Assembly (NCBI GenBank): GCA_019914995.1
Contig: CM034130.1
Span: 9,734,001 to 9,798,000, forward strand
Direction: 5' to 3'
DNA: 64,000 bases
Source: Acanthochlamys bracteata
Lineage: Eukaryota; Streptophyta; Magnoliopsida; Pandanales; Velloziaceae
Shown: positions 1 through 64,000 of the stretch, piece after piece
Layout of the letters: the number at the start of each line of letters is the position of its first letter
Numbering within the stretch: the stretch's first letter is position 1
The notes under the pieces: generated by a model
Told to the model about the DNA's origin: nothing
The model's database searches: none
Seen by the model: only the letters and a program-made list of their open reading frames with translations
Translations under genes and position numbers: made by a program

Positions 1-83
1 ATAAATGTTTGATTGTTTTTCTTCGATCTAATAATTCATCGCTTCTTTTTTATCTTGAATTCTTTTGCATTTTTTAATTGTAG

Positions 84-174
84 GGCGTTTTTGGGGAGTG
101 TAAGTGATTACGTAGCTTACCATGCAAACTGCCCTGTGCTCATTTTCAAGCCCCCAAAGGAACAACATCACTAG
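84..174 (+). CDS. Universal stress protein (UspA) family, last exon only
   Basis: A splice acceptor (TTGTAG) ends at 83 and an open frame runs to TAG at 172-174. The translation contains AFLGSVSDYVAYHANCPVLI followed by FKPPKEQHH, which is the typical C-terminal strand of plant UspA-domain proteins (GS-V-S-DY, then H--CPVL-v-P). These are small cytosolic ATP-binding or dimerising stress proteins. The rest of the gene lies left of the window, so only the 3' end can be described. The 3' UTR probably follows to about 290, where AATAATAATTAAAG occurs. The family is fairly certain; the particular member is not. Confidence 0.8.
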
Positions 175-785
175 CGCGGAGTTGTTCTTATTCTCGTTTT
201 TGTTGTTGTAAACTTGTAATAAAAATTCTGTAGATAGAATAATCTGATAAATAAACTTTGTTGGTCTTGTAGTTGTCGTAATAATAATTAAAGTTTCTAG
301 AAAATTTCTCGATCATTCTTTCTAATGGAATGCATTTTCAGATTCAAGAAAGTCAATAACATTGTATTTGATTGTAATAAAATTTTGTTACTTTTCTATT
401 TGTAAATTAGTTAAAGTGTTTATTTTATAGCTGCTGCAATTAATCAATCATCTAAACTGAGCGATAAAATTTAGGATGAAAACAGTTTTTGAAAATAAAT
501 TTACATTAAGGCCACCCCAGCCAAAGTAAAGATTTATTTATATATATATATATATAAGTAATATCCATGTTGTGAAATTCTTCTCTCTCTGAATTTCAAT
601 TCAAAGAATTTTAAACTTTTGATTCGATTTTTAAGAACAAAGTCAAAACTTGAAAACCTTTCTTTGTTTGGTTGTTTCGTTACAGCAGATTTCAAGGGCT
701 CTGAAAAATTCTTATCTTCCCTTTCTTGTCAATCAACACAACACTTGTTGCACTCCGCCGCCGCCGATGCTTGTTGACGGCGAAG
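175..785. other. Spacer and 5' leader of the zinc-knuckle gene
   Basis: AT-rich spacer with a (TA)n microsatellite near 536-556. No coding signal is seen. The last 100 bases probably hold the 5' UTR of the next gene. An open frame begins upstream at a TTG (726), but the first ATG is at 786. Confidence 0.5.
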
Positions 786-3581
786 ATGGTACAGACACGG
801 GGATCTAAGGAGAAGGAGACACAGAAACATGGAAAAGAAGTTATTTGTCTCAGCAGTGACGGCGAAGAAGCTAATGTCTCAATGGCGGCGGTGAAGAAAC
901 CACGCCGACGCCGGAGATCGGAAGTAGCCACGCCTGGGGTTATATGTTTGTCGTCATCCGAGGAGAACGCCGGTGAACCGAAGAAAGTGAAGAAGCGGAG
1001 GGTTAAGAAAAAGGTTCGATCTTTCCTTCAACTGAAAAGCTTCGATTTTCCTCTTTAAAAAGTGATTAGGAGTGTGAAAATTCAGATCATGATCACTTCA
1101 AATCGATACAGAGAAAGATGCAATATTATACAATTTTCTGACATTGTATTAAGATGATGCTAATTTGAAGGAGGATGCAATTTTAAGTTTTCTGTCCATT
1201 GAATGTCCTGTAGGATCTATACTGTTTGGCAATCCTGTAATCCGTGTTTGTAATTTGCACACAAACTAGATTATGAGTAAATCCTTAGTGCATTTCATGA
1301 CGATTTGCTATTTCATGATAAAGGGAAGAGCAAATTCAAGATTAGGTTTAAATCTTATTACTCTGATATGAACTCCATGCAGGGCTTGAATGAAGAACAA
1401 GAGAATACGGGTCTCAGAACTCGCTTGTGCAGTACAGCTGTTCCAAAGAATAACCAAGATGCAGGATTAGTTCAGACAAGATCTGAGGCAGAACATAAAG
1501 TCGGGGAAGATCACCAAGAAACACTAAACAATGAGAGGGTCAGTAAACCACAACTGACGGCCATGGAAGACCACCTAGAACTGCCGAAGGATGAGAAGGT
1601 AAGCAAAGATAAAACTGAAATAAAAGAGCACATCTTTATCTCTTAACCAAAAAAGAAAAAAACAAAAACTACTGAATAGCTTTATTTGACATGTTATGGT
1701 CATCGAGTTCTGATGTTTAGAAACCCGATAAGTTGCATACCTGGAGTGAGGCATTTGCTTGTACCAGGTTCCCGAAACAGAAGAGGAGTTGTTGATAAAT
1801 GCAAGTTCAGCCTGCAATGTAGTAAATAAAGATCCTGATAATGCTGTCTTGAGAAAGTTTCTTGTAAGCATGGACTGTGTCTATTCCATATTCATATGTT
1901 TATGTCTGTCTCTGATGTCCTTCCAAATTACTTGCTTTAGCGTGGACAAAGGTACTTTGACCCTAGTTGGAAGAGCTGCTATAATTGTGGAGAAGAAGGT
2001 CACACATCTGCAGAATGTGTAATGGAAAAGAGGCAAAAGCCTTGCTTTGTCTGTGGAAAATTTGGGCATACTGCAGGCCAATGCAAACTTGTGAGTTTTG
2101 CCAGTACTCTTTAAGTTTAACAAGTTGGTTGTTCAGCTTTACAGATCTTCAAGTCTAATTAACTTATAAAAATTGAAACTTGGTTGTGAATGTTCCTAAA
2201 ACATTCATGAAGCAGGATGGATTCTGTAGCTTACATTAATCTGTTTGCGCTTTCCCTTCATAGCATCAGTGTGACCCTTCGGTTAACTTTATATTTTCAG
2301 GTCTACAATTGTCATATCTGCAAAAGGCAAGGCCATAGTGCAAAAAAATGTCCAGAAAAGAACAAGCTGTCTGATGAATATGTATTCTGCTTAAAGTGTG
2401 GGAATTCAGGACATGATACGTTATCATGTTCTCGTGAATATGATGCAGAAGATCTGAAGGTGCGTTACTTTACTGGTCTGATATTTTCTCTGTACTTTTA
2501 CTTCTTCAGCCAGCTTCTAATTGCTTGAAAATTTTGTCCTTCAATGTAGTTAATCTAAGCTCCAATATCAACCCTCCCAAAAAACAACTAGGCTTTATTG
2601 ATTGTCAGTGCTCCAAGACAAATCCTTACAATAGCTTGCAGCCTAATGAGTCATGCTTTGATTGGTTAGGAAATTCAATGCTACATTTGCAAAAGATTTG
2701 GCCATCTTTGCTGCGTTGACAACATTGATTCTGGTCCCAGGGTGATATCCTGTTACAACTGCGCCCAAGTTGGCCATGCTGGACTTGTAAGTTCCCAACA
2801 GCAGCAACGACCTGGCTGTATCCCACTAATTGGGGTCAGTTTATCATTTCTTAATTTCCTTTCAGTGTATTGGTGGTAACCTGTGTTGTTCCATCTTATA
2901 AATTTAATTTGGATAGGAATGTCCTCTGCCGCGTGGTGGAAATGAAGCCACTGCATCTCGTAAATTATGCTATAAATGTGGTGAAGCAGGTCATTTAGCG
3001 CGTGGATGCAATAGGAATAGTAAGGTTTGTAGGAAAGACCGAAAGAACAAAGTTTACTTCTATATTAGATCATTAGTAGTATATTTTGCAGCATCTATAC
3101 TTAATTTCATTAAAAGTCTGAGATGCAGAGGGGTGAAGCATTAAGTCCTATGCAGAAAGTAGCTAAAAGAGATGGAAAAAACATAGGAGTAAAGTCTTCA
3201 CCGCATGATCTTGGGAAATCAAGCAGGAAGAAGAACAAGCAAAAGAAAGGCCAGCATGCTAAGAATCATCATGTTTTGCCAAACATAAATACGCAAGCAA
3301 ACAGTTGGGCATCATCCACATCAATGAATGAACTTAGACTGCAGCAGTATTATCACCATGTCATCTACGTGAATTCTCCTCCTCATCAGCATAGCATGCC
3401 TTTCCAAGGGACGGCTCCTAACTTCTTGAGGAGTTCTTACCAGAATGGTTTTCTCCCACCTGCATTTCCTCATCAGAACAGCATCCCTTTCCAAGCAGCA
3501 CCTCTTCACTTTGTGACTAATCCCTCCCAGAATGGCTTTGCTGCTCCCAATTATGGTGTCTGGCATAGTCATTTCCCGTGA
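786..3581 (+). CDS. Zinc-knuckle (CCHC) family protein, seven knuckles
   Basis: Eight exons fit in phase: 786-1013, 1383-1598, 1768-1863, 1941-2090, 2301-2459, 2670-2786, 2917-3024 and 3129-3581, giving about 508 residues. The N-terminus is basic and acidic low-complexity sequence with repeated VICLSS motifs. CX2CX4HX4C knuckles lie at residues 193-206, 215-228, 234-247, 260-273, 287-300, 311-324 and 340-353. The fifth has Asp where the last Cys should be, and the sixth is split across the exon 6/7 junction. The C-terminus is rich in Gln, Asn, Pro and His and carries a basic KKNKQKKGQ run. Knuckle arrays of this kind bind single-stranded RNA or DNA, as in the yeast Air1/Air2 subunits of TRAMP; a nuclear RNA-processing role is inferred. 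The ATG at 786 is the first in frame. No break is seen. Confidence 0.85.
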
Positions 3582-4230
3582 TTTCAACCTTGAAAACTAA
3601 CACCTACCATTGTGGCCCCAAGTAACAGGGTCAACTAGCTGGTCTGCATAGAACAGTAAGACTTTTCTGGTACTTACATCGAGTTCTCCTCAATATATCT
3701 ACAGACTTTACTTATTAAAAAGTGGACATACATCTGTGCTCATGCCTAACTCCTAATCATGGCAGGATGCGACAAATGAATGTTTTACCTTTGACAATAG
3801 TTCATTCAATTGAAAGAAAACTTTGTTATAACCAAATTGCTTTCCTTTAATTTTGTTCGGTCAGTTGAATAGTTAAGTGATTGATTCATAGTATGTCTCG
3901 TGCAAAGAGAAACAAAGTAGACTCAGCTGACAATTTCTGGCTTTCAACAGATTCTGTTCGTAACAAGCTGGAGTCTGGTCCATTTTGTGGTCGTCCCCAG
4001 CTGAAGATGTAAATGTAAGGACAATGGGAAATATTCTTTTTATGGTAAGTTCCATGGATCCTGTAAATGATTCTCAATATATTCAAACGATATTGAATGT
4101 TGTGGGATCTGGATAGTGGGGTTCCTGAGTTGTTGTAGAAACTTCAAAGTAATGTAGTCTTTTTTGTTAACGCAGATACTATGTAACTTGCTCTTGTTGT
4201 ATTACATGGAAGCTTGAAACTTTTTTCAAA
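3582..4230. other. 3' UTR and spacer
   Basis: Downstream of the zinc-knuckle gene. The first few hundred bases probably include its 3' UTR. No coding pattern was seen on either strand. Confidence 0.4.
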
Positions 4231-4498
4231 GGGTACGTTTGGCATCACGTTCAAAAACTGTTTTCAAAGTTTTTTCTATTTCACGTTTTCAATATATATT
4301 TTATAAATATATAAAAAATTTATTTAAAAATTTAAAAAAATATAAAAAAATTTTTAGAGTGAGATCTTTTTATTACATATTTTTATTATTTTTTTGAAAG
4401 TAAAAAAATAAAATTTATTTTTAAAAATTAAAAAAAAATTTTTTTATTTTAAAAAAATTTTATTTTATAAGTAATTTTAAATGCATCCAGATACGCAT
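4231..4498. repeat. AT-rich GCGTTT-type inverted-repeat element
   Basis: Begins GGGTACGTTTGG and ends CCAGATACGC; the interior is almost pure A/T with long A and T runs that pair across the element. It belongs to a family seen many times in the window (for example 28808-29038, 30103-30350, 30763-30993). The shape is that of a MITE; the superfamily is not settled. Confidence 0.45.
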
Positions 4499-4815
4499 AA
4501 GACCTTTGAAATGTAAATTGTTCTATGCTATCTTGATCTTAATAACAACGAAATAAATGAAAGCTATAGATCGCAACACTTAGTGAAATTTTATTGTCAT
4601 GAGATCTATACACTCAATGAGATAAGCAACTGGTCCATAACATAGCAGCCAAGCAGCCTCATGCCTTTCAATTCAGTGTCATAGTTGGCCTCAGAATACG
4701 AATCTATCGGCGACTTTCTTTTCGGTTCCGAATGTACATCTCACGAGGCCCCTTGAGCAACACCTCGCACTCGTTCCAACAGAAGAAGATATGATCTCTC
4801 TTGTAGGAGAAAACT

Positions 4816-5103
4816 TTAGGAACCCCTATGTACAACACCAGAAAAAGGATCAACGTCCAATATTTGCGGCCTCAGCCAGCACTCAGAGTCATGGCCTGGC
4901 GGAGGATTGATCACCGTAGTAGTGTTATAGCTAACTCTTTCAACCTGTCCTAGCCATGTTGAGTTGGAACAGGAAAGCATCCACTCTGTGAAAAGTCTTG
5001 TATCTGGCTTCCACTTGTTGTAGAGGACTACGCGGTCACAGAGCACGATGTTGAAACTTATCAGCAGCAGCACGACTGTAAGAGATGGCTTGAAAAGCTC
5101 CAT
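4816..5103 (-). CDS. Small secreted protein, unrecognised; frame changes near the end
   Basis: The ATG at 5103 opens a 95-residue frame with a clear signal peptide (MELFKPSLTVVLLLISFN, then IVLC), two Asn-linked glycosylation sites and a Cys- and Trp-bearing body (WMLSCSNSTW, HDSECWLRP). The frame stops at 4816. A neighbouring frame continues as convincing protein (VFSYKRDHIFFCWNECEVLL, then KGPREMYIRNRKE) to a stop at 4704, which suggests a one-base frame change near 4830 that shortens a protein of roughly 130 residues. I do not recognise the family; a distant resemblance to S1/self-incompatibility-type secreted proteins is only a guess. A transposon lies 18 bp upstream of the ATG, so normal promoter control is doubtful. 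It may be a recent pseudogene. Confidence 0.5.
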   Translation of the reverse strand: MELFKPSLTVVLLLISFNIVLCDRVVLYNKWKPDTRLFTEWMLSCSNSTWLGQVERVSYNTTTVINPPPGHDSECWLRPQILDVDPFSGVVHRGS

Positions 5104-5121
5104 GCTTTTTATTGTATTGGC

Positions 5122-6954
5122 CAGTGTTGTGAAACCCAACCCGGTCATTGACCCGAAAAAATTATCAGGTCATCGGGTCACCGGTTAAACCAGCGGGTCA
5201 CTGGGATAACCCACTGGGTCAAATCGGGTTTATAAAAATAAATATTGATATATAAAAGTTTAGATAGTATGTCTTACATATTTCTACTGTATTATAGATG
5301 AAATTCAAAATTTCATAAAGTTCAAATATTGAATGTTTACTGATGAAGTATATGCTATATTATGAATTACAAATGAAGTTCCTTGCATTTGAAGTTCTTT
5401 CAACTACCTGTTGAACTTGCAAAGTCTTCATATGCATACTTCTAAGCTACTGAAGTTGCATCTTTCCTCCACACATATCAGCAAGTGAAGCTTGCTATAA
5501 AAGAACTCTACAAAAATTCAAGACATACTAGTCAAACACAGATGGCATTATTCTCAGCAAATGTATACAAAGACAGTCAACAAAACATACAGCAGATGCA
5601 TACTCATAATTATAAAGTATTCAGGAAACTTACAGAGCACTGACCTATATTAACTTAACCAATGCAATGGAAACTTACCTGCTTCTTAAGACCACCAATG
5701 TCGTTGTAATCCTCTGTTGGCTTCTCATCTACTTCTAAAGCCTTCACTCTTGAGTCATATTCAAATAGAAGAGTATCCAATATTAAGTATCTATCCTTGT
5801 TTACACCAACAAGATAAATATAGAATATAGCAGATAAAAAGCTAACAGCATACCTGACTAGAATATTAAGTAGCTATCTTTGATTTTAGAATGGATGACA
5901 ATGCCCAGCAATGAATTAAATAGCACACCTGAGTAGAATAGAGTCAATAGACATATGATTGAATACCATTCTAAAATACTTCCAGAACCAAGCAGTAAGC
6001 AAACAACTACAACAGTAACTCCCAATTGATTTAACATTGACTGAATTTAGAACAAAAAGCAACAAGCAAGCAAAATAGACACACAGCAACAAGCAAACAA
6101 CTACAACTACAACAGCAAGCAAATTACAAATGACAATACCAAGCAAGCAAATTACAAATTGTAAATTACTGGCAGCAACAGCAACTACATCAATTCACTG
6201 GTAGCAACAACACTCCAACCCCTCCAACAAAACAGATGATTGAAAACCACATACTTACCGATCATAATTTGAATCTCCTACAAGTCCATCATTTGAATTT
6301 GAATCCCTATACAAATGCTGATCTCTACAGCAAATTTAAATACCATTTCACCAAATTCAAAAGAATCAAACAAATCAAACCATTAAATGATACAAACCAT
6401 ACATTCGTGTCGGGATTGTAAGGTTTAGCAGGAGCAGAATTCATGTCGGAGAAAAGAAGCTGGAGCACTGAAAAACAGCGACAAGATGGCCGGAGAAGAA
6501 CAGCAGAAAAAATCGCCGACAGGAACTCCGATCGACTATGAAGAATAGAAAATACGTCGATTCGTCTATGAAGAGGAAGAGGAAGATTTCTTGGCAGAGC
6601 AGCAATGATAACTGGAAGGAAGGAAGACAATGGTGTCGGAGAGAAGACGGTGCAGGAGATCGACGAGAAGGAACAGCGCAGCGCGCCGGAGCCGAGCCAG
6701 GAAATGAAAATGGTTCGTTCTGATCGAGCTCACCGAAGTAGCGAACGAGTGTTTTGTTTATTTTTTTTTTATAATAACACCGGATTGACCCGTTCATCCG
6801 GGTCACCGGTTTGACCCGAAAATCGGACGGGTCGATCCGATTCTTATTGAGTTTATTACATATTGGGTTCTGCTATTAGCCCAACCCGAAACTGGTATCG
6901 GGTCGCCGGGTTCCGGGTCGATCCAGCCGGTCCGGGTTGGGTTTCAAAACACTG
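5122..6954. mobile_element. hAT-type non-autonomous transposon carrying host exon (Pack-type)
   Basis: Both ends are defined. The left end starts CAGTGTTGTGAAACCCAACC and the right end, read in reverse complement, starts CAGTGTTTTGAAACCCAACC, identical but for one base. The element is flanked by a perfect 8-bp target duplication, GTATTGGC (5114-5121 and 6955-6962), which marks the hAT superfamily. Subterminal regions are crowded with short GGGTC/GACCC motifs, as hAT transposase-binding regions often are. No transposase frame is present, so movement would need help from elsewhere. Inside are a minus-strand exon of RPT5 (5679-about 5808) and a GC-richer promoter or leader-like stretch (6421-6730) with a short ATG exon at 6443 ending in a GT donor. 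The nearly perfect ends and duplication suggest a young insertion. Confidence 0.85.
5679..5808 (-). pseudogene. RPT5: Captured exon of 26S proteasome ATPase RPT5
   Basis: Read on the minus strand, the segment gives [15 protein letters not shown], then [20 protein letters not shown] and NDIGGLKKQ, followed directly by a GTAAG splice donor at 5674-5678. This is the linker plus the start of the AAA domain of the proteasome regulatory ATPase RPT5 (known plant form: [20 protein letters not shown]). The acceptor side is degraded and neither the previous nor the next RPT5 exon is present, so it cannot make an ATPase. It lies wholly inside the hAT element and was probably captured from the parent gene. 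Genomic capture is favoured over retroposition because the intron donor is kept. Confidence 0.8.
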
Positions 6955-6962
6955 GTATTGGC

Positions 6963-7615
6963 TCTTGTACTGTTGATATGTAAATGTTAGCAGAGCAGGT
7001 TGTGCAACTGCTGTTACATGAGTTACAAGTTGTAGAAAATAAATGTAAAAGGCGTTAAACGTATGTTACATCTCAGAGAATCAAGAATCAAACAACAAAC
7101 CTGTAACATATATACATCTTTGAACTTGCTGACTTTACTGTCTCACGTAGCACAACTTGAAAGGAAAAGAAATATCAAGTTGTCTACAAGAAACATGAGA
7201 GTAACCTTTCAACTCAGCTGTTTTTAAATGTACAGCAACATTCCAGTTGTTCAATCAGAAGAGCTTTTGTCAACTAAAATAAATGTTCAAGATAGATTAT
7301 TCAATCATCAGAGATGCTAAAGAACATGGATCCACAAATGTTTTGAACTGATAAGGTTCAGACAGAATACCTCAACCTGTCTTGTTCCGTTCAGCTTATC
7401 CTGACAGTAATAATAATTTAATAACAATCACTGCGCCAATCTTTAAAGATTCTTACAAGCTTCTCTTTGCAAAATGTAAATAAATAAATAAAACGGTTCG
7501 TTAACAAGCTTAAGAGCTGATACTCCATGATGGAGTCACTGAGAGTTGTTCATCCATCCAAATACACGTAATTGTGAGTAGAATATTCACTTCTTTTTGA
7601 GAGCTCGTCAGATAG
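6963..7615. other. Spacer; former upstream region of the small secreted gene
   Basis: No coding pattern is seen. The left part was next to the 4816-5103 reading frame before the hAT insertion. The right part is downstream of the GH3 gene and probably includes its 3' UTR. Confidence 0.4.
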
Positions 7616-10600
7616 CTATGGAGCTACCAAGAAAAAACATGCTACCAACAAACTCAGAACAAGACACCAGCATCCACTTTCTTTCACACTAGAACCAGCA
7701 CCAGAAATGAACCTATGAAGTAGAAGTCAACCAATGAAAATTTTCATCTTCATATATATTGTCTCAAAAACAAGATAACAAAGCCACGGTTGATACCACG
7801 AGTTTCTCCAAAGAATCTATGAGATAACATATGGCACCATATAAAGAAATGGGCGAATATGAACAGAGGTAGACAAAGGACTGCTAAAACAAACCCTGAT
7901 CACCTTGTGGGGGTTGAGTTGGTCGACCTTGAAGTGGTTGTTGAATTTGTTGACAACCCAAAGCCAAAGGGGTACATGGGGTCATAATGATCATCCCCTA
8001 CATTCATAGGCAGCTGGTCTACAGACTTGAACCAAGTACGAGGAAGTTTCCCAACAAAATCATAATCTCCGTACAGGACATCAGTAATGCCTTGGCCCTC
8101 AGTTCCAGGAAGCCATGCAGCAACAAGGGCATCGATAGAGGAAACATAAGGCTCAATCACAACTGGCCTACCAGAGATGATAACCACGACACACTTGACA
8201 GCACCACAAACTGTCTGGATGGTGCTTGGACCAGGTTCAAGAATCGTAAGGTTCTGGCTGTCTCCAGCTGTTTCAGTGTAAGGGGGCTCCCCAACCACAA
8301 CAACTGCATAAGAAAATCCACCGTCTTTGATGAACCCAGAGTCAGGGTTATTCGCAAATACAACATCAGTTGCAGGGTCTACAGTGGCCTTGATAGCACT
8401 GAGTATGGTGGTGCCTGAATGAGAAGGACAGAACATTTAGAATGCAACACAATTTTCACCCATCCACTTATTTTGATTGTATTCACAACGAATAGTTCAG
8501 GGGATGATGACTTGATGAGCAACTTGTATTTATATATGTTAAGGGGTGAGTGAACTACTAGAAAAACATAGATATATAGTTGGTGCACCGTACCTACTGT
8601 GATGTTCCCACTAGCTCCTTGCCATTCAATTGTCCAGCCACCACATTGATAACCCAAGTTATCTGCATGGCTTCCAGTAACAAGAACCTTTAGAGCTTTT
8701 TTAGGGAGTGGAAGCAACGGTGCATCAGAAGGTTTCCCATTCTTCAATAGCACAAGCGACTTCCTCACAGATTCCCTGGCTAAATCCCTATGTTCCTGTG
8801 AGAGACACTAACCATGATAAGCATGTTGGCCAAGCATGTAAGACTATCTAGTAACAGGAAGGCAGCTCACCTGTTTCCCAAGCTGATTGGCTAAGCTAAA
8901 ATCTGCCATAGGGTTCTCAAACAGGCCCATGGCAAATTTTACTCTCAAAATTCTCGTTACAGCATCGTCAATCCTACTCATCGGTATAACATTTTGTGTG
9001 ACAAGTGATGTTAGATCGTTAATGAACTCTAGGTAGTCATAAGGTACCATAATCTGCAAAATACCATCACAGGAACAACATAAGATAAACCTGATATAGT
9101 AATGCATAAAAAATTATTGATTGCTTAGAAACTTTCATGCACCATTTTCGGTCTAATCAGATATTCTTCAGAATTAGAAGCATAGTTGACAACAATATGA
9201 GATGCTCAACTACTAAGCTAGAAATTTATCTAGTCAAGAATCAAATCTTTTTACAAAAATAGGTAAGACAGGAATTTTTATTGTTTTCACAGACAATTTG
9301 ATCACTTAAATTAACAGGAATATTTATGAAGTAGGGGTGCGTCACCAACCATGTCAATGCCAGCATTTACTCCAGCTTGAACGGAGTAAGTATAATTCGC
9401 ACCAGCAGGAGAAATAATCCTATCAATTCCCTGCCAATCTGAAATTACAAACCCCTGAATGTAGTTGATGCATAGAGTTAGAGAGAAAATTCAGGTCTAT
9501 AAATAATGTCAATAACAATAATAGAAGTTGATATCACCTTGAAGTGAAGTGTGTCCTTAAGGAAGCCAGTGACTAGGTCACGGTTAGCATGCATTTTCTC
9601 CCCATTCCAGCTAGAGTATGAGACCATAATAGTTGCTACACCCTTGATAATTGAGTTGTAATAAGCAGGCATATGAATTCCCAGGAGTCCATGGCGATCG
9701 ACGATGGTGTTGTTCTCATTGATACCATTATGTGTACCCCCATCACCAACAAAGTGTTTGGCACAGGCAGCAACATTGTTTCTGGAAATGAAGTATAATA
9801 GAGGAAATAAGTACAGTAAATAACTCCCAGATTATAATCTAAAAGGCAACCTTCAAGGTCAAGGTAAAAAAAGTTGCTGGAAAATGCATCGGTACTCGGA
9901 CCTTTGATTTTCATTGCATGACACCTCAAACTAGGCAACACTGCCACAATACAGACGTTCAGACTACAACCTTGATCACTCACTGACCACACATTGTGGT
10001 CATTGACTGTTGCCAACTTTTCATATTTGCATGCAGTAATTTTATCCCTCTAGACACTAAATTTTTCTTTCTTTGCATATCCATTACCATACTGCACACT
10101 AGTTCACGATTAAATGCTTTCAGATGCACAAAGAGCAAATATAGTTAGGCCATTGACATGAAAATTGCATTTCATATTTAAGTTTTGGGATTTTAACAGT
10201 AATTAGGGCTTATCAGTCTTACTTTCCAGCGACAAAAGGATACCCCTTTCTATAATTTGAAGGGACATCTCCCTGTAAACCGGGGATAATCTCTGTCATT
10301 GCTTGGACAATCCTGTGGTCTTCACTGTAACTCTCGTAGCACCGTCCCCATCTTGGATCTCTACAAACCTGTATCAGCCACAAAATTATCCACTTCTAAG
10401 AGGCAAGACATCATGAGAACCTCACTGTATAACAAAACTATGATTAAATCAGAATCGACAGTTAACCGCTATGCATGGAGCAAAAGCATATTGGATTCCA
10501 GTGGCCCTGACTTCAAGTGCAGTTGCAGCACCAATCCTCTTTACAAGATTAGGATCCCTGACACAAATTCAATACGGCACATCAAAGTAAGATATTTGCC

Positions 10601-11634
10601 TACTATAAAATGCTCACAGAATTTCTTATGAGAAGTTCAAGAAGAGCAACAACAGTAGCCAACAGCCAAGAAGTATCACGATGATATGTGTGTTGGGCTA
10701 TATGGTGGCTTGACGCTAATGTTGCCAGTCAACAAGCACAAACGTGAAAAATCAAGACCTACTTAAGGTTGTCAATTGGAAGCAAGTTGAAAATTTTACC
10801 AAAGGTGGTCATTTGCCATGTATAATGACACGATGCTACTACCTTATGTTACAATACAACTATCTTGGACAAAATTCTATAAGCAACTTCCACTTGTCCA
10901 GAAGTATTTTAAATGGTCATGATAATTGAAGTAATGCTTCATTACTGACTCAGCTCCTATATAAATGACATGCCAAAGGATTAAGCATCATATTTCTCTC
11001 TGCATATATATTTCAGTGTAAATATATCTATATAAATTGGACTTGAATACAGTTGGTTTCATACAAGTAAACTTAGATATAGTACCATCATGGTATCCTA
11101 TCAATGTAAAAATTCAGCTTACTTGCCTGGTAGCACCTAGACCGATATTGTGAGGGAAGATGGTTGCACCGTACACATTGTTATGCCCGTGAACAGCATC
11201 AATTCCATAAATCATTGGGATTCCCAAACGCGTTGAGAGAGCTCCCTTTTGAAACTCATTCACCATATTCACCCAGTCCTGAGCAGATGCCTGTGGACCA
11301 GGAACACTCCCACCGCCGCTCAATACACTACCTGGACAACCAGTTAAGCGCAGTTGTTTAGAAACACGTCACAAACAAGAAGTTACAAAGAAAAAAAGGC
11401 ATGCGAGCTTTTACCTATAAAGTAATCTTTCATGACTTGTGCAGATGCCACCTTGCGTTCAATCTGTGTCATCTGGCCTATCTTTTCAGCAAGAGTCATC
11501 CGACTTAACAGATCATTGACACGAGCATCCACTGGCAGAGTTGCATCCTTGTATCTGATGTAGTCTGCTCTTGCATTAGCCGAACAATATAACAAGAACA
11601 GAAGACAGAGAATGAATGCTTGAGAACTCCCCAT
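7616..11634 (-). CDS. Glycoside hydrolase family 3 beta-glucan exohydrolase
   Basis: Ten exons on the minus strand fit in phase: 11634-11415, 11331-11127, 10557-10467, 10368-10223, 9781-9538, 9454-9350, 9053-8871, 8795-8594, 8414-7904 and 7712-7616, about 667 residues. A signal peptide ([15 protein letters not shown]) sends it to the wall. Family marks are [24 protein letters not shown] (176-189), KHFVGDGGT (229-237), GFVISDW with nucleophile Asp308, and GEPPYTET with acid/base Glu508. These enzymes release glucose from beta-1,3/1,4-glucans and oligosaccharides. Intron 2 uses a GC donor (AG|GCAAGT). If the last intron is not removed, the protein ends at TGA 7900 (636 residues); if it is, a hydrophobic tail is added ([14 protein letters not shown]) after SGAGSS, as in GPI-anchor signals. 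The ATG at 11634 is the first in frame. No break is seen. Confidence 0.93.
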
Positions 11635-12755
11635 CTCCACTTCAGATGCTTGTCCTTCAAATTTTCTTCAAATCCTGATTTCAGAATCAGAGAGCAATGA
11701 GATGCAATTCTCAAACTTAAAATCATGCAGATAAAGGTAAAGTAAGATCAAAGCAGAACAAACAAGGATCTGTGGATGGGGATGAGCCATCTATCTAACA
11801 GTAACTCAAATTTTTTTCCAATAACCAGGTACTCAACTCAAAACTATTTAAGCAACTTAGTCAGGTTGTTGACTTCAACAAACGTAAGCAAGAGAATAAT
11901 AGTGGAGATTCGTTATAATGGATATACAGGGAAGAGATCAGCATGAGTCACGACCAACCACCTACATTTACTATTGCTAAGCACATAGTATATGCATATG
12001 CATAGACAAAGAATTTAAGCAGAACATAGAGAGATGTTATGCAGGGCATGATCTTTTTATTGAATAAGTATTCAGAGGTTGGTACGACTGGAGATGCAAA
12101 AGGATACCATCTTTATTCTTTGTCAACTATATCTACGACCCTGACATCTGAAGACTCTTACAATAACAAAAGCAAGAAGTGGGTGCCAACAAAGAGAAAA
12201 CTACAGATGTAGACATACTTCGTTTTTACTTTTCACAAAGAAGGCAAACAAACTCTAATGCGGTCACTCAACAATCGAACAGCATAGAAATTAACACTAG
12301 ACATTCAGTAGAAGCCACAAATTTTACATAAGTATAATTTTTAAATGATTTTTCTGAAGTAAATAATAAAAAAATCACTTGGAGAGCAACTTATGCCCCA
12401 AAAATACATCACAAACCGCAGAAATTATAAATTTTTTTTACTATTCTGCTATAAAATAGCATATATTCGGAATGCTCGGGACTAGAACAAAGTGTTTCAG
12501 AGAAATCTGCATCTACATTATCCCAAAACCAAATTTCATGCAAAACCCAATTCAAAATTAAGAAAATAAAAACACGATCCTTATTACTCGCCGAAACTCC
12601 GCAACTGCGCTTGAAGCATGATAAAAAAAATCCCAGAAAACAAAGTCGACAAAATAGAGAATTACCAAAAACAAAAACCAAAATCTCACACAAAGATTGT
12701 TAACCAAAATCAATGTACATTTTGTTTTGAAGCATAATCGGGAATGGGAACTTAC

Positions 12756-12855
12756 GGTAACAGATTTTTATTTTGTCTTGGCTCGATAAATTTGCAGGAT
12801 TTCGCTTGTTCACTGATGAAGATGAAGAAGAAGAAGAAGAAAGCAAGGAGAGTGA
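12756..12855 (-). other. Likely 5' UTR exon of the GH3 gene
   Basis: On the minus strand a pyrimidine-rich leader with CTT repeats lies just below a TATA box and ends at a good donor (GTTACC|GTAAGTTCCC; donor at 12751-12755). A leader intron of about 1 kb would join it to an acceptor shortly before the ATG at 11634 (candidate AATCAG at about 11680). The 5' end is estimated from the TATA position. Confidence 0.5.
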
Positions 12856-12878
12856 GTGGAGAAGAAACGACTGTGTGG

Positions 12879-12888
12879 CTATTTATAG
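12879..12888 (-). promoter_or_regulatory. TATA box of the GH3 gene
   Basis: CTATAAATAG on the minus strand, about 30 bp upstream of the pyrimidine-rich leader exon. It is the best TATA match in this intergenic region and points toward the GH3 gene. Confidence 0.55.
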
Positions 12889-13140
12889 GAAGAAATCGAA
12901 GGGGTTAAATGAAAATTTTTGTGGGAAACTGGGAACGTGCGCTTTGTTTGTGGCGTTATTGGTTGAGGGCCCACTATGTTGGTGATTTGAGCTGTGTTTT
13001 CTTTTGTTGTTTTGGTAATATAAACAAATGCCGTTGAAACTTATTTAATTTACTTTTCAATATCGATCAGTAAAGTTTGAAAATTGCAAATCTACCATCG
13101 CATTTCTTCGCATACCTTTCACAAGTTACTTAAAAGTTTT

Positions 13141-13396
13141 AGGACGTGTTTCTTTGTAAAAATTAAAATTAAAATTAATTTTTTTTTAAATAAAATAAAA
13201 ATAAAGTTTAATATTTATATTTTAATAATTTTTGAAAATATATAAATTAAAAAATGTAATTATATTAAAAAATATATAAATAAAAAAATTAAAATTAATA
13301 TATAAAAATAAAATTTTAAATTTTTTATATAATTAAAATATATAAATTATTTAAAACTTAAAATCTGACGAAAGAACGTTTAAAACACGCTCGTAT
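13141..13396. repeat. AT-rich element with GTGTTT ends
   Basis: Starts AGGACGTGTTTC and ends AAAACACGCTCGT. Its interior matches that of the element at about 45412-45705 over much of its length, including a shared AATTATATTAAAAAATATA stretch, so the two are siblings. MITE-like. Confidence 0.5.
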
Positions 13397-13886
13397 TGAA
13401 CGTTTCGTCTTACTTGGCAATCATTTACTTTTATAATTGCAACAACAGCCCTCTTTTCTTCTTCACCTCCGCGACCGTTTTGGAAGATTATAAACAGTTT
13501 AGTGATAGTTTTGAAATAAATAAAATTTTCTAATGATATTTGATGATATTTATTATTTTTTAATAGCCAAAAAACTTTAAAATAAGCTGAAAAATAATAA
13601 AACTTATTTTTATTTTAAGTTTATTGAGAAAACTAGTACACATGTTTTCTGTATCTCTACTGTTATTACTGCCATTTAAACAAGTATTCCAAGTTTTTAG
13701 TGACCGTTGTAGTATGTCTATCTCAAGGAAAAAGAAAAAAATTAAACACAACGGCTAGTTACACATTACATAGCGTTGTTTGGAGTTTGGAGGTAATTGT
13801 TTGATTCCATGCCTTGCTCGAAATATATTTCTTTTATGGCGTTCATTGGAATTTACGGTAAATAATAACTAAGTTCATTATTATCC

Positions 13887-14126
13887 TTAGGACGGGTTTA
13901 CTTATCATTCAAAATCCACTTTTTTCAAATTATTTTTAATATATAATAAATATAAATTAAATATAAATTTTTTTATCAAAAAGATTTTTTCAAAATTGAA
14001 TTTATTTTTTTAACTTACTATTAATACAAAATATATATAATTTTTTTTAATATGTTTAATTTTTAATTTTATTTTGTAAACTTATTTTTAAAAAAGTGAG
14101 TTTACTTTTAAGTAAACACACCCTAA
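13887..14126. repeat. AT-rich MITE with GTTTACTT ends
   Basis: Starts TTAGGACGGGTTTACTT and ends AAGTAAACACACCCTAA, an inverted repeat of 17 bp with three or four mismatches. The interior is nearly all A/T. Same family as 58931-59180 and probably 54165-54435. Confidence 0.55.
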
Positions 14127-15394
14127 TAATAATTAGGTACATTATAAAAATATTTGGAAGTATTTTTAAAGAAAAATTTTAAAAATAGAAAATTTTTTTT
14201 AATTAATTTCATTATTTAACTATAAAATAGTAATAATTTTATATTTTTAAATTAAATACAAAAGTTTATTATAAAATATTATAAAAAGTTTATTAAAATA
14301 TGAGGTTGTTATTTTTTTATGACATTCAAAGCAAAGATGGGCTGTTTGGTATTTCATTCAAGCAAATTTTTATTAATTTTTTATTAACTTTTATTAATAA
14401 AAATATTCATTTATTTTAAAATTTTTATTTTATAAAGAATTTTCAAACAGCTAATAGCTGTTAGAATTTCGGAATGGGCCACAGCTTTTGAGAAGAATTT
14501 GATATTATAAATAGGCCGGACCTGATGTACGGCTATATCTATGGGTTGCTACTGTATAAAATCTGGAAAATTAATAGCTCAGTCAGCATATACAGAGCCT
14601 ACACTGCTCCAAATTCGACAAAATGCCATGTTTGATAGTTGAGCGTTGAAGTTGAAGCGAGTTTCTATGCAAACAAAATTTTCAACTGAATTTTCTAAAA
14701 CTAAGTTTAAATTAATAAGTAATATTTTTATATTATCTGTTGGGTGTGAAAGTGATTTGTGTATTTACTATTTGAAGTTTAGTTGAAAGTAAACTTTGAG
14801 CAAAAAAGTTTCCGAAAATGAAACATGTCTTTACTTAAATAAGACTTACTAAAATAAGAATTTATTTGAAAACAATATATTTAAATTATTTTTAAATAAA
14901 AACTTTATTTTATAGTGTGTGCGGATAAAATTAGTGCATTTATAAAATAAGGCAACTGTTATTCTAGATGGTCTCCATTAGAAAATTGAAGCCAAGGATC
15001 ATGACTTTCGCAAGAGGAAAAGCTAGAATAAGTAACACGCTTTAGAGGGCGTTTCCGAATGGTTAAAAAAATATTTTTAAAAATATTTTTATTTATTTTA
15101 AAAATAATTTTATTTTTATAAAAACTAATAAAAATAATAAAATTTTATAATATTAAAATTTTTAAATTTTTAAAAATTAATAAAAATTTTATTAAAAAAT
15201 ATAAATTTGAAAAGTTTACGTGTTTTCTTAGAACTGCAACGCAAAGCTGCTCTTCAAATGAATTCTACTGGGAAGAAAAGAGTGCGCCGAGCAAGTCTTG
15301 GATTGGTTCATACTCTGTACAGCTGAAGCAAAAGCATGAGGAATTGAAATGTCTTCAGATTTCCAGGCAGGTGGCTCTCGCTCTGTGTCAAAGC

Positions 15395-15850
15395 TAGGAA
15401 ATGGAATTCGAATTAAAGAAGAAACTCGAATCCCTGAAGTTGAAAATTTCAGGATGCAGACGCTAAAAGAAGGTTAACAGAATTAAGGTAGTTTTAGCAA
15501 TTGTCAATTTGAAGATAAACGGACCTCCTCGAAGAGCCAAGAATTTGCGAAAACTTGTTAATTGCTCGGGTCACTGAGGAGCGCAAGTACGCTGTAGAAA
15601 GAACTTCAGAATCACTGGATCCTAAGATTAAGTAATTTCCAGGCAGAAATAGATAGCCTTCACCTTCATTGAGGGAGGAGAACTCTTGTTAGAGGATCAG
15701 GAGACACTGGTGTTAATGAAAGAACAGGGCATGAAGGAGCTTGCCGACGTGTTGGTCGAATAACTAGAGTAAGATTTGAGGGATGCAGAGATTGACATGT
15801 GCGAGAAGAATGATAATGCAGCAATGTCAGGCTCTAACAACTGTGAGTCG
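15395..15850 (+). pseudogene. Decayed coiled-coil-like coding remnant, unrecognised
   Basis: Three short stretches read as charged helical protein (MEFELKKKLESLKLKI; RVTEERKYAVERTSESL; ETLVLMKEQGMKELADVLVE) but sit in different frames with stops between, inside otherwise AT-rich DNA. The GC content is higher than the flanks. No start, splice structure or family was recognised. It could be the relic of a coiled-coil protein gene, or chance. Confidence 0.3.
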
Positions 15851-16442
15851 TACCATTTCTAATAACGTACAATCAAAGCCTGGTGATACCGAAAGATATA
15901 TGATGGAATCGTAACGGTGTGTTTCAAACACAATCTTTTAATTTATTCTGTCAGAATAAAACTTAAATTTATTTCTAATTTACTTAAAAAAACAATTAAA
16001 TATACCTGGATTATGTACTTATGAAATCCGTTATTCATTATGTGGTAATTTTTATTTTACGTAGTTTGTGGATTGAGTTATTACCGTCGGCAGAAACTTA
16101 GCTATTTTTGCAAGCCTTAGGCAGCCGATGGTTTTGCCAGTTGGTTAGGTTTTAAATATAAAACTTCAGATCAAATCAGATACGTAACTGATTGATAATA
16201 TGCTATCAAAAATTTTGGTGGCGGAAAATGTCTTTAATTTAATTAATATTAATAGCTATATTAATATACAATTTTTGTAACTGTTTCTCTCTACTGTTCT
16301 ACGTACCTGATTATTAGTTGAAACAATTTCAAATTTCAAAATTCCTCCAAAACTTTTTGTGCTTTGTTAGTAGAGCTGGTCTGGTCCACACATGATCACG
16401 ACCAAGTTAATTTAAATCGGTTGGGAGCGTCAGTGCTCGTCC

Positions 16443-16669
16443 CATATGGCTTTTTATCAAAACTCTCTAAATTAAATTTTTTAAACACATTTTTAATATA
16501 AAATAAATTATTTTTATTAAAACTTTATTTTAAAAATTTTTAATTTTAGAATTTACTAATAGAAAAATAAAATATAACAATTTATTTTATTAAATATTTA
16601 ATATTTAATTTAATTTTTTAAACTTATTTTTAAAAAAATAATTTTAATCTAAAGTAAACACGCCATATG
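16443..16669. repeat. AT-rich MITE with perfect CATATGGC ends
   Basis: CATATGGC at 16443-16450 is matched by GCCATATG at 16662-16669, with GTAAACACG just inside the right end, as in the GTTTAC-type family. The interior is A/T-rich. It lies about 400 bp upstream of the GTD-binding-protein gene. Confidence 0.45.
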
Positions 16670-17067
16670 AGTCTTCTCTCTTTCTCCATGTGCAACACCA
16701 CCTAATAAAAAACAAGTGCTGTTTTCTTGTTTTCTCTCTCCTAATTTCCAATGACCAGATTCATCAAATCAAAATCAAAAGCTCTTGAAGCTCAAATTTT
16801 CTGGCTTACTTACTCCTTCAAATAATTGCGTTAACATCTCAAACGCGGGAAAACTCCCAAAAACTGTTTCCTGAATTGAGTTTCTGATATTTGGATTCCA
16901 TTTCCAATTAATTCCTTCCAGTTTTAGCTTCTCCGTTTCTTCCGCTCCCCTGCTATTCCATTCTCCGTTCAATTCCTCGTTCTCCGTTCTTTCTTCTACT
17001 TCTTCCCTGATGCAGACCATGAGGAGAAGAAGAAAAAGGCTCTAGAAGAAGAAGATTCCATCTATCA

Positions 17068-19612
17068 ATGGAGGACGACCCACCGGGTGGGTCGGTGGCC
17101 GCTGCCTTAACGAGGAGTTGCTGTTCCTGCGACTGCCCTTACTGCAGCAGCAACACAATAACCACCACCACCGGTAGTGATGTTCCTCGTAAAATTCGCA
17201 TTGGTCCGGCGTCGGAGGTCTACGTTCTTCGTGAAACCGTTCGTTCTCTTCAAGGTGAGCTCGAAGCCGAGCGCTCCGCTTCCTCCTCGGCGGCGACGGA
17301 GGCCATGTCGATGATTCTCCGCCTTCAGAGAGAACGCGCCGACGCTTTGATGGATGCCAGACAGTTCCGCCGCCTTGCTGATGAACGATTCTCTCATGAC
17401 CAGCAGGAGATTGCTCAGCTCAATGATCTCCTCTTCCGCAAGGATCTACAGATCCAATCTCTTTCGCTTCAGCTACGAAATCAGCCGCAAACTTTCTCCG
17501 ACGGGAACTACCCTGTTTTACGCTGCGCTGGCGATTTTGATTCACCGGACGAAGATTTGGATGCGATTGAACAACGGATTGGACGGTTGGAGAGGTCGTC
17601 GTCGAATTGTTGGTCGGAGGAGAAGAATATAATCTCTCATCATAGGAGATCGTCACTTGAGAGCTTTGGGGGACCTTGCTCGCCGCTATCTCTCGCACAT
17701 GATCCTGCGTTTGTTGAGAGTAGTGATGTCGCCGATGATGCTAGGGTCTGCACGGTGGATGCTGTGCACGGTGCGCCGGAGGATTATGTTGGGACGCCGA
17801 GGGAGAGGAATGTTAAGCAGAAGGAGAAGGGGGATGGAGGGGATGAGATTAGGAGACTTTACGCGAGGCTGCAGGCATTGGAGGCAGATAGGGAGTCCAT
17901 GAGGCAGGCCATCATCGCAATGAGCACGGACAAGGCGCAGGCTGTGCTGCTCAAGGAGATTGCTCAGCAGCTCTGCAAGGAGCCGCAGATTCCAGAGCGG
18001 AAGATCGTCCGCATGCATCAGTCGTTCGTCACCAGATTCTCTATCGTAACTGCTCTCAAGGTATATAACTTTGTTGTCATGCGTTAACATTTTTGTTCGA
18101 GAGCAGCTAGTTTCAAGTAGTTCTATAATCTTGAAATAGCCAACACATCAATGCAAGATAAACTCTAAATTCCTACGTGTATGTCCATTGCATCCATAAA
18201 AATAGCACCATTATGCCGTCCAAGAGCAGAACTCTAGCATCTATGTTAGTTATTTATGTGATGCTGTGGTATGTAGCTATCGGATTTTTCGACAAAACCA
18301 TCACCATCAGTCATGACAGTATAACAGCACAACTTAACCTGGATGTGAAATGCACAATGAAATTGATATGATTTTTTGCTGGCTTGGAAATAATTACTGG
18401 CAGATGATGCTGAATTCAGGAGAGGTAGATCTAGGCAAGATACATCCCTGTGAAATTGATGAGAATAGACTATACATGAGAGGACTATGCTACTAGAATT
18501 CTGTGCTACATAATTCAGATTCTAGTATATGAAGGAGGTGAATTGTTACAGGCAACTACCAATGATGGCTGAGAAAATTGAGGTAGTTATCCATTAAACT
18601 TGTTCTGCAATGCTGATAACTTTTTCATGTGTTGGTGGCAAATCAGAGGTCCATGAGGAGTTTGGCCCAAGCAAAAATGGGGTTGGTGGGTTTGATTGTA
18701 TCTTGATGATAGTATGGTCCAAGCAGACATGTTTCAAGTCTTATGGTTTAGCTAAAGTTATATCTACTGAACCAGATTATCCTTCTCTAATCTCACAGGA
18801 GTTGAATTGTCAACTATTTATTCTCTTCATTGCATAGCTATTCTGTTAAAATTGATGGACGTTTCTATTGGCCAAAGTTCATATTCTTTCTGAAACCTAT
18901 TGGTACTGACTTGTAAGTGCTGCTAATAATTCAGGCTAGCATACAGTTTTCTTTTGTGCTTGTTACCTATTAAGAACAACAGATTTAGTACATATGCACA
19001 AGGGTCTTGTATCAGCAGATGAATGATTTCATAACATTTGAAACCTAATGACACGAGCATTATAAATAAACTTGATTGGATATCTTAATACCAATTTGTA
19101 GGTGACAAGTCTGATTACATTTGAGATCCTGCCCTTTTAGTGGTCTGGTGACTTTGTTTCAAGCAAATTTCGGTTTTAACAAATTCTGGACTGCGCTGCT
19201 TTTAGTCCTCAGGTTTTTTGTTCACCATTGTTTATGTTTGCCTATAGCTCATTTACATATGATTTCTTTAGAACATGGGTTTTCTCATATGTAGTTATGT
19301 ACAATCATATTAAAGTTGAAACTTGTGTACATTCTCATACATGTGATTCGACTGCAGTGGGTCTTCTCATTTTTTTTCTGGAGGAAGAGATCTCGAATCA
19401 GGTAGGGAGTTTCATCTAAATTCATTAGTTGTTCCTGTTGTGAGTTTGCCTTATGTAAGATCCCAGTTTCCTTTCTAAATGTATGGTATGATTCTCTTAG
19501 GCACCCATTTGGACTATCTAGTGGCAATGTTGGACTGTTGCTTCTGCTGGAGAAGTCCCCCCATATGCGGCAAAAGAGATTTCTATCAAGATCACAGAGA
19601 CAGCTTCAATGA
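17068..19612 (+). CDS. GTD-binding (DUF593/zein-binding) domain protein, MyoB-like
   Basis: Three exons fit in phase: 17068-18060, 19358-19401 and 19501-19612, about 382 residues. An N-terminal Cys cluster (CCSCDCPYC) is followed by a coiled coil at about 50-150 (YVLRETVRSLQGELEAERS to LNDLLFRKDLQIQSL), the core of the GTD-binding domain that holds the globular tail of class XI myosins. A second coil (RRLYARLQALEADRESMRQ) follows near 270. The short second exon encodes WVFSFFFWRKR, a hydrophobic stretch next to basic residues, and the last exon FGLSSGNVGLLLLLEKSPHM, conserved in this subfamily as I recall it. MyoB proteins act as vesicle-bound myosin receptors; a cargo-adaptor role is inferred. 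The 1.3-kb first intron is large for this gene. The ATG at 17068 follows an in-frame leader without an earlier ATG. Confidence 0.85.
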
Positions 19613-20248
19613 TCTCCTTTGCGCAACTGTGTCAAATCTGTAGAATTCATGTGGGCTTATTTGTGTTTAGGAATGCCTGTTAAGACTGGTAACCAGCTAT
19701 GGATGATCTAATTCTGGTTGGAAAGATATGCATCTTTGTGATTCTAGTTCTGAAAGGCCATGTTCCATTATCTTGAATCTTTCAGAACTTTTAACATGTT
19801 CAGTATGCAGTTACATGCAGTTGAAGGTTGATCACATGTAGTAATCCTTTAAGATTCAGGAAAGGGCTGTTGTGAGTTTTCTAGTAGTTCATGTAGCAAC
19901 TTACACCTACCGTAGCCATGAAGTGTGTGGTGGGATTGTTCATCTTGATTGGGTCTTGCTGCCTTTGTGTTGATGGGCGTTTCTTCCATTTTGTGTTTTA
20001 CTTTTAATAGAAATTAAATCGAAAGTCTTCTCGGGAAGAATGTTTAGTTTGGTTTTACTGATGCTTGTTCTTATACGTAAATGCTAACAGGCATATAGTT
20101 ACGGTCAGGAACAGACCAAGTCATCTTATATTCTACCGCTTCTCACTGGAAAATACAAAGGCGCTACGTTACATATCTGCTGTCGGCAGTACGTAGACGA
20201 AAGAAGCAATTGAGCAAAGATGTCTTCTTCTTTGCAGCAGCGCTTCAT
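19613..20248. other. 3' UTR and spacer
   Basis: Downstream of the GTD-binding gene. No coding pattern is seen. Confidence 0.4.
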
Positions 20249-22410
20249 CTACCATCCTTCCCCTTTTGTGGCAGCAATGACCCTCTTCACTTTGGCATCC
20301 AAAGCTGGTCTCAGTCTCGAAGAAGGAAGCTGCTGCTGATGTCATAACAAAATAACAAATAAAGCTGAAGTTTCCGAGCAGGTCAGGGATGCTTCTGATA
20401 CTCGATAAACAGTAATCTAACTTCCAGGAGCAATGGCTTCAATAAAGTACTCTTTGATCGGTTCTCCAGGCAGGGTAATTCATCCAAATAAAAACAAAAC
20501 GAAACTTCCTTAGGAACCTTCAGAGTGCAAGGATGAGCCAATCATGTCAGAGCTCATCTAAGATTGTTCCCACTTACAAGTTACAAGACAAATTTTTCTG
20601 AGGTACATCTTTCTAGTTTCAGCAGAATTGTCCATTAAGAATTATTAAACAATTCGTAAGGTTGAGGGTTGAAATTTATTTCAGCAGTTTCTGGTCTCAC
20701 AGTCTACAAAGAGAACTCGAATCCTCCTTGTGTGTGCACAGTGACAGATCCACTAAGCTTCATTTCTTCAGCCTTCTTCCCTCCAGCTTCAGAGAGCAGC
20801 TCATCAACTGTACCAGGGCAGGTCGCTTCCATGGCATCCTGAACTTCTCATATACTTCACTCTGTCCTTGCTTCCAGATACAAGTTCCTTCGCATTGGCT
20901 TCTTGATGAACTCCGGCACATTCAATGAATTCCTCCTGTTTAATGTGTTTTTAGTTCAAAACACGACCTCATTTACTTTATCTGAACAGAGATTTGGACA
21001 TAACAGGCCAGCTCATTGTGATATTCAAATAGAGATGAAAACAACAAAATCTATGCAGAATTCGATATTTTTACATGGGGAAGGCCTGCAGAACATGATT
21101 TACAAGAAACTCTCAGAATAAAGGCATAGGGTGAAACTCCTGCCTGATAACCTTTGGGGTTCTTCTCATGTAATTTACATGGACAATGGAATTCTCTGCA
21201 GATGGATGTCGCTGACAACTTGTGAGAAATCAGGATTTTCTGGCATGCATGCATGATCGACTGGAAACCTGTATCAGTACAGTGGATGCATTCATAAACA
21301 TGTTGATAGGAGCTAATGAATGAATGCTGTAGACCTATACTGTTCATTTTGGAAAAAAATGAATTGTTAAAATGGGAGCATTCTAGCATCAGTTGAGGCC
21401 TACAAGAGATTGGCCTCTTCCTTCCGTAGCTTTCAGCTCCATCTCATTTATGATGGCTGAAGTCAAGAAAGTTTCAGATATGAAGCATGTCCACACGGAA
21501 CGGCAGCAGCACAACTTGGTTCTTAAAAACATTTGTACAATACAAAGCATAGCTTTTACTTTAGCCTTATCCCTCGACTCATGTTGTAATGAGTTGCAGA
21601 AAATGTTTACTGAGGCTAACACTGCAGCAGGGAATCGTTTGGTACAGTAAAAATTTTCATATTATGTTAATCATTGGTCTGATGAAAAGTGATATTTAAT
21701 GTACTAAGGCTTTACACAGAGGTACTTAAATTCCCTTGATGCTGTAAATTAGCAAGAGAGTAACGTAACCTGATTCTTGCGTACGATGTTTCTGTCAAGC
21801 AAGTGACAACCTTCGAGGTACGTTTCCTTTGCTGTCGATATCTTTTTGTGGAAAAGAAACCAGTGAGTGCTTATCTTGGTTGCAATCCCTTTACTGAGAA
21901 CGAAAGAATGGTGCATTGCAGACTATTGGATACTGCCATCTGCTAAATATGTTAAACGTCTTTTGCAGTCTTTAGCAGCAGCCGTGAAACCTGTTTTGTT
22001 GTACTACTAGTTCATCTTCGATATGCTTTAAACTGAATGCACCACGCCCCGGATGGAGAGCGGTCGTCGGTCTCGAGTCTCAGAGAGGTTGACCGGAGAA
22101 ATATTGGTGTCCATTCGACAAAATGCACGGACGAGGAGGTTCATCCTTTCCTGGCCATTGGTTTTGTGAGGGTTGGTCACTTTCAACGAAATTACAAATG
22201 TCAGTACCTTACCATGTATAAATAACTTGCCCTGCGGAGTCCGGCACTCGTTACCTGCTTGCTCTTTCTGTCTGCTAACTAATTGAATTCCATCACCCAA
22301 TTCGTTCAGATTACAGAGACTTCTCGAATCATGGTCATGACTTTTGTTGTTACAATCCTGAATCAAGTCACTCAGATCAGCCACTTTCTCACGTAAAGGA
22401 TGTTGAAATG
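20249..22410 (-). other. Scattered coding-like pieces, unrecognised; split or decayed gene
   Basis: Several minus-strand stretches read as good protein and often end at splice donors or stops: 22405-22255 (LREKVADLSDLIQDCNNKSH to LGDGIQLVSRQKEQAG, donor GTAACG); 21845-21770 (STAKETYLEGCHLLDRNIVR, then KNQ and a GTTACG donor); 21280-21165 (DHACMPENPDFSQVVSDIHL); 20935-20860 (LNVPEFIKKPMRRNLYLEAR); 20850-20704 (EVQDAMEATCPGTVDELLSE to a stop after GGFEFSL); 20470-20417 (LPGEPIKEYFIEAIAPGS, stop); and 20336-20249 (RPALDAKVKRVIAATKGEGW, stop). I could not join them in one consistent phase, and two in-frame TGA codons separate the fourth and fifth pieces. The family is not recognised. A plus-strand frame at 21444-21650 is also plausible. 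Treat this as a possible gene or its remains, not a model. Confidence 0.35.
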
Positions 22411-22971
22411 TTCCTAATTATTTGTTTATCAAATTTGGGTGACTGTTTATATCAACCTCTACTCTTCAATTAGCTTTTTGAGTTCAATTTTATCCATAAC
22501 CTATCTAGAGTCGGTAACATGTGAGATATTTGTAAGTACTTTTGAAAAAAAAACATATTTTATTTTTTATCTCAAAAGAATAATAAGAGTAAATAATTAT
22601 AAGATCTCACAAAGTAAATATTTAAAAATTTTATTAAAAAGTGTAAAATAAAAATTTGGAATGAAAAAAATTTATGTAATGCTAAATAGCATCTTAATTA
22701 TGTTATATAAGTAAAAGATGAAGGAAAAAGAAAAGTAGAGGAAGCTCACAAGTAAATGAAGATAGCGTCCAGGTTCAGATGTAAAAGACAAAAAGAAGCT
22801 TTGTATCATGTGTTGCAACAACAAATGAACTTTTTTATATTTACGTTCACAAATTAATCTTAAAACTTACTAATAATTCATTTTTCAAAAATTCACTTTC
22901 TACACTTTTCGAATCATTTACCAACAATTAAACGCACTCAAGCTGAGTTAAGGATTGCTTATAAGAGCGTT

Positions 22972-23140
22972 TCAAAAACTCTTTTTAATTTACATTTTCG
23001 AATAACTTTTTTATAAAATTTATTTAAAATTTTATTATGTTAAAATTTATTTAACATAATAAAATTATTATTATTATTTTAAATTAAAAACATAAAAATT
23101 CATTTTTTGAAATAAAAAAATATATTTTATAAGTACCGTC
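22972..23140. repeat. AT-rich GCGTTT-type element
   Basis: Left end GAGCGTTTCAAAAACTC; right side ends in TTTTATAAGTACC. The interior is A/T-rich and shares the TTATAAAATTTATTTAAA pattern with the other copies. Confidence 0.4.
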
Positions 23141-23461
23141 AGTTAGGAGCTGAAATGGAAAAAGAAGCATAGTGAGGATGAGACAGAAATAGATTGTGTG
23201 GAATCAAACAACCCGGCGGCGGCTCTTCCTGCATGACAAGTAACATAGTTGTGTGAGGGTATGTACCACACGCTCTGTTACATATATGGTACCTGAAAGT
23301 AATCAACAATCTTCTGTTGTCACTATATTTGCATGATATCTACATCTCTGTCTTATAAACTTTTTAAGGAAATAGAATAAAGATGAAAAAAGGAAGCTAA
23401 AGAGAAGAATTACTTTGCCCTCCAATATTTAAAGAAAACTTTTGATTTCATGAATGGATTC

Positions 23462-23622
23462 AAACTGATTTTTATTTTTTATTTCATATTTTTAAATATA
23501 TTTTTTATAAATATATTAAAGTTTTATTTTTTTTAATTAAAAAAATAAAATTTATTTTAAAAAAATAAAAATATTTTTTATTTAAAAAAATTTAATTTTA
23601 TAAGCATTTTTAAACGCTCTCG
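23462..23622. repeat. AT-rich GCGTTT-type element
   Basis: Right end TTTTAAACGCTCTCG preceded by TTTATAAGCA, the same end as the element at 30763-30993. The left end is less clear. Confidence 0.4.
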
Positions 23623-23817
23623 TATAATAGCTCAGGATCAGGATAACTGAAAACATATTATAATTACAACTTTATCATCAATATAACATGCATGAAAATT
23701 TCCTAATAGATTATCCTAGATTTCCAGTTTTTGTTGATGAACATACATAAGAAAGAAAGAAAGAAATCATCTGAGGAAGATGAAGAAGGTGTTAAAGGTA
23801 ATCTGTTTCATCATGGG

Positions 23818-23925
23818 TTACCTGGAGTACACGACGTCCATCAACATCAAGGCAACTGCCAGCTTCAACTTGTACAAGTTGTAAGTGTGTGCTCTGTCGG
23901 TCCTCAGTCCAGTAGCTACTGTCAG
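23818..23925 (-). pseudogene. Orphan last exon of a possible membrane protein
   Basis: On the minus strand a polypyrimidine tract and CAG acceptor lead into a 35-residue frame ending in TAA: LTVATGLRTDRAHTYNLYKL, then KLAVALMLMDVVYSR. It reads like the end of a transmembrane protein. No upstream exons were found on this strand before the ABCG22 gene begins. It may be a fragment left by a duplication, or a chance frame. Family not recognised. Confidence 0.3.
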
Positions 23926-24670
23926 CTGGAAAAAAAGAAAGAAATATTAAGTGGACGAGGAGAGTCCACCACTCACCAACCTGCAGGTTTTAATTTCTCA
24001 TACTTAGTTCCTCAAACATTTAGAAGGACATCATAAAAACAAGAAATCAAGCAGATTTATTGCAACTACGTATGCTGTAGCAGGTGAGTACATTTCTACT
24101 CCTTTACCTTTCTTCTCACTAGTCCTCTGTAGTTCTTCTACAGTTTATCCATGCCATTGTTTTTCCCTTATACCTTCTTCCTTGAACTGCTTGCTACACT
24201 GTATGACAGGTACTGCTGCAAAATATGTTTTGGTATAGTTAAACTCGATTGGCATGCATGTATGATAAAAGTCTCTGAGCTAAAACTCCATTCTTCCTTC
24301 GTTTCTTTTGATCGATCAACTGTTCATGCTTGCCAGTATCAGAATCCTCTGTAACATACCAAAACTACAGTTAGTTTACGGAAAAAAAAGAACTACACTA
24401 GTAGAGACTACAGAAACACTGCTCGAAAGAAAGCTCTATGAAGTTCTTGCTCTTGTATGTACTGTTGATTACCTGTAATAATTAGCTAAATATTCTCGTT
24501 ACAATCCCAGTTCCACAATAAGAAGGAAAACGGGCAGTTAAACAAGCCAACAAAATCCACCTAGAATTCATAACTTGTCATGCCTATGGCAACTTATGTT
24601 TGATTTCAGCTACAAACTACAGTCAAGATATGCACTGAACTAGTGTAACAATACTTACTTAACAGATGAG
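23926..24670. other. Promoter and leader region of the ABCG22-like gene
   Basis: No coding signal is seen. An acceptor-like CTTACTTAACAG ends at 24665, just before the start codon, so a leader intron is possible. Confidence 0.4.
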
Positions 24671-27600
24671 ATGGATTCAACACCACCACCAACAGCAGGG
24701 ATTGGCAGGACAAAATCAGACCAGATTGATACCGTTTCACTAAGACAATCGTTGGGCAGAACCGTATCAGCAGATGTCATCAGCACGACAGAGAGCAATG
24801 CTGGCCAGAACCTCTCCAGAAAATCAAGCTTCGGAAAGGTTAAACCCATGGGTTCTTCACCGGGCAAGAAAGGTCACCACTCGTCAAGGAAGTCGAGGAG
24901 TGGACAGCTGAATATTGACCTGGAGGAAGCCAAGAGCAGTGCTGCCCTCAGCCGTGCATCAAGCGCTAGTCTGGGCTTCTCGTTCTCCTTTACCGGCATT
25001 ACCGCACCACCTGAGGACATAATTGCTTACGCTAAGACATTTAGTGATGAAGATAATGGTAAATGAAACTCTAGAACTGAAGTTTTACTTGAAGAAATGG
25101 ATGTGCAAGTTACATGGGTGTAATTGATTATCTTGGCAACTGTAGATGCAGAAGCTGGAGAGAATAGAAGGAAGATAATCACAGAACCAACCCTGCCAAT
25201 CTTTGTGAAGGTAATCAAACTCAAAGGTACACAAGCATCTTTACCTACACAGAACCACAAAAATATATGAAGAGAACAGGAACAATGTAAAATGCTTAAG
25301 ATATCAATTTTTCACTTTTGATGACTTCGGGTGCTTATGCTCAGATGTGAAACTCTGCAAACTACACATATAGACACACTAACTTAATTTCTCATCAATT
25401 TTGCAGTTTACAGAGCTCCGCTACAAAGTAGTTATTAAAAGCGTGACAAATACCACAGAGAAAGAAATCATTAGGGGAATTTCAGGGTCAGCAAGCGCAG
25501 GAGAGGTTTTGGCCCTGATGGGACCCTCAGGCAGTGGGAAGACAACTCTCCTCAGTCTACTTGGTGGAAGAATAAACAGAAATACCATCGAAGGATCTAT
25601 CACTTACAATGACAAACCATACTCCAAGTTTCTAAAGCGAAGGTAACTACAGAAAGTAGAGTATAATAGCACACTACAAGCTCAGTTGAAGTAAGTATGC
25701 ATAGAAAGAAGCAATTAACAACATACAGTAGATCAAAAAACTAACTGGATCTTTCAATTAATAAACATGAATAATTGGAGAGTGTAAGTTTAAATAGCTT
25801 AACCACACTAGACTTAACTGATGCAGTAGTAACGCAAAGTAGTCCAATTTTCAGGGATGAGTCATAGTTAGGAAGCTTCTATATTAGTGTACCAGAAACA
25901 GAAAATGTTACTTTAGGTAATGTAACATTAGCGCATATGGCAGGATAGGGTTCGTGACTCAAGACGACGTTCTCTTTGCTCACCTCACTGTGAAAGAAAC
26001 ACTAACTTATGTGGCTCTCCTTCGCTTACCAAAGACAATGACTAGAAAACAAAAAGAAGAACGGGCTATGGATGTCATCTACGAGCTTGGACTTGAGAGG
26101 TACCAACATTTTTCCTCTATAGTATTTCATGGTTCCACCATCAATGAACTCATGACAATGGGCTTATATTTACTAAAACGGACTCAGACACTACAAAAGA
26201 TGCACTTTGACTATCTTGAACAGGTGCCAAGATACCATGATAGGTGGATCTTTCGTGCGTGGAGTATCAGGTGGGGAAAGAAAACGGGTTTGCATTGGAA
26301 ATGAGATCATCATCAATCCTTCATTGCTATTTCTAGATGAACCTACATCTGGCCTGGACTCTACAACCGCCCTAAGAATAGTTGATATATTACATGACAT
26401 AGCTGAGGTGAGTATTGGAAGAGATATGCCTTAATTTTCAGAAATCAGTAGATCCAACTATCTGTTTCAAGGTCTGGTGAAAATTTAAAGAATATACCAT
26501 TATGTTATTTGCGAAATATTTAAATGGGGCAAAAGTTGCTGATAAGAGGATAAACAAGAGTAGCAAAGAAAAAACTTACTCCTTTGGATGCTCCAAAAGC
26601 AAAATGCTAAGTAGAATATCAACTGAGGAGATCCTTAAAAGAGTATATAACCAGAGGGTAGTAACTGCAAATCAATAGGTTGGCTTTGAACTAAAATGAA
26701 GTTTCAAAGAACTGATCATAAAGGGCATGAAATAAAAACCATAGCCTGCAACAAAAGTAGCCCATTTTCGCATCTAGTGTTTCCTAAATGGCATGCAATC
26801 TACAGTTATGTAGTCACAGATCTCGATAAACTCCAATCGCTTTGGAAAATTAAGGTCCATGTGTTTATTTGTCTTATGGAACTTTCAATAAATGCGTTTT
26901 CGAGACTTAAAAAATGGCCGAAATCAACAGAAGTTTCTTGCTTTTACAGGCTGGCAGAACAGTGGTAACCACAATTCATCAACCATCAAGCAGACTCTTT
27001 CACAAATTTGATAAACTAATGCTTCTTGGAAAAGGAAGTTTGCTGTACTTTGGAAAGGCTTCAGAAGCTATGCTTTATTTTTCATCCATTGGATGTAATC
27101 CACTAATTGCAATGAATCCAGCAGAATTCCTGCTAGACCTTGCAAATGGAAATATTAATGATGCGTCAATACCTTCAGAATTGGAAGACAAAGTGCAGAT
27201 GGAGAATTTGAGCAGAGAAACAAGAAATGATAAACCTTTAGCAAAGGATGTACATGAGGTAAACTTTATCAAGCATACTCTCTATTAGCATTTTCTTTAA
27301 GCAAGAAAATTCCAACAAAGACACAAACTCCAAATTAATATTTACATCAAATAGATGGTCTGAAAATCATTCAAGCACAATTTATGTTAATATAGAAAAA
27401 ACTCATAGTGAAAGTTGATTTTAATATAGTATTAATGCTAGAAACTCCAAAAAGATACTGATTCAACATGTCGCATCATTTGAAACAGTACCTTGTGGAG
27501 TCCTACGAGACAAGAGTTGCTGATAAACAAAAGAAAAAGCTTCTAGCACCCATTCCCATTGATGAAGATTTGAAGGCTAAGGTTGTATCTCCGAAGAGAG

Positions 27601-29387
27601 AATGGGGAGCAAGTTGGTGGCAACAATTTATGATACTGTTTTGTAGAGGACTAAAAGAAAGGCGGCATGACTACCTCAGTTGGATGAGAATTACCCAAGT
27701 AATTGCAACTGCTCTTGTACTCGGTTTACTCTGGTGGCATTCAGATGGAACAACACCAAAACGTTTGCAAGATCAGGTATAATATTCACATAACTTCTCG
27801 GAACCTATACGTTAGGTAATACCACATGTCTTATCATGTTTATGCCTTGACTGATCATACAAATAGACTCTATTGTTAGTTAAGTTGCACTTGATAACGG
27901 ATCCATCGGCACTTAACCAAGTGCTATGCTCATGCACTCTCTCTCTCTCTCTCTCTATTAAACACTCAAACCATACTGCAGGCTGGGTTGCTATTCTTCA
28001 TTGCAGTCTTTTGGGGCTTCTTTCCAGTTTTCACAGCGATCTTCACATTTCCTCAAGAAAGAGCAATGCTGAATAAAGAAAGAGCTGTTGATATGTACAA
28101 GTTAAGTGCATACTTCATAGCCAGGACGACAAGTGACTTGCCATTAGACCTATTTTTGCCAGTGATATTTTTGCTCATTGTCTATTTCATGGCGGGCTTA
28201 AGACAAGGAGCAGGAACTTTCTTCCTAAGCATGCTTATTGTGTTCCTAAGTATAGTTGCTGCCCAGGTATGCATAATAAACATAGTAAACCATGCACTCA
28301 CAACTAAAAAGGGATGCAAAGAGACAAATATCTTGAATTGATCTTGTCATGATTCTCCTTATAGAGCTACTATTGTGCTATCGAACAGGGTCTTGGATTG
28401 GCAATTGGAGCTAGTGTCATGGACGTTAAAAAGGCAACCACACTAGCTTCAGTCACGGTAATGACATTCATGCTGTCTGGCGGTTTCTTCGTGAAGGTAT
28501 GTATTGTTCTGAAAGGCTCTCTCTAGGTTAATTGTATGTATTAACTTCTTTATGACAATCTTTACATTTTATTTCCTTTTTGCGGGCCATGTAAGATATA
28601 CAACATTCCACTAGTGATAAAACTATTGGATTCATGGACCAAAAAATATTAAAACAAAATAAAAATAATGTAGCTACTAGAAGATCTGCAGGAACTGTAT
28701 ATAATTCTAAATATGGCGAGATGTCACCTATTAGTCATTCATGGGTGTATTAGAACATCGGGTCTAGGGAATCATAATTTTCTTCTTTGCACTTTCAACC
28801 AATCATTTAGAATGCGTTTGAAATTACTTATAAAATTAAATTTTTATAAAATAAAAATATTTTTATTTTTTTATTTTTAAAAAATAATAATAATATGTAA
28901 TAAAAAAATTTTATTACGTGAAATTTTTTTTAAATTATCTAAAATTTTAAATAAAATTTTTAAATATCTATAAAATATGTATGAAATAAAAAAAAATTAA
29001 AAAATAATTTTTCAAATGGGATGCCAAAACGCACCCTTACACTGTTCAAAATTCTTTGTTTTTCTTACTTAAAGCTTTTTCTTTCTCTGAAATTTCAATT
29101 TAACTTACCTGGACAGCATATTTTTCAAACGACCATACTCTAATGCACCATATTTTGTCATTATACAGAGAGTTCCAGCGTTCATATCATGGGTCCGTTA
29201 CCTGTCATTCAACTACCATACCTACAGATTATTAGTCAAGGTGCAGTATCACCATGTACCGCCATTTTTGGATGTCTACAATCTTGGAAATGGTGTCACA
29301 GAAGTTCTTGCCATGATAGCCATGGTCTTTGGTTATCGACTACTGGCATATATATCCCTTAGAAAAATGACGCTCCAGACAAGCTGA
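24671..29387 (+). CDS. ABCG22: ABC transporter G family half-transporter, ABCG22-like
   Basis: Ten exons fit in phase: 24671-25058, 25146-25210, 25407-25642, 25944-26099, 26224-26407, 26950-27258, 27489-27776, 27982-28266, 28389-28496 and 29169-29387, about 745 residues (Arabidopsis ABCG22 is 751). The soluble N-terminus carries [17 protein letters not shown], typical of ABCG22. The nucleotide-binding domain has Walker [10 protein letters not shown] (190-198), Q-loop Gln236, signature VSGGE (296-300), Walker B LLFLDE (316-321) and the switch His353. The C-terminal half (447-745) has six predicted membrane spans (for example [20 protein letters not shown]). The Arabidopsis relative is linked to guard-cell water loss and abscisic acid; the substrate is not settled. 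An out-of-frame ATG at 24666 opens a 25-codon frame overlapping the start. All key residues are intact. Confidence 0.95.
28808..29038. repeat. AT-rich GCGTTT-type MITE inside the last ABCG22 intron
   Basis: Left end GAATGCGTTTGAAATTAC, right end GCCAAAACGCACCC, A/T-rich interior. It sits in the 672-bp intron between exons 9 and 10 of the transporter and accounts for much of its length. Confidence 0.5.
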
Positions 29388-30102
29388 TGTGCAGCAAGAC
29401 CTGAAGCACACCATTGGAGAATATTTTGCCGGAATTGCTCGCTCCTCAAGCCTGAACATGTAGAGGGAAACCTCTCACATAGCTTAGAATGACTAGCTAC
29501 AATTATGTAGATAGCCCAAGAATGTTAAAGATAATATAATAGCATCACTTGGATGTGCAAATTTTACTTGTTATAATAGAAAACATAAGGTTTCTTGCTA
29601 TTCCGATTTTTTAGTGCAAGTGACTGCTTTCAAATTAACATGCTGGTGGTTGAAGAGGGAAAGGAAGGAAACTGATTAGGGAACGTTCAGGAGTTTTTTT
29701 CCAAAAAAAAAATTTTTTTTAAAATTTTTAAAAATAAGTTTTATTTTTTATTTAAAAAAATAAAAATAAGTAATAAAAAATGTTTATGATGTAAAATTTT
29801 TTTGTATTATTAAAATTTTTTAAAAAATTTATAAAATATTTTAAAAATTTTATTAAAAAATATAAAATAAAAAGTTGAAAAAAAAGCTCTCTCAAATATT
29901 TTATAGTAATATCAACAAAAAGTGATTGATAGATAGATACATTGAACAAAGAAAAATGTGAGGAAAGATGCCATCGAAATATAGCTTGAATTAGGATGTG
30001 GAAATGAAAAGGCAAGGTGTAATCAAAATTACTCTCCTACAAAGTGGAAGCAGGAAATTAAAAACGGGTTAGGTGCATTTTTGTAACTCACGAAGTCTTT
30101 TG

Positions 30103-30350
30103 TGAGTGTTTATAAAATAAAATTTTTTTAAAATAAAAGATATTTTTATTTTTTTTAAAAAATAAATTTTATTTTTTTATTTTTAAAAAATAATAAAAAT
30201 ATGTAATAAAAAGATCTCATTTTATAAAATTTTTTTACACTTTCTAAAGTTTTAAATAAATTTTTTATATATTTATAAAATATATATTAAAAAATATAAA
30301 ATAAAAAAAAATTACAAAACAGTTTTTAAAAAGTTAAACCGAACGCACTG
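30103..30350. repeat. AT-rich GCGTTT-type element
   Basis: Left side GAGTGTTTATAAAATAAAA; right end AACCGAACGCACTG. A/T-rich interior with complementary halves. Confidence 0.45.
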
Positions 30351-30762
30351 TATCCATCTCTCTCTCTCTTAACAGCATTGGCAATTTCATTGTAGTGGCT
30401 AATGTTGAAAGCATGAATCTTCATTTATATTGAGGAAATATAATTCTTGAAGACGTTCTAAATTATCCAATTTGAGCCACTGGAAGCATCTGATGATTTC
30501 ATAATGGATATTGGTAGCAAGATGGCGATAGAATTCGAGCAATTGTGAGTGTGTTGTTTTGAATTAAAAAAGAGTTATTGACATTGAGTTACTGAAAAAA
30601 GTTTATAAAAGTGTATTTATTTTTTAAAATAAAAAATGAATTGAAAATGAATTTATTTTTTTTTTTTAAAAATAAAATAATTTTTTTATAAAAAAGTGGA
30701 TAATTAGAATAAAAAACATACTTGTAGCTCTTAAGAGATATAGCTAGTTATTTATGGACTAG

Positions 30763-30993
30763 TGGTGCGTTTGGTTTAACTTATCACGAAAATAATTTTT
30801 TAATATAGATTTTGAAAATATTTATAGAATTTATTTAAAATTTTAAAAAATATAGAAAAATTTTACGTAATAAGATTTTTTTATTGCATATTTTTATTTT
30901 TTTAAAAATAAAAAAATAGAATTCGTTTTTAAAAAAATAAAAATATTTTCTATTTAAGAAAAGTTATATTTCAGAAGCATTCCTAAACGCTCC
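30763..30993. repeat. AT-rich GCGTTT-type MITE
   Basis: Left end GGTGCGTTTGGTTTAAC, right end CCTAAACGCTCC; CTAG flanks both sides closely. One of the clearest members of the family in the window. Confidence 0.5.
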
Positions 30994-31100
30994 CTAGTTC
31001 TTACTTTAACCAGGTAAAAGTTATCTTACTAACCAATCACGCATGAGATATGCACCCTGTTATTTTAGTTGAATTAGTGGATATTTGAAAGAGTTTAACA

Positions 31101-31928
31101 CATAATTATAAGAACTGAATCGGACGTCGAACCGAAAAACTATCCGAGTCATGATTTTTGAATTGACCCTCCATCAATGAGTTGACTTGTTGGGTCAATA
31201 ATATTAAAGCATCCACGAGAGCGAGAAGGCTGCATCGTCAACGTTATTCTTCGACCAACAACAAACACAGCAACAAACTTAGTTACTTTTTACCAATAAT
31301 AATAACAATCATAGTGAAAAATTTACTGTCATTATGGCACTATCAACAATAACAGCAGCAACAATTACAGTAAAAATTAGAGTATTTTTATTATGATATT
31401 ACCACGAACAACAGTAGTAACAATAATCAAAACGAACATTAAAATATTACCACTATGGCATTACTACTGCCACTAATAATAATAATAATAATTTATAATG
31501 AGAAATTATTTAAATAGGAGATTAGAAGAAGATAAAATCATAAAACAAAAAAATTCTAAAAGAGACAACCAACTTTTTTGAATATACATATTTAAATCTA
31601 AATATTTTACAATATAAAAATTAAAAAATACTAATAATTGATATTTACTAATGAGACATAACTAATTCTATTTTTACATTATCATATCCAAATATAAAAT
31701 CTAAACTATATATTATTTTTCAACATATGACTATTAATAATTATTTTTACATCAAATATATTATCAATTTAAATTTTTTAATTTTTAAAATTTTTATTCA
31801 ACTCGATTTGATCTGGACGGACGGAGAGACCGGATTAAAGCAGGTCAATCAATCAGCTAAGAACGGATTGAAAAAAATCCGATTCGATTTACCGTCCGTA
31901 TCAACGATTTCCGGATTTGACAACTATA
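31101..31928. mobile_element. hAT-type MITE, 828 bp, copy 1
   Basis: Starts CATAATTATAAGAACTG and ends TTTGACAACTATA, imperfect inverted ends, flanked by GTTTAACA (31093-31100) and GTGTAACA (31929-31936), an 8-bp duplication with one mismatch. Subterminal sequence is rich in CCGGATT/GAATCGG motifs and the middle in (AAT)n- and (CAA)n-like runs. It has no transposase. It matches the element at 52879-53645 in opposite orientation. Confidence 0.7.
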
Positions 31929-31936
31929 GTGTAACA

Positions 31937-32316
31937 TCTCATTTTTATTCCAAAAAATTTTATTTCATATTTTTAAATAAAGCTTGTAAAATAGTTTACA
32001 GAATTTTTTTGAAATTTAGAAAATATAAAAAAATTTTACGTCCTAAGATTTATTATTAAATATTATTTTTATTTTTTTAGTCAAAAAAGTAGGTCATTTT
32101 AAAAAAATTTAAAATACACTCTTTTTCAAAAAAAAAAAATCAAATAAGCACTTCAAAATATCTTACAAAAAGTCTTTTAAAGTGTTTATAAAAAATATTT
32201 TGAAATAAAATTATTTTAAAATTTTAAATAAATTTTACAAAATATTAGAAATATTTATTAAAAATTTAAAAGTGTTTGTCTTCATAACACCGTAAAGGCG
32301 CGTTATTTGACCTTAA
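31937..32316. repeat. AT-rich stretch resembling the MITE family
   Basis: Between the hAT element and the Tourist-like element. Contains poly-A/poly-T blocks in the pattern of the AT-rich elements (ATATAAAAAAATTTTACG, TTTTTATAAATTT-like runs), but the ends are not clear. Confidence 0.3.
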
Positions 32317-32528
32317 GGGTGTGTTCTTTTGCACCCAGAAGTCACTTCTTTTCTATTAAGAAGTCACTTCTAACTCACTTTTTATTACAAAAAGAATATA
32401 AAAAATCACTTTCAACACATTTTCCAATACAAAAACAACACATCACTTCCAATAATACTATTTCAAATAACTCATTTCTAAAAACTCACTTCTAAAGAAC
32501 TCACTTCCAAAGCCAAAAAAACACACCC
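32317..32528. mobile_element. Tourist-like (PIF/Harbinger) MITE, 212 bp
   Basis: Ends GGGTGTGTTCTTTT and AAAAAAACACACCC form an inverted repeat; TAA flanks both sides (32314-32316 and 32529-32531), the 3-bp duplication expected of Tourist elements. The interior contains many copies of a TCACTTCT-like motif. It lies about 0.57 kb upstream of the RHF2A-like start codon. Confidence 0.65.
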
Positions 32529-32591
32529 TAAATGGGTTAGCTAATAGTTAAAGACCGCCCAAACGGTTTAAGCTTTCAACCGTCGTCATCC

Positions 32592-32627
32592 TCACCGTCA
32601 CCGTCACCGTCACCGTCACCGTCACCA
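32592..32627. repeat. (TCACCG)n hexanucleotide microsatellite
   Basis: Six near-perfect units of TCACCG in the presumed promoter of the RHF2A-like gene. An AAAATATAAA stretch follows about 10 bp later and could act as its TATA element. Confidence 0.8.
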
Positions 32628-33094
32628 TTTCATAAAATATAAAGAAGAAAAACACGAGTTACACAGCACAACACTCGTCTCCTCCTCGCTTCTTCTTTGT
32701 TCCCTTGAATCCCCACGCGCTTTAGTTAATTATTTTTATTACTATATTATTTTTTTTCTCTTCTTCTGCTTCTTCTTTCTCGGTAGATTCGATCTTCTCT
32801 TTGCTATGTTTCCTTCACTCAGTTCCTCGTAGATCGATCGGATATCAATTGATTGCTTTCCGAATCACCCAGAGAGGAATCGCTCATTCAAGCTCAGTCC
32901 TCGGCCAGGCTAGAGACAGGTGTATTCGTTTATCTACAGGTATTCTACTGCGTTATCCATTGGGATCTCTCTCTCTTGCTCTCAAATTTAGCCACTCGCT
33001 CAAGAATTGATTCAATTTGATTCCACCTACTGAATGAGCAAATAATTGATCGATTGATTGATTGGTTGTGGATAGACTGCACGGATCGGTTGCG

Positions 33095-35041
33095 ATGGAA
33101 GAGGAATCCAAGATGCCGGAATGTCACCACTCATCGGCAGCAGCATTCGTCGAAGGAGGAATCCAAGACGCATGCGATGACTCATGTAGCATCTGCCTCG
33201 AATCCTTCTCCGAGACAGATCCTTCTACCGTAATTTTCTGTTTAACTTAGATTCCTCTATTGACAATTGTTTGATTGATTGATAATTCACCAGGATTCAT
33301 GAAGAGCGAAGCAAAAAGCTGTCTTTTCTGTCCTCTCTGATTCCATAATAGTCATAATAGTTGTGATTATGCAGGTAACTGGATGCAAGCATGAGTTCCA
33401 TCTTCAGTGCATTCTTGAATGGTAAGTCATTCTTTGTTTTGTTCATTGTTAAAGGTCTTTCTTTTGGTTTTCTTTCCTCTCTCTCATTAAACCTGAGATT
33501 TAGTTGTTGGTCCTGTGATCAGGGTAGCTCTGATTACTATTAGTGAAAGTGAAGCCTAATGTATCGTTTGTTCATTTTTCGGCAATGAATTTTCTCTCTT
33601 AGATTCTCACTCTTCAATGTTAATATGATCTGGCCTCCTCTTCTGAAACGCAGAGTTCTCACAAAATTCAATGGTAACTTTGATGATGTTGTTTTAGGTG
33701 CCAGAGAAGCTCACAGTGCCCAATGTGTTGGCAACCTATAAGCTTGAAGGACCCAACTAGGTACACTATACATGGCTCTAACTTCTTCTTCTATACACTG
33801 TCGCTTTCCATATTCATTGAGAATTGTGGCACTATTTTACTGACACAGCCACGAACTTCTGGAGGCTGTTGAAAGGGAGAGGAATATTAGAACTAATCAA
33901 ACAAGAACAACTGCTATTTTTCATCATCCTGCTCTTGGAGAATTTGAACTGCAGCACGTGAGTTGATTTAGCACTTCCCTTTTTGTTTGCATATAGTGCT
34001 TGGGGACCAGTTACATACCTGAAGATGAAAGCATGTAGGCTTACAGTCGTATGTTGTTACAGTTGCCCATTGGTGCAAACGATGCTGATCTTGAGGAACA
34101 GATATTGCAGCACCTGGCTGCTGCAGCTGCAATAGGAAGAACACATCATCTTGCTAGAAGAGAAGGACGTGGTAGGTCAGGAGGCAACAACAGACCGCAG
34201 TTTTTGGTCTTCTCTAGACATCCTAGTGCACCATCTGCCGGATCTGTTTCTACCTCATCTGCACCAGTTGAAGTTGAAAATGAGCCAACTTCTAGTGCAA
34301 TTTCTCCTCGAACTTCACGTAACGCTGAACCAGTGAATGAAGATAGTGTCCCCCAAATCATTCAATCCCAAGTCGAAGGGGTTGCAAACTTCCATTCTGG
34401 GCCTGCAGCTGCTGCTACTGCTGCTGTCAGTAGGTCTCCTTCTGACACGAGGTATTCTCAAAATGCTTAGTGTATATGACCAAAAGTATTTCCTTTATTG
34501 TTTGAGACCGTTGAGTATCAGTGATGTCATATGAATTTTGTACCAGGAGTTATCTTGGTCAGAATTCTCCTGTTAGCCAGGATAGGGCGGGGCACTCAGA
34601 TTTCCAGTCCTTTTCCGAGTCACTAAAATCTCGCATAAATGCTGTATCCATGAGGTAAAATATTTTGCAGACATCTTTAGGACGTTAGAATCTGTGGGTT
34701 AGGTTGTAATTTATGAGTGTTCTATCAGGTATAAGGAGTCCTTTACAAAGAGCACAAGGGGATGGAAGGAAAGGTTGTTTTCTCGTAGCAGCTCTGTGGC
34801 TGATATTGGTTCTGAAGTCAGGAGAGAGGTTAATGCCGGAATTGCCACTGTATCAAGGATGATTGAGCGTCTTGAGACGAGAGAGAGCAGAATAGAATCC
34901 ACTAGTTCCACCACGCACAGCAGCGAAGGTGCTTCAGCTGGAGCGCAACCAAATGGGGAGGCTGCTGAAAACTATACAGAAAATCTTCAAACTGGCAATA
35001 ACGTATCAGCTTCTCATGCCACAACTTCAGCGTCAACTTGA
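33095..35041 (+). CDS. RHF2A: RING-H2 E3 ubiquitin ligase, RHF2A-like
   Basis: Seven exons fit in phase: 33095-33229, 33375-33421, 33698-33760, 33849-33957, 34063-34451, 34547-34654 and 34729-35041, about 387 residues. The RING-H2 domain is complete: Cys31, Cys34, Cys49, His51, His54, Cys57, Cys68, Cys71. The sequence AAAFVEGGIQDACDD before it, LKDPTSHELLEAVERERN after it and the C-terminal SFSESLKSRINAVSMRYKES and EVRREVNAGIATVSRMIERL blocks match Arabidopsis RHF2A as I know it. The middle is Ser/Pro-rich and poorly ordered. In Arabidopsis RHF1A and RHF2A act together in gametophyte cell-cycle progression by targeting the CDK inhibitor KRP6; the same role is inferred here. It is intact. The ATG at 33095 is the first one in frame. 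Confidence 0.93.
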
Positions 35042-36332
35042 GCTATGTCATCAATTATTCATATTTGTTACTGCTTTGACATCCTCTTCTAGGTATGATT
35101 GTTTGACAGACCTTGTCATATAAAAATTAAGCATTTAAACATGTTTGTTTGCTCTTTTCTTCTTTATTCTTAGTCTCATGTTTGGAATTTGGAGTTCCCT
35201 CTTTTCCAATCTGCACTAGAATCTAGGTGTGGGTTTGTTTTGTTATCAGAATGTCGGTTTCCTTTGGACATCCATTAGAAGATGTAAAAGGACGAGTTTG
35301 GCATTTTCATTAGGTAGACTCTTGCTAGCTTTTGTTGGAGAATGCTGTTGAATTGTGACGGTTGTGAAAAATAATGTTTTCTGTCCTTGGGCTTCATTTG
35401 GAAGTTTTTCCCCCTTAAGAACTTAGCTAAATTTTAGTCATTTCAAGAAGATTTGCTTGGTATAGAACATGTTTTTGCATATACTCATGTTTTTCCTTCC
35501 CAATAATTATTGTAGATTATCTGAGTGAAATATTTGAACTTTTTGCAATGATGTTTTTGCAGGGTTGTAAATTCTTAATAGAGTGCAACGTTAGCATCTC
35601 TGGACTGTGAAAATCCTTCAGTTCATCCATAACCGCAATGGATTTGTAGAGAAATATGTAGCGGGAGCAACCTCTGCAGTAGTGACTATGGAGAATCTGC
35701 CGGACTCTCCATCAATTTGTTTTACCCATGTAAAGTATGTCAATAATAGACATTATGCTAGTTTTATAAATGGGCTTGTTGCACCAGATAACTATCTGTA
35801 CAATAGTAAAAGAAAGTAGTCTTTAGGTTTCAGATCTGTATACATTTTGTATTTGATGATTGACAATGGTATGCTGCAGCTCATGAGTTATGTTTTGAGC
35901 TCCCCCGACTGCTGATCTCTCTCCGGCAGGTTTTCCAATGTTCCACAGAACAATCTTTCCTATCATCATCAACAAATGTCTATCCAGACTGGTTCAATCA
36001 CTGTAAACTGTTACAGGATCCCTGATATCCTATCCTGTGTTGTAGCGTTGCCCTCTGCGAAGAGTAAGAGTTTTAACTTCAAACATGTAATATTCGAAAA
36101 ACATAAATTTCTATAAACTGAAAACAAAAATGGTTATTTGATACACGTTACAAATCTCATCCAAATGCTTAAACTCTCTTATTTATCAAGCATTAGTTAA
36201 GTACAATGGCCACATTCATAATATACATACAAGGGAGAAAAGAGTTTGTCTACAGATATTTGTGAGCACCCTAAAACTATGAAGCCTTAAAAATTCTCCA
36301 TAACCCACCCTTGTGCTTTTGGCGAAGGACCT
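35042..36332. other. 3' UTR and spacer
   Basis: Downstream of the RHF2A-like gene. Several short frames occur, but none has family character or splice support. No repeat of note. Confidence 0.4.
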
Positions 36333-39300
36333 TTACCTCTTCCTCTTGCCACCACCACCAGAGTCTTCCTGCTTTTCCAGTTGAATCTGAGCCCCTAGAT
36401 TTGCTCGCTGATGCAGCCTTTGTCTTTAGTTTTTCATTATCCTTCAAATCCAACCGGAACTTCAAATCCAACATGTCAACTCTAGCGGTGATCAATAGAA
36501 GAAAATTTAATAACAGATCAAATATAGACTCAAGAATCAACCTTTAGATTTATCAGTTTGAAGATAAAGCTGCTGGTTAGTGGTATCAAGAGTTCCATAT
36601 GCTTCTGTAGAATCACACAATAAGAAATCCTTATTATTCTGTGGTTTCAGTAAGCAACGATTAGATCGCTCTATTTTTTATTTATTTATTTACATAAGCA
36701 CTACTACAGAATAAAGGAAAACAGATGTTATAATGCAGAAACAAATAACAGCAATCACGCTTTCGAGGGCAACTTTCCAGCATCTTCTGTTCTGATGACA
36801 CCTCATTTTCGGCTAAAGTATCACCTTCTCCAGTCAAGGTACAATCTAGTGGCTCTGGCTCCAACATTGCCGCTATCTGCTGCTTTGGAGCTTTCTTCAT
36901 ACCTGGTAGAGGAACTAAATCTGCTGCTTGGACAACTCGGTTGCTGCTACCTTGCTTGTTTGCCTTGGTTAATGCTGCTTTAAGAGTGGTTGTATGCCAT
37001 CCACTGGATTCGGGTGTCCATAAATCAGATACTCACATAATCACATAATTCACAGGAGGAATATCTTCATGAGAAAAAACAGTAACTTTCGCCAATTTTT
37101 TTCATTACCTGAGTGCAGCATGAAAAATGTAATTTACCATTTGGAACTTCTGGTTAGTATTTCTCAGTCCAGGTCAGGCTAGGATGTGCACTAGCTTTAC
37201 CATTTTGTTGAAGAGGAGATTTTGATTGTACATCTTGCAGCACCTCTTTATCAGGTGAGCCTACTTGAGCATCTGAGGTGAACACAAGATCCAGGTTTTA
37301 CCATTAAAATATGAAGGTGGATAGAAATGGTGCAGAAATAACAGGTACTCATAAGGAGGACAAAAGTATGCATAACATAATTATGGTTCTAAAAGGTAAT
37401 GTATCATGTAATAATGATATTGCTCCATTAAAAAAACTATTAGACACAACCAATAAGTATCCGACCTCACTCAAGTGAGATAAAGGCTTAGTTTGTAGTT
37501 TGTTGTAGACACAATCAATAAGTAACTGTTATAGCAGGATATGTAAGAGTCGCCTTTACTATACTTATATAGCATAACAAAATACTGAACGAGACCTGGA
37601 TAAAATATCCTGTTTAATAGTTTCTTTTGAATTTGAGACAGATATGAGATAGTAAATAGACAAACGTCTACTTATACTAAAAATATAGAAAACATAGACT
37701 AAAATATAGTAAACAGTGACAACTACCTCTTGTTTCAATCTTTACAGGACTGTTCTTTTAGCAGTTTCTCATCCTTTTCTATGCTCGCCTTCTTTGGTGC
37801 AACTTCTACTCTTTAAAGGCTTGGACATCCGAATCATATTGAAAAGTCCATCCTCAGTCAGGAAAGAGGTGCTGCAACGAGATCACAGAACAAATGTTTT
37901 CCAATCTATTTCGATAAGGGATGAAGAAACATTGCAAAAAGTCTCTTGAATTATACCCATATTCTTTAGCTTCATTGATTTCCTTCCACCTCTATCTTCA
38001 TCAGCTAAAAGATAATTCTGGGAGAAGATAGATTTAGTTAGAATCCAGGAAACTCTTATTTCCAATGCGAATAACTCAAATACAACAAAGATGCATCATA
38101 GCCTACCGTCTTCTTGCTAACAGATCGAGTGACCTCACCACCATGTAATTAAATCTTCTGCTTCCTCTCTCTCCAAGCTATAGAAAAGGAATGGTTCAAA
38201 ATATAAACTGCTTATTGACTTTTACAGGAAAACAAGATGGCATTGCAACTGAAAGCTTCTAGTATATGAGGAGCATTTCAATTAATGCTACTAGAATAAC
38301 TACATCAAAACTTGAGTAATTATTGCTTGTTAACTAACACCTGTCAAGAGTGCCGCTTATAACAAATGTCAATCCAGCTAAGCAATCAGGCACACCCTCT
38401 GGAACTTCCTATAGACAATTTTCATAAGCAATTCGAGAAGGACAAAATTGTAGTAGAAAAGAGAATTTACATCACCAACTATCTCTGCAATTTTATTAGA
38501 CTACCTTCTCCCTTCGTGTGGTGGATCTTTCCTCTCACCAAAATTCATAAATCCGCCTCTTCCACCTCCTCCCCTTCTTCCTGCTTGGGCTGCATCTGAT
38601 CCTCTTCACCCTTACCCCCTCCAGCAACTTTAATTGGTGATGCCACAACCTGATAAGCAGGTTTGTCTTCAACAACTTCTTCAACAGCAGCATTACATTT
38701 CAATTTCTTCGCTAGCTTATCATCAGCAGCCTTCTTTTGCTCTGGAGGAAGCACAAAGTTAGCATCATCATCATCATCATCATCTATTCAATGCTTTTTT
38801 GGAGGTGCAGGCTTGATATCACCGCATCGCTCCTCATTACTTTTCCGAGGCTTTCTCTTTGCAGGTGTTGTCTTCTTAGTGTCTTCCTCCTTTACGGAAG
38901 CAGCTTTCTTAGCAGCAGCAGAAGCTGCGGCTACACTGAAATACTTGCTAGTTTTCCTTCTAGTAGTATTCTCTTGAGCCACTTGTTGCTGTACATCCAT
39001 ATTAAAAGAAAACAAAATTTTGGAGCGATCATTACATGCAATCCAATATATCCCAAAAAAATGGAATTCAAAGTACAAAATGGCACCGTGATTCACCACT
39101 TTGCTTGCAGATTTTCATATTATATTAAGAAAAATGTTTGGAGGCATAAATACAGATACATAATTCGCATAATTAATTCCAGAGTCCAATCACTTGCAAG
39201 AAACTCTATATCAATAATGAGCTGGCTGTCGCATGAATGCATCTTGCACAAAAGTAGGAGGGTAAAACTAAAGTGCCAAGAACTTAAGAACTGTCTACAT

Positions 39301-39720
39301 TACAAGAGACAGACTAAGCCAAAAAAAATGCATTTTCTAAAAGAAAATACAAATAATTTGATCAGTTACATCATTAACCAATCGCATTGCATAAACATAA
39401 CATAAATGGAGAAGTTAACAAAGATTTGAAACACCAAGAGGGCAACATGAAAAGGAAACTCGATCAATAGCGGTGCATACTACCTTCTCATTGCTGTAAA
39501 CGGAAGCGGTGGCAAAAAGCTTTCCGCCGTTGGCCTTGTCATGCTGCTTCATGAATTTGCGTATGTCCACTTCATCAGTCAATCGTAAAATAAATCCAAA
39601 CTTTAAAAACATTTATCAAATTGCAGAGAACTTGAAAGAAAATCAAAATCAAAAGAACGAAAAATTACCATGTCTGGAATTCGAGTCGATCAGATAACGC
39701 GATCCTAAAACTCTTCCATT
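36333..39720 (-). pseudogene. RFC1: Replication factor C subunit 1 (RFC1) pseudogene, unprocessed
   Basis: Minus-strand pieces of RFC1 follow in the right order with introns kept: DIRKFMKQHDKANGG (39570s); RRKTSKYF and a KKTTPAKRKPRK basic region (38980-38850); a poly-Asp run (38784-38762); GRGGFMNFGERKDPP (38540s); BRCT pieces CLAGLTFVISGTLDS (38390-38342), LEREEAEDLI (38170s), NYLLADEDRGGRKS (38020s) and FLTEDGLFNMIR (37870s); LTWTEKY (37180s); then directly the C-terminal RVVQAADLVPLPGMKKAPKQ (36940-36880) and GGGGKRKR with its stop at 36333. About 550 residues, the whole AAA+ clamp-loader core with Walker motifs, are missing between 37180 and 37010. The normal start Met is not found, several frames are shifted and stops intervene. 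The real RFC1 loads PCNA at the replication fork; this copy cannot. Confidence 0.85.
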
Positions 39721-39984
39721 ACGGAAAGTTGAGGAAGAACTGTGAATTAGAACAATATGTAGTCTTCCATCGAATTCAACATCCCCGCCATGAATCAATC
39801 GATCAAACAAGAATTGAGATTGAATTCAACTGAACGAGTGAATAGAGTGACCACGGAAAGAAAGACGAGAGAGGAAGATGGCGGGATAGTGACGTGGCTT
39901 GATGTCCCGGACCAAAACACAAAATTGGTCCGTAAACATATTCGGTCCAGACTCGAATCGACTCTCGCTCGAAAACATTCCTTA

Positions 39985-39992
39985 TATTTATA
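39985..39992 (-). promoter_or_regulatory. TATA box upstream of the RFC1 pseudogene
   Basis: TATAAATA on the minus strand, about 200 bp above the pyrimidine-rich leader-like sequence of the RFC1 copy. A GGCGGGAT block at 39880-39887 is similar to, but not a perfect match for, E2F sites of replication genes. The promoter of the parent gene may therefore have been duplicated too. Confidence 0.45.
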
Positions 39993-40439
39993 GGCGAAAC
40001 AAAACTGGTACCTTGTTGTGGGACTTGTTGAAAAACATAATACCAAACAACAAGCTGCAGCTCTCTGATTAACCAAAACAGAAAGGTTCAACAAGTTATG
40101 ATGCAGAAAAGCGCTCCGTATACACTGCAATTCAAGCTAGCTGCAAAAAAAGTTATACAAATAAGTTCCTTACAAATTTACAATGGTAACTCAGCGTACA
40201 CTCCATTTGCATCAAACAAATAGGAACAACGAGAAACTATAATCCCTACAAAAAGAAATAGATATAAAAATAAATGACACCATCCCTTAACATGTACTGC
40301 CAAACATGGATATGACAATTAAGTAATAGACCACAAAATCCTATCGCTCTGGAGAAGAATACTCTGCAAGCACACAATCAAAAGAAAGTTCTTTCTCTAT
40401 TCACAAATAGGCACAGCAACGATCAACATGCTCATAAAT
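39993..40439. other. Spacer and 3' UTR of the WVD2-like gene
   Basis: Lies between the RFC1 pseudogene promoter and the stop codon of the next minus-strand gene. Nothing coding is seen. Confidence 0.4.
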
Positions 40440-43400
40440 TTAGCCAACAACACTGATTTCGCTAGAGATAATCTCTTGGTCAGGTGATGGCGGAGAGGTT
40501 TCTACATTTTCAGCTTCGGTCTCCAGAGGTTTTGCTTCAGACTCTTTAGGAGAGGCTTCTGTCTGTTCGGGTGAAGGGCTTTCTGCTTGCTCTGATGGAG
40601 CGCTTTCAGCTAGCTTGTCTTTCCCTTCATTAATCTTCCCTGGTTCTGTTTTCTGGATTTTCTTTTTGGAGTCAGTGACCTTTGTTTTTGGAGTGTTGAC
40701 CTTTGTATCAGATTTGGAAGCTGATGATTTCTTGGATGGCAGCCTCGAAACGGATTTCTGTACTGGTTTCTTGGAAGAATCAACCCCTTCCTTAGCAGTG
40801 GGCACTCCTCCATTCACTTTGTTAGACTTGAGAGTAGCATTTGAGCTATCGGGAGTCACATTGCCTTCAGTAGAATTACCTGACGCAGTATTAGACGGTT
40901 TACGGCGTCCCAGCTTGGGCGATACAGCACGTGTTGTTGGGATCTGCGCCAAATAGAGCAGCAAATCAACCCAAAAGGTCCAACAATAGATACACAAGCA
41001 AATACAAAGTGAATACCAAAATACACAAATTTCATAGGAGGGATTAGAACGTAGAGAACAAGAGTGGGGACAAGTTGGTTTACTAGCTAAGATCCTGTAA
41101 AGTGAAATTTGCCAGTATTAAAAAATAGGATACTTCAAAAACTGAAATATCATAACAATATTCATTATCTCAAAGCTACATGCAGACATTTACTGATTCC
41201 AAAATACAAATGTTTGTATACACTGTAAAGGACAATCAGAGAACTTGTTTCACTCATCTAAGGAAGGCTCGAGAAATAGGATTCCAACTGAATTTCAGAA
41301 CATAAAATTCTTTACAGTGTAAGGCATGGTTCTAGAATCAAATATATCATGAACAAACAAGAGCAACTAGGGAATGACCGTAGGCAATTCACTTAAGAGT
41401 GGCTAAGTTGGAAAGAGTTTTGCAAAACATCATAGACAACAGAAGCAAGAAGATCAATCTCAGTCGAGAAAATGTATTTACCACAACAAAGATGAATATA
41501 GACCTATTCAGAAGGTTTGATACATCAGGTTGGTATCTTTTTGAGGTGAGGAGGTATAGAAAGTAATTTAAGTCTCAATACTATAAATCACTTCATATCC
41601 TGCAGGGATTTCATCTACAAACCTGGTAACAGAACCTCAAGCATCTAATTCAAAATTATGGCTTCACAATTAAAAGTCAATGGACCTCTTTTAAAACCTC
41701 TCTATCATCCTTCTATAAGTTTAACTTCATAGGCAAATGCATCTCTAGTGTGCTTTGGCGGAAGGAAACCAGGTACTACAGCATTAAAATGGCAATCCAA
41801 AGGACTAAGCCTAATCCTGAGCACTATTTATGTGCCAAGAGCAAGATCAAGGATGATGAATGATTGCTTCTGCAACTTTCTGCTCAATTTGGTAAAGGAA
41901 CACCATTACTGTGAGATATACTGCAAGGATGCCTTCCAAAATTTTGCAGTTGAATTATCACATACTATCTGTGAAGTCACTTATACTGAACCATTCAGAC
42001 AAACAGAAGACAAGTAGTTACCTTCTTCACCTCAGTTTTTGGAGGACCAGGCTCCTGATAGAAATTGGGCATAGGAGTGGCTTTGAAAGTCAAGCTCTTC
42101 CTTAGTTGCCTTATCTCTGCTTCATGATTCTCCTGCAAACAAAAATAAAATTAGGAAAATATGAGTCTCGTTCTTTTAGGACAACTTGGAGAGATCCCAA
42201 ATTCAGTACTTACCTTCGATTTTGCTTGGAGGTTAGTCTTTTCCATTTCCTTTGCATGGATTTTCTCCTCTAACTTCATAAAGAACTGCATAAACAAGCA
42301 TTACATTCTTGGCTAAGTTTGCATAGCCTCCGTAAGATTGGAAATGGAAGAACTACTTGACAAGCTACAAAGGTGGATATTCTAATGCACACACCTCCTT
42401 CCTCCTCTCAGCACGCTCTTCCAGCTTAAAGGAAAAACTAGAGCTAACACTCTTTCTATGAACTGCTGAACGAGAGGTAGTGCTTCTGCATAAGGATACA
42501 ACAAATGGCCAACGCAATTAGAAGTGTAACAAGTATGAAGAGAATAAAAAAAAAAGAGTACACCATGATTGAATATAACATAGCAATTACAGAAATCAAT
42601 TGTTGGTAAAAATGTTTCCAAAATTTGCTAGTAACCTCTTCTTCTTCTTGAATGCATAAAGAGAATGAAATATGCGATGATTGGTTTAGGAACAAGATAG
42701 AGGCTTACTTGGGAGATCCAGAACGAGCACGATGAGTGGCCAGATCTGTGGAACCGGACTTAACATGCTGAGTTCAACAAAGTAGAAAAGCACGTGATTA
42801 AACAAACTGTAAGCAGCAAACAAGCAATCAAGAAGAGAAGCATACAAAAATTGTAGAGTTCATGGTTATATATACCAAAGAGCGCCCATTAAGTGGAGAA
42901 GTTGAGGTTGGAGATTCGTGCTTCCCAGGATTCACACCTTTTGTAACAACCGCGGGGGAATTCTTGACTGCAGGCTTCATCGTCGCGTTTGCAGCAGAAC
43001 CAGCAGCAGCTACTGGGGATTTGGGCTTGCTCTTGGCAGTGAAGGAGGTGCTCTGACGCAGGGCTGCTGCTGGCTTTTTGGTCGCATTTCCTGTGTTGAT
43101 ATGCTTGAGAGTGCCGTTCCTGCTACGCTCCGATCCAGATCCAGGCTTCTACATACAAAAATATTGAACAACATTCATGATTGATTATCTGCTGAAGAAT
43201 CTCACTCATTACCCTACGGATACTACTGAATCTGAATACGAGAAATGATAACGACAAGAACAGTAAACAGCAGTAAGTTGCATCTAACCCAGTACCTGTC
43301 GTTGTTGTTGTTCCTGTTGTTGAGAATCTGAGGGAGGTTCGTCATCAAATGAAGAATGTACATCGACATCGCCATTAATATTATTATCATTGAGTTGCTG

Positions 43401-43529
43401 CTGAACTTGATCTACCTCTTGTTGCTGTTCAAGTACCTCTTCCTCTTGCTGTTGTTTCTTCTCCTCCTGTTGTTCAGCAATGCCGTTTTTATTACTACTA
43501 TCAACGACGGGCAGTACCTTCTCTTCCAT
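40440..43529 (-). CDS. TPX2-domain microtubule protein, WVD2-like
   Basis: Seven exons on the minus strand fit in phase: 43529-43296, 43148-42876, 42767-42709, 42485-42395, 42285-42214, 42132-42022 and 40943-40440, about 447 residues. The first exon is acidic and Gln/Glu-rich, the second basic and Ser/Pro-rich. The TPX2 motif at about 200-265 is clear: [40 protein letters not shown], then [27 protein letters not shown] motif begins the last exon, whose tail alternates Lys-rich and Glu/Pro-rich blocks. WAVE-DAMPENED2-like proteins bind and bundle cortical microtubules and shape cell expansion. The 1.08-kb last intron is the longest. It is intact; the ATG at 43529 is the first in frame, and a leader intron with donor near 43710 (TCG|GTAAATT) is likely. 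Confidence 0.92.
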
Positions 43530-44402
43530 GGTTGAAGCAACGATCGGTTAACGAATCAAACAACAAACTTCGAACAATAATGATTCCTTACTCTGTAGAG
43601 ATTCAAATAATTAATCAAGCAAGTAAATACCGCAATACAAAGAGACAGATCGGATACATAATTATCTCAAAGCAATACAGATCATCATAATCGTCAACAG
43701 ATCAAATTGATAATTTACCGAGCAGAGCAGGACAGAACGAGTCTTGTTATTAATGAAGAATGATGATGATGATTTCCATCTCCAGCCGAAGCCGGGGATC
43801 GATCTCTTAACTCTCCCAAAGACTCGATCGATAAATGAAGTTAAATGAAAAGAATGAAATGAAATGAAATGGACGGCTGGTTAAAGAACAAACACGGAGA
43901 GACAGAAGAGAGACAGAACAGAAACAGAGTTGGACCGAGTGATGACGGACGGTGTACCGGACATGCAGCTTACTTTTTTCTCTATTTTTTAGTTTTCGTT
44001 TTTTTTTTTTTTTTTTTTCCATCCGAAATAGCCACCCGCTTTTATTATTATATTGTTTTTATTACTATTCTCATCAAAATTTCTACCGTGCACAAAAATA
44101 AAACTTCTATTTTTAAATCATAAAAATAAATTTATGTAAAAATAATTATTAATTTTTATGAATTTATAAAGTATTAGGGAAACTTAAGATTCATTCATGA
44201 GCATATGAGCTTTATTTGACGGTTATCAAAATTTCTTTTAATGTTTATTCTAATAATTTATAATATTTTAATTTAAAAATATAGATAAATTATATATTAT
44301 AATATTATATTTTTTTTAGTAAAAAAAATAAAAATTGCATTATAAAAATTTTGAATATTTATTTAAAGAATTGTTTCTTTATTGAAAATTTGAATTTGAA
44401 TC

Positions 44403-44624
44403 TAGTAGAGAAAGAGTTTAAAAAAAATTTTCTGAAATAAAATATACTTTAATTTTTTGAAAAATAAACTCTATTTTTTATTTAAAAAATATTAAATATT
44501 AATAATAAATCTTACTATATAAATTTTTTATATTTAAAAAATTTTTTAAATAAATTTTTTAAATATTTATAAAAAATATAAAATATAATAAAATTTTTAG
44601 AAAATGCTTTACCAAACTCTCCGT
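44403..44624. repeat. AT-rich inverted-repeat element
   Basis: Left side GAGTTTAAAAAAAATTTT, right side CTTTACCAAACTCTCC; interior A/T blocks pair across the centre. Similar in design to the GCGTTT family. Confidence 0.4.
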
Positions 44625-45411
44625 AGATCTGTATGAAAATACAATGAGATTTTTGGGAGAAGAAGAAAATCAGCAAATCTGAGAATGTGAAAAATATTTT
44701 GAATGAATCAATCAGCCAGCCAGCTCTCATCCGTCTCAATATAAACAAACAGACAGACAACAAGTAGCAGCAGATAATGATGATGATGATTAATTAAAAA
44801 AACACAAACAAATAAACAAACCAACCAACAAACAAATAGGAAGAAGAGTGTGTTTTTTCATAAGACATGAAATAATGTAGAGGAAGTTAGGCATTAGTTT
44901 TCAAATATTTATTATTTTAAATTCTTCAATATACTTACTGTAGTATCTTATTAAAAAAATTTAAAATTTTCAAAATTATAAAATAATTTATATGTCGTAA
45001 AATTTTAATACGTAAATTTTTTTAGATTAAAAATATTATTATACCATTACACATAACAATTACTTGTATGATTTGCAATCAGTGTGGCAAAAAATAATAG
45101 GATATATATAATCACTCATGCATGCTTTGCTTAGTTTAGTAATGTATCATGAATGAGACCACTCACCCTTTCTTCCAATTCACATTACAACAACCATGAA
45201 CCATATGTCCATAATCAGTAATAACAATACAAAAGAACACGTTTTACTTGCTCGAAAGTGAGTTCTTAAAAACTAAAATTTTAAACAATGAATTGTTAGA
45301 AAAATAAAATTTTAAAAATAAACACAAAAAATTTTCTAAGAGTGAATTTTTATAAAGATAATTACTTTCAGATCACTTACGTGTGAAATAAACAAGCCCA
45401 AAAACTAAGTA

Positions 45412-45705
45412 CATGTTTCAAGTATCTGTAACTGAATTTCGTAAAAATAAAAAATAAAAAATAAAATTTTTTAAAAAATAAAATAAAAATAGAATTTAAT
45501 ATTTATGTTTTAATAAATTTTTAAAATATGTTAAAAATTAAAAAATATAATTATATTAAAAAATATACAAATACAAAAATTAGAACTAAAATTTTGTATA
45601 TAAAAATAAAGTTCTGAATTTTTTGTATAATTATAACATATAAAATATTCGAAACTTAAAATTTGACAAAATAAAATAAAATTATGAACGTTTTGAAATA
45701 TGCCC
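45412..45705. repeat. AT-rich element, sibling of 13141-13396
   Basis: Shares the order of A/T blocks with the element at 13141-13396, including ATATAATTATATTAAAAAAT and the TATAATTATAACATATAAA-like block near the right end, which ends in GAACGTTTTGAAA. It is more diverged at its ends. Confidence 0.4.
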
Positions 45706-46398
45706 TACAGAAACATACAAACGTAGATACATATACGTCCTTTCTTCTTCACGATTCCTTCCTTACAAGTCTTTCGTATTCTGTAATGAAATCACATCAC
45801 ATGGGAATGCCAACATTTGAATGTCCTCTACTGTCTCACATGTATCATAGGGTACCTTGCTATAATATTTATATACATCAAACCTTCGTCACAGAATAAT
45901 AATTGAAAGGAACATTAATGAACACCTCATACTCAGCTTGCCCTTCGGAGCTGCAGCTGCTCCGTTGAACAAAAGATTAAAACCAACATCTGGATCCAGA
46001 TGAATCTTAACAACACTGGAATAACTTGTTGCCAATTAACTCATCAAGTGCTTGTACAAATTTGTTGCCATGTTAGCCTTACATCATGTATGACCCTTCT
46101 CTCAACCGAATGCCTCTTCTATTGTTGCCAACTCTTCAAAGATAAAAGAACTTGCTGTAAAACATGAAACCCACAGCTAATATGGGTTTCATCTATAACA
46201 ATTAGACCCGTCTCATCAATCTCGTTCTCTTCTCGGTCCTCGCTGGCTCTTTCAGCTGCAACTTCTATAGTTTCTTTTAAATTTATATTCATATGACCTG
46301 TATGTTTTTGTTATCGACGATGGGAACTAGCTGTATACAACAATATAAATTTAAGCTTCTATTGGTTCATCTGTAGATTTCTGGCGGATGCCCAGACT

Positions 46399-49300
46399 TC
46401 ATAAGAGGCCAAGGCTCAAGTGCCCAAACTTCCAAATTCTTCTCTTTCGCTTCACTTTGCCACCAGCAAAACCAGTGGCTCCTTCAGAGCCATTTAGGCT
46501 TCCTGCATCAAAGACCTTCCCTACTGTACTGCTTCCTATTATCCTTGCCTGCTTTACAGGCGCATCAATTTTCCCATTCTGTGCATTATCTTTTGCATCG
46601 CCCTCTTCTACATTATTCAAAATGGAAAGTTTCTCAGAGCCTTGGCTCATGTCATTGCCACTCCTGCCATCATTTTGTTTCAAACAAAATTAAGGAAAGC
46701 AACTCAAAGCTTTATCTAATTATGATTTCTTTTATTTAAAGAAAGCAACTCAAAGCTATAAACTAACCAGGACACATCAGCAGGCATCCTCTTCTTGATC
46801 CCGTTAGATGACCTATTCATAGCAGCAGCATTGCCCATTGTCAAGCTGTCAGTGTGAGCACTTTCTTTTGCAACAATACCTGGTTGTCGAGCTGCAGCGA
46901 TTGCCTTGTCCAGTATTCTGAGGGCATGCACCACCTCCGGGCTTATAGAGCGTCCCTCCTTTGCCACATTTTTCTCTCTATTTTCTGAACCTCTTGAACA
47001 TAAATCCTTAGCTTGCCCCCACACCAAACAAGGGTTCTGTTTGAGCGGTTCTTCTTCCACAATCTCACCCGTGGATGCATTGGTATTGTCTTGTACTGTC
47101 GAACTGGTTGGTAAATCAATTCTTTGTTCTTTGTTCTTGGATTCAAGGTGTTCACGTATCCTCATATACATTGGTTCTGTCAGTGCTTTGCTGTAGTCCC
47201 CGTCAGTGGTTCCAACAGACCTTACTGCCTGTAGAGCATGTGTAAGGTCTAAATTTATGCAAGCACTACAGTGATTAGACATTAAGAGAAGATGCAATAG
47301 CTCTTTCCTAGAAGTTGTCGTCACCGACACAAAATAGAGAAAGTTCCACACTTCCACTTACATGCCATAGTCTCATACTATGAAAACTCAGTTCAAGATA
47401 ACATATATTCATGACAATACATTGTTTCAGTTTGACGACTACAAGATGTGTCCTATACCTACGTTGTTGTAATTTTTAAAGCTGAATGCAACAGTTGTTT
47501 GCTAGATCTGAAGAAACTAATCAACAGAAAGCTACTTTTTGAGATGAATATACGCATCATTAAATTAAATAAATAGGGTAAAATCTTCAGAAACATAATT
47601 GTAATTTCTTTCATCCTTGTCATCGTATATGTTCTTTCGATGAGATTATACTTCCGACTCTCTACAGTTGTTATATGTAGCCAGCCAAACTAATATAAAA
47701 CGATAGGAAATCTACTATTAAGCATATCCACTTTTCTTTGAGCATCACCCAGAGAACATGATGACCAACATCTCTACTAAAATAAATGATAACGAGAAAG
47801 GAACCTTTTGATAGAGCTTATATCCATTGCCTATTAGCTGCCTTGATATGAAGTTGATGAGCCAGGGTGGGACAAAATCCAACTTGATATCCATATTTGC
47901 TATTGTCCTGAAAAAAATCATATAAGAAAAAGGAGCTTAAGAAAAGTCAAGAATACTGGATTTAGATAAATTTTAAAAAAAAAGAAGACCGTAGAAAATT
48001 CTCAACGTATTACCGGAAGTAGCTCCTATTGGGGCTAACTTTTTGCAGAGCGAAACCTCCAATTAAATCTACTCGCACTATGTCTTTGGCTTCAGGAATC
48101 CCATCTCTCGTAAAGCCATGTGTTCTAAGATCTATATTCTCTGTGTGCGATATCTACAATTACATACAGCAAACAAACAGAAATAAATTTTCCAGCCACG
48201 GTCGTGATTTGTATCAATATTCAGAAGTTGAGCAGCATAAATTAGCAGATGAGCAGAAACTGTAGATATTTACAGTGTTGAGAAGAACAAGCACGAGATC
48301 TTCTTTGAAGAACTCAATCTCGAAATAGTGCAGAAGAGCTTCCCTGTCTGAAACTGGCCAAGGAACCTTCACTCTTTCTTCCAAAATGTAAACAAATAAA
48401 TCAAACAAGAAAGGAACATGAAGCACCGAAAACTGTATCATTGTTGTAACAACTCGACTACCTTACTAGAGAAATTTCTTCGCCAATTCTTACATCCTGT
48501 ACCCTGGAGCTATTTGTAATCTTGAAAGTTGGAACATTGTACTGTGGCCACCTGAAGTGCAAAAGCGCCTTATTAAACAGCATAGACAGACTGCAGCTTT
48601 TTACTTCGTCAGATTTGAAATATATAAGCAGGTGCATTATCTTGATAATCTATTTCCTTACAACATTCAACAGATTGTGACTAACTCTTCTAGGCATTTA
48701 TGGTTCATGTAATCCAAGTATTATCCCATCATAGAATTATTGACCTTTGCAAGAATGATACTATTGCTTGGCATTCAATAATATTAATTCCAAGCACCAC
48801 CAGATGCCAGGCGAAAAATAAAAATTCTGCCAAAAATTAATGCCATAGGATAAGTTGTTGAAACTGAAGCATGGGAAATTATACGTCACATGAAAGAAAA
48901 CAGGAAGTAGAGCTGAAAGGAGTACATCAGACTTGTAATTTAGCTCACCACTTTGTATACAGACTTGACTCCCATGAAACACATAAACCTGAACAGAAGA
49001 AAATGTGGCATATATGCATCTTTAAAAACCATTTTCAACCTAATTTTCATTAAAAAGAAAGGAAAAGAAAAGTCTACAACTCACAAACATCGATAGGACC
49101 ATCGATACACCCTTCCACAAGTAATGTATGAAATGGAGTGCCATGAGGCCCTTCACGATACATTACTCGGACCTCATCTGTGTCTTGTTTCACCTGAAGC
49201 AAACAACTAAAACAATTGATATCTCCTTTCAATTGGAAACAATCACAAGGATCAGTGATTTGATTTACATAAGAAGCTTACGGAGATAACAGTATGAGGT

Positions 49301-50214
49301 ATAATCAAGACAAATATTCAGCTAATCCAGAAGATATTACAGCTCCAGAAAGGCGTCCACGAATCACAGTTACCTACAGAATGCATTACAACCAACTTTG
49401 ACCACACAAGGCATTCACTATAAGCGCCACATGACCTAAAATAAAGCAAAGGACATTATACTTTTATGTTTTCTTTAGTCCTTATACTTTCAAACAGCCA
49501 TTTTGATCAATAAAATTTCTCTTTAGCTATCTGCTTAAGTCTTTAGTGACTTCGGTTCTACATGGAAAAGTTGCAAAGAAGATCAAGCCAAACTTCTATT
49601 ATCGAGAATGTCCAGAAGAAATTCCATATTCAATATGTATATAAAAGAAAATGCAAGGGGTTTCAGATCACAACATCATCAATCGCTTGCAATTACTGCA
49701 AATGCAAGGACAATGCACTCAAACTTCAGTACAAGAAGAAACAAAGATCTAAGCGCATCCTAATATGTACCTTCCACTCATTGTGTGAGGCTCTGTGTCC
49801 CTTTCCTACATTCTTTTCATCATCTGAAGCACTTCTCAACATTTGAAGAAAATTTGAAACTTCTAAGGAGCGTTTCTCCACAATACCTTTGACGTCTTCT
49901 TCTCATAGAGGAAAAAAGTAAAATAAAGGGTAAATTATGTCAATAAAATGAAACACCTTTCAATTTTTTTCCAAAACCAAGTCAGCCACACATTCAAAAG
50001 AGAGCACAACTCCTGCACCCGAGCAACAATTTTAACCAGCTTCCCTGATAGTTTTTGCAGCTGAAAGAAACTAACCTTCGGTGCCATTGAAGGGTGAGCG
50101 TAAAAGCTGATCCTTGACCAGCACTTTAATTGATTCCTCATTTGTAAGATCATGAGAAGCAAGTGTTTTATCCAATCTCTTTCGCATTTCCAGAACCTTT
50201 TGTCTCTTTTCCAT
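46399..50214 (-). CDS. START-domain lipid-binding protein
   Basis: Ten exons on the minus strand fit in phase: 50214-50076, 49862-49771, 49193-49085, 48988-48949, 48551-48462, 48373-48274, 48153-48014, 47907-47805, 47228-46768 and 46663-46399, about 512 residues. After a short charged N-terminus, residues 78-271 form a START (Bet v 1-like) domain: VRVMYREGPHGTPFHTLLVE, then LYTKWWPQYNVPTFKIT, KVPWPVSDREALLHYFEIEF and DIKLDFVPPWLINFISRQLI. Such domains hold a sterol, phospholipid or other hydrophobic ligand in a cavity. The C-terminal 240 residues are polar and Ser-rich with a basic VKRKRRIWKFG stretch near the end. No transmembrane span is clear. The ligand cannot be told from sequence. All junctions keep frame and no break is seen. 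Confidence 0.88.
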
Positions 50215-52878
50215 CCTGGATGATCATCAAGCTCAACAAATTAATTAGAAAACTGGTGGTAGTGTTGCAATACAATAGACTCAATCAACTGAAGTGAGCA
50301 GATCAATAGAATCTAATCAGCACTGAAAATGATCACAAAACTTCTGCAAAACACTTTAAAAAATGGAACCTTTTTTGAATAAATTGATAGCATAACAAAC
50401 TGGAGTTTATGTGGTAGCTCAACAGATAGCATAATACTCATACTACTAAACGTGATTCAATTATTTTTGTTGAGATTGAATTAAAACCACGAAAGAAAAT
50501 CACCACAAGTATCTTAAACAGTTGCTCACAAAACAAAAAAAAAAAGAAAAAAGGAAAAGCAATCCGAAGAGAAAAGCGAGGACTATTTGAATGATAAGAC
50601 TCAGAAGCAAATCTAAATAGATAAAGATTGACAAATGGATCAGCTTACAAGTAATAAGAAAGATTAAATACTTTCTTGAAACCTTTAATTTCTAATCTGC
50701 TCAACCAAAGATATCGTCTTTCTCCCTGCTCTGCTTTTTCTTTTGCCTTTGTGCTTTACCACATAAAAAAAAGATGAAAATTACAAATAAAAGAGAAAGA
50801 AAGAAAGATTTAGTTCTCTAACAAGGGGAGAAGAAGAGGGTATTGAATTTTGGTTCTTAATATTGAATTGAATTCAATATTGCATTGAAGGTGATTGGAG
50901 GAGGTCTCGGGAGTTTGTGACTGTGGGCCATTAACAAACAGCAAGGCCAATAAATTTGTTTGTTTTTATTTTTTTTCTTTATTACTTTCTCGGCACCTGC
51001 AGAAAAATCAGAAATGAATACTCCATGCATTTCAAAAGTCACCACTTAGTCAATTACTGATTTTTAAAAGCGTGTTTTAATCGATAATAAATAAGTTACA
51101 AAAATAAAGTTTAATAAAACTGAATTCAATAAAATAAAAATAATTTAGATGAGTTTGAGATAAAAATTTAAATTTAAATTTAAAATCTGATAAAAATAAA
51201 TTATATATAATGTCTTAAATATTAACACTGCAATATAATAACCTCTCTTTTTCAGGAATAACTCAAATAAAAACTCGGGCCATATTGATGTGATTTTGAA
51301 GATATTTATAAACTTTGAAGTAAAAAAAAATTATCTATAATATTCTAAACCTTTTTTTAAATATTCTAAATACCATAAATAAATTATATTATAAAAATAA
51401 TATGTATATAAAAGTTTTCCAAAAACTATAAGAAAATACTAGAAACTATTTTTCCAAAAACTATACTTTTTCGTCCGTCTCAACGCGCCAGTATTCAACT
51501 ATTCGAAGGAACGAAAGAAAGGCAACTGTGCTTATTTTGAGACAATTTTTATTTTGAGATTTGAGTTGTGCAACATGCAACCGACATTTTGTACCAATAT
51601 GAGTTAATGAATCGATTTCGAATTAATCTATATAATAATCGGATCAAAATTGTTTAATCATAATCTGACTCATTTATTTATATGGATCAAAATTGTCAAC
51701 CTTAACCTAACCTATTTATAATCGGATCAAACTCGGATCGACCTATTTAATAATTAAATTATTAAATAAAAATTATAAATATTAATTTTTAAATAATAAT
51801 ATATAAATTATTAATTATAATATATTTAAAAGAAAAATATTAATTTTGACAAAATTTATAAATTAAATACAAATTAGTTAAAATTAAGATAAATTAAAAA
51901 AATATATATATACAAATTAAATTTAAATTATTTACTATTTTTTTTAATTATTAAGTAATATATACTATATAAATAATTATACGGGTTAAACTGGTTAATT
52001 TCGTGTCAATCCGAATTCGATCCAAACTCGTCTAAATTTTTCGGGTCATTTTTTATCGATCTGAAATCGATTCGAATTCGAGTAAGACTTAATCCGAACC
52101 CGATATTTTGGGATTGAATTTTTAAATTGGGTCAAAATTTGTCACGACTAATTTTGTAGCAATTCTTTTGCTTTGGTGGGGGATGCGCATGATGATGATA
52201 GCAGCAATGAAAGAAAGCATCAGAGATAAGACGGCAATTTAAGGCGTTTTCGCTAAATTTTTCATAAAAATATTTTTAAAATTTTAAAATATATTTTTAT
52301 AAATATTAAAAAATTTATTTAAATTCAAAAATTATAACAAATTCTAATAAAAAAACTATTTTATTATTTTTTAATAAAATAATTAAAAAGTTTTATTTTA
52401 AAAGCACTGTGTGTCACTCCTAAAAGCATTTCAAAAGAATTACCAAAATCAGAACGGATGATAAAAGGCAGACCTTCTGTTATTACGAAATAATAAATAT
52501 GTGACCAACAACCGACTCCAACTACAACCTACTTCACCGAATTTATTAGACATGTCTTTCGTGGAAAAACTAAACATAAGGAATTAAGGACTGAGTTAGA
52601 TATTTAAAAGTGCTTGCATTTTTATCTCAGTTTTCTAAATAAATTTTTATAAATTATAATTTTAAAAATATATAAAAAATTATGCCATAAAAATTTTGTT
52701 ATTATTTATTATTATTATTATTTAGATAAACATAGAGAAGTTATTTTTTAAAAAATTTTAAATATTTTTTTGTTTATAAAATTAATTTTATAAAGACTTT
52801 CAAAGTTTGGGTCTCCGAAAGATACATATGAATGCAAAATTAAATGGGAGATGAGCATACACGGTGAGCTGTTGGGAT
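50215..52878. other. Promoter of the START gene and repeat-rich spacer
   Basis: Leader and promoter to about 50900. Beyond that lie AT-rich repeats: a diffuse element about 51590-52150 with scattered GGATCAAA/CGGGTC motifs, a GCGTTT-type element at 52242-52412 and another near 52600-52800. No gene seen. Confidence 0.5.
52242..52412. repeat. AT-rich GCGTTT-type element
   Basis: Left end AAGGCGTTTTCGCTAAATTT, right side TTTATTTTAAAAGCACTGTG. Same design as the other AT-rich elements. Confidence 0.4.
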
Positions 52879-53645
52879 CTCTGTTGGCAGACCCGGACCG
52901 ACCCGTTCGGGTCGACCCGGAAATCGTCGATTCGGACGATAAATCGGTCTGGATTTGTAAAAATACTGTTTATGCAATCGACCCGTTTTGATTCGGTTGA
53001 TCCGTTCGTTCGGATCAAATCGGGTTATTTTTTTTAAAATTAATTAAAAAAATTTTAAAAATTAAAAAATTTTAAATTGATGATATATTTAATACAAAAA
53101 TATTTATTAATAATCCTATGTTGAAAAATAATATGTAGTTTAAATTTTGTATTTTGATGTGATAATGTAAAAATATAATTACTTATGTCTTATTTGTAAA
53201 TATCAATTATTAGTGATTTTTAAAATTTTATATTGTAAAATATTTAGAATCAAATATGTATACCTAAAAAAATTTATTATATCTCTTTTATGATTTCTCT
53301 ATTTTATGATTTTATTTTTTGCTAATCTCCTAATTTATTTAAATATTTCTTATTATAAATTTTAGTTGTTATTATTGTTATTGGTGGTGGCAATATTTCA
53401 ATTTTCGCTGTGATTATTATTACTGTTGTTGTTGATAGTAATGCTATAATAAAAATATTTTAATTTTTTGGTATGATTACTATTGCTATTATTATTGGTA
53501 GTATCATTGGCAATAGATTTCTTACTGTAATTATTATTATTATTAATTAAAAATACTTTAATATTATTGATCCGACGGTTTGACCCAAGAACCGTGACCT
53601 GAAAAATTTTCCGGTTCGATGTCCGATCCGGTTCTTACAACTATG
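52879..53645. mobile_element. hAT-type MITE, 767 bp, copy 2
   Basis: Starts CTCTGTTGGCAGACCCGG; the right end in reverse complement is CATAGTTGTAAGAACCGG, so the ends are imperfect inverted repeats. A perfect 8-bp duplication GTTGGGAT flanks it (52871-52878 and 53646-53653). No transposase. It matches 31101-31928 in opposite orientation, both at the ends and in the (ATT)n/(TTG)n middle. Confidence 0.75.
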
Positions 53646-53653
53646 GTTGGGAT

Positions 53654-55873
53654 AGGTAAAACAAACAGACATGTGTAAATTCTTAAAATAAAAACTTTTT
53701 TCTAAACAAAATCTTATTTTGATGCTCTTTTAAATACTAATTGAAATTTTTTATCTAACAATTATATATATATATATATATATACTTTAAAATAAAAAAT
53801 AATAAGCTTGTTTTCAGAAAAGACCTACAAAAAATATTTACTTTAAAAACAACTCTGTTTTAAACAATTCTAAACATCCTCAAGGCGATTACCCACTAAA
53901 CCTTTAGTTCATAACAAATATTCTACTTGTTCAAAAAAATCATATATATTCACAATTGTGCAAATGATAACTACAATAGCAAAACTTCTGAAAGGTTGCT
54001 GCTTTGTAACGTTAATTCTACTGGATGTTTTTCTTTACAACCAACCTCTGATCAATCATTTAACGTTTGGAAAGCGAGTTATTAGAAAATAATTATTAAA
54101 TATTCACACTTATGAAGCTTGGAATGAGTTTTAATCTAAATATCTTGAGACTCCACGAAATGTATACCTAAGCGCATTATTAGTTCTTTCCGAATTTACT
54201 TTTTTTGACTAATATTTTAAATTCATTTTCATATACAATTAAACACAAAAAGTAACATATATATTTACTTCCAAATATAACTAAATACAAAATTTTAATT
54301 CACTTCTCAAACTCATTTAGTGTGTGAATTTATATAAACATTATTTGTTATTAAATATTTTTAATTTTTAATTAATTTTTTAAACTTACTTTAAAAAATT
54401 AAATTTTTATCTCAAAGTAAACACGTACTTAAATAAAAAGCTCACTTCTTTAAAAACTAATTTGATTACAACCAAAGAAGAAAACGTTTGTGACTATGGG
54501 CATTTTTGAGGTTGCTGAAATTTAAGTTAATTGAAAAAAAAGAAATTTTAAGGTGCTTTTCAAACAAATTTATGAACTTTTAGAAAATTCAATTATTCTA
54601 TAACATACAAATACCTCATATATTTTAAAATTAATTTTTTAAAAATAATATATACAATAATTTTTTAAATTAAAAAAAAAGAAATTGAAAGATAATCAAA
54701 ATAAGGGCTTATATTCGGTCCACGCTTCGGCGAGGGGGCGGTTACGATAATATAAACTCATTTTACGAAACTAAATTTAAATAATTAAATTAAAATATTA
54801 ATAAAATATAAATATTATATTAATTTTATAATAATAATAAATTTTAAATTAATTAAAAAAATAATTAAAAAAATTACAATTTGGTGATAGGTAAATGCGC
54901 AATGGTCAATTATAATTCCTTGGATCAATTGATGGTGGTTGGTGGAGGTTGGTACGGTGTCCGTGGACATAAGTAACCGTACGTTAATAGTGTTTGTCTA
55001 TTTTTTTCTGTAAGTGAAAATATATTTTAACTTTTTTAATTCTAATTTATTATTTATAAGAATTATTTTATAAAAATTTTTAATTAAAAAATAATATGTA
55101 AAATATTATTATTATTATTTTAAATAAAAAATAATTTTTCAAAACTTAAAAATATTTGTTATTTAAAAAAATTATTTTATAATTACTCCAAAACATCCAA
55201 AGTCGTTTCTGAAAAATAACGCTTCGCCTACCTGATATTAAATATCTAATCATCAAAACTTTAACCAAGGTACGTAGAGTCGGTGACAACTACAGATTCA
55301 ATAATATAGGCAAAAGACAAGGTAAACGTTTACCTCTATAACTAATAAGTAGAATAAATGTACGAGTTGACATTGAGAAATTTCTCCTTGGATACTTTAA
55401 GCGTGGGAATTAATTAATTAATTTCCCCAACTGCGTTGAAATTACAGCATTATTGAAGCAAAGCTAGCTACATAAACAAACCAACTCCAAATTAAAATAC
55501 TACTTCATGTCTTATCCACGTCCTTCTGTTCAGGTTCTGCTGTATGTACTTCATACCTCTTATAAACAGAATAATCCTGCAAGAATTATCAGGAATTTTA
55601 TACCTAAACAATAAATGGAGGCACATGTTCATGGTAACCATTCCCTTTCTAATACCTTGAGAGACTCGTGTGAGCTTCGTTTCTTTGGAATCCTTTTCTT
55701 TAATTTGGTGATCATGAAAACAGAACAAGTTATTTTAATTTGTCGATCCACGTTGCTGTGTCTTTGTCATGATCATTCTTTTATTGTTATGTATGTCAAC
55801 CATCGATCTCTATTCTTCTCGCAAACCCTGAAAAACTAACTGCTCGAGTTTTTGCACTGCCTTTTTCTTCTCC
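53654..55873. other. Repeat-rich spacer
   Basis: (TA)n near 53762-53785, AT-rich elements about 54165-54435 (right end AAAGTAAACACGTAC) and 55000-55195. The last few hundred bases hold the promoter of the next gene. No other gene seen. Confidence 0.5.
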
Positions 55874-56881
55874 ATGGCCGGAAAAAAGAAGAAACAATCT
55901 AAGAAAAATAAGTACAAGCCCGCCGATAACAAGTTTTCCGCTTCTACTTCATCGGCAAAAGCAGAAACTATCTCGAATAGCTCTGCATCAGACGATGAGT
56001 CTTCTATGAGGCAAGAAACCCGCTCCGTTGCTAGTACCTCGTCCCCATCTCCGTCACTTAAGGGCAGCGTGCAGCGTGGAAATACGGTACTGAAATCCAT
56101 GGCGATGGCTGAAATAAAACCAGACTCGTCATCCAATCAGGAAGAAATATTAATCCAAGAACAGGAAATTACAAAGGCAGCATCAGCACTACCCAAGAAA
56201 GGCTACTACCTGAGTCCTGAGACAATGTTTCCCTTTATGTCAGGGGTAGAGACAGGAGCACGCCAAGTGAAGCATATTTGCGAGAGCATGAAGGTTTTCA
56301 AGTTCATGCTTCTGGATGGTGAGCTGAGGATTGTGATGACTGTGCTTCTTGATCGCATGAAAATGCTTCAAGAAGACTACCAAATCTTGTCAGAAGGGCT
56401 GATGGGCGCCGTGGGAGTCTTTGTTCCCGACGCCACTGACGTTCGTCAAGCTGCTTCTGATTTCGTAAACCAATACGTACTTCCGCCGCCTTCAGTTCAA
56501 CAAAATCACAGCGATGATGAAGACCCTCCTTACCCTTATCGGCAATCAAGCGAATTACAAATTTCTGCTTCATTATCACATCAAATACTGTCAACTTCGA
56601 CTTCAGAAACGCAGAGCAGCTCGACTGCATTTGCGTCGTCAATGTCAAACAATCCACGGCAAAGGCGATCAAGGGGTGGCTACCGTCGCCGTACTAGGAG
56701 CAGCACTACTAGGAGCAGAGATGTGACGCAACTGATACAAGAAGAGATGGTTGAGCCATTGCTTGCTTCGATCAATGTGGCCATCTGCATGCTGTCAGTG
56801 TTGGAAGAATGGATGCAGCAAGCAGTGAAGGAGCTAGAGTCCGATGAGCTCAAGGATTGGGTTTTGAGGTACTGCATCTGA
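55874..56881 (+). CDS. Intronless unrecognised gene; reading frame shifts before its end
   Basis: The ATG at 55874 (TCCATGGCC context) opens a 335-residue frame without introns. The N-terminus is Lys-rich (AGKKKKQSKKNKYK, a possible nuclear signal), followed by a Ser-rich stretch, then a folded-looking part at 105-200 (GYYLSPETMFPFMSGVETGA, VKHICESMKVFKFMLLDGEL), a Ser/Gln stretch, a basic RRSRGGYRRRTRS patch near 270 and a helical end (LASINVAICMLSVLEEWMQQ). The stop at 56881 is probably not the ancestral end: from about 56857 the neighbouring frame continues as convincing helix to 57048. A single T lost from GATTTGGG near 56855 would explain both. I do not recognise the family. A sequencing error, a recent frameshift, or two real isoform frames are all possible. 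Confidence 0.6.
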   Translation: MAGKKKKQSKKNKYKPADNKFSASTSSAKAETISNSSASDDESSMRQETRSVASTSSPSPSLKGSVQRGNTVLKSMAMAEIKPDSSSNQEEILIQEQEITKAASALPKKGYYLSPETMFPFMSGVETGARQVKHICESMKVFKFMLLDGELRIVMTVLLDRMKMLQEDYQILSEGLMGAVGVFVPDATDVRQAASDFVNQYVLPPPSVQQNHSDDEDPPYPYRQSSELQISASLSHQILSTSTSETQSSSTAFASSMSNNPRQRRSRGGYRRRTRSSTTRSRDVTQLIQEEMVEPLLASINVAICMLSVLEEWMQQAVKELESDELKDWVLRYCI

Positions 56882-57048
56882 TGAAGGAGAACCTGGAGAC
56901 ATACGAGAAGGCAGAAGAGCTGGTTCTACGGAGAGGCATACGATCAGCAACGGGCAGTAGCTTCTCAGCTAGCACCCTCAAACTCAGTGCCAATGCGCGT
57001 AGGAGTTTGCGCCTACTTGATTTCTTCAGATGGATGGCTGCCAGGTGA
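56857..57048 (+). other. Continuation of the 55874 gene in the next frame
   Basis: The frame reads LGFEVLHLMKENLETYEKAE, then ELVLRRGIRSATGSSF and a basic end LRLLDFFRWMAAR before TGA. It overlaps the end of the upstream frame by 25 bases, too close for an intron. Codon character and helix pattern match the upstream protein, so it looks like its displaced C-terminus. Confidence 0.5.
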
Positions 57049-57644
57049 AGCTGCCCCAAGATAGCTAGCTGGATAGTTCTTCAGATTAAATTTGATGAAT
57101 AATAACTGCTTTGATTTCTCTTGCAATAAAAGGCAAACTACTTAATTTCTTGCTCATTTAATTATTAATAATAACATGCATGGAACATTAATTCTGCGAT
57201 TGTGCTAGTTATTGTTAATTTGTATCATATATTGTCGTGCAGCATTATGATCGTAATGTCGTGCCAATTAATGCATGCAATAGTTAATCGAGATCTTAGA
57301 AGTTTTTTTTTTAAAGGAAAAGTTCATTATGAATCCCTATTCATATATTCCTTGTTCGAATATATCGTTAACCCTAGAACGTGCAGTTAACTGCTGCTCG
57401 GTCCATTATCTTGCAACTATCTGTTCTTTCTATACAGTAATTCAAATCCTTTGTTATAGCTAGTTCCGGCATTAATTGTAGAACTTGTTTGCTTTGAGAG
57501 GATTCGAGTTAGGCATCGATCCCTTCGTTCCTATATGATTTTAATATCTCAAACTTGGTAAGAGAAAGATCTAGAAAGCTAGCTAGCTAGTAGACGAAGA
57601 GCTCACTACCTACTTATTTTGAAACAACACACCAAAAAGTTTCT

Positions 57645-57645
57645 G

Positions 57646-57686
<41 letters not shown>
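57645..57686. repeat. (TA)n microsatellite
   Basis: About 20 TA units, directly left of the inverted repeat; a shorter TA run lies to its right at about 58096-58111. Confidence 0.9.
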
Positions 57687-57687
<1 letters not shown>

Positions 57688-57690
57688 TAT

Positions 57691-58076
57691 TTCTTTTTAA
57701 GAATATTTTTCGGTATTTTTTTCTGATTTATGGCGAGGTGATCTTCAAATCTAATCTCCACCGTTGGATATGAAGAACTATGAGATAGAAATCTATTCAT
57801 AAAATTTCAACTCAATCGGACCACGAATTCACTTCCATCCTGTCACTTGATGAAGATGACAGAAATGATAAAACATATATATTTTTAAATTTTCTTATAT
57901 TCTGTCATCTTGATCAAGTGAACGGATGAAGAAAAATTCGTGGTCCGATTAAGCTAAATTTTATGAGTAGATTTCTAACATATAATTCTTCATATTCAAT
58001 GGTGGAAATTAGATTTGGAAGTCACTTTGGCAATAAATTGAAAAAAAAATATCCGAAAGTGTTCTTAAAGAAAGAG
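57691..58076. repeat. Large inverted repeat (foldback element)
   Basis: Arms of about 175 bp, 57691-57864 and 57901-58076, pair over nearly their whole length: for example TCGGACCACGAATT in the left arm against AATTCGTGGTCCGATT in the right, and TTCATCTTGA/TGATGAAGATGACAGA near the loop. I judge identity at about 80%. The loop is about 36 bp and A/T-rich. TA repeats border both sides, which would fit insertion into a TA microsatellite. A transcript would form a long hairpin. Confidence 0.75.
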
Positions 58077-58930
58077 TGTTTTTATTCCTTTTCTATATAT
58101 ATATATATAGCAGTTCTATACAATGAACTTATCTAACTAGTTTAGTTTAAGGTACTCAAAGATGCCTCTTGGTTACGGTCATCAAATGATGATTTGTATC
58201 CATATATATAGCACGCTAAATTAGGTAACGTATCTCTAGTACAGTTGTGAAAACTTACTTTTGCATCTTTCATGTGGCTTTAACAATTCATTTACACCCT
58301 CAATAGCAACGGAGAAATAGTCTATATATTTGCTGTTAAGGTTTCAGTGGCCATGTTATAAAATGTTAGGAGTCGAACAAAGGCATTGATCACTTGTAAG
58401 TAGCTAGCTAGCTAGCTACTCTCGGTTCTTTATGTTTTGCAACTCGTGTAGAAAGCGGTTTGTGCCTATGTTATGAGCACTCATGTTGCAAGTGAAGTGA
58501 AGCAATCGTGTTAGAATTTTTTAATTTTAGGAAATGATTAATTATGTATCATAAAGTTTTACATCTAAAAATTCAATAATTTTCACTACAAATAAATTCA
58601 GATAGCTTATCTTGATTCATAACGTTCTTTTTCTCGATTAATTGCTTTTTCTTTAGAACATTTGATTTTCTTCTCTTAATTCTTTTGTTAATTCTGAAGA
58701 AGAAAATTAATTTTGAGCGATGAAATTGAAAAGAATTTCATATCTCAAATATGGGCAGAAAGATGACCAAATTTCTATCTGAGAATGCAGTTATTAATCC
58801 ACGTTTTTATCAAAGTGTATAATTAGAGATAATTTCTTATTATAGATCATGCTGTACGTTTGCTATAATAGTTTTGTGAAGAGAATTGGTCGTTGCAGTG
58901 AAATTCGGTGAATGGTGAATACTGATGCTA

Positions 58931-59180
58931 CGAGCGTGTTTACAAACACTCCAAATTTATATTTTTTTAAATTCACTTTCAATATAAAATATATACAAAA
59001 ATTAAAATAAAATTTTTTATTAATAAAATTTTTTAAAATTTATTTTTAAAACTTACTATAATTATTACATTAATATATAATTTTATTTTTTATTAAATAT
59101 TTTTAATTTTTAATTTGATTTTTTAAATTAATTTTTAAAAAACTTACTTCACCTATTTTTTTATCAAGGTAAACACACCC
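58931..59180. repeat. AT-rich MITE with GTGTTTAC ends
   Basis: Left end GAGCGTGTTTAC, right end GTAAACACACCC, A/T-rich interior, with TA on both sides. Same family as 13887-14126. Confidence 0.55.
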
Positions 59181-60959
59181 TATATATCAGTCAGGCGTCT
59201 CTAAAACTTATATCCTGCCAACAGTTGTTGCTTATTATTCTGACCTTGTATGTAACCTTAGCTTAGAGTTCGACCATTTTTTAGGTATTTTTGCTGTAGA
59301 GGATGCATCTCTTGGTGCATGCTATTTTTGCAAGTAGCTCCCACTTATTCAACGGTTCTACCCATTTCTGTTAGATGGTTCTTTTTCAATCCTTGTGTTA
59401 GCCGTAGTTTTTGGGTCTTTATCCATATCTCGGCACGACGTCAGGGCTGCATATGCAGCAGCTCATCCATGCTGAACTTGTTACTAGCTGGCCCGAATAG
59501 TAATACACAATGAAACCAGTGGTAATCCTAAATAATATATGTTGGGCCTCCAAAGTGTCCAAATTAATAGCGTGTAGAGTCTGATAGATCCGAATAGACG
59601 ATGAGCTAATTTGATGAATTAAATTCGAATTAATAGCGTATGGATTTGAGATGGTATTCGAATAAAAAATAGACTAACTAATTTAAAAGTGATTAGTAAC
59701 TTGCTTTAATTGGGGCCAAATAGATAATGGTTTGGGTGAGCTTAAGAGCCCAAATTTTTTAATAGTATCCATGCTGGAAGAGATATATATTTATAAGTGG
59801 GAGATAACTTCTTGGCCAATTTGTTTAGTGTGTGGGACCGATTCTACGATATATCCATCAACTCTTAAGGGCATTAGTGATACGAGCAAACTAGAATTCA
59901 TGTCAATTCTGAAGCAAATCAAGATAAAAAATGTTAACCAGCTTTTAGCATCTTGGTTACTTGTACATAGTTTGCAATATAGTACTAGCTAGCAATGGAG
60001 CACTGGTGCCCAACCTTAATTCGCAATGACAGAAGAAGCCAGTAACAGTTTGTAATCTTTCATGGTCGACGCCTCTGCTGGGAGTGACAGCTCTCTCTCA
60101 ATGGGTCCGCAATTCTAACTATCTAGCATCTCTAGCTCACCAATCAGATAAAAACGCAAGCTGAGAAACCATGACTGTGAATGTGGACTCCATCAGTGAT
60201 TTCTGGCATTGTCTGTAGGATCTCTTCTTCAGTTGACCTCTGCAAAATGACACGAGAAATATTGAACCGAATTGGGGAAGAAAATCAGAGGTTTCCAGAT
60301 ACTAGTTCTTAGATCTTAAACAGAGAGAAACTTGACGAGATTGCAGAGAACGAAAGAGATCCAACCTCTTGCCAGGATCGAAAACTCGATTTCTACCGTC
60401 GTTGCCCGGCGATCTTCTTAAGATTCTGTATTTGCAATTTCGAGTGTAACGAAAAGAATAACGAGGCCGAATTTGAAATTTGAAATTTAGACGCCTAAAA
60501 AGTGAAATTGGAACCCTGTTACTGCAAATCCAGGTACCTAATAAACTTCAGCTTTTACAGTGACGGTAATTTTCAAATCCAAATTCAAAATAAATAATCA
60601 CACTTCTAATCCTAGAGGTGTACATAATAGCGGTTAGATTCACGACAATTATTTTTTCAAATACAAATAAAGTATAGAGGAGAATGCAAGTCTAGGGCGG
60701 TGTTAAACCCTGCACCAATTGCCTTCTACCACTCTGTGCTGTTCCCTATGTTCCTCCCCTGAACCCACCCTCACCAGCTGCATCGGTCTTTATCTGTGCC
60801 TGACATTGATATAATAGTAGCAAACCATTACTTAAATTTGATATTCAACGTTTAAGGTTGCCTAACACCTTAATAAATTGAGTATGACACTACAGGAGCA
60901 ACGTTAGAACCAATGGTGATGAAAGGTCAGACCGAGACCGGTTGGTACCCTTCATGCCC

Positions 60960-60966
60960 TATATAA
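60960..60966 (+). promoter_or_regulatory. TATA box of the Pro/His-rich gene
   Basis: TATATAA in the context CCCTATATAAACAC, 83 bp upstream of the ATG at 61049. An ACCAATGG (CAAT-type) sequence lies about 50 bp further upstream. Confidence 0.6.
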
Positions 60967-61048
60967 ACACAACTACGTATGCAAGCTAGCAGAAACAGAT
61001 TAAGAAGATAAAAAGGTCTTTAGTGAGTGAGTGAAATTGAGATAAGAG

Positions 61049-61432
61049 ATGATGAAGTTGTTACCATGGCTTCTGCTTGTGGTAGCTATCCTGCTAGGAG
61101 CTGGAGCTCCTACACTGGGAGTGCGAAGTCCTCCGCCACCGACGCATAAAGCGCCGCCGCCACCGACGCGTAAACACAAACATGAACACTACCATGAGCA
61201 TAAGCACCACCACAAGCATGAGCATAAATCACCAGTACCTCCTCACAGTAAGGTTGAACACCCAAAGCTTAAAACGCCTCCGCCACCACATAAGGGCACT
61301 CCAGATCTTCACCATCCTCCAGGGCCACCGCATAAAGGTCCACCACCACCCGCGCACAAGGTTCTCAGTCATCCGCCGCCGCTTAAGGTTTTCACTCACC
61401 ATCCTCCACCACCACCGCCGAAGAAGCCTTGA
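61049..61432 (+). CDS. Short secreted Pro/His-rich extensin-like protein
   Basis: One exon of 127 residues. A signal peptide (LLPWLLLVVAILLGAGAPTL, cut near residue 24) precedes a body of PPPPTHK/PPPHKG-type repeats, which broadly resemble plant proline-rich and extensin-like wall proteins, and a central His/Lys/Glu run (HKHEHYHEHKHHHKHEHK). No Tyr cross-link motifs of classical extensins are seen. The His cluster could bind Cu, Zn or Ni; that is inferred only from composition. The promoter has a good TATA box. The ATG at 61049 is the first of two adjacent Met codons. Its 3' end is tandemly duplicated (see 61373-61728). Confidence 0.8.
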   Translation: MMKLLPWLLLVVAILLGAGAPTLGVRSPPPPTHKAPPPPTRKHKHEHYHEHKHHHKHEHKSPVPPHSKVEHPKLKTPPPPHKGTPDLHHPPGPPHKGPPPPAHKVLSHPPPLKVFTHHPPPPPPKKP

Positions 61433-61728
61433 GTATCATCAAATCATCTGAGCTGAGCTATATACATATATAGCTCATATGTATCTCTGCATTGGCAGAT
61501 CGTGTTGTATTTTGCATTTTGTGTCGTTTGATCATTTTCAGTACTAGTTCATTGTTGGCCGCCGCCTAAGGATTTCACTCACCATAAATCCTCCACCGCC
61601 ACCGCTACCGCTGAACAAAAAAGCCTCGAGTATCATCAAATCATCTATATATGTGTATCTCTGCATTGGCTGATCATTATGTACTCTGCATTTTGTGTCG
61701 ATCGTTTTCAATACTAGTTCATTATTTG
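61373..61728 (+). repeat. Tandem duplication of the gene's 3' end
   Basis: The last coding stretch plus 3' UTR (61373-61553) is repeated at 61557-61728. Shared marks include CCGCCGCC-TAAGG, TTTCACTCACCAT, GAGTATCATCAAATCATCT, GTATCTCTGCATTGGC and TACTAGTTCATT. The second copy has diverged and its coding part lies beyond the stop codon. Confidence 0.75.
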
Positions 61729-62845
61729 TTCCAAAATCATCAATATTTTATATATGCCATGCTCTGTATTTCATTATTCTGCCTTTTATATTTTAGTACT
61801 TCGAGTTAATTTTACGATCTACTTTGTATTGACTATGACTTACTTAAATAAGTAATAACTTGTCATGTGTACTTATTCTATTCTATTTCAAGTTCCTCAT
61901 AGGGCGGTGTTTATCTAGGGAGTGAAGTTGAGGAAACTTGAATATTTTGAATGTGAGTTTAAAAAATTAAATTAAATATTTAAAATATTTAATAAAAAAT
62001 ATTAATAGTAAATTTTAAAAATAAATTAAAATTTTTTTATTAATTAAAAATATTGATTTAAAATTTTTTATTTATTTAATATTAAAAATAATTTTGTAAA
62101 AAGTAGAATTTAAAAGATTGGTAAAACACGTTCTTGCTTTTGTTAATAAACTGGAAGTTGTATTTGGCGGGAATGTATTTCATTTATCATGTTGTATGGA
62201 TAATGTTCAATTCTATAAGCTTAATTGCTTTACACACTGCGTCGTACTCATAATCTTTTTGGTGTGCCCATTTTTGCCCTAGGCTTTTTTTTTTTAATAA
62301 ATAATAATTGTATGTCTATAGTGTCAACATTTCATAAAATACACTAGGGTAAACAAAAAACAAAAAGAAGGAATCCCTCTTTGACTGATTTAACACACAC
62401 AAATTAATCAGGACTTTCACCTTAAGGAGATAGTAATTCGTGTAACAAGAATTTGATATCAATCAACGTAAAACAAACACAAACATCAAAAGTCCAAACA
62501 ACAATTGTTCAACTTCAGTGATACCGTTGTCGAGGTCTATCTAAGCTATATAACAGGACCAATGGTTTTTTTTTTTGAGCCTAACGTCTTCACCGTTGAG
62601 AAGACGCTTTCTGCTTTCTGCTAGCCTGCACCAACAAACACCAGCAGCAACTCCACCAAAGTCAGTGCTCATCACTTGACAGTCTCTAATAAGATTTTGA
62701 AACTAGTATTGGAAGGTCGACGTGGCCTGTAAAATTAAAGATAGTAGACACATATCCATTCATAATAATGTCAGAACTTTTTTATTATATACGGTATCAC
62801 CTTAATTCCTATGGATTTCATCATTCACTTGTATGCCATTGATGG
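61729..62845. other. Spacer with AT-rich element
   Basis: Contains an AT-rich stretch about 61902-62136 (GGGCGGTGTTTATC at the left, AAAACACGTTC at the right) that may be another GTGTTT-type element. No gene seen. Confidence 0.4.
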
Positions 62846-64000
62846 TGTTGGAATTTCAACACCAAAGATTGAAACTGTTGCACGTACATCTTTGCTGGTG
62901 ATTGAGAATTTTGTTGTTGATCAACGTGAAGAACAGTAGAGAACAGAGACGTAGTAGTTGTAGTCGTTGAAATTTTGATTTATTTGTTACTCAAGTGGAG
63001 TGATGAAACCCTAGAAGAGAGTAGGAGAAGATTAAAAAGTCTTTCAATCTTATTCTTATCATTTAATATAAAATATATATAGACTCTTTATAATTTAAAT
63101 AAAAAGAGTTTTAAATAAAGAAAAATATCTAAATATAATTCTAATAAATATATCTAGAATAAAATATAATTCTAATGAAATATATCTAAAATAATATAAT
63201 ATATTATATCAAAATAATATAACACTCTCTCTCTCTCTCAAGTTGGTGCAAAAATATCATCAATGTCTAACTTGCTCAGTGAGTTATGAAATATTTTGCT
63301 TGAAACTTTTTTTGTCAATATATCCGCTAACTGTGCCTCTGAAGCTACAAAAGGTAACTCAACTAATTTTGCTTCCAATTTTTCCTTAATAAAATGCCGA
63401 TCGATCTCAACATGTTTGGTTCGATCATACTGTACTAGATTATGAGCAATATTTATTGCTGTCTTGTTATCACAGAATAGTTTCATGGTACTTTTAGGAG
63501 GAAAACCAAGCTCCGTCAATAACATTCGAAGCCATAAGAGTTCACAAACTCCATGCGCCATCCTTCTATATTCAGCTTCAGCAGACGATCGAGCAACCAT
63601 TTTCTGTTTCTTACTCCTTCATGTGACTAGATTATCACCAACAAATATAAAATAGCCGGATGTAGAGGGTCTATCTGTCTTATCTCATGCCCAATCTGCA
63701 TCAGTATATGCGTAAATATTCAAATGATTATGCTTTCTGAATAGTAACCCCATGTCTGATGCTGACTTTAAATATCTCAAAATTTTGTTCACTGCTTCCA
63801 TATAATCGACACTTGGAGAATGCATAAACTGACTAACAACACTCACTGCATATGCTATATTTGGGCGAGTATGTGATAAATAAATCAGTCTACCAACCAA
63901 TTTTTGATATTTTTTTTTAGCTGCTGGCACTTGATCAGAATATTCTGCTAAGTTGTGATTCTCAATGATTGGTGTATCGACTGGTTTGCAGTCCGACATT
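62846..64000 (-). mobile_element. Ty1/copia LTR retrotransposon, 3' part, broken
   Basis: Minus-strand element running off the window. The 3' LTR spans 62846-63224, about 379 bp, with TGTTA and CAACA termini in element orientation. A GA-rich polypurine tract lies directly above it. Then comes the end of the polyprotein: a copia-type RNase H (FCDNKTAINIAHN, HFIKEKLE, LADILTKK) and, further right, the end of the reverse transcriptase (LVGRLIYLSHTRPNIAYAVS). The visible coding part is broken, with about one interruption, so this is a fossil. Age cannot be judged without the other LTR. Confidence 0.85.

Follow-up and report, generated by a model that had tools for sequence, protein, structure and literature searches.

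An RPT5 exon in a hAT element of Acanthochlamys bracteata and its probable capture by transposase-bearing relatives

How cut-and-paste transposons pick up pieces of host genes is unsettled, and a 2026 review (PMC13317346), in its passages on this subject, sets out one route for Pack-CACTA elements and leaves room for an undiscovered one. The same question is raised by a hAT element at positions 5122-6954 of the window (the whole stretch of 64,000 nucleotides analysed here, C5:9734001-9798000), which holds part of an exon of the proteasome ATPase gene RPT5. An earlier note on this DNA had read the element as one without transposase that had captured the exon. The observation is confirmed as real and its interpretation partly supported: a hAT element does hold RPT5, but the capture appears not to have been made in this copy, and seven of the 13 RPT5 carriers bear a transposase gene. 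The explanation that we consider best as a whole, at a probability of about 85%, is that a transposase-bearing hAT element copied RPT5 DNA, spread and eroded, and that the window copy is a derivative carrying the piece as a passenger.

The element in the window

The element is bounded by 23-bp terminal inverted repeats (TIRs) with a single mismatch: CAGTGTTGTGAAACCCAACCCGG at 5122-5144 matches the reverse complement of 6932-6954 at 22 of 23 positions. Elements of the hAT superfamily have short TIRs starting with CAG or CAR, and the window TIR starts with CAGTGTT. The 8-bp target site duplication (TSD) expected of the superfamily, here GTATTGGC, lies at 5114-5121 and 6955-6962 without mismatch. 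Both features are as the earlier note described them. A chance duplication, which it had considered, is rejected since many copies elsewhere in the genome have matching ends with TSDs.

Read in the sense of the transposase, the element runs on the minus strand from its 5′ end (TIR at 6932-6954, minus strand) to its 3′ end (TIR at 5122-5144, plus strand). The 5′ end and a GC-rich transposase leader occupy 6445-6954, and the start codon with the first 14 codons (MNSAPAKPYNPDTN) follows at 6403-6444, read on the minus strand from 6444. The whole of 6403-6954 shares 78-84% with the seven transposase-holding RPT5 copies. The 14 codons end at an internal deletion and abut 6211-6403 (minus strand), which in long copies lies beyond the transposase stop. 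Next come a native region between transposase gene and capture (5881-6212, minus strand), also found in a relative without RPT5 (L022), then the RPT5-derived DNA (5594-5845, minus strand), and last the native 3′ end region (5122-5586, minus strand), common to relatives with and without RPT5. The ends and flanking internal parts are thus colinear with a transposase-bearing copy and the coding part is missing, as in Ds-like internal deletions. The absence of transposase reported earlier holds for the window copy in that none of the 552 residues of the transposase query was matched at E 1e-4, but the leader and the 14 codons are still there.

The leader-like GC-rich region and small ATG exon at 6443, from which a chimeric transcript had been proposed, turned out to be the 5′ leader and start codon of the transposase itself, on the minus strand. 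The plus-strand ATG exon was rejected as a gene: its CATG is the reverse of the transposase start, and the plus-strand open reading frame (ORF) from it measures three codons in L021, 11 in each of five copies, 32 in both L009 and the window copy, and 50 or more in L011, where the end of the stretch read cuts it short. The minus-strand start reading is kept across the family while this ORF varies in length, and an exact match to the start was not found in three of the 11 other copies looked at.

The RPT5 piece aligns by blastn with the host RPT5 locus as host positions 2215-2253 joined to 2444-2672, at 90.0% DNA identity over 231 aligned columns. It contains a truncated exon 4 of 45 codons on the minus strand (5815-5679), which reads open and is followed by GTAAGT with the donor GT kept at 5678-5677, as the earlier note had seen. 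Host intron sequence flanks it on both sides, from 5845 to about 5806-5816 and at 5678-5594. Host 2254-2443 is missing and with it the acceptor and the first 55 bp of exon 4, so the piece cannot be spliced in as it is in RPT5, though some chimeric transcript may still arise. That a spliced transcript joins the element leader to the RPT5 exon and makes a protein is therefore scarcely credible. The window copy does have a leader, a start codon and a good donor, but beyond the 14 codons the frame enters the former 3′ region, and the exon is without clear constraint (see below).

A stretch of C3 aligns with the right flank of the element, strongly at 7495-8485 and weakly down to 7041, and contains nothing matching 5122-6954. 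The left flank aligned in a repeat (4271-4482) only, and the precise empty chromosomal site was therefore not retrieved. As far as this comparison reaches, the refuting condition of the earlier note, an RPT5-like exon present at this place without the element, fails. An RPT5 exon left over from a local copy of the gene was rejected on this C3 counterpart and on the source locus, which lies on C10.

Several other features were observed around the element. A putative 95-aa ORF with a signal-like hydrophobic start lies at 4816-5103 on the minus strand and matched no Pfam family; its start codon is 18 nt from the element end, which places the insertion just upstream of it. The minus strand at 7900-8436 encodes the C-terminal part of a Glycosyl hydrolase family 3 protein, and stretches related to this region occur at C5:9701664-9709571 and C3:1193237-1212517. 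A high-copy short repeat at about 4230-4489 has its best matches, at 82-90%, on many contigs (search with 3800-5121, 40 of 2969 first-look candidates scored), and about 7034-7199 is moderately repeated, with matches of 75-86% at eleven places.

The source gene and the carriers of its DNA

The genome searched comprises 195.5 Mb in 557 contigs. A search with a typed Arabidopsis RPT5 protein, in which 99 of 195 candidates were scored, also matched other AAA proteins and copies of the element, and gave C10:1405945-1410245 as the sole RPT5 locus among the candidates scored. This host gene is multi-exon and was matched exon by exon; its captured part matches chains of 26S proteasome subunit 6A/Rpt5 in the PDB at E 1e-69 or better. 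Two of the checks that the earlier note had proposed, a genome search for RPT5 and an alignment of exon and intron, were thus borne out by one host locus to which exon and introns align.

The host locus (L029) was compared with the window element and 17 other fetched stretches. RPT5 matches were present in 13 of these 18 loci, all inside host 2143-3146, and absent in L019, L022, L023, L024 and L025. The left limit (2143/2144) is reached by seven copies and the right limit (3146) by eight. Only L012 keeps the whole stretch, at 94.2% over 1006 columns, and the other 12 lack part of it: about host 2718-3055 is missing in seven, and host 2254-2443 in the window copy, L009, L010, L011 and L020. That the copies have limits and deletions in common points to one capture event, from which we infer that the RPT5 pieces at the 13 or more loci stem. 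The captured DNA consists of part of intron 3, exon 4 (host 2389-2580), intron 4, exon 5 (2937-3128) and a few bases of intron 5. Since introns were copied, the template was DNA, and capture by way of a spliced mRNA is ruled out.

Searching the genome with the element DNA gave at least 83 matches (40 of 91 candidates scored), and 20 stretches around such matches were fetched for comparison; copy counts are therefore lower bounds. At eight of the 13 RPT5 loci, the window copy among them, the element ends are flanked by a perfect 8-bp TSD, with eight different sequences. One mismatch was found in the TSDs of L011 and L021, two in that of L012 and four in that of L018, and no 3′ end was found in L020. 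Two arrangements were observed besides: L018 and L019 lie in opposite orientation at C15:865505-876092, their matched parts about 300 bp apart, L019 with 546 transposase residues and no RPT5 match; and L017, L018 and L021 each have two adjacent matches to about 90 bp of the 3′ end region.

Seven of the 13 RPT5 loci (L012, L014, L015, L016, L017, L018 and L021) hold 550-552 of the 552 transposase residues, on the same strand as the RPT5 piece and upstream of it. Four (L010, L011, L013 and L020) hold only the first 40-90 residues, and L009, like the window copy, has no match to the query. Dimer_Tnp_hAT (PF05699) was recognised in the translations of L015, L018 and L021 and DUF659 (PF04937) in L015 and L021, and zf-BED (PF02892) scored above the cut-off in L015 and just below it in L021. 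Over the 552 residues there is no stop in L021 and L017 and one in L016; no full-length intact element was identified among the copies. In L015, as we read the sequence, the transposase gene ends in small exons with the stop at about 4085, and RPT5 DNA starts at 5159, 1.1 kb beyond. Such spacing would place the RPT5 exons downstream of the transposase gene rather than fused to it.

L009 and the window copy have the identical deletion junction and different TSDs, which makes it probable that the element moved after it had been shortened. We therefore regard the window copy as an internal-deletion derivative that would have been moved in trans. In the classic Pack-hAT account a non-autonomous element would have taken RPT5 directly, and the transposase-bearing copies would be irrelevant or would have received RPT5 later by gene conversion. 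Six of the 13 loci (the window, L009, L010, L011, L013 and L020) do lack the transposase body. However, the captured stretch is whole in L012 alone, one of the seven carriers among the 13 that bear transposase, and the window copy retains the leader and start codon of the transposase gene and shares its deletion with L009. We give this account very little credence. The preferred reading is that the capture took place in the transposase-bearing lineage and that the window copy would be a later, shortened relative.

A counterpart without the capture is provided by L022, which has native sequence on both sides and no RPT5. Its positions 2602-2882 correspond to L012 4724-5716, so that about 1 kb of host DNA stands in L012 in place of about 280 bp. 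L022 is itself short, with transposase residues 1-140 only, and differs from L012 by 15-21%, so the sequence that was replaced may differ somewhat from these 280 bp. A midpoint-rooted tree was made from the element 3′ end of 16 copies (472 columns kept; L019 and L020, being without that 3′ end, were excluded). The 12 RPT5 copies with a 3′ end formed one side of a branch found in 96% of bootstrap trees, with a support of 94/93 that falls short of the tree tool's own star. Next outside this branch is L022, followed by L023, L024 and L025, none of them with RPT5; L023 has 483 transposase residues.

Junctions and further captures in the clade

Two further lineages of the clade captured three more pieces of host genes, all in the sense of the transposase and downstream of it. 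L030 on C11, which by its transposase is the closest relative beyond the RPT5 lineage, holds 409 bp at 96% identity to C16:79194-79609. This source may be the end of a PDR-type ABC transporter gene; the name comes from a reading of the 88-aa peptide, for which Pfam and the PDB gave nothing. L034 and L035, close sisters of L030, have native sequence of about 46 bp at the place of the captured piece.

The more distant relative L032 on C19 holds pieces of a gene from C7, two of them at 91.5%, and adjoining these a second copy of host 1160-1273 of the C7 gene at 82%. Pfam recognised Peptidase M50 in this gene, which we take to be of the EGY type. Beside the EGY-like pieces lies a piece of an unnamed gene from C5 (C5:222513-223411, 97-98%), which gave no Pfam family and only insignificant PDB matches. 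L040 and L041, its sisters, have the element in common with L032 as far as the first junction and go different ways beyond it. Past the captured pieces L032 continues like L031, L042 and L044 (82-86%), which gives it the look of a mosaic. No fewer than five other places, two on C19 and one each on C1, C2 and C3, have most of the L032 stretch next to transposase hits.

All four recognised captured genes share the orientation of the transposase and occupy the same part of the element (4/4, two-sided chance 0.125), the sense of the unnamed C5 gene being judged by its ORFs alone. Cargo other than RPT5 was looked for with L023, L024, L025, L027, L028, L034 and L035 set aside. In L031 and L042-L047, degenerate tandem repeats lie between the transposase end and the 3′ TIR and no captured gene was recognised; L031, L043, L044, L045 and L047 were judged by eye on their ORFs, L042 and L046 solely by comparing DNA. 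L042-L047 were covered in their 3′ parts, and captures in them could be overlooked.

The five junctions examined have overlaps of 3-7 bp between element and host sequence; TTG, AGA and GAG were scored by script. The RPT5 junctions have 3 and 4 bp, the latter (TGTA) taken from the BLAST limits; at this second junction the strict script gave -4 (no overlap) because a substitution adjoins it. The PDR junctions have 3 and 3 bp, and the first EGY junction, the only one of L032 that was scored, has 7 bp (CCTGCTG, by eye). The simulated chance of an overlap of at least 3 bp is 0.063 per junction. Such overlaps fit template switching in break repair, as discussed for other captures in the relevant parts of PMC3260210 and PMC8277862, and we infer break repair as the route of capture.

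The review PMC13317346, where it turns to Pack-CACTA, reports another route, in which aberrant excision of two adjacent elements traps the intervening host DNA in a hybrid element. Neighbouring pairs exist in this family too, as L018 and L019 on C15 illustrate. However, the element terminal sequence was not found in the fetched stretches (1.6-5.7 kb) of the four source genes, where the best matches had 8-10 mismatches in 23. Moreover, comparison with sister elements shows the RPT5 and PDR captures to be internal replacements with short overlaps, and in L032 pieces of two genes that come from different chromosomes adjoin each other. A hybrid-element origin is thus unlikely.

In the break-repair reading, a zf-BED/DUF659 hAT element with a transposase gene would have copied about 1 kb of the C10 RPT5 gene, most likely during repair of a break within the element; excision and other origins of the break are both compatible. 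By short microhomology, DNA synthesis would have switched to RPT5 and then returned to the element, so that RPT5 DNA took the place of about 280 bp of element DNA between the transposase gene and the element 3′ end. The enlarged, transposase-bearing element would then have spread, and its copies lost parts of the cargo and of the transposase gene. The window copy would come from one internal-deletion derivative mobilised in trans, a suggestion drawn from its sister L009, in which the same deletion occurs with a different TSD.

Constraint on the cargo and comparison with known systems

In the RPT5 exons of the seven long copies (21 pairs) there were 40 synonymous changes over 1090 sites and 168 nonsynonymous changes over 3986 sites, a pooled pN/pS of 1.15. 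For the transposase of the same copies the counts were 481 over 6285 and 1012 over 24273, a pN/pS of 0.54. In this pooled test codons with two or more changes or a stop were dropped, and the 21 pairs are non-independent. The distinct exon 4 variants of all 13 copies relative to the host gene, 14 synonymous and 42 nonsynonymous, were as expected from the numbers of sites (binomial p 0.63). Single-copy exon 4 ratios against the host ranged from 0.20 (L014) to 2.95 (window) with a median of 0.58 (n=13); these include the constrained host branch and rest on few changes each, so that mild constraint in some copies is possible. Misaligned exon 5 stretches (L009 and L011) were disregarded in the single-copy dN/dS table. 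The transposase gave dN/dS values of 0.15-0.21 between lineages and 0.43-1.01 within them. The closest pair, L021 and L017, had 1.01, which lends no support to recent constraint in that pair. The cargo is thus near neutrality, with no detectable constraint at the protein level, and the transposase is constrained over the longer term.

A protein-level function of the captured exon was not supported, given near-neutral codons and scattered single-copy ratios. The RPT5 piece looks like a passive passenger, probably without function, judging from the sequence. Near-neutral codons would be compatible with an effect of the cargo at the RNA level, and the piece might have been kept for an effect such as small RNAs against RPT5 or masking of the element from silencing. 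The common sense and position of the four recognised pieces is in line with this, but the pieces erode by deletion, 12 of the 13 RPT5 copies being incomplete, and the codons are near neutral. We therefore consider retention for an effect very unlikely, and keep to the passenger reading.

This one genome offers the source gene, a capture-free sister, transposase-bearing carriers, deletion derivatives and further captures in sister lineages. The family favours the view that transposase-bearing elements capture host DNA while they are being repaired, and suggests that Pack-TYPE surveys are biased in what they count. We tentatively propose that the stretch between transposase gene and 3′ TIR acts as a tolerated docking site, which may repeatedly have taken up host DNA in the sense direction that was then multiplied, and that most Pack-hATs might have arisen later, by deletion, from autonomous elements that carried cargo. 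If so, the usual order, in which the transposase is lost and a gene then gained, would be reversed, and surveys that drop every transposase-bearing element would miss the capture step.

The window copy fits the Pack-hATs as described by Gisby and Catoni (2022, PMC8903248) in its TIRs, its TSD, its match to a coding gene (137 bp of RPT5 exon 4, where more than 50 bp is required) and the absence of a transposase match; seven of its 13 RPT5-bearing relatives do have such a match. In their scheme, as outlined there, a transposase match above 250 bp makes an element autonomous, which is decided before captured genes are sought, so the seven long RPT5 carriers would go uncounted. The view that capture by hAT elements is less often documented in plants was incomplete, as it is already in print in the relevant parts of PMC2528002, PMC3260210 and PMC8903248, for transposase-encoding elements as well in the case of Hatvine-6 (PMC2528002). 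A literature search for RPT5 captured by a transposon gave two papers, neither of which, judged by its title and the start of its abstract, reports such an event.

Hatvine-6, a grapevine hAT (Benjak et al. 2008, PMC2528002), is a close likeness as far as its description there goes. As here, the transposase coding sequence and TIRs are common to the elements and a variable part often matches genic exons and introns; its TIRs have 13 bp and its TSDs 9 bp, compared with 23 and 8 here. Empty sites, junction analysis, a cargo tree and a selection test are given here and are absent from that account of Hatvine-6. Maize Ds2 and Ds-l4 (Du et al. 2011, PMC3260210) are likewise hAT elements with gene fragments, Ds2 being Ac deletion derivatives, and their filler DNA includes exons with introns copied from unlinked genes. 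In the parts of that report concerned, gene pieces occur in non-autonomous elements only and hAT gene capture is called rare, whereas here transposase-bearing copies hold the cargo and several lineages made captures.

In the Mutator superfamily, Kaonashi MULEs and grapevine ULP MULEs (via PMC2528002) are also transposase-bearing with host-derived sequence, which in some grapevine MULEs described there lies downstream of the transposase ORF as here; they have one recurrent domain, unlike the one-off fragments of this clade. Animal Pack-TIRs, as presented in the pertinent sections of PMC8277862, also have captured filler and breakpoint microhomology, explained by template switching in gap filling. 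They differ in being animal elements, most of whose single-copy cases are ascribed to transposition-independent breaks. To these precedents the hAT clade described here adds a case resolved into its source gene, a sister without the capture, carriers and derivatives, and also repeated capture within a clade.
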